From a virus, in IMG/VR virus record IMGVR_UViG_3300045741_000085, positions 1 to 28,856 of that record: 28,856 nt of DNA; one strand, given 5' to 3'. The notes below the pieces were generated by a model. The model ran no database searches, had not been told where the DNA came from, and saw nothing but the letters and a program-made list of their open reading frames with translations. Positions 1 to 28,856 of this stretch are shown here, one piece after another (positions within the stretch are counted from its first letter, which is position 1; every line of letters begins with the position of its first letter). Position numbers and translations under genes: made by a program.

Positions 1-7
1 CTGCCCG

Positions 8-622
8 GTGGGGCTTATTGCCGTGGAGGAAGTCCCTGACGGCGCGGGGCTCATGGTAGCGTCTCCGAACCATCGGCGCCTCCTGGTGAAGAAGAAGGCT
101 ACGTACCGCGAGGTTGCGGACCCGACGCTCGTCTACCGCTACATTCTCATGTGTCGGGCGAAGATCGAGCGGGAGGACTACATGGTCCGGACGCATGACA
201 GCAATGTGCGCTTCTGGACTGCATGGCTGGCCGAACGGGACACCGGGTACGACCTGGGCCAGAGGGTGAGCAAGGCGCTCGCCAAGCTCATCAAGGAAAA
301 GATCACGACCGTCGCCGAGGAAAACGATAGGCTCAAGAAAGAGAATGAGCACTTGGCGGAGGTACGGTCTCTTCTCGAAAAGGTTGGCATCACGCGGACC
401 TATGGTACAACCTGGGGGCTGCGGGAGAAGCTGGAAGCCTACAAGAAGGGCTACCCCGACGAGCTTCGCCATCTCCTGGATGCAGCCGAGGGCAGCGCGC
501 GCAGCTTCATGCGATCAATCGAGGAAATCAAGAAAGAGCTTTCCAAAGACAAAGGAGGCACAGATGCCGCAGGTTCATTACGTCAAGAAGGCACGGCGAG
601 CGATCCCCTCGGCGGGAGTTGA
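8..622 (+). CDS. Hypothetical coiled-coil protein, possibly 5'-truncated by the window edge
   Basis: I do not recognise this 204-aa protein. The frame is open to the window edge and no ribosome binding site precedes the first GTG at 8, so the true start may lie upstream; an in-frame ATG at 53 is another option. The first 75 residues are mixed and rich in basic and aromatic residues. Residues about 85-125 are charged and heptad-like (KENEHLAEVRSLLEKVG), so a coiled coil is likely, and a second helical charged segment follows at about 140-180. The last 20 residues are Gly/Ser-rich and overlap the start of the next gene by 59 bases, so the C-terminal tail may be poorly conserved. Codon use matches the neighbours. 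No function is proposed. Confidence 0.7.
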   Translation: MGLIAVEEVPDGAGLMVASPNHRRLLVKKKATYREVADPTLVYRYILMCRAKIEREDYMVRTHDSNVRFWTAWLAERDTGYDLGQRVSKALAKLIKEKITTVAEENDRLKKENEHLAEVRSLLEKVGITRTYGTTWGLREKLEAYKKGYPDELRHLLDAAEGSARSFMRSIEEIKKELSKDKGGTDAAGSLRQEGTASDPLGGS

Positions 623-1301
623 AGTAGGGAAAGCCTACTGGTGGTGGGCGACGCGCATCACGGCGGGCAAGAGCTACATCAAGCAGCTTCACTATTCGGT
701 CAAGCCGCCTCGCCAGAGCCAGTTGACCAACGGGAAGATGGCTGGAGTCTACGCCGCGAATGAGAGCGTGGAGGATGCCATCGAGGCCATCAACAAGGAC
801 CTGGGAGACAACCCGAAGCTGGGGATCGACGAGGATCACTTCACCAGCGCGCAGTCCGACTTGTCCAGCGCGCTCAACGAAGCCGCCGAATCGGTGCGGG
901 AGGTCGCGGAAGAGTACCGCGAAGGGGCGAGCAACATCGAGGACGGGTTCGGTCACTCCACCAGCACCAGCGACGACATGAGCGAGAAGGCCGACGAGCT
1001 TGACAGCTACGCGGACACGCTGGAGAGCGCGGCGGGAGACGTGGACAACGTTTCCTATGAGGCTCCCGAGGTCGAGGACAAGGAAGAGCCTGAGACGGAA
1101 GAGGACGACGCCCCGGAAGGCGTGGACCCGCTGGACACAGCGGTACCGGAGGACGACACGCCCGACCCTCCCACCGATTCCGAGCCCGGTGACGATCCCC
1201 TGGAGTCCGACGAGGACGCGGCCCCACCGGAGGTCCAGGCGAGTAGCAGCTTCCAGGAGATGATCGACATTGCCGAGGGTGCTCTTGGCGAAAGCCCGTA
1301 A
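564..1301 (+). CDS. Conserved phage protein of unknown function with SQLT motif, coiled coil and acidic tail
   Basis: 245 aa. The start is the ATG at 564, because AAAGGAGG lies 4-5 bases upstream; an in-frame ATG at 345 would lie wholly inside the previous gene. The N-terminus (MPQVHYVKKARR, then a Trp/Tyr-rich stretch, then RQSQLT near residue 50) followed by a long helical region resembles a widespread phage family that I recognise by pattern only and whose function is unknown. Residues about 95-165 are strongly helical and Glu/Ser/Asp-rich. Residues about 165-235 form a very acidic Pro/Asp/Glu tail that is probably disordered. This tail is longer than I expect for the family. An acidic protein of this kind could bind nucleic-acid-binding partners, but that is inference. 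Confidence 0.8.
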   Translation: MPQVHYVKKARRAIPSAGVEVGKAYWWWATRITAGKSYIKQLHYSVKPPRQSQLTNGKMAGVYAANESVEDAIEAINKDLGDNPKLGIDEDHFTSAQSDLSSALNEAAESVREVAEEYREGASNIEDGFGHSTSTSDDMSEKADELDSYADTLESAAGDVDNVSYEAPEVEDKEEPETEEDDAPEGVDPLDTAVPEDDTPDPPTDSEPGDDPLESDEDAAPPEVQASSSFQEMIDIAEGALGESP

Positions 1302-1312
1302 AGGAGGGTGTT

Positions 1313-1450
1313 ATGCTGGAGGCAGGTTTGGGCTGGACGGTCGTTCCTATCAGCGCGCTGGCGGGGACGATCATTTGCGTCGCGGTCATAGGGGCCATGG
1401 CTCTCCTGGCCGTGGTCGGCATCTACTTCGTCGTGGTGGCGCTAAGATGA
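1313..1450 (+). CDS. Small single-pass membrane protein (45 aa)
   Basis: The ATG at 1313 is preceded by AAAGGAGGG 4-5 bases upstream. The 45-residue product is almost entirely hydrophobic from residue about 10 to 43 (runs such as AMALLAVVGIYFVVV), long enough for one long membrane helix, and ends in a single Arg. The stop overlaps the next start in an ATGA arrangement, so the two genes are probably translationally coupled. Phage membrane peptides of this size include holins and superinfection-exclusion proteins, but nothing here decides between them. Confidence 0.7.
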   Translation: MLEAGLGWTVVPISALAGTIICVAVIGAMALLAVVGIYFVVVALR

Positions 1451-2115
1451 AGCGGCCGAAGCAGGGAAAGGTCTGGAAAGATGCGCGGTGGTTCGAGGCG
1501 TGGCTGTTCTACAGCGTGTTCAAGGTGAAGGATGGGGAAAAGCTGCGGAGATTCCCGCGCTTCTGCTACTGCGTGTTGCACCCGATCTGGTGGCTCTGCT
1601 ACAAGCTCCTGAACGTGGCGGAGTTCACTCTAAACATGACCGACCGTACCATGCGAATCGGGAAATACCGCTACGGCGTTGACTTCCTCCTGGAGTTGTC
1701 GTGGATGATGAATAGCGGAATGACGGTCCGATTCGAGCCGCCGGAGTACACTGAGGATTTGGTCAATCCGCGTCTGACCCGCCTATCCTCCGACCTGGAA
1801 GAGCCATGGATGCAGACAGCGGCCCAGGTCCACGAGACAGCGCGCCAGCACGGGTTTTGGGACCAGGAGCGAAACAACGGGGAGATGATCGCGCTCATCC
1901 ATTCCGAGATATCGGAAGCCCTGGAGTACATTCGCCATGGCAACCCGGCCTCTGACCATATCCCCACGTTCACGGGAGCCGAGGAGGAAATGGCCGACGC
2001 CATCATCCGCATCATGGACATGGCATACGCCCGGGGATGGCGCCTCCCTGCGGCTATCGTCGCCAAGATGGCTTTCAACGCGGCGCGCGAGTATAAGCAC
2101 GGGAAGGCGTTCTAA
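1447..2115 (+). CDS. MazG-like nucleotide pyrophosphohydrolase with extra N-terminal region
   Basis: 222 aa, starting at an ATG that overlaps the previous stop. The C-terminal half is MazG-like: MIALIHSEISEALE (about residues 140-155) supplies the first acidic helix, and AEEEMADAIIRIMD (about 178-191) the second, giving the ExxE and ExxD metal-binding pattern of all-alpha NTP pyrophosphohydrolases. The end (KMAFNAAREYKHGKAF) is also typical of the phage MazG-like family. Such enzymes cleave (d)NTPs to monophosphate and pyrophosphate, cleaning the nucleotide pool or lowering alarmone-type signals. The first 110 residues are unusual: a basic start, a Trp/Cys-rich hydrophobic segment at about 40-62 that could touch a membrane, and then unassigned sequence. 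The MazG assignment is firm; the role of the N-terminal part is unknown. Confidence 0.85.
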   Translation: MKRPKQGKVWKDARWFEAWLFYSVFKVKDGEKLRRFPRFCYCVLHPIWWLCYKLLNVAEFTLNMTDRTMRIGKYRYGVDFLLELSWMMNSGMTVRFEPPEYTEDLVNPRLTRLSSDLEEPWMQTAAQVHETARQHGFWDQERNNGEMIALIHSEISEALEYIRHGNPASDHIPTFTGAEEEMADAIIRIMDMAYARGWRLPAAIVAKMAFNAAREYKHGKAF

Positions 2116-2126
2116 AGGAGGACGGC

Positions 2127-2423
2127 ATGATGGTGAACGGGTTCATGTTGCCGAGTCGGTATGTCGAGACGGAAGCGGAGTTCCTGGAGCGCATGATGCT
2201 GCTCATGGGAGCGGTTCACGATTGGGGCCAAGCCACCAGGGACGAGGACGTAGAGTATGAGGAGTCCGATCTGGTGAAGTTCAACGCCATCGTCCAGCGC
2301 ATGAAGCACGAGGAGCACCAGAGGAGGGGAGGAATCATCCCGGCCGGTACGCTGCATGTCGGCGACAAGCTGCGGATCACGCTGGCGGGGGCCATGGACG
2401 CCTCGCTTCCGCACGGCGAATGA
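2127..2423 (+). CDS. Hypothetical small protein with KVGDKLR-like segment
   Basis: 98 aa with a good ribosome binding site (AAAGGAGG) before tandem ATGs at 2127 and 2130. The first 70 residues are helical and Met/Glu-rich. The last 30 (GTLHVGDKLRITLAGAM) look like a short beta module. This module resembles GTIKVGDKLRFHFSG inside the large pyrophosphatase-like protein at 14452-17115, so it may be a shared phage domain. Function unknown. Confidence 0.7.
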   Translation: MMVNGFMLPSRYVETEAEFLERMMLLMGAVHDWGQATRDEDVEYEESDLVKFNAIVQRMKHEEHQRRGGIIPAGTLHVGDKLRITLAGAMDASLPHGE

Positions 2424-2563
2424 CCCCGCTGGAGAGCGCGGAGACAAAGAAGTCGTCCGCCGACTGGACAGAGGAGGAGTTGGCCGCGCTGGCAGCCCGG
2501 TATGGCGTGAAGCACGGCCCACTCGATTACGAGATATCGCCGAGACAACCGGGGGAGGAATAG
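2420..2563 (+). CDS. Small hypothetical protein (47 aa)
   Basis: The start overlaps the previous stop (ATGA) and the stop directly abuts the next ATG, which supports this short frame as a real gene. The product is hydrophilic, and its middle (ADWTEEELAALAARYGV) looks like the beginning of a Myb/SANT-type or other helix-turn-helix helix pair. It is too short to assign. GGGGGAGGAA at its 3' end doubles as the ribosome binding site of the next gene. Confidence 0.55.
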   Translation: MTPLESAETKKSSADWTEEELAALAARYGVKHGPLDYEISPRQPGEE

Positions 2564-2971
2564 ATGCCGTGGCTTGTGCTCGCCTATGCGCTGACGTTCG
2601 GGTTCGTGCCCCAGGACGTTTTCGTGTTCTACACGCCGCCCGACACGACCAGCTACAACATCAATTCCAATCAGCAGTTCTCCGTGGACATGGCGGCGGA
2701 GCTACGGATAGCCGGGATCGGATACGTCGGCGGCGACATTCGCATCTATGAATGGATGAACGAGGCCGCGTTCCTGGATTTCTGGCCGAACAGGGGAGCG
2801 TTCTCTTTCCGCGCGGGATTGCGGTTCGGCGGGCTGGAGATCGGATACGAGCACTATTGCACTCACCCGATTGCGCCGTACCTCCCGTATTTCCACTACG
2901 ATCTGAAATGGGACGGGGGATACGATGAGTTCCACGTCAAGCTGACAGGCGAAAGCGTGATACTGAAATGA
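2564..2971 (+). CDS. Putative exported beta-strand-rich protein
   Basis: 135 aa. The ATG is preceded by GGGGGAGGAATAG. The first 16 residues (MPWLVLAYALTFGFVP) are hydrophobic and could act as a signal peptide or anchor, although no positive charge precedes them. The rest shows alternating polar and hydrophobic residues rich in Gly, Tyr, Phe and Trp (for example GYVGGDIRIYEW, FRAGLRFGGLEIGYEH), as in antiparallel strands of outer-membrane barrels. At this length it could be only a small barrel or a barrel-like patch. A phage-encoded envelope protein could alter host receptors after infection, but this is inference. An alternative is a soluble beta-sandwich. Confidence 0.6.
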   Translation: MPWLVLAYALTFGFVPQDVFVFYTPPDTTSYNINSNQQFSVDMAAELRIAGIGYVGGDIRIYEWMNEAAFLDFWPNRGAFSFRAGLRFGGLEIGYEHYCTHPIAPYLPYFHYDLKWDGGYDEFHVKLTGESVILK

Positions 2972-3318
2972 GAGAGCCGTGGAATAGTTTTGTGGCCGTC
3001 GCGCCTTTTCTCTTGCTTCTCGTCCTACTCGGTGCTATCATGCGGGGAGCCGTGACAATCTATGTCGAGAGGCGACGGCAGATGAGAGAGTACGAAAAGA
3101 ATATCCCGAGAGGGAGTGGGGCGTCGGCAGCGTCCCCATGCGGAGAGCAAGGTGCGAGTACCCCACAAGGGATCATCGCCAACCGCATGATAGTGAGTCC
3201 GGGCTATTCTCCGGCCGGAGATGGTTCGGACTCTCCTGCCGGTCTCCGTACAAAGAACGAGGCGCACGGGCGCCTACAAGGTCGAGCGACCGGAGGTACG
3301 GGCCATGAGAAAGATTGA
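2968..3318 (+). CDS. Putative membrane-anchored small protein
   Basis: 116 aa, coupled to the previous gene by an ATGA overlap. A membrane helix is clear at residues about 8-30 (VAPFLLLLVLLGAIM), followed by a basic cytoplasmic-type segment (ERRRQMREYEK). From about residue 48 the sequence becomes Ser/Gly/Ala-rich with weak third-position GC bias, so the C-terminal half may be unconstrained. A membrane-anchored protein with a coiled region can suggest an Rz-type spanin, but no partner lipoprotein is evident. Confidence 0.5.
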   Translation: MREPWNSFVAVAPFLLLLVLLGAIMRGAVTIYVERRRQMREYEKNIPRGSGASAASPCGEQGASTPQGIIANRMIVSPGYSPAGDGSDSPAGLRTKNEAHGRLQGRATGGTGHEKD

Positions 3319-3412
3319 ACGCGATCCGTTCTGGCTGTTCATTGCGGGGCTGGGCACGGGGCTCCTGATCGTGCTTGTGATGGTCGCAGTCATGCGGGCG
3401 ATGGGCTACTGA
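3305..3412 (+). CDS. Small single-pass membrane protein (35 aa)
   Basis: The ATG at 3305 has GGAGG eight bases upstream. The product is a basic N-terminus (MRKIERDPF) followed by one hydrophobic helix (IAGLGTGLLIVLVMVAVM). An in-frame ATG at 3221 would add 28 basic residues and has third-position codon use like a coding frame, so a 63-aa form is possible. The next gene starts two bases after the stop. Function unknown. Confidence 0.5.
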   Translation: MRKIERDPFWLFIAGLGTGLLIVLVMVAVMRAMGY

Positions 3413-3414
3413 CC

Positions 3415-3717
3415 ATGGCGAGAGCGATATTCGACCCCGACATTTTCAAGAGCCTCGCGCCACATCGAACGTACAAGTACAGTGGGACGGATGCCCAGGC
3501 CATCGTCGAGGCTATGCTGGTGACGCACTACTGGACCGGCGCGCGCTGTGAGTTCACCGCCAAGCGGAAGTGTCTCATCGTTCTCGATCCGTTCGACTAT
3601 CCCGTGCTGGCGGATCGTTCGCGCCGAACCTACGCGCTGGACCAGGGGCAGAGCCTTACCGTGGAGAGCGTTGCTACCCTGGATGGCGTGAGCCTCCCCC
3701 CGGGGTTCAATCTGTGA
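3415..3717 (+). CDS. Hypothetical protein (100 aa)
   Basis: I do not recognise this protein. It looks like a small soluble alpha/beta protein (for example DAQAIVEAMLVTHYW, then a charged turn, then CLIVLDPFDYPVL). No metal or nucleotide motif is visible. The start codon follows the previous stop by two bases, and its own stop overlaps the next GTG (GTGA), so it belongs to the coupled cassette. Confidence 0.65.
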   Translation: MARAIFDPDIFKSLAPHRTYKYSGTDAQAIVEAMLVTHYWTGARCEFTAKRKCLIVLDPFDYPVLADRSRRTYALDQGQSLTVESVATLDGVSLPPGFNL

Positions 3718-3956
3718 GTTGGCAAGCCAAGTTCAGCGAGCGCGGGCCACGGCGCAAGGTAGTGCGCTGGCTCTCGTTCGATACCAGGGACACGAGGATC
3801 CGGAATCCGCACCAGAAATGGCGCGGGGTGGGGACGGCGCTCCTGGAGTGCGGGCACGAGGTCCACAGCAGCTACCTCACGGCGCGCTACCACAAGCCCG
3901 CACAGTCAAAGAAGTGTCCGAAGTGCGCGGACGCGGGCGTACCGTGGCACCGATGA
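3714..3956 (+). CDS. Small zinc-finger-like protein
   Basis: About 80 aa, taken from the GTG at 3714 because it overlaps the preceding stop (GTGA). The N-terminal half is basic (RGPRRKVVRW). The C-terminal half has LLECGHEV and then, about 20 residues on, KKCPKCAD, giving a Cys/His plus CxxC arrangement that could hold one zinc ion. Similar mini zinc ribbons are common among small phage proteins of unknown role and may bind nucleic acid or protein. Confidence 0.6.
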   Translation: MSWQAKFSERGPRRKVVRWLSFDTRDTRIRNPHQKWRGVGTALLECGHEVHSSYLTARYHKPAQSKKCPKCADAGVPWHR

Positions 3957-4270
3957 TCGTGTCGTCGGCCATTCGCACGGTGCGGGGAGAGGTCGTGAAA
4001 GGTTATCGCCACGGGCAAGCCTTCCACACGCTCTACCTCGCGCGGCTCGATCTCAAAGAGCATATCGGCTGCACACAGGGATTCGTGACGGACACGGGGC
4101 GATTCCTGGACCGGGAGAGTGCAGCCGCTCATGCCTTCCGCTGCGGGCAGATACCCAGGCGCGTGAAGCGGCTTATGAGCGAGCACGTCTGGCCGCATGA
4201 TCTCCCGGAGTGGGGGACCCGCCCGCCGTTGTGGCGCTGGTGGGAGCGGATGGAGGAGTACAGCCGATGA
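3953..4270 (+). CDS. Conserved small phage protein of unknown function (QGFV/GRF motif)
   Basis: 105 aa, ATGA overlap with the previous gene. The pattern of an initial AIRTVRGEVVKGYRHG segment, then QGFVTDTGRFLDR, then helical AAAHAFRCGQIPRR matches a phage family that I know only by appearance and for which no function is established. The C-terminal 25 residues are Trp- and Pro-rich. It lies in the small-gene cassette and has codon use like its neighbours. Confidence 0.7.
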   Translation: MIVSSAIRTVRGEVVKGYRHGQAFHTLYLARLDLKEHIGCTQGFVTDTGRFLDRESAAAHAFRCGQIPRRVKRLMSEHVWPHDLPEWGTRPPLWRWWERMEEYSR

Positions 4271-4419
4271 AGCAGAAGCGCGAGCACTACATGGAGGTCC
4301 ACCTGCTTTGGTGGCGCTGGCAGGACTGGACGGGGGAGTGTTACGACAGCCTCATGCGCCGCTGGGACGGCTGGATAGCGCGCGGGCCGTTTCTCACCTT
4401 CTGGAAGGCGGCGAAATGA
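4267..4419 (+). CDS. Small Trp-rich hypothetical protein (50 aa)
   Basis: The start and stop both form ATGA overlaps with the flanking genes, which is the main support for the frame. The product has seven Trp in 50 residues (HLLWWRWQDWTGE) with many basic residues. It has no membrane-length hydrophobic run. It could be a small partner-binding or nucleic-acid-binding peptide; nothing more can be said. Confidence 0.55.
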   Translation: MKQKREHYMEVHLLWWRWQDWTGECYDSLMRRWDGWIARGPFLTFWKAAK

Positions 4420-4712
4420 CGACGCAAGGCAGACGGGTCTACGCCAACCCGGACGGGAGCTTCAAGCTGGAGCGGGGCGACTACTGCCTTGTCCCAATGA
4501 AGGACGGCACGGCGCGGTGGTTCGCCCGGGTCCCCGACGACCGATTCAACGACATGGACATGGGTGATCTCTCGAATCACACCATCACCGAGCACGAGGA
4601 CGGGACTATCACCGTCTCACCGTCTATCCTTCATCACGGCTGGACCGAGGGATGGAAGCAGCAGCTTGAGTGGCACGGCTTCCTGGAGAAAGGCATATGG
4701 CGGACCGTATAA
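4416..4712 (+). CDS. DUF6527-like small phage protein
   Basis: 98 aa with an ATGA overlap. The C-terminal half (DGTITVSPSILHHG, then EWHGFLEKGIW) has the layout of a phage family that I associate with DUF6527: a beta strand, an SPSI-like turn, then W/YHG and a terminal Gly-Ile/Val. The protein at 24810-25184 carries the same layout and is probably a paralogue. The N-terminal half (GDYCLVPMKDGTARWFARVPDD) is beta-rich. Function unknown. Confidence 0.65.
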   Translation: MTTQGRRVYANPDGSFKLERGDYCLVPMKDGTARWFARVPDDRFNDMDMGDLSNHTITEHEDGTITVSPSILHHGWTEGWKQQLEWHGFLEKGIWRTV

Positions 4713-5020
4713 CCTGTCCCCGGTGTGAGGGCCAGAAGTACGACAAGGGCTCGTGCGGACTGTGCAAGAACACCGGCACGATCCCAGCCGGGCGGAAGGG
4801 GCCGGGCGTCTATGCCGAGGCCATCCTGTGCAAGAACAAGACGGAAGCCGCGCGGTTCCGTGCTGAGATAAAGAAGCTGAACGAGTCACGGCTTTCCAGG
4901 TACGCCGAATTGGAGCCGATGCGGCGAAGACTGGCGACGGCGGAGAACGCGATCTCCGAAAGCTACTGCCGGGCCCGGACGAGGATCGAGGACCGATATT
5001 CGGCCTGGAGGAACGCATGA
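4697..5020 (+). CDS. Small zinc-ribbon protein with helical tail
   Basis: 107 aa. The start lies inside the end of the previous gene, preceded by GGAGAAAGG. Residues 7-25 (CPRCEGQ, then CGLCKNTG) carry two CxxC pairs with the glycines typical of DnaJ-type zinc ribbons. After a Gly/Pro turn the protein becomes one long charged helix (RAEIKKLNESRLSRYAELEPM) that could dimerise. Such ribbon-plus-helix proteins often bind nucleic acid or chaperone clients. The exact role is unknown. Confidence 0.7.
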   Translation: MADRITCPRCEGQKYDKGSCGLCKNTGTIPAGRKGPGVYAEAILCKNKTEAARFRAEIKKLNESRLSRYAELEPMRRRLATAENAISESYCRARTRIEDRYSAWRNA

Positions 5021-5274
5021 CGGCCATCCGGAAGTGGCTGGACGAGTATTACGCCGAGCTTCTTGTCATGGACGGGCTGGACGAGGCAATCATCGGGCTC
5101 GGCGAGCAGAGCGGCGGGACGCGGGCGGTGGTCTACGACTATGAGAAGATCATCGAGTGCCTCATGGGGCAGGGAATGACCAGGGAAGTGGCTATCGAGT
5201 TCGCTGACTTCAACATCGTTGACGCTCACGTAGGGGAGGCGACTCCGATCATCCTCTACAGGCCGGACCTATGA
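5017..5274 (+). CDS. Conserved small acidic phage protein
   Basis: 85 aa, ATGA overlap. The sequence pattern YAELLVMDGLDEAIIG, VVYDYEKIIECLM, then EFADFNIVDAHVGEATPI follows a small acidic family found in many unrelated phages, with no established function as far as I know. The family match is by memory of the pattern. It has no transmembrane segment or metal motif. Placement among other one-domain phage proteins suggests an early or host-interaction role, but that is inference. Confidence 0.75.
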   Translation: MTAIRKWLDEYYAELLVMDGLDEAIIGLGEQSGGTRAVVYDYEKIIECLMGQGMTREVAIEFADFNIVDAHVGEATPIILYRPDL

Positions 5275-5489
5275 GCGCGACGGCGACAGAGCGGGACATT
5301 CTCCAGTGTGCCTACTATTGGGCCGACAACCCGACAAGCCACGATGCCAAGAAGGCGCTTTATGATGCCGTCCACCGGGACCGCAAGGCTTCCGAGGTAC
5401 GGGCGCGGCGGGAGATGGTGCGCCGATTCAACGGACCGGAGGGGGATGCCGTGGCCGATGGTATGCGGGGGAAGAGGAAACTGAAATGA
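5271..5489 (+). CDS. Hypothetical helical protein (72 aa)
   Basis: Coupled by ATGA at both ends. The N-terminal 30 residues (ERDILQCAYYWADNP) look helical, and the C-terminal half is strongly basic (VRARREMVRRFNG, ending GKRKLK). It could bind nucleic acid through the basic half. I do not recognise a family. Confidence 0.6.
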   Translation: MSATATERDILQCAYYWADNPTSHDAKKALYDAVHRDRKASEVRARREMVRRFNGPEGDAVADGMRGKRKLK

Positions 5490-5698
5490 GGATCATCTAC
5501 GACTCGAAGGCGCCCGCGCATCGGACCGTCCAGTTCGAGGACGACGACGGCACTCTCCATCCCATCCCGTCATACGTCATCAAAATCCAGGACGTGAGCG
5601 GGCTCGTGGCGGAGTTCTCCAGGTGGGGAAACGCCAAGAGGCGGAAGGCGCATCTCCTGGCCGTCGTGGGGGTCGTCTCGAATGAGACGAAGGCGTGA
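5486..5698 (+). CDS. Hypothetical protein (70 aa)
   Basis: ATGA overlap at the start and GTGA at the end. The product looks like a small beta-rich domain (RTVQFEDDDGTLHPIPSYVI) followed by a basic helix (RWGNAKRRKAHLLAVVGVV). I do not recognise it, and no catalytic motif is visible. Confidence 0.6.
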   Translation: MRIIYDSKAPAHRTVQFEDDDGTLHPIPSYVIKIQDVSGLVAEFSRWGNAKRRKAHLLAVVGVVSNETKA

Positions 5699-5994
5699 GC
5701 GACCGAGTATGGTTCACGGCGGCGGAGGACACCCTGTTCAACCCTCACAAGGACCTTCCGGACGGCCAGCATTGGCTCGATTGCATGGGGCGGGTCTGGT
5801 ACAAGCCTCCCGGGGCGGAGGATGCCATCATAGAGTCCGATCCGAGGCTGCGGCCCGATCAACTGGCGCTGTTCGACGTGGAGGATGCCATCTATGAGCG
5901 AGCCGGATCCTGGGATAGCGGGGGCGAGATGCGCGATTTGCGGGAACCCGATCCGCTGGATGGCAGTCAAGAGCCTGTTCCCGGGGCAGAATAA
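5695..5994 (+). CDS. Hypothetical protein with a sliding-clamp-binding-like QLALF motif
   Basis: 99 aa from a GTG that overlaps the previous stop. Residues 1-45 contain Trp and Tyr in a compact pattern (HWLDCMGRVWYKPP). Around residue 60 the sequence RPDQLALFDVED contains QLALF, which fits the bacterial beta-clamp (DnaN) binding pentapeptide consensus QL(S/D)LF. In DNA polymerases and some phage proteins that motif docks onto the replication clamp; a role here is inference. The last 33 residues overlap the next gene by about 100 bases, which is unusual in this cassette, so the C-terminal tail may be unconstrained. Confidence 0.55.
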   Translation: MSDRVWFTAAEDTLFNPHKDLPDGQHWLDCMGRVWYKPPGAEDAIIESDPRLRPDQLALFDVEDAIYERAGSWDSGGEMRDLREPDPLDGSQEPVPGAE

Positions 5995-6130
5995 GGTCCA
6001 GGCGGTGGAGCGCGTGTCCCAGGTGTTCTACACGGACGGGGGGCGCCGGATGGAGGGATTCCCTCCCCATGTCTGCCCGCCTTCCCAGGAAGAGACTGGT
6101 ACAGCCGTCTACGCGCCGGGGGCAAGGTGA
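5894..6130 (+). CDS. Small CxxC/HxC putative zinc-binding protein
   Basis: 78 aa. I chose the ATG at 5894 because GGAGGA lies eight bases upstream; an in-frame ATG at 5885 lacks such a site. ARCAICGNPIRW near the N-terminus and PPHVCPP near residue 62 give a CxxC...HxC set able to bind one zinc. The frame overlaps the preceding gene by 101 bases in a different phase. The stop overlaps the next GTG (GTGA). Function unknown. Confidence 0.6.
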   Translation: MSEPDPGIAGARCAICGNPIRWMAVKSLFPGQNKVQAVERVSQVFYTDGGRRMEGFPPHVCPPSQEETGTAVYAPGAR

Positions 6131-6429
6131 CTTCCATCATGGGAGGGGGAGTAGACCCCGAGGTCAAAGAAGCCATCCTCAAGCTGCTTGACGAGGCCAC
6201 CGAGGCGGGAGAGTACAGCGAAATCCTCATCAAGCTCGACCAGGGCAAGGTGTTCTACATAGAGCACAACCGCCGATACAAGCCCATGGGGCTCGTCCGT
6301 GAGTTCAAGTCCAGGAAGAAGCTCGTCATTCGCACCGTGGGCCCGGCTCACCAGGAAGCCCCAGCACCAGCCCCGGCACCCGAGCCTCCCGTGCCGTCTC
6401 CAATTGACCAGGGCAGTCCCAAGGCGTAG
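6127..6429 (+). CDS. Hypothetical protein with DUF2292-like core and Pro/Ala tail
   Basis: 100 aa from a GTG in a GTGA overlap; an ATG at 6139 is the alternative. The core (EILIKLDQGKVFYIEHNRRYK) faintly recalls the YezD/DUF2292 pattern of a short strand-turn-strand ending in basic residues. A basic segment follows (REFKSRKKLVIR), and then 30 residues of Pro/Ala repeats (APAPAPEPPVPSP) that are probably disordered. It is the last gene of the small-gene cassette, just before the packaging module. Function unknown. Confidence 0.6.
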   Translation: MTSIMGGGVDPEVKEAILKLLDEATEAGEYSEILIKLDQGKVFYIEHNRRYKPMGLVREFKSRKKLVIRTVGPAHQEAPAPAPAPEPPVPSPIDQGSPKA

Positions 6430-6432
6430 GAT
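6404..6432 (+). promoter_or_regulatory. Putative sigma70-type promoter for the packaging module
   Basis: TTGACC (6404-6409) and TAGGAT (6427-6432) are separated by exactly 17 bases and match the -35 and -10 consensus at 5/6 and 4/6 positions. The site sits at the junction between the small-gene cassette and the packaging genes, in a locally AT-rich patch (GATATATCAGCTATG) that is unusual for this window. Transcription would start close to the ATG at 6442, making a nearly leaderless message. This agrees with the lack of a good ribosome binding site there. Confidence 0.4.
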
Positions 6433-6441
6433 ATATCAGCT

Positions 6442-7530
6442 ATGCCACCACGGGCCACCACAAAACGACATCCTCGAAAACATCCCAAACCGACCAAAAA
6501 GGCCGTCAGAAAATCCAAGCCTCGCGTGAAGGGAGCGCCGAAAAAGAAAGCCAAGCGCGCCATGAAGCGCCCGAGCCTGGACAGGAAGGTGAAGCGCCCG
6601 GACTTGAACAGAGGGAAGCAATCGGCTGCCGCGCGGGAAGAGGTAGTCCAGAGCGATATCGAGAAGGTCCGTGCGTTCATCGTGGCAAAGGCGGTCGGCG
6701 GGCTGAATGACGTGGAGATCGTCGCGGGGCTCCAGGAGGAGTTGCACTACACGATGGCGCGGCGCACCGTGTTCGACTATCGGCTGTCACTCGCCCAGGA
6801 GATCGCCAAGACAGCCATGCAGGAGTTCGAGCGCGCGCTCGCGGCGCATCCTGGCGGACAGGCGGCGCACCGGATCCACAGATACGGGGAGCTTTACGAC
6901 ACCCTGGACATGATGACATTCAAGGACGACCGCGCCACGGTCGCAGCGTTCGAGGTCCAGCGGAAGCTCCTGCACTCCATGGGCGAGGAGATGGACAATC
7001 AGTTCCAGATATTCGTCAAGTACGGCATGGCAGCGAAAGAGGGAACGGGGCTGCCCGCCACGAAAGAAGAGTTGGAAAAGTACATGGAGCGGTTGAAGGC
7101 GCTGGGGAAGCGCATCGACAAGCTCGATCTCGTTGCGATCCGTGCGAGACTGGAGGGAAGGGATGCAGCGATACCTGTCTCTTCTACGGTATCTCGACCA
7201 TCTATACGGGGCGATGGGATGGAGCCGAGGCAGGACGCAGATGCGCGATCTCCAGCCCCGGCTCTCCCAGCGCGAGTGGCAGCGGGACAACCTCCGACAA
7301 ACCAGGGTCCTCCACCGGGCCGCGCTACTGGAGCACCGAACCCACCGGCCAACGCGGCTCATACTGTACCCGCCGGTCCAAGAGCGCCCACCGCCTCTGT
7401 AGTCCCGGGTTCGCCACAAACATCACCTCCAGCCGCCTCCCCCACAAAAATGACTCCTGCGAAGCCCGCTGGTGGCACGATTCCTCAAAAGGGACCAACG
7501 GGAAGTAGCAAACCCGGGGGGGCGGCATAG
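6442..7530 (+). CDS. Candidate small terminase subunit with basic N-terminus and Pro/Gly-rich tail
   Basis: 362 aa, immediately upstream of the large terminase; its TAG overlaps the terminase GTG. Residues 1-58 are extremely basic (KRHPRKHPKPTKKAVRKSK) and suited to DNA binding. Residues about 65-115 contain a possible helix-turn-helix (a predicted helix followed by MARRTVFDYRLSLAQEIA), and residues about 115-235 are helical. From about residue 240 the sequence is low-complexity Pro/Ala/Ser/Thr/Gly with weak coding bias. Position, basic charge and helical content suggest the DNA-recognising small terminase, but I see no diagnostic motif, so a non-terminase DNA-binding protein is possible. Residues about 241-320 are also covered by a second frame with its own ribosome binding site (7163-7402). 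Confidence 0.6.
   Translation: MPPRATTKRHPRKHPKPTKKAVRKSKPRVKGAPKKKAKRAMKRPSLDRKVKRPDLNRGKQSAAAREEVVQSDIEKVRAFIVAKAVGGLNDVEIVAGLQEELHYTMARRTVFDYRLSLAQEIAKTAMQEFERALAAHPGGQAAHRIHRYGELYDTLDMMTFKDDRATVAAFEVQRKLLHSMGEEMDNQFQIFVKYGMAAKEGTGLPATKEELEKYMERLKALGKRIDKLDLVAIRARLEGRDAAIPVSSTVSRPSIRGDGMEPRQDADARSPAPALPARVAAGQPPTNQGPPPGRATGAPNPPANAAHTVPAGPRAPTASVVPGSPQTSPPAASPTKMTPAKPAGGTIPQKGPTGSSKPGGAA
7163..7402 (+). CDS. Possible nested small basic protein inside the upstream terminase-region gene
   Basis: 79 aa in the +1-shifted frame relative to the 6442-7530 gene. A strong ribosome binding site (GGAGGGAAGGG) directly precedes its ATG, the third codon positions are clearly G/C-rich, and the product is an ordinary-looking helical basic protein (QRYLSLLRYLDHLYGAM, then RQTRVLHRAALLEHR). 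Over the same bases the longer frame gives only low-complexity Pro/Ala sequence. Either both frames are used, or the longer protein really ends near here and 7403-7529 is noncoding. Confidence 0.45.
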   Translation: MQRYLSLLRYLDHLYGAMGWSRGRTQMRDLQPRLSQREWQRDNLRQTRVLHRAALLEHRTHRPTRLILYPPVQERPPPL

Positions 7531-9061
7531 TGTTCAACTTCGCCGACAAGCTCGCCATCATCGAGAACTATCTGGACCATCCGGCAAACCCGGACGAAAA
7601 GATCACGCTCGACGACTGGCAGACACAGTACCTCGAAGCGACCGACCGTTTCCTTATCACCAACAAATCACGGCGCATAGGCTGGAGCTTCGTGACGGCA
7701 CTCCGGGGCACCGTGGAAATGCTCGACCCGGACACGACGCATTACACCAAGCAGTATGTCTCGTTCTCCCAGGACGACGCCAAAGAGAAAATCAACTTCG
7801 CGCGGGAGTTCTACTACTACCTGCCCGACTACTTCATGGACGCGCACGGCAACCGCATCCGAAAGAAGAAACTGACCAGCGAACAGCGCACGGTCCTGGA
7901 GGTCGAGGATACGACGGGCAAGACGCGCTCGCGTCTCATTTCCCTTCCCTGCCGACCCGTGCGCGGGCGCGGCGGTATCGTCTCCCTGGACGAGTTCGCG
8001 TTCCATGCGAAGGCCGATCTCATCTACACGTCGGCACTCCCCGTTATCTCGCGCGGGGGCTCTATCGAGATCGGCAGCACACCGTTCGGCAATAGCGGGC
8101 GCTTCTATGAAATCCTGAATGACAAGGGCGCCTACCCGAGCTACACGCGCTGGAACATTCCCTGGTACTACTCGCCCGCGCTCTGTAACGACGTGCCCGG
8201 GGCGATCCTGGATATCCTGCTTCCGACCGAGGCAAAGGTCCTCAAGTACGGTACCGAAATCCTCCAGGCCATTTTCTACCAGATGCCGTTCGAGGATTTC
8301 CAACAGGAGTATGAGTGCAGCTTCCGCGACGATCTCGTCGCGTTCATTACCCTGGACATGATCCGCGACTGTACGCCGGTCGGCGACGACGAGATTCTCC
8401 AGTTCCGCAGCCTGGAGGACTTCATCATCAACTTTGACCCGAAGGTCCACGGCGATCTGTACGCGGGCTACGACGTGGGGCGGACGAACGACGCATCCGA
8501 GCTTGTCATCATGGGGAGCTACCCGGAGCAGAAGGTCCGTACCGTGTGGGCGACAATCAGCTATCGCAAGATGGAGTTCTCCGACCAGGAGGACATTCTC
8601 TTGAAGATGATGCACGAGCTTCCCGTGGTGCGGCTGGCAATCGACCAGACCGGCCTGGGGATGCAGCTTGCCGAAAACCTAAAAAAAAAAGAGGCAACCG
8701 CGTCGAGCCCGTCACGTTCACGGGGCCGATCAAGGAAGAGCTTGCCAACGCCATGTGGCTGGGGTTCGACCGAAAGGAATACCTGCTCCCGGCCGACCGC
8801 GACCTACAGCGGCAGATTCATGCCATGCGAAAGACGGTCACGCTCGCGGCTCACGCTCGGTTCGACGTGGACAAAGCGGAGAAGCACCACGGCGACAAGT
8901 TTTGGAGCATGGCGCTGGCCGAGTACGCAGCATCCGGGGCACGGGAGAGCACGTTCTACGCACAGTTCGCCGAACGGCGGCGCAAGGAAGGTCGCACGAT
9001 GACGGGATTGAATCAGGTCCAGGTTATCAATAAGATCAAGTCATTCAGGAGGGCTCGCTAA
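7530..9061 (+). CDS. terL: Terminase large subunit (packaging ATPase-nuclease), reading frame interrupted at A10
   Basis: The DNA-packaging motor: it cuts concatemeric DNA and pumps it through the portal. The start is the GTG at 7530 (TAGTG overlap); an in-frame stop at 7506 excludes earlier starts. The ATPase domain has a variant Walker A (NKSRRIGWSF, about residue 44) and Walker B (IVSLDEF, about 150). The RNase H-like nuclease supplies Asp in GYDVG (about 313) and AIDQTG (about 370). At 8681-8690 a run of ten A residues breaks the frame: the first frame runs on to 9002 as Arg/Ser-rich non-family sequence (490 aa), while the conserved C-terminus (VEPVTFTGPIKEELA, and HGDKFWSMALAEYA with the expected third Asp) lies in the -1 frame and ends at 9061. 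The joined product would be about 510 aa, a normal length. Confidence 0.93.
8681..8690 (+). other. A10 slippery tract / apparent -1 frameshift in terL
   Basis: In-frame codons read CTA AAA AAA AAA GAG, so an A_AAA_AAA slippery heptamer is in the correct phase for -1 ribosomal slippage, as at E. coli dnaX (A_AAA_AAG). Ten A residues are also enough for transcriptional slippage, and are a classic place for sequencing or assembly length errors: 8 or 11 A residues would restore one open frame. I see no convincing downstream hairpin. Confidence 0.8.
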
Positions 9062-10794
9062 TGAACCCGCGCTTTACCCAGGCCGAGTTGTTTGGACACC
9101 TCCAGAAGTCAGGCACGATCTCGAAGAAAACCCGCGAAGTCTCCCAGGAGAAGGAAGTGAAGCCGCCCGACATGCGGGAGGCCGTGCTGCGCCCGTTGAA
9201 GGCGCATATGTTCAACCCGTACTCGCGCACGTTCTGGCGCAAGGGCATCCTGGAGCCGAACAAGCGCATCAACTACCGGACGCTGCGCTACGTCTCCGAA
9301 AAGGCGTGGCTCATCAACGCCATTATCGCGCACAAGATCCGGCAGATGAAGCCCTTCCTCAAGGAAGCCACGAAAGAGAACGACCGGGGTTTCCAGATCA
9401 AGATGAAGGCGCCCGAGAAGCACCCGGGCCCGGAAGAGAAGAAGCGGATCAAAGCCTATACCGACTTCTTCCTCAACACCGGTTTCCGACCCGACCCCGA
9501 GCGGGAGGATAACATCGTCGCGTTCACGGCGAAGGCGCTGCGCGATATCGTCGGCATCGACGCCGTGGCAACCGAAATCCAGAGATCGGTCAACGGCAAG
9601 CCATACGCATTTTGGGCGCTGGACCCCGCGACCATCAAACGCTGCACGGAAGAGGGATACAACGGGGACGACAGGATCAAGTTCGTCCAGGAAATCGACA
9701 TGAAGATCATGGCGTTCTACACACGCTCCGATCTCGTGTACGAGTTTATGAATCCCCGTTCCGACATCGAGCATTTCGGCTACGGCTACTCGCTCACCGA
9801 ACAGGCCATCGACCTTATCACGGCGCTCATCAACACCTTCGCGTACAACATGGGCGTGTTCACGGACGACAACCTCCCGCGCGGCATGATAATGCTCAAC
9901 GGGGATGCCGACGTGGAGGACGTGGAAGCCATCGAGGAGTACATGGTGTCCATCATGTCCGGCGGGCCGCAAGCGCGCTGGCGCATCCCGATCATTCCCA
10001 GCGGCGGGAAGCCGGGGGAGCGAGCCCTGGAATGGGTCAGCTTCGACAAGAACAACACGGACATGCAGTTTTCGATGTGGACGGAGTTCATCTGGAGCGG
10101 CGTGGCCGCGCTCGCCGGGACTGACCTGGAGGAGCTTGGCATCCGAACGCAGAAGAGCACGACGCTCCTGGGGGAGAACGTCGAGCCCAAGATCGAGGCC
10201 AGCAAGAGCCGCAGCCTGGGCGATCACCTTTCGTTCATGCAGCAGCACTTCCAGAAAATCCTGGAGGAGATCGACCTCGCATACAAGTTCGAGTTCGTAG
10301 GCTATGAGCGGGACGACCCGACCGTGGCCGCGAACCTCCGCGAAAGCGACCTTCGCACGTTCACGACCATCGACATGATAATGGCGGAGAAGGACCTGCC
10401 GCCGTTCAACCAGGAGTGGTCGAAGATACCCCTCAATCCCTACGTCGTGCAGATGGTCCAGGCGGACAAGCAAGCCCAGCAGCAGCAGGAAATGGCCGAG
10501 CAGCAAGCACAGCAAGGCGTGGACCCCGAGCAGGAACAGGGAGCCAATCAGGACCTTGCCAAGCAGTTCCGCGATCTCCAGACGGGGGCTCCGCCACAGA
10601 CAGGCCAGCCGAAGCCCCCGGGAGGCGCGGCGCCGAAGCCCGGGGGAAAGCCCGGCGGAGCGAAGCCGCCGAACGTACAGACGCGGCCCACCATGCCGTC
10701 GAGCCCGGGGTTGCCTCCTGGTGGGAAGCCGCCGAAGCCGCCCAGCATCAACAAGTCATTCGCGGACGACGCGATCATATCCATCGAGGTCTGA
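9061..10794 (+). CDS. Phage portal protein
   Basis: 577 aa; ATG in a TAATG overlap with terL, ribosome binding site AGGAGGG. The portal is the dodecameric ring at the capsid vertex through which DNA is packaged and ejected. Support comes from position directly after terL, family-like length, and portal-type segments: a helical start, INAIIAHKIRQMK near residue 85, the DPATIK region near 190, the SDIEHFGYGYSLTEQAIDLI helix (about 233-252), and a C-terminal clip/barrel helix region near 420-470. From about residue 475 the chain is Gln-rich (KQAQQQQEMAEQQAQQ) and then Pro/Gly/Lys-rich to residue 560, ending in a short ordered-looking stretch (FADDAIISIEV). That tail is longer than in most portals and may be disordered or bind scaffold. 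Confidence 0.9.
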   Translation: MNPRFTQAELFGHLQKSGTISKKTREVSQEKEVKPPDMREAVLRPLKAHMFNPYSRTFWRKGILEPNKRINYRTLRYVSEKAWLINAIIAHKIRQMKPFLKEATKENDRGFQIKMKAPEKHPGPEEKKRIKAYTDFFLNTGFRPDPEREDNIVAFTAKALRDIVGIDAVATEIQRSVNGKPYAFWALDPATIKRCTEEGYNGDDRIKFVQEIDMKIMAFYTRSDLVYEFMNPRSDIEHFGYGYSLTEQAIDLITALINTFAYNMGVFTDDNLPRGMIMLNGDADVEDVEAIEEYMVSIMSGGPQARWRIPIIPSGGKPGERALEWVSFDKNNTDMQFSMWTEFIWSGVAALAGTDLEELGIRTQKSTTLLGENVEPKIEASKSRSLGDHLSFMQQHFQKILEEIDLAYKFEFVGYERDDPTVAANLRESDLRTFTTIDMIMAEKDLPPFNQEWSKIPLNPYVVQMVQADKQAQQQQEMAEQQAQQGVDPEQEQGANQDLAKQFRDLQTGAPPQTGQPKPPGGAAPKPGGKPGGAKPPNVQTRPTMPSSPGLPPGGKPPKPPSINKSFADDAIISIEV

Positions 10795-10795
10795 T

Positions 10796-11329
10796 ATGGA
10801 CGATGCGAAAGAAATCCGGGAGCTAATGGCCGACATAGACCGGCTCGTGGACATAATCAGCCGGACGAGCCGCATCAAGATCGAGCTACCTCCCGACCCC
10901 GAGGATATTCCGACGCTCCTGGACACGATGCCCATGGAGCTTGTTCCGCATGTCAGTGAAGCAACCGTCGAATGGGCTATGAACCTCATTCGACAAGCAG
11001 CCACAAAGGAGGGAGTCATGCAGCCAATCGGAATCGGCAGGATCGTCCATTACGTCATGGACAACCAGGGGATAGAAGAGGTCGGGCGCCAGAATGCGGA
11101 GCGGCCCGCCATCATCGTCGAGACGTGGGGACACGAGTTCGACGAATCGGGAGCCATCAACCTCATGGTGCTCACGGACAACCGCAACGACCATGGGCGG
11201 GATTACGGGATGGTGCCGACCATGAACGGGGAAGGGAACATGGAGTTCCCCAGCGTCATGTGGAAAACGTCGGTCAGCTTCTCCGAAGAGAAGAAGCCCG
11301 GGACGTGGCACTGGCCCGAGAGAAAGTAG
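10796..11329 (+). CDS. Conserved phage protein; internal start at 11018 likely gives a 103-aa product
   Basis: The frame gives 177 aa from the ATG at 10796. An in-frame ATG at 11018 has a far better ribosome binding site (AAAGGAGGG, five bases upstream). The sequence from that ATG (IGRIVHYVM, then RPAIIVETWG, INLMVLTD, WKTSVSFSEE and finally PGTWHWPE) matches a very common one-domain phage family of unknown function that starts exactly there. The upstream 74 residues (DDAKEIRELMADIDRLVDII) are helical and could be a separate N-terminal extension or a fused small protein. Both forms may be made. No catalytic residues are recognised. Confidence 0.75.
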   Translation: MDDAKEIRELMADIDRLVDIISRTSRIKIELPPDPEDIPTLLDTMPMELVPHVSEATVEWAMNLIRQAATKEGVMQPIGIGRIVHYVMDNQGIEEVGRQNAERPAIIVETWGHEFDESGAINLMVLTDNRNDHGRDYGMVPTMNGEGNMEFPSVMWKTSVSFSEEKKPGTWHWPERK

Positions 11330-11618
11330 TGCTACCGAGGCTCACGCGCGCCCAGGCGCGGCGCATCGTCGAGCTTCACAAGAAGGATTGCGGATGGACG
11401 TACCACGGGACCCTCGGCTTCCTGGAGACGGTCATCCGCCATCTATTCCCGGAGGAGGGGAGCGGCTGTTCGAGCGGTACCGGAACGCCAACGGAACCTA
11501 CAACGGGCTCAAGCTCCTCTCCGAGCTATCCGGACTCTCCGAGGCCGAGTGCCGAGACATATGGGAGCGATTGAAGAAAGCGCGAGCGGAAAGGAAACCA
11601 TGGCACCCCAGCGAATGA
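11329..11618 (+). CDS. Small conserved-looking protein with apparent frameshift near 11460
   Basis: Begins at a GTG in a TAGTG overlap (11329) and reads well for 44 residues (LTRAQARRIVELHKKDCGWT, then LGFLETVIRHLFPEEG). It then turns into Ser/Thr/Pro-rich sequence in its own frame, ending at 11574. The coding signal continues in the -1 frame as ERLFERYRNANGTYNG, then KLLSELSGLSEAECRDIWE, ending at 11618. The switch falls at GAGGAGGGGAG (11452-11462); one extra G would join the halves into about 97 aa. A second short gene starting at the ATG at 11394 is a less attractive alternative, because its first 20 residues look non-coding. Function unknown; the helical N-terminus could be a DNA-binding helix pair. 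Confidence 0.55.
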
Positions 11619-11791
11619 TGCTCTATCGAGTTGCATGGACCGATGGACAGGCGCATCACGAGGTCATTACCAACGATCACAAGAAGGCGACGAAGGCGGA
11701 ACAGGAGGAGCTTGCCTGTAACGGCCACGATCCGAAAGCCTGGACGTTCACCACTACCCCGGTCAGCGTGAGATTCTATGCCGCAGACTGA
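11600..11791 (+). CDS. Small hypothetical protein (63 aa)
   Basis: The ATG at 11600 has AAAGGAAA upstream and overlaps the end of the preceding gene by 19 bases. The product is a small beta-rich protein (MLYRVAWTDGQAHHEVITND) with a basic helix in the middle. Its end overlaps the MuF gene by 14 bases. I do not recognise a family. Confidence 0.55.
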   Translation: MAPQRMMLYRVAWTDGQAHHEVITNDHKKATKAEQEELACNGHDPKAWTFTTTPVSVRFYAAD

Positions 11792-13934
11792 GGTTCGCGT
11801 CCATGTCAAAGACATAAGCGACGCGAATCGACTGGTGAAGTACCGAAAGGCTGTCACGGTACTCGCCAAAGCCATGGGCGTACCGGCTACGATCAAGCAG
11901 AGGGACAACAGCGGCGCCGAGACATTCCCCTTCCGCGCCCAGGAGGAGCTATTCCAGCGGTGGACCCTCTACTATGCGAAAATCCTGGACCAAATCTATA
12001 TGGCGCTCTGCGGCGCGTTCGACCTGCCCGTTCGGACAACGTTCTCCAAAGCTATCGAGGATGAACCTCTCGTGTTACGGGGAGTCACCATCTTCGACCC
12101 GAGAACAGGAACCCCGATCAAACGGGCGGAGTGGGACGCGCTCCTGCGCTCCATAGAGAGCTACCTGAATCGGCGCATATCGGACGCCGCGCGCCGCATC
12201 GTCCTGGACTCCACTACGCTCGGCAAGATCGTGTCGCGGCTCCTCAAGCAGAACAGCCTGGAGGCCGTGCGCGCCCTTCCCCTGGACGCCATGAAGTACA
12301 AGTCACGCACCTTCTCCTGGATCGCGGACGACGTGCGGAACATGAAAAGCACGTTCAGCCTGGACGAACGCGAGTTGAACCGCATCCAGCTTGCACGGGA
12401 GGAGCTTGGCTTGAACATCGTCGAGGCCAGCGACAGGCTCCTCGGCGGAATCCAAAAGACATTCATCCGTGGCATCCTGGAGCGCAAGAACAAAGGCGAA
12501 ATCGCCCAGGACCTGTTCGACCGGTTCGGCGGGGAGAATCGAGACTGGCGCCGTATCGTGGAGACGGAGATCACCGACAACCACAACAACGGTTTCCTGG
12601 CTGCCGAGCGCGCGGACGCGGCTCCCGGGACCAAGCTCTATTTCGAGCGGCTGGAGGTCAATGACTTCCGCATCTGCAACTTCTGCCGGAGGCTGCGCGG
12701 GCAGATCGCGCTCCTGGTGGACGCGCCCCTGGAATCCGAGGCCATCACCGACCCTCACGCGAAGATCGCAATATGGGAAGGGAAGTCGAACGTGGGCCGC
12801 AAACGCTGGTGGGCGGCTGCCGGGGCCCAGCATCCAAACTGCCGGGGCTCCTGGACGCGGACCTATCCTGAACAGCGCGCGAAGCTCAAGGAACAGGGCA
12901 TCGACATTCAGACGGCCATGGACCGGCTCGCGGAGAACCGCCGTCTATGGGGGGAGGCACAGGCCGAGGTCGATGCGACGGGCGCCGACGTGAATGACCC
13001 GGGCTACGTCGAGCGGATCAACGTCGTCTATCAGGCCAAGCTCGCGGAGCGGCTGCACAAGGCGCGGAAGGGCGGCAATCTCGTTCCCAGGACTATGCTC
13101 GTCACGCGGGAGGGCAAGACATTCCCCATGACCGTGTGGGTCAACCCGAACGAGAAAGCGCACCCTCTCATGCAGGGCTCGCTCTTCCCGGCGCCCGAGG
13201 TCGCGGAACAGCCGCGCGCCGTTACCTCCCGGATCCTGGGCGACGAGTTGAAGCACGAGCCCCTGGTAGTCCACGAGGCGCGGGCAGCCCTGGAGCTTGC
13301 CGACCCGAACATCGTCTATGCGCTCGAAAGGACGCAAGAGCACTTCGCGGTGCGCTACTGGCAAGCGGACTACTGCCAATACGACCCGTTCACTCGCACG
13401 GTCAAAATCGCCAAGGGCTCCGCTGGCTACCTGGAATCGGTGCTCCACGAGATCGGCCATGCCGTCCATATCCTCTACTCGCGGCCAACGGACCCAGGGG
13501 GGTGGAAGCACCAGAAGAACCCGATGGATGCGTTCGGCATAAAGGACTTGTCGAAGGCTCTGGAGACGGATTACGTCGCGTTCAACCGATGGACCGATGA
13601 TGAAAAGCGCATGTTCCGTTTCGGCATTACCAACTACCTCATGGCTGCCGAGCCCGTGTCCGACGTGGTAGACGCGCTCACCTACGGGGAGATCAGCGGA
13701 CCGTCGAGTCATTCCATGGACTACTACCGGCAAGGCGATTACATACGTGCGCTGGAGACGTTCGCCAACCTCTTTGCCATCGACACGCTGCGGAGGCAGC
13801 CCGGGCCCCGGGCCACGATCTACGTCCAGGCGTGGAGCAAGCTGCTCATTCTCGCGCCGCAAACGATCCACGCTTACGCGGGCATTCTCCACGAGTGGGC
13901 GCTGGACGCCGAGTATGAAGGGGGCGCCGAATGA
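11778..13934 (+). CDS. MuF/SPP1 gp7-type minor head protein fused to an HExxH metallopeptidase-like domain
   Basis: 718 aa. Residues 1-290 are helical and match the N-terminal part of phage minor head proteins. Residues about 205-362 hold the MuF/gp7 core: a helix with VETEITDNHNNGF, then the CNFCRR pair near 300, and HPNCRGSWTRTYPE near 352, all typical of the family, which sits at the portal and is carried in the head. At 435-457 is the shared tag (LVPRTMLVTREGKTF, then TVWVNP), followed by QGSLF. Residues about 490-700 form a second domain with YLESVLHEIGHAVHILY (His-Glu-x-x-His near 557), the zinc site of gluzincin-type peptidases, and Trp/Tyr-rich C-terminal helices. MuF proteins often carry C-terminal effector domains; a peptidase could process head proteins or attack host targets after injection. 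Which of these applies is inference. Confidence 0.88.
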   Translation: MPQTEVRVHVKDISDANRLVKYRKAVTVLAKAMGVPATIKQRDNSGAETFPFRAQEELFQRWTLYYAKILDQIYMALCGAFDLPVRTTFSKAIEDEPLVLRGVTIFDPRTGTPIKRAEWDALLRSIESYLNRRISDAARRIVLDSTTLGKIVSRLLKQNSLEAVRALPLDAMKYKSRTFSWIADDVRNMKSTFSLDERELNRIQLAREELGLNIVEASDRLLGGIQKTFIRGILERKNKGEIAQDLFDRFGGENRDWRRIVETEITDNHNNGFLAAERADAAPGTKLYFERLEVNDFRICNFCRRLRGQIALLVDAPLESEAITDPHAKIAIWEGKSNVGRKRWWAAAGAQHPNCRGSWTRTYPEQRAKLKEQGIDIQTAMDRLAENRRLWGEAQAEVDATGADVNDPGYVERINVVYQAKLAERLHKARKGGNLVPRTMLVTREGKTFPMTVWVNPNEKAHPLMQGSLFPAPEVAEQPRAVTSRILGDELKHEPLVVHEARAALELADPNIVYALERTQEHFAVRYWQADYCQYDPFTRTVKIAKGSAGYLESVLHEIGHAVHILYSRPTDPGGWKHQKNPMDAFGIKDLSKALETDYVAFNRWTDDEKRMFRFGITNYLMAAEPVSDVVDALTYGEISGPSSHSMDYYRQGDYIRALETFANLFAIDTLRRQPGPRATIYVQAWSKLLILAPQTIHAYAGILHEWALDAEYEGGAE
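13080..13148 (+). other. Shared protein tag, copy 1 (MuF fusion, residues 435-457)
   Basis: Encodes LVPRTMLVTREGKTFPMTVW and then VNP. It lies between the minor-head domain and the peptidase domain, and QGSLF follows nearby. It aligns with the other five copies over R-x-G-K-x-F...T-V-W. Confidence 0.7.
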
Positions 13935-14146
13935 ATATCTACGATCTGGCGGACCTGATAGAGAGCTATCGCAAGCAGTTCGGCGACATTCACACGTTCG
14001 GGCTCATCAACACGGATGCGGCGCGGGACCGCATGGGCGAGCGCATCACGCGAGCGCTCGATGAAGGCAAGCCGATTGATTTCAAACGAGAGTTCGGGAT
14101 AGACTTCCGCAAGGCCGGGGGCAGACGCCCGACGCTCATCCTGTAA
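13931..14146 (+). CDS. Small hypothetical protein (71 aa)
   Basis: ATGA overlap with the MuF-peptidase gene. The product begins with an amphipathic helix (IYDLADLIESYRKQFGDIH) and contains a second helix (AARDRMGERITRALDEG), ending in a basic loop. It could be a small partner of the MuF fusion, or an antidote to its effector domain, given the tight coupling; there is no direct evidence for either. Confidence 0.6.
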   Translation: MNIYDLADLIESYRKQFGDIHTFGLINTDAARDRMGERITRALDEGKPIDFKREFGIDFRKAGGRRPTLIL

Positions 14147-14158
14147 AGGGGGACCGGC

Positions 14159-14455
14159 ATGGTACAGCTACAGCGATTCGAGCTTGAAGGGGCAGACACA
14201 AAGCCCGTGACGTTCGCCCTGTTCCCGTTCGACAAGGTGGTAGGCGTCAACGGGGCCGAGGTCGAGGACGGCGCGATCCGTCCCATGCTCCTGGTGGAAG
14301 TTGAAACCAGCCTCCCGCGCGAGGTCCAGCCCGCCGGGCGCAGCTATCGCATCGTGCCTATGGACATGCAGCCCGAGAACGGATGGAAGTACGTGGACAG
14401 CTTCCGAAACACCGCGAAGAACATGATGAGCGTGTACGAGGTAACGGAGGCGTGA
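14159..14455 (+). CDS. Hypothetical beta-rich protein (98 aa)
   Basis: The ATG follows AAAGGGGGACC. The whole product reads as a compact beta-rich domain (KPVTFALFPFDKVVGVNG, then RPMLLVEVETS, then SYRIVPMDMQ). I do not recognise it. It overlaps the next gene in a GTGA arrangement. Confidence 0.6.
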   Translation: MVQLQRFELEGADTKPVTFALFPFDKVVGVNGAEVEDGAIRPMLLVEVETSLPREVQPAGRSYRIVPMDMQPENGWKYVDSFRNTAKNMMSVYEVTEA

Positions 14456-17115
14456 ACGGGTTTGAGCCCGCATACACGACGACCTTTCAAGGGCTCCCCA
14501 TCGTCATAGAGAATCGAAAGGGCAGCGTCCGCCGTGGCGTTGACCAGGACGGCCACGAGTGGGAAACGCGGATGATGAATCCCTACGGGTTCATCCGGGT
14601 GCGCGACGGGCGCGGGGCTGACGGAGAGTATATCGACTGCTACCTGGGGCCGAACCGTGAAGCCATGGCAGTCTACGTCATTCACCAGCAGGACCCCGAG
14701 ACGCATCTGTACGACGAGGACAAGGTAATGCTCGGCTTCAATTCCCAGGCCGAGGCGGAGACCGCATACCGAAAGCACTATGACAAGCCCGGCTACCTCA
14801 TGGAGACGACGGCCTTCGATTGCGTGGAGAAGTTCCGAGAGGCCATGAGGATGATGATGCCCGGCGATCCCGTGCGCCCCCCGCGCGAGGAGAAGAGTAT
14901 GGACCCCATGTTCGTCGTCCCGTTCGAGAAGGCAATCACGGTGAAGAAGGGGACCATCAAGGTTGGAGACAAACTGCGGTTCCATTTCAGCGGGACTATC
15001 GGCGAAGTCCCGGGCCGCGTTGTCGAAACCCCCGAGTCGCGGATTCACTATCCGCCGGATGCGCGGCCGTGGGGAGTAACGAAGGGTGACGTGTCTATCC
15101 TGACCATGCCGCTGGACAACGTCGGCATGTTCAAGGCGCTGCGGTCCGGGCTCGTTCCCACGAAAGTCCAGGTGATGCGGAATGGACGCGCGTTCACACA
15201 GACGGTCTACAAGCGGCCGGACGAGGCGCAGCCCGCCGCTGCCCCACGGCAGATGAACCCGGAGGACGACGTTCCGCGCGGGCCGTGGATTTCGGGTCCC
15301 CCGGCGGGCGAGGCTGACAACTTCGAGCGGCGCGCATTGAGCGGGATGGCGGACAGCCAGCTTGCCAAGTTCCAGAAGCAAGCGGAGAAGGCATACGCAA
15401 AGACGTTCAAGCTCATGGACCCAAACTCGAAAATGGCCCAGGAGGACCGAGAGCATTTCCAGCATCGTCTCCAGCTTGTCGAGGAGGAGTGGAAGCGCCG
15501 CAAGGGAATGACGAAGGCCATACGCGCGGGGCTCCACCCGGAGAAGGTCCCCGTCCACCGCGCGGGCAAGACGTTCATGCAGACCGTGTTCAAGAGGACG
15601 CCGAAGCTCCAGGCGCCGCGCAAGCAGAAGAAGGTCGAGCCGTCGCCCGGCCAGATCGGGTTCGACTTCGCTGCCGAGCCAGCCCAGGTGGAACCGACAG
15701 TCACTCCCGAGGCAACGGGTCTATGGCAGACTCTCTCCCCGGAGGCGCACGAGGCTCACGCGAAGCTGCGGGAGGCCCGGCGGAATATGGACTACACGAA
15801 GATGAGCGACAAGCTGGCCGATGAGACCTATGCGCTGCAACAGTTCGGCGCCGCGCTTGTCCCCGGGCTGCGGCTCCAGGACTTGGATCGGGCTGCGCTC
15901 ACGTTCGAGGTACTCGCCGGGACCGATGGCTCCGTAGAGAAGTGGAACGCCTACAAGGAGAAGCTGGCAGCGGAGAACAGGATCGCGCGGCCCAAGGCCG
16001 AAGCGACGGCGCCAGCCGCGCCCGCAGCCCCGGCCGAGGTCCAGCAGCTTCCCCAGGATGAGACGGCAGGATACCCGAAACTGCCGGAGGATGCCGCAGA
16101 GGCCGAGAAGTGGGTGAATGAGGGGCGCGCGTTCCTCAGTGACGACAACGAAACGATGGGGGCACACGACCCGGCGACGGGCCGACCGATACGGCTCACC
16201 GATGAAACGCTGCCGATGGCGCGTCCGCCCATGGCGTCCGAATCACTCAGCCAGTACCTTCTCAGCGCATCGGAAACCCTGATAGCGGAGTTGCGTCACT
16301 ATGACGGCGCCGACCATGCGGGGAGCGATAGCTGGCGCGAGGGCGTGAACGGGACGCGGCGGCTCCTGGAGAACGCGATAGCAAAGGGAGGGACGGACCC
16401 GCTGGCCGTCCGCCGCGAGTTCACCAAGCAGATCATGGAAGCGACGGCATACCTGGACGCGGAGAAGAAGAAGGAAGCCAACCGCAAGCGCCCAACCATC
16501 CAGTCATGGGCCGACCATGGCAAGGCGGCTCTCGAAGATGCCGGGGCGGCGTTCCGCATCATGTTCATGCGCTGGCAGGAGAAGGACGGTCCCGTGCTAC
16601 AGGAAACAGCGGAGACGGTGCGCGAGGATCAAGTCTACCAGGACCCTCCCGCGCGGCCCGATATCAACGCGCTCACCAGGGAGCAGGTGGATTCGTTTTT
16701 CAAGAACATCGAAAGCGCATGGTACGCCAACCGCGTGAAGGTGTTTTTCCCGGCGTACAAGGACGCATGGAAGAATCATCACCTTTCCAGGATGCCCATG
16801 GAGAAGAGGGAGGCCGTCGAGTTCTCCGGAGGAATCTGGCGGCTGGTATCGGGCGTGTCCAGCTTTCTGTTCGAGGGGAAGCGCAAGAGCACGGTGACGC
16901 AGGACGAGATTGCCCATGAGCTTGCCAATAGCCGCGCCTTGGCGGAACAGAAGATCGAGAGCGAAGCGAAGCTGAACGGGAGAAGCGGGGACGACCCGAT
17001 AACGCAAGCACAGCGTTCCGGGCTCGATGAGGCATGGCGGTTCGTGACGCTGGCGTTCAAGGCGGAGACAGAGAACGCGGGGACCCCGAACGGCGGGCGG
17101 TCGTACAACCAGTAG
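14452..17115 (+). CDS. Polyvalent protein with N-terminal inorganic-pyrophosphatase-like domain and two copies of the shared tag
   Basis: 887 aa from the GTG at 14452 (GTGA overlap); an in-frame ATG at 14383 would lie inside the previous gene. Residues about 10-130 resemble the InPase domain described in phage polyvalent proteins: GLPIVIENRKGSVRRG, then PYGFIRVRDGRGADGEYIDC with the acidic metal site, then DEDKVMLGF. Residues about 155-230 hold a beta segment (GTIKVGDKLRFHF). Tag copies lie at 234-256 and 361-384, each preceded by a similar helix (MFKALRSG, MTKAIRAG), so the segment looks duplicated. QIGFDF follows the second copy. The rest is long helical, Ala/Glu-rich sequence with a helical C-terminal domain (about 680-850) that I do not recognise. 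Such proteins are thought to be packaged and injected; pyrophosphate hydrolysis would favour phage DNA synthesis. Confidence 0.8.
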   Translation: MNGFEPAYTTTFQGLPIVIENRKGSVRRGVDQDGHEWETRMMNPYGFIRVRDGRGADGEYIDCYLGPNREAMAVYVIHQQDPETHLYDEDKVMLGFNSQAEAETAYRKHYDKPGYLMETTAFDCVEKFREAMRMMMPGDPVRPPREEKSMDPMFVVPFEKAITVKKGTIKVGDKLRFHFSGTIGEVPGRVVETPESRIHYPPDARPWGVTKGDVSILTMPLDNVGMFKALRSGLVPTKVQVMRNGRAFTQTVYKRPDEAQPAAAPRQMNPEDDVPRGPWISGPPAGEADNFERRALSGMADSQLAKFQKQAEKAYAKTFKLMDPNSKMAQEDREHFQHRLQLVEEEWKRRKGMTKAIRAGLHPEKVPVHRAGKTFMQTVFKRTPKLQAPRKQKKVEPSPGQIGFDFAAEPAQVEPTVTPEATGLWQTLSPEAHEAHAKLREARRNMDYTKMSDKLADETYALQQFGAALVPGLRLQDLDRAALTFEVLAGTDGSVEKWNAYKEKLAAENRIARPKAEATAPAAPAAPAEVQQLPQDETAGYPKLPEDAAEAEKWVNEGRAFLSDDNETMGAHDPATGRPIRLTDETLPMARPPMASESLSQYLLSASETLIAELRHYDGADHAGSDSWREGVNGTRRLLENAIAKGGTDPLAVRREFTKQIMEATAYLDAEKKKEANRKRPTIQSWADHGKAALEDAGAAFRIMFMRWQEKDGPVLQETAETVREDQVYQDPPARPDINALTREQVDSFFKNIESAWYANRVKVFFPAYKDAWKNHHLSRMPMEKREAVEFSGGIWRLVSGVSSFLFEGKRKSTVTQDEIAHELANSRALAEQKIESEAKLNGRSGDDPITQAQRSGLDEAWRFVTLAFKAETENAGTPNGGRSYNQ
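15151..15219 (+). other. Shared protein tag, copy 2
   Basis: Residues 234-256 of the pyrophosphatase-like protein: LVPTKVQVMRNGRAFTQTVY and then KRP. It is the more diverged of two copies in the same protein, which are 127 residues apart. Confidence 0.7.
15532..15603 (+). other. Shared protein tag, copy 3
   Basis: Residues 361-384 of the same protein: KVPVHRAGKTFMQTVFKR within the tag. QIGFDF follows about 20 residues later. Confidence 0.75.
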
Positions 17116-17126
17116 GGAGGCGCGTC

Positions 17127-17390
17127 ATGGAGTTCATGGTCAAGGTGACGACGGACGACGGGGAGAAGATCGTCCCCGTGGCAGCGGTCAGCGTTCTCAG
17201 GCTGGAGCCCGGCGACGTGGTGGTGCTCTCCCCCAAAAACGAGTTGGACCCGGACTCTTGCATCCAGATATGGGAGCTTGCGCGCAAGGTGTTCCCGAAT
17301 AACGAGGTCCTGGTGCTCGCATCCGAGACGAACATCGGTGTCATTTCCGCTTCCGCCGTCAAAGAGGCCACGGAGAAGGACGGCGGATGA
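17127..17390 (+). CDS. Small phage protein with PGDVVVL motif
   Basis: 87 aa; the ATG follows GGGAGG. The region LEPGDVVVLSPKNELDPDSC, then a helix (IWELARKVFPNNE), then VLVLASETNIGVI forms a strand-helix-strand pattern that recurs in small phage proteins of unknown function. It is coupled by ATGA to the next gene. Confidence 0.65.
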   Translation: MEFMVKVTTDDGEKIVPVAAVSVLRLEPGDVVVLSPKNELDPDSCIQIWELARKVFPNNEVLVLASETNIGVISASAVKEATEKDGG

Positions 17391-18652
17391 TGAGAGGGCT
17401 CATTCCCGTCAAGGTGCCGGTGCGCCGTGGCGGGCTCATGTTCATGCAGACCGTGTGGAAGGCGCCCGTCAAGCTGGAGAGCCCGCGCAAGGCGGAGAAG
17501 CAGTACGAGTTCAACGGGCTCGCGGGATGCGTCGAACAGCGCAAGCGCAAGAACGGCGCCCTGGTGGGCGTCTACAATAACGCCCAGGCCGGGCTCGACG
17601 ACAGCGGCGGGGAGCTTCCGTGGTCCAGCGTGTGCGAGACGCACGGCAACATCATCGCCCATCCCTCCCTAAAGCTGGCACAGTTTCACGCCGTGACCCC
17701 GGAGGAGTGGTGCGACGGCTGCATGGGAACCGATCCGCGCGACCAGTGGGGCGACGACTTCGATATTCAGATCACCCCGGCGGAATGGCAGCGCAACCTG
17801 GAGACCATTGCCGATTTCGAGAGCGGCAGCCAGATCAGCTATAACAAGGGGCAGACGCTTCTCCACGGATCGGAGAAGGACATGGCCGAGTTCGCCGACG
17901 CCATACGCAAGCAGGATCCGGCATTCGCATCCAAGATCGACAAGATGCTGGCCGACGAGGGGAGCGGGCCGCAGCTTACGCTTCCCCTGGAGACGCCGAA
18001 AAAGCCGAAGCCGACATACTCACAGATCACGTTCACCGACGAGGACGGGAAGAAGAAAAAGACGATCCTGAAAAACCCCGTTCCCGTGAAGCTCGCGGGC
18101 GTGGATTGCATCGGTGGACTGGAGATCACGAAAGAGGGCGACAGCACATTCGACGAGGGGGACAGGCGGCGGATCATCGAACGCAGCCTCATTTCCAAAG
18201 AGGAGCCGATGGTCTGGAACAATCACTACGCCGAGTTGGAAGTGGTGAAGCCCGAGCCGACGCCGCTGAAAGAGCACACCACGCCGACGTTCACCATTCC
18301 CGTCAGAGGCAAGGAGCCTATCCTGACCATCGGCAAGCAGGATGCGCTCGACCATTTCGCCGAGCTTCGCCGGAGGACCCTGGAGGCTGGAGATCGGAAT
18401 ATCCGCGACGCCGAGGGCATGGAGAGCTTCCGCATGGAGACTCCCCTTGTGCCCGGGATGTACTACATCGTCCATCCCAGCGCGCGCGAGCCCGGGAGAA
18501 TCCAAGTCACCGCGTTCACAAAGAAAGACGATCAGCCGTGGGGGCATAACACGTTCGACTACAGGGAGGATGCAATCAGAGCCTACTCTGGAGCCTCCGG
18601 CCCGTGGGGTCCGCCGTATGGAGATACCGGGATGCGGGTGGTGCCGTCTTGA
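17387..18652 (+). CDS. Tagged multidomain protein with putative Cys/His zinc module
   Basis: 421 aa. The shared tag is right at the N-terminus (residues 5-27: LIPVKVPVRRGGLMFMQTVW), so the protein starts with it. Residues about 40-112 look like a small metal-binding module: SVCETHGNIIAH (Cys83, His86, His92), then PEEWCDGC (Cys109, Cys112). A Lys/Pro linker with QLTLPL follows near residue 205. The C-terminal 130 residues contain RTLEAGDRNIRDAEG and PGMYYIVHPSAREPGRIQV, a beta-rich segment similar to ones found in other phage proteins. No catalytic site is evident. By context (between a pyrophosphatase-like and a DarB-like protein, sharing their tag) it is probably another packaged and injected protein; this is inference. 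Confidence 0.7.
   Translation: MMRGLIPVKVPVRRGGLMFMQTVWKAPVKLESPRKAEKQYEFNGLAGCVEQRKRKNGALVGVYNNAQAGLDDSGGELPWSSVCETHGNIIAHPSLKLAQFHAVTPEEWCDGCMGTDPRDQWGDDFDIQITPAEWQRNLETIADFESGSQISYNKGQTLLHGSEKDMAEFADAIRKQDPAFASKIDKMLADEGSGPQLTLPLETPKKPKPTYSQITFTDEDGKKKKTILKNPVPVKLAGVDCIGGLEITKEGDSTFDEGDRRRIIERSLISKEEPMVWNNHYAELEVVKPEPTPLKEHTTPTFTIPVRGKEPILTIGKQDALDHFAELRRRTLEAGDRNIRDAEGMESFRMETPLVPGMYYIVHPSAREPGRIQVTAFTKKDDQPWGHNTFDYREDAIRAYSGASGPWGPPYGDTGMRVVPS
17399..17467 (+). other. Shared protein tag, copy 4
   Basis: Residues 5-27 of the 421-aa protein: KVPVRRGGLMFMQTVWK within the tag. It is the shortest N-terminal placement, with only four residues before it. Confidence 0.75.
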
Positions 18653-18700
18653 ATGTTTCGAGGATTCTGGATACGTTCATAGACGGGAGGGCAGTATGCC

Positions 18701-18988
18701 ATGCCGCGAGTCTACGAGGTCCGGTTCCACGACGAAGCCGGACAGCTTGTAAAGACAGTGAAGCGGAAAGAGATGCACGAGGCGATGGCCGTCTATCGGC
18801 TGCCCCATGTCATCGAGCGCCGGGTCCGCTTTATCGTCAAGGCGGATTCCCGCGAAGCAAACAAAGACATGCCAGCCTGGAATCGCGCCAAGCGCCAAGT
18901 CCGCGCCGAGTATCCCGACATTTCCGAGGACAGCGAGCGTTTCTGGAAGCTCGTCCAGACTCTGTACCAGTCCATGAAAGCGAAGTAG
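18701..18988 (+). CDS. Small basic helical phage protein
   Basis: 95 aa. The ATG at 18701 is ten bases after GGGAGG; another ATG at 18696 is in a different frame that does not look coding. The C-terminal half (AWNRAKRQVRAEYP, then DSERFWKLVQTLYQSMK) resembles a short helical module often appended to phage proteins (a W-x-x-AK helix, then W/F-x-x-V-x-x-x-Y-x-x-M). The N-terminal half is beta-rich. The stop codon lies in the first arm of a putative terminator hairpin. Confidence 0.65.
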   Translation: MPRVYEVRFHDEAGQLVKTVKRKEMHEAMAVYRLPHVIERRVRFIVKADSREANKDMPAWNRAKRQVRAEYPDISEDSERFWKLVQTLYQSMKAK

Positions 18989-19022
18989 ACCGGATCTCCT
19001 GCTCCTCCGGTCTCTTCATTTC
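18987..19022 (+). terminator. Possible intrinsic terminator or attenuator hairpin
   Basis: AGACCGGA (18987-18994) and TCCGGTCT (19006-19013) are perfect 8-bp inverted repeats with an 11-base loop, followed by CTTCATTTCC, a weak T-rich stretch. It lies in one of the two longest gaps of the window (49 bases), just before the 1,920-aa gene. The imperfect T tract makes partial termination more likely than full termination. Confidence 0.4.
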
Positions 19023-19037
19023 CAACGGGAGGGGACC

Positions 19038-22000
19038 GTGTTCGTCCTTCAACTGACAAAGGCCCGCCATGCTGCCGGACTCGTCCCAAAGAAGATCACC
19101 GTCCACCGCGACGGCAAGCCCGTCCTGACAACGGTGTGGGTACGCCCGGAAGAGGCTGCGACCGAACAGCCGAAGGGTGTCCAGTTCGACCTGTTCGCGG
19201 AAGCCGGGGAGCAGCGGGAGAAGGAAGAGCGCAGCCGTGCGACGCCCCCCGGCCTGGACGAAGCGAAGTGGAAGTCTGCCCTGGAGCGAGCCGACCAGAT
19301 GAAGGCCGTCTCCGCGAACATGACCCCGGCCGATCTCCAGGCGCTCACCCCCGGCGAGCGGACCGCCGTGGAGAAGCTGAAACGCGGCGAGGTCGTGGAC
19401 GTTGCCGAGGAGTTGTATCGCGGGGAGCACGGGGCTCCCGAGAGCCCGAAGCCCGGAGAGGCCGAAGCGGCAGCCGAGGCAGCGCAGCCCGAGCCCGTCA
19501 TTCCAGAGCCGAAGAAGCGGAAGCCGCGCGCCGCGAAGCAGAAAGCAGCCGCCGAGCCCCAGGCCGAGGTTTCTCCCGTCGAGGCCGAGGCGCGCAAGAT
19601 CGTTCCGCCCGCCGTCGAGGTAGAGCCCGCGTCCGCCTCCGCGCGCGGCCTGGATACCCCGATCTCGAAAACAGAGTTCCGCGACTATGGCTCCTGGGCC
19701 GCGAAGGGCCGAGGCATGACACCGGACAAGCGCAACACGCTCAATCAGAACGTGGCCCGGATCCTGATGAAGCCCGGGAACGAGATCACCGAGGAGGAGA
19801 TCGTCCAGATCCGGCAGTACAGCGGATTCGGAGGAGTGAAGGCCGAGGACGAGCGCGGAGTGCTTTACGATTACTACACCAGCCCGCCCGTGGCGAAAAT
19901 GACGTGGCAAATGCTGGACAAGCTGGCGCCGATCAAGGAGGGCGCAACCGTCCTGGAGCCGTCGTGCGGGACCGGCGTGTTCTTTGATGTGGCACCCGAA
20001 GGCATGAAGCTGACCGGCGTCGAGCTTGACCCGCGCACAGCATCGGCAGCCGCGATCCTCCAGCCGAAGGCCAAGGTCCACAACATGGCTTTTGAGCAAT
20101 TCAACCTCTTCAACATTGCCGAGTTCGATCATGTCGTAGGCAACGCTCCATTCGGCGAGCGGCCGATCACCACGGGTTTCATGGACATGCCCGGGGAAAA
20201 GAGCCTGGACCGTTACTTCATCGAACGGTCGATTGACAGCGTGAAGGACGGCGGGACCGTGGCGCTCATCGTCCACCCGGGGGTCCTACGGGGCAAGAGT
20301 CACCGCGAGTGGCGCGAGAACCTTTCCAAGAAAGCGCAGTTCATGGGCGCCGTGAAGCTGCCAACGTCCAGCTTCAAGCACACGCACACGGCCGTCTCAC
20401 CCGACATTCTGTTCTTTCGGAAGCTCCCCCAGGAGGCGCGCGATATCCTGGCGAGCATGGATACGGCTGCCGTGGACGACGCCGGGTTCATCGACCATGA
20501 CTGGACCGAGGGAAACTACTACGACAGCTACCCCGACAACTACCTGGGCGAGAAAGCGCGGGGCAATTTCGGACAGGAGATTGCCGAGGGCGAGTTGACC
20601 CCGGAGAAGATGGACAAGGCAGTCAAGGCGTTCCAGGCAAAGCCGGATCTCACGACGAAGCACCTGGACGCGCTGCGTAAGTACGCCGAGGCGCATCCGG
20701 CGGAGAAGAAAGCGGCGCCGAGCGGGATGAAGCCGACCGAAATGGAGGCAGCCGCAATCGCGGAAAAGACTCTCCAGGTCGGCATGACCAAAACGGTGGA
20801 CGGCGTGATTTACCGTCTGAACGCGAATCACCGATGGGAGCGCGTGGACGGCGACGCTATCGTGGCGGCAAAGGTCGATGCGCTGAAAGCGATCTCCGCC
20901 AACGTCAAGGCAATCCGCGACGCCATGCACAACCAGGAGCCCGTGGACGTTCTCCAGGCGCAGACCCGCGAGCTTATGCAGAATTACGCCGATACCTACG
21001 GCTCGAAGCACGGGGAGGATGAGGACGTAAAGAAATGGCTGAAAAAGAACGCGGCCACGGAAGGCGTGTTCGAGGCCATGGCGACAGCGGCCGACTCCGA
21101 TATCGTCACCAAGCAAAACGTGTTCGACAAGTACATCGAGATCAAAGACGGGCACCAGCCAGACGTGGAAGCCCTGTCTGCTATCGCGGCGACAGGCGGG
21201 ACCGCGACCGAGGAGCGTATCCGCAAGGACTATCCGAACCGCGCCGACGAATTGATCGGACTCATGTACGCCAACAAGGACGTGTTCCTGGACACGGATG
21301 GTGCTTGGAAGCTGCGGGAGGATTTCGTTGTCGGCAACGCATACGAAAAGATGGACGCTCTCAAGGCAGCCATCGAGAAGGAAACGGATGCGAAGCGCAA
21401 GGCGAAGCTCCAGGCCGGGCACGACACGCTCTATGAGGCCATCGGGTGGGTCCCCATCGAGGACGCGGACATAAAGCCGTACTCGCGCTGGATACCCGAG
21501 GACATCCTGAATCGGTGGATCACGAGCGAGAGCGGACTGGACATGGGCGGGAGTAGCGGCATGGGCGGCCCGCAGGTCCGCTGGGACGAGGATGAACAGA
21601 AATGGTCGTCAAGCAATTCCCAGCTTGAACGTTTCTTCAACCTCCAGAAGCAGCGTGAGAAGGGCGTCGATACCGATGTCTACAACCGCAACATGGAGGA
21701 CAACTTCAAAGCGTTCCTGGCCGTGGACACGGAAGCGCGAGGGCAGGTCGAGGACCTCTACAACCGGCTGTTCAACGCGGAGCTTGGCGTTCCCACGAAG
21801 GTCTACCCGATAGCTCTCGAAGGCTGGAACAACGACAAGTACACGCTCCGCCCGTGGCAATGGCAGACGATCCACCATCTCTACCGGTCCGGGAAAGGCA
21901 TCTCCGCGCTCGGCGTCGGGTTCGGAAAGACGCTGGGCGCCATCGGGCTCATGGCGCTACTGCGGCAGGAAGGCAAGGCAAAGCGCCCGTTCCTCCAGGT

Positions 22001-24800
22001 CCCGAATAACAAGGTCAAGGACTGGATGAAGGAAATCAGCGAAGCCATGCCCGGGCTCAAGATCGGCGCCGTCGATCCAGAGACGAAAGGCTACGGGGAC
22101 CGTGACAAGAGGTACGCCATGTACCAGGAGCTTGCCAACGGCGACTATGACGTTATCATCCTGCCCGAATCCAGCGCGAGCGAAATCCAGCTACGGGAAG
22201 AGAACGACAAGGAGATCACGGACCGCATCGTCACGTCCCAGCTTCCCGACGTTTCCGAGAACAGCAAGAAATCCCAGCGCGACAAGGAAAAGGCCAAGAT
22301 GAAGGCCGAGACGCGGCTTGAATCGCAGACAGGTGCGAAGAACGTCACGATCAATTTCGAGGATTTCGGCTGCGACGCTATCTTCATAGACGAGGCGCAC
22401 AATTACAAAAACCTGTTCTCCTCCTCTCTCGCGCGCGAGACGGGGATGAACGACGGGCGCCGATCCGAGCGCGCCCTGGCCCTGTTCAAGAAAAACGAGT
22501 TGATCCGGCGCGACCATGGCGGGAAGGGCGTGTTCATGCTCACCGCGACGCCGCTGACGAATAGCCCACTGGAATACTACAACATGCTCATGCACGTCGC
22601 CCCGGAGGAAATGGAGCGGCTGGGAATCAAGAACATTGACGGGTTCATCCGAGAGTTCGCGGACTTCCAGGAGGGCGAGAAATACGACTGGAGCACGGGG
22701 ACGGTCAAGAAAAGCCGGATCCTCAAGTCCTTCAAGAACATCCGAGCCATGCAGGATATGTTCTTCAAGTACACCGATCTCCAGAATGACCCCGAGAAGA
22801 TCGGGCTCAAAAAGCCGAAAGCTGACTACGTTCCCACCAGGACGGCGGGCGACCAGCACCAGAAGGACGCCATCAAAGAGCTTGCCGAGGAGATCGAGAA
22901 GTATCGCGCCATGAGTGCCGAGGAACGGGAAGAGGCGTACCCAGGGCAAAACTTCCTCACGTTCTATTCCAGGATGCGAACGGCGTCCCTGGACATGGAG
23001 CTTCTCAACCCCGGGAAGTTCAAGGGATGGAAGAATCCGAAGCTGGACCGGCTCACGGAGAACATCAAGGAAATGCTGCCGACAGGCGCGGGGCAGGTCG
23101 TATTCTGTGACCGCGTTCTCTCCGGCGACGGCAGCCTGAACATGCACGACAAGATCAAAGCGGCTATCGCGGCAGCCGGGGTCCCCGAGGACCAGATTGC
23201 CGTGGTCAACGGCGTCACCAAGAGCGGCGGGGCCATGTCGGACAAAGCCCTTGAAAGCGCCGTATCGGATGCTATCGCGGGATTCAACGCCGGTAAGTAC
23301 AAGGTCATTCTCGGCACGACACAAACGCTGGGCGAAGGCGTGAACCTCCAGAAGAACAGCGCGGCGGTCCACCACCTGGACATTCCCTATCGGCCGTCTG
23401 ACTTCATCCAGCGCAACGGGCGCGTGGACCGGCAGGGTAACAAGCAGGAGAAGGTCAAGCTGTTCAACTACCTCTCCAGCGGCACCATCGACAACTACAG
23501 CGTCGGGCTCGTCCAGGGGAAGGCAAACTGGATCGACCAGCTTTTGAAATCCAAGAGCAAGGTCTTTATGAACCCGAACGACGACAACTACATCGACGTT
23601 GACGGGCTCCTCCTGGCGCTGACAGAGGAGTTCGGGGGAGGAGATCCGGGGGCAGCCGCGCGGCTCAAGGCGGAGATCACTTCCAAGAAGGAAGCCGCTA
23701 CCATGCAGATGCACCAGAAGAATGTCCACGACGCGCTGACTCAGCTTGCACTCATGCGCTCCACGGTGCGCTCCTATGAGGGCGACAAGGGGGCGCCCGA
23801 GTTCCAGGCCCGGCTCCGCAAGATTTCCTCCCTGGAAAGCAGCCTCCAGGCCAACCCTCAGTTCAATCACCTGGACCTGATATCCGAAAAGCCGCCCGTA
23901 TTCATGTACGACAAAAACAACAAGCGCGTCGTGCGCGAGGGCGACAACTTCGTCGGGGCCGATGGCACGGTCTACGAGGTCACGGGAGTGGACGACAAGA
24001 AAGGGGAGGCCATCATCTTCCCGCTGGGCGAGAAAACGAAAGAGGCGAAAGGCGGATGGCGCAACGGTCGCTGGACGCAGACGCGCGAGGTCAGCGCGGA
24101 GATCCGGCTCCAGAAGGACGGGACGTTCACGGATTGGAACCTCCAGGGCGAGGGCGGCGGGAAGCACTACCCCGTGTCGGCTGACCCGAAGCAGGGAGAG
24201 AAGTTGAAGGCCGTGTCCGACCCCGATCTCTTTAAGACCCAGGATGCCGCGTTCAAGCGCGCCAACTTCATCCAGCTTGCCCGGACGACGAAGCAGAAGG
24301 ACTACCGGACCGGCGTTCCCGTTCTCATGCGTGACGACCAGGATAACGTGCAACTGGCCGAGTACAGTCTGCCGAAAGACGATAGCTCGATCATCAACCC
24401 GTTCACGCCGGAGGGGAAGAAGGTCTACATGGACAACGCGGACCTCTTCGACGAAGAGCACGGGAAGGCGCTCGCGGAAATCATGGGGGACCCTGCGTTC
24501 GCCAAGCACGTCCGAATGAAGAAGCTCGCGGCCCTGGAAAGCAGCCCGATTGCAAAGAAGATCATGGGCCTACTGGCAAAGCATCCGAAAGGTTTCAGGC
24601 CGGACGAGGTGGGGGGGAGTTCCTATGAAGTCCGGACGTTCGTGAATCAACACCCCGATCTGGACTTCGGCTACTTCACCACGGAGAGCGGGGAGTCTGA
24701 CTACGGCATCATCCCGAAAGAGAAGGAAATGGAGAAGAGCATCGACCTGGGCGAGATGCCGGAGCCCGTGACGTTGCCAATGTTCGTCGTGCGGGTGTAG
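19038..24800 (+). CDS. DarB-like polyvalent protein: DNA adenine methyltransferase plus SNF2-type helicase, N-terminal tag
   Basis: 1,920 aa from the GTG at 19038 (GGGAGGGG upstream). Residues 15-37 are the shared tag, followed by QFDLF near 50 and a long Ala/Glu/Pro/Lys linker to about 210. The N6-adenine methyltransferase domain has motif I VLEPSCGTGVFF (about 305) and motif IV NAPFG (about 368; NAPF rather than the usual NPPY/F). Residues about 500-900 are helical, including a VDGVIYRLNANHRWERV module near 590. The superfamily 2 helicase has Walker A GVGFGKTLGAIG (about 957-968), DEAH in FIDEAHNYKN (about 1116), the SAT-like MLTATPLTNS (about 1170), LGTTQTLGEGVNLQ (about 1430) and QRNGRVDRQ (about 1458). 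A beta-rich C-terminal region follows. This layout matches phage P1 DarB, an injected antirestriction protein. All key motifs appear intact. Confidence 0.88.
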   Translation: MFVLQLTKARHAAGLVPKKITVHRDGKPVLTTVWVRPEEAATEQPKGVQFDLFAEAGEQREKEERSRATPPGLDEAKWKSALERADQMKAVSANMTPADLQALTPGERTAVEKLKRGEVVDVAEELYRGEHGAPESPKPGEAEAAAEAAQPEPVIPEPKKRKPRAAKQKAAAEPQAEVSPVEAEARKIVPPAVEVEPASASARGLDTPISKTEFRDYGSWAAKGRGMTPDKRNTLNQNVARILMKPGNEITEEEIVQIRQYSGFGGVKAEDERGVLYDYYTSPPVAKMTWQMLDKLAPIKEGATVLEPSCGTGVFFDVAPEGMKLTGVELDPRTASAAAILQPKAKVHNMAFEQFNLFNIAEFDHVVGNAPFGERPITTGFMDMPGEKSLDRYFIERSIDSVKDGGTVALIVHPGVLRGKSHREWRENLSKKAQFMGAVKLPTSSFKHTHTAVSPDILFFRKLPQEARDILASMDTAAVDDAGFIDHDWTEGNYYDSYPDNYLGEKARGNFGQEIAEGELTPEKMDKAVKAFQAKPDLTTKHLDALRKYAEAHPAEKKAAPSGMKPTEMEAAAIAEKTLQVGMTKTVDGVIYRLNANHRWERVDGDAIVAAKVDALKAISANVKAIRDAMHNQEPVDVLQAQTRELMQNYADTYGSKHGEDEDVKKWLKKNAATEGVFEAMATAADSDIVTKQNVFDKYIEIKDGHQPDVEALSAIAATGGTATEERIRKDYPNRADELIGLMYANKDVFLDTDGAWKLREDFVVGNAYEKMDALKAAIEKETDAKRKAKLQAGHDTLYEAIGWVPIEDADIKPYSRWIPEDILNRWITSESGLDMGGSSGMGGPQVRWDEDEQKWSSSNSQLERFFNLQKQREKGVDTDVYNRNMEDNFKAFLAVDTEARGQVEDLYNRLFNAELGVPTKVYPIALEGWNNDKYTLRPWQWQTIHHLYRSGKGISALGVGFGKTLGAIGLMALLRQEGKAKRPFLQVPNNKVKDWMKEISEAMPGLKIGAVDPETKGYGDRDKRYAMYQELANGDYDVIILPESSASEIQLREENDKEITDRIVTSQLPDVSENSKKSQRDKEKAKMKAETRLESQTGAKNVTINFEDFGCDAIFIDEAHNYKNLFSSSLARETGMNDGRRSERALALFKKNELIRRDHGGKGVFMLTATPLTNSPLEYYNMLMHVAPEEMERLGIKNIDGFIREFADFQEGEKYDWSTGTVKKSRILKSFKNIRAMQDMFFKYTDLQNDPEKIGLKKPKADYVPTRTAGDQHQKDAIKELAEEIEKYRAMSAEEREEAYPGQNFLTFYSRMRTASLDMELLNPGKFKGWKNPKLDRLTENIKEMLPTGAGQVVFCDRVLSGDGSLNMHDKIKAAIAAAGVPEDQIAVVNGVTKSGGAMSDKALESAVSDAIAGFNAGKYKVILGTTQTLGEGVNLQKNSAAVHHLDIPYRPSDFIQRNGRVDRQGNKQEKVKLFNYLSSGTIDNYSVGLVQGKANWIDQLLKSKSKVFMNPNDDNYIDVDGLLLALTEEFGGGDPGAAARLKAEITSKKEAATMQMHQKNVHDALTQLALMRSTVRSYEGDKGAPEFQARLRKISSLESSLQANPQFNHLDLISEKPPVFMYDKNNKRVVREGDNFVGADGTVYEVTGVDDKKGEAIIFPLGEKTKEAKGGWRNGRWTQTREVSAEIRLQKDGTFTDWNLQGEGGGKHYPVSADPKQGEKLKAVSDPDLFKTQDAAFKRANFIQLARTTKQKDYRTGVPVLMRDDQDNVQLAEYSLPKDDSSIINPFTPEGKKVYMDNADLFDEEHGKALAEIMGDPAFAKHVRMKKLAALESSPIAKKIMGLLAKHPKGFRPDEVGGSSYEVRTFVNQHPDLDFGYFTTESGESDYGIIPKEKEMEKSIDLGEMPEPVTLPMFVVRV
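19080..19148 (+). other. Shared protein tag, copy 5
   Basis: Residues 15-37 of the DarB-like protein: KKITVHRDGKPVLTTVWVRP within the tag. QFDLF follows about 13 residues later. Confidence 0.75.
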
Positions 24801-24809
24801 GATTGGCCT

Positions 24810-25184
24810 ATGCCCTCCTGGCCGATCACGTTCCGCGACAAACGACCCGAGAAGCCCGCCATCGGCGACGCATGGTGGTACAAGCCGGAGGAGGAGGGTG
24901 GGGAGGACTACCATCCGCGCAGCTTTATGCTTCCGCGCCTCTCGAAAGCCTGGGAGGCGTCGGGCCGCGATCCGATCATGGTCGTGCTCCCTGACGGCTA
25001 TGAGTTCTGCATAGATTGGGCGTGGTGGCATGACGGGGTGGTGAACCCCGAGCGGACCGGCTGGACCGTGACCCTTCACACTCCGCCGATCCCCGGGCAG
25101 CACCTTCACGTAACACTTCTCCCGAGTGTGAACAGTCCGCCGTGGCACGGCTGGATCAACGACGGCGTTATGTCGAACGCATGA
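24810..25184 (+). CDS. DUF6527-like phage protein
   Basis: 124 aa. The ATG follows TAGGATTGGCCT with only a weak ribosome binding site, so coupling to the long upstream gene is likely. The pattern FMLPRLSKAWEASGRDPI, LPDGYEFCIDW, then GWTVTLHTPPIPGQH and finally VTLLPSVNSPPWHGWINDGV fits the phage family I associate with DUF6527. It is a longer relative of the protein at 4416-4712, which lacks the first half. The family function is not known to me. Confidence 0.7.
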   Translation: MPSWPITFRDKRPEKPAIGDAWWYKPEEEGGEDYHPRSFMLPRLSKAWEASGRDPIMVVLPDGYEFCIDWAWWHDGVVNPERTGWTVTLHTPPIPGQHLHVTLLPSVNSPPWHGWINDGVMSNA

Positions 25185-25194
25185 GGGAGGCGCC

Positions 25195-25578
25195 ATGTAC
25201 TACTCGGATGCCGACGTAGACGAATGGGTCAAGCAGATCAAGGATGCGGAGCCCGCGTACATGGACCGCATGGCGGAGAACGTCGGGTTGATGCTCCTGA
25301 AAAAGCGCGACCAGTACAAGACGTTTGGCGTCTACTGGTGGGCCGTGAAGAAGATGATCCAGGAGCGGTGGAAGGGAATCCGCGCGGCGTGGTTCATGGG
25401 GAACTACTCTGACCGCTGGATGCTCTCGAAGGCATGGCACGGTAGCCTGTTCAAGACGGTCGTAGCTGGCGCCTACTACCACGGCCAACAGATCACGCAG
25501 ACCGCCGAGTGCTGGTGGACCGATGAGCATGGAGTCGATCACCCCTACACGCTGTTCGATGAGGACGCCGGACAATGA
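25195..25578 (+). CDS. Conserved phage protein of unknown function (FGVYWWAVK family)
   Basis: 127 aa; GGGAGGCGCC before the ATG. The sequence KKRDQYKTFGVYWWAVKKMI, then WFMGNYSDRWMLSKAWHGS, ending HPYTLFDEDAG, follows a common single-domain phage family that I recognise by pattern; its role is unknown. It is helical with many aromatic residues. The stop overlaps the next start (ATGA). Confidence 0.75.
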   Translation: MYYSDADVDEWVKQIKDAEPAYMDRMAENVGLMLLKKRDQYKTFGVYWWAVKKMIQERWKGIRAAWFMGNYSDRWMLSKAWHGSLFKTVVAGAYYHGQQITQTAECWWTDEHGVDHPYTLFDEDAGQ

Positions 25579-25730
25579 AAGACGCAGCCGATATCACCGT
25601 AGAGGAAATCGAGAAGAGTAACGCCCTGGTGCAGACTGGCGGCGGGGATATCATCGTGCTCCCCGTGAAGCACCCGCCGATAGGGCTCATGCTGGAGCTA
25701 CGGGAGTGGATGCGGGGGGTGAGGAAATGA
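25575..25730 (+). CDS. Small hypothetical protein (51 aa)
   Basis: ATGA overlaps at both ends support this short frame. The product is DITVEEIEKSNALVQTGGG, then IIVLPVKHPPIGLMLELREW, and a basic end: a helix, a strand and a helix. I do not recognise it. Confidence 0.55.
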   Translation: MKDAADITVEEIEKSNALVQTGGGDIIVLPVKHPPIGLMLELREWMRGVRK

Positions 25731-27886
25731 GCAAGGTCAAGTTCATCGTCAAAACGCCGTACAATCTCGTTCCCCAGGAGAAGCCCGTCCACCGCGACGG
25801 GAAAACGTTCATGCAGACGTTCTACATTCGCCCGGCGTTCCTGGACGCGCCAAAGCGAAAGGCACCACCGGCCGCCGAGCAGCTTGGATTCGATTTCGAG
25901 AGCGGGGAAGGGACGGGCGCGGGGCTCTCACCGTCGAAGGATACAAAGGCTCCTGGCGGCGGGCTGGTGACAGAGAAAGAGGTCCGGAGGCGCGCAAAGA
26001 CAGAGGACGTGTATCACGACGTTGGCTCGAAGATTGGGCGCGCGAAAAAGGACTTGGCTGCCGAACGGCTCAACCTGGAGAACCTCGCGGACCTGGAGAA
26101 AGACAAGGCTGTAGCCTTCGATGCCGTCCAGAAAAAGAACATTCTGCCCGCCTATGATCCTGCCGACATGCTGGCGGCTGGCTTCCGGCCCGAGAACATT
26201 CTGCTCATCAAGACCATGGCGAAGCTCCTCCCCGACCGCCCGGCCGAGGATTCCCAGGAGGCGCGCGAGAGCTACGTGCATGACCTCACGGCGCTGGCGG
26301 ACGTATTCGAGAACAGCAAGGGAGAGGCCGACCTCATCACAAAGATATTCGAGTTGGGCGTTCTCTCCCGGGACACCCCGCCAATCCTGGAGGAAGGCAA
26401 ACAGTATGCCTCTCCGCCGCGCCGCCGATACCACCAGCGGATTCACGACGGCGAGCAATCCCTGTTCTACAACATGGGGAAAGCCTTCTATCTCTATGAG
26501 AAAAAGGCGCGCATACAGACCAGCGTGGAAGAAACGAAGCACCTTTCCGAAATGCGCTACCGGGTCGGCTCTCATTACAATCACAGCGACGCCAAGCACA
26601 TTGAACGCGCATGGTCGGCTGCCGACGAGATCGCGTCATACGACAATTCCGTTAGCGACGGAAGCCTCACGCCGGAGGAAGCGCGGAAGTCTCAAATGAC
26701 CCTGATAGGCTTCTTCTTCGAGCCCAAGAAAGCCAAGCACAAGGGCGAAGGGGAGAAGTGGATTTTCAAGCGCGAGGTCAGTGAGAAGGTACAACGCACG
26801 GGCGGGCGCGCCATCGACGCCAACGAGCCCGAGAAGTACCTGGAGGCTTTCGGGATGCGCGCGGTCGAGTACGGTAACTACGTGCTCGCGGACAAGGAAT
26901 CGGCCAAGTACCACACGACGCGCTGCGCCGAGGCCCTGGCCGATCTCGCGGACGTGCTTGGCCTGGAGGACCGGCAGGTATCATACAACGGGCGGCTGGC
27001 GCTCGCGTTCGGGGCCCGGGGGAGTGGACGCGCGTCGGCGCACTACGAGCCCGTTCGGAAGGTCATCAACCTCACGAAATGGGCGGGAGGAGGATCGCTC
27101 GCGCACGAGTGGGGGCACTTCCTGGACAACACCGCATACGGGATTAACGCCCAGGAGAACGGCAGCGGGAACGGGGGTTCTGTCAACTATCTGTCACACG
27201 CGGGCGGGGATCGCGGGGACCCTATCCGACAGGCCATGGCCGTTGTGATGAAGTCCATGGAGACGCAGGAACGGGCAACGTCTATCGACGTGAAGGACGC
27301 GGAGAACGTCTACGCGGAGATCATGGCGAAAAACAAGTACGACACCGAGCGGTCAAACATGGAATCGCTCTACCGCCGCTACTTCATGGACTCCACCTTC
27401 TCCGAGCCCGTCAGCGTGGCAAAGAAAGCCCAGGGGATCATCGACCGGCTCTGGCAACAGAAAAGCTGGCGCCGCGCGTTCAACATGAGCCAGTTCGGTC
27501 CGCGATTCGTGAAGTACGTCGTCGGAAAGTCTGGTATCGGCGCCGCTTTCCCGGAGGGGAAGATCGAGTACAGCAGCCGCAGCGCATCCGATTTCGCGGC
27601 GACGGCAGCCGAGATGGGCGGATACTGGAACCGCAGCCATGAGAAGTTCGCCCGTGCCTTCGAGAGCTACGTCGAGGACAAGCTGATGGCAGCCGGGAGA
27701 AAGTCCACGTACCTTGTGACGGGGACCGGCGTCGGCGCCATGCGGGGCTACGGCAAGTCGATCTATCCCACGGGCTCGCACCGCCAGGAGATGGTGCAAG
27801 CGTTCGACCAGCTTGTGGCCGCGCTCAAGGAGAAGGATTACTTCAAGAAGGCCCAGGCGATCATGGAGGCAAGATGGGTTTCGTGA
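25727..27886 (+). CDS. Tagged polyvalent protein with LPD1-type zincin-like (HEWGH) domain
   Basis: 719 aa. The ATG at 25727 overlaps the preceding stop; an in-frame ATG at 25706 is inside that gene. Residues 14-36 are the shared tag (KPVHRDGKTFMQTFYIRP), followed by QLGFDF near 51. Residues about 60-340 are helical. Residues about 365-470 match the LPD1 large polyvalent-protein-associated domain: FGMRAVEYGNYVL, ALADLADVLGLE, GRLALAFGARGSGRASAHYE, VINLTKWAGGGSLAHEWGHF. His-Glu-x-x-His (about 460-464) is intact. A further conserved block (GGYWNRSHEKFARAFESYVE near 635) probably supplies the third metal ligand. This is a putative injected metallopeptidase-like protein; substrate unknown. Confidence 0.83.
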   Translation: MSKVKFIVKTPYNLVPQEKPVHRDGKTFMQTFYIRPAFLDAPKRKAPPAAEQLGFDFESGEGTGAGLSPSKDTKAPGGGLVTEKEVRRRAKTEDVYHDVGSKIGRAKKDLAAERLNLENLADLEKDKAVAFDAVQKKNILPAYDPADMLAAGFRPENILLIKTMAKLLPDRPAEDSQEARESYVHDLTALADVFENSKGEADLITKIFELGVLSRDTPPILEEGKQYASPPRRRYHQRIHDGEQSLFYNMGKAFYLYEKKARIQTSVEETKHLSEMRYRVGSHYNHSDAKHIERAWSAADEIASYDNSVSDGSLTPEEARKSQMTLIGFFFEPKKAKHKGEGEKWIFKREVSEKVQRTGGRAIDANEPEKYLEAFGMRAVEYGNYVLADKESAKYHTTRCAEALADLADVLGLEDRQVSYNGRLALAFGARGSGRASAHYEPVRKVINLTKWAGGGSLAHEWGHFLDNTAYGINAQENGSGNGGSVNYLSHAGGDRGDPIRQAMAVVMKSMETQERATSIDVKDAENVYAEIMAKNKYDTERSNMESLYRRYFMDSTFSEPVSVAKKAQGIIDRLWQQKSWRRAFNMSQFGPRFVKYVVGKSGIGAAFPEGKIEYSSRSASDFAATAAEMGGYWNRSHEKFARAFESYVEDKLMAAGRKSTYLVTGTGVGAMRGYGKSIYPTGSHRQEMVQAFDQLVAALKEKDYFKKAQAIMEARWVS
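25766..25834 (+). other. Shared protein tag, copy 6
   Basis: Residues 14-36 of the LPD1 protein: KPVHRDGKTFMQTFYIRP within the tag. QLGFDF follows about 15 residues later. Confidence 0.75.
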
Positions 27887-28856
27887 TAGAGGGGTATCGC
27901 TATACCCCGGAGGCAATCACAAAGCTCGAAAAGTCCGGCGTCCTGGACCTGGAGGCGCACGATTACACGGCCATGTCCTTCCATACATGGTGGCGGATGC
28001 AGCGCAGCCTACGGCTCGTGGCGCGGCTCTACAAAGCGGAGGCGCCCGCTGGCATAACAGCCGAGCACAAGGCAACGGCCGCAAAGAAGCTCGGCAGCGG
28101 CGAACGCTGGATCACCATTCACCCGCCGGACGGCGACAAGTCCAGGCCCGGCGTTCCGATCCTCATTCGAGAGGACAAGGGAAGCGGAACCGCTCACGTC
28201 ATAGGTGGGGCGGGTGGGCGCTTGAACATGCTCAAGCTGAACAAGCTCAAGAGCCCGGAAGAGTACAAGAAAAACGTCATGGAGAAGAAAGAGGCCGAGC
28301 GCGAAAAGAAGAAGCTGGAGAAGGACAAGGTTCGGGCCGAGCGTGAGAAGATGTTCGCGGGCATGACCGAGAGCGAAGAGAAGGCGTACAAGGAACAGGA
28401 GAAAGCCGCCAAGCAAGGCGCCAAGCAGGATGAAGCCCAGCGCGCCAAGGAAAAGGAAAAGACAGAGGCGGAGTTCGCGGACTACATCGGCGAATCCCTG
28501 AAATGGGAAGAGGATGACATAGAGGGTCCGTACCGCGCACGGCTCGAAGCGTTGAAGGCGGAGGCAGCCGAGCTTGACCCCGAGGACGGGCGACTGAAAG
28601 AAATCCACCACGAGCTACGGATGCTTGAGAAGGCGTACAAACGCGCGCTCAAGAGCCAGCATTTGAACCGCCTCTCTCACGCGCGCGAGATCGTGAGAAA
28701 CTTCCAGGCCGACCTCCTGAAAGACAAGCAGCTTATGGACACCGTGCGGGAGAAGATCGGGGAGGACACGGGCGCCGCCGAGCGCATCCGCCGGGAGAAT
28801 GGCGACAGTATCGGCTTCATCACCGGCTACGGGGAGACGGCCCAGGAGAAGGGGCT
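27874..28856 (+). CDS. Coiled-coil phage protein, cut by the window end
   Basis: The ATG at 27874 (GGAGG just upstream, 13-base overlap with the previous gene) opens a frame that stays open to the last base, giving at least 327 residues. Residues about 70-125 contain GERWITIHPPDGDKSRPGVP, LIREDKGSGTAHVIGGAGG and KLNKLKSPEEYK, a beta module found in other phage head-associated proteins. Residues about 125-215 are a long Lys/Glu/Arg-rich coiled coil (KEAEREKKKLEKDKVRAERE). Residues about 215-327 are helical. It lacks the shared tag in the visible part. By context it belongs to the same injected or head-associated set; the C-terminal domain lies outside the window. Confidence 0.75.
   Translation, partial: MGFVIEGYRYTPEAITKLEKSGVLDLEAHDYTAMSFHTWWRMQRSLRLVARLYKAEAPAGITAEHKATAAKKLGSGERWITIHPPDGDKSRPGVPILIREDKGSGTAHVIGGAGGRLNMLKLNKLKSPEEYKKNVMEKKEAEREKKKLEKDKVRAEREKMFAGMTESEEKAYKEQEKAAKQGAKQDEAQRAKEKEKTEAEFADYIGESLKWEEDDIEGPYRARLEALKAEAAELDPEDGRLKEIHHELRMLEKAYKRALKSQHLNRLSHAREIVRNFQADLLKDKQLMDTVREKIGEDTGAAERIRRENGDSIGFITGYGETAQEKG

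Follow-up and report, generated by a model that had tools for sequence, protein, structure and literature searches.

A frame break at an A10 tract in the terminase gene of a virus record, and an unbroken frame in its relatives

The DNA analysed was the whole of the IMG/VR virus record IMGVR_UViG_3300045741_000085, a window of 28,856 bases. The terminase gene of this record, terL, is interrupted at a run of ten adenines and is followed directly by a portal gene:

7530 to 9002, plus strand: frame-0 ORF of terL, 490 aa with a GTG start, encoding the ATPase and the first part of the nuclease domain and then a 103-codon non-family tail
8681 to 8690, plus strand: A10 tract, comprising the last A of a CTA codon and the codons of family-typical lysines; the sole A/T run of at least 6 bases in the window
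8690 to 9061, plus strand: -1 frame continuation of terL (RGNRVEPVTFTGPIKEEL...HHGDKFWSMALAE...), with the third nuclease Asp at 8894-8896
9061 to 10794, plus strand: portal protein gene, its start overlapping the -1 frame stop; in a single frame in the window and in relatives

The GTG start of terL at 7530 overlapped the stop of the preceding ORF, and the final base of the -1 frame stop, at 9061, was the A of the portal ATG. The frame-0 codons at the site were CTA AAA AAA AAA GAG GCA, while those of the -1 frame were AAA AAA AAA AGA GGC AAC CGC GTC, and the latter frame was open until 9061. Terminase homology ended at about residue 387 and picked up again in the -1 frame; the 103 codons that followed the tract in the 490-aa ORF were Arg/Ser-rich. 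Three aspartates, D315, D372 and D456 (window 8472, 8643 and 8894), stood where a nuclease triad would be expected and were invariant in the alignment (A1). The three did not lie in one continuous ORF, D315 and D372 being in frame 0 and D456, in the sequence HHGDKFWS past the break, in the -1 frame. A read-through product of 510 aa regained D456. The preliminary description was thus correct in the exact position of the A10 and its in-phase A_AAA_AAA, in the loss of the third nuclease Asp and the non-family tail of the unshifted product, and in the terminase of about 510 aa restored by a -1 shift.

Profile matches were divided at the same place. The first half of terL matched positions 5-185 of phrog_5909 and the second half 188-265, and the corresponding matches to phrog_5713 were 2-43 and 46-121, so that two PHROG terminase families were divided almost exactly at the tract; phrog_2 was also matched. 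The 490-aa ORF covered positions 2-83 of the 155 in Pfam Terminase_6C with 23.5 bits, and the read-through protein covered 2-151 with 31.0 bits. The match was above the cut-off and was nearly full length in the read-through product only, in agreement with the claim that the tract splits the nuclease domain. The protein had the features of the TerL family, namely terminase profiles, an RNase H-like nuclease domain and an adjoining portal gene. No significant sequence match for terL was found among solved structures.

Downstream of the tract, codon-position G+C values of 0.65/0.45/0.81 marked the -1 frame as coding. Only this frame had coding composition there, and the frame-0 tail bore the codon signature of the other frame, so the tail of the 490-aa protein gave no sign of selection, although a truncated ATPase would not need a selected tail. 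The open tail was not special, because alternative frames at least as long as its 103 codons began at 10% of positions inside the genes of the window (p ~0.10). In relatives, the opening in the corresponding frame had a median of 21 codons. On these three grounds, the frame-0 tail was rejected as a genuine domain. Separate re-initiation of the C-terminal part was also rejected; on inspection, ORFs in that frame start only at two GTG codons, 8546 and 8755, and no ribosome site was obvious (unscored).

Elsewhere in the window, the portal, head-morphogenesis, pyrophosphatase-domain and LPD1 proteins and the terminal frame (27643-28854) aligned to relatives in single frames where matched, so the break in terL is isolated among the long genes. 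The start of a 910-aa ORF (14383-17115) matched Pfam InPase, an inorganic pyrophosphatase domain, with 124 bits, and this domain was also present at the matching place in L140 and L141. An ORF of 1920 aa (19038-24800), which sits amid an otherwise structural gene cluster, combined an N-6 DNA methylase domain (Eco57I match) with a helicase part (ResIII/SNF2-like, Helicase_C). The C-terminal domain of a 726-aa ORF (25706-27886) was LPD1 (large polyvalent protein-associated), and this ORF aligned in one frame to L141, a Spirochaetales MAG contig.

Relatives of terL were drawn from viral contigs, bacterial genomes and phages, giving 88 distinct loci in which both halves could be aligned, down to about 25% identity. 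All 88 kept one frame across the site, the longest local A run among them was 7, and neither the site nor the frame break was conserved in any. The nearest relatives, L002 (54%) and L065 (52%), had EDR and EDK at the lysine positions. The terminase of Brevibacillus phage Emery (KC595516.1) was homologous along the whole read-through protein, with 40% identity and the same GM..AENLKKK..VEP site, but it is encoded in one continuous 514-aa frame with TTG AAA AAG AAA TAC at the site. The linker after Leu384 was three residues long in 24 relatives of a shorter class, including the two closest, which matches the KKK of the read-through protein; KKK or RKK occupied the site in 14 of these 24. Since these relatives share the read-through linker length, a continuous frame would need a net gain of one base in the record. 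The alternative, a tract with two bases in excess instead of one missing, is less likely, given the three residues at the KKK place in the same 24 relatives. As aligned, the junction differs from the relatives in more than length: the residue after the lysines was Phe, Tyr or His in 85 of the 88 and Arg in this record. The absent base may sit in the codon right after the tract rather than in the tract itself, two placements that the alignment cannot separate.

Scans of the viral collection, which may not hold records very near the window, found no other terminase that combined these flanks with a tract of whatever length, and none with eight or more A's at the site; the other A-tract candidates that they returned were not terminases. 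Searches for closer relatives through the portal and head-morphogenesis proteins, by megablast of the greater part of the window against phages, and in genomes from the phylum, order and family to which the nearest bacterial relative belongs, gave nothing nearer than about 54%. Two observations were made on the relatives themselves. The terL relative L146 (genome G270, contig C86), one of the 88, had an in-frame TAA (...SASYISL*LIYANTPG...) away from the site, which marks either a decayed prophage or a recoded stop. In a Spirochaetota-phylum genome (G278, contig C1; locus L145), three equal-score matches to a terL relative, at about 1.177, 1.854 and 2.656 Mb, suggest three copies of one prophage.

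The tract was unusual for its genome. Apart from the A10, no A/T run of at least 6 occurred in the window, against 3-4 such runs expected from order-1 and order-2 Markov sequences. The longest run was at least 10 in 0.7-2% of the Markov replicates, and an A run of at least 10 arose in 3.4% of trials in which the ORFs were recoded synonymously. The genome is G+C-rich, yet the rare codons CTA, AAA and AGA are used at the tract, and the joint synonymous probability of the five site codons (CTA AAA AAA AAA AGA) was ~1e-5. The tract is odd, though its selection was post hoc and the lysines are family-typical. Runs of G7 elsewhere in the window sit within open frames, a point against a base-count error; with no other A/T run of at least 6, the record gives no test of the quality with which long A runs were counted.

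Directly established are the break, the homology on both sides of it, the unbroken frame in all relatives, and the want of recognisable stimulators of ribosomal frameshifting. The probable explanation is an ordinary terL with a net one-base break private to this record, due to a base-count or assembly error or to a recent private indel, and not a conserved regulatory device. A continuous terL gene would have lost one base at or directly after the A10, breaking the frame in this record, and the break would fall at the spot most prone to counting errors and to replication slippage. A read-through linker equal to that of the 24 shorter-class relatives is what would be expected if a continuous gene had lost one base. 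An error in base count or assembly would be the foremost candidate for the cause, with a likelihood not far short of even, while a private indel that left the copy disabled or variable in the population would be an unlikely one. Accurate short reads normally count an A10 correctly, which would weigh against an error if the record came from such reads. Some long-read assemblies are known to be weak at long homopolymers (PMC9262707), and a survey that covered 1106 prokaryote genomes expected frame breaks to be sequencing errors where they were unclustered and validated by homology (PMC3711429). A pure count error leaves the Arg and the improbable A-rich codon choice unexplained; whichever account is taken, the gene has a long tract of A's here. 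Judged from the sequences of the relatives, the ordinary explanation is enough for now.

An alternative that is possible, if doubtful, is that the A10 is real and that RNA polymerase adds or drops A's on it, so that some mRNAs encode the 510-aa protein and the rest truncated forms. Such slippage may be no more than tolerated, or the proportion of nuclease-less to full terminase that it fixes may be useful. Several observations are in keeping with it, 1) the tract, with its rare codons, is the sole long A/T run in a G+C-rich genome, 2) transcriptional slippage requires the run alone and no stimulators, 3) efficient slippage in vivo has been reported for runs of 9 As or Ts, and Thermus dnaX makes use of it (PMC5009743), while the A10 at the frame junction, 8681-8690, is longer, and 4) an A11 in tssM1 yields 20-25% full-length protein, both forms being required (PMC4256274). 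Against it, the tract and the break are common to no relative, although a run conserved in homologs would be expected of a gene of the tssM1 and dnaX type; the frame-0 tail does not have the shape of coding sequence, and an open stretch of its length is unexceptional; and runs of A provoke less slippage by the E. coli polymerase than runs of T do (PMC6260861).

A close parallel is tssM1 of Citrobacter rodentium (PMC4256274), where the frame is likewise broken at a long A run, full length needs a changed run length in the mRNA, and ribosomal stimulators are absent nearby. The two differ in that both products, the mRNA lengths and the function were demonstrated for tssM1, whereas terL is known from sequence alone; moreover, a related Yersinia gene also slips, while no relative shares the terL tract. 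In dnaX of Thermus thermophilus (PMC5009743), a long A/T run in an essential gene similarly gives two protein lengths, but in dnaX a single uninterrupted ORF encodes the long form, and the short form arises by slippage on nine bases, the reverse of what terL would do. By analogy, RNA-polymerase slippage should supply full-length protein if the A10 is real. A set-ratio switch within such a rescue is possible and unsupported; that the phage truly carries the A10 and makes nuclease-less and full-length terminase in a functional ratio by polymerase slippage is very unlikely. A search of the open-licence literature found no described terminase with programmed frameshifting or slippage, which is weak evidence of absence. 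The nearest case was the terminase of Streptomyces phage Hau3, a candidate for translational bypassing (PMC5009743), so a recoded terminase would have at least some precedent. Its product, like that of terL, may need recoding, but the bypassing is around a UUA codon and involves no A run.

A further and rather improbable reading takes the A10 as a true indel that inactivates terL, or as one allele at a tract of varying length, within a phage population that is defective or mixed. Replication slippage is likely to make long A/T runs hypermutable, as discussed in PMC1088944, and the residue beside the tract departs from a near-invariant Phe/Tyr/His as though the spot had changed recently. However, coding composition persists downstream, the other genes are without decay, and an A10 should leak some full-length product through slippage.

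The preliminary description had also seen in the A10 a classic -1 slippery phase, an argument of no force, because an in-phase A_AAA_AAA occurs in every stretch of at least nine A's. Stimulatory Shine-Dalgarno sequences for -1 frameshifting lie 10-14 bases upstream; the nearest such sequence here, GGGGA, ends about 20-23 bases ahead of the heptamers, and downstream folding, with z between -0.14 and -0.70, was no better than that of shuffles. Programmed -1 ribosomal frameshifting at the heptamer, producing an ATPase-only form and a full ATPase-nuclease in a set ratio, is thus highly improbable even though an in-phase heptamer exists and recoding of phage genes is common (PMC5009743), because the heptamer is unavoidable within an A10, the stimulators are missing and the site is not conserved.

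The same description had left a choice between programmed slippage and a homopolymer error, and had named, as grounds for refutation, relatives in which the frame is continuous and the tract short or recoded. Such relatives were found. Because all 88 are in one frame and their local A runs reach 7 at most, conserved programmed slippage is ruled out; an error, together with a private indel, is favoured as the likelier account. As a comparison of sequences, the evidence from relatives is compatible both with an error and with a private, real A10 read through by the polymerase, with or without programming of a set ratio.

If the break is an error, it advises caution against inferring recoding from single metagenomic records. 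Should the A10 prove real, the supply of an essential packaging motor would hinge on stuttering by the polymerase, and a form that lacks the nuclease could be relevant to how DNA packaging is uncoupled from DNA cutting.
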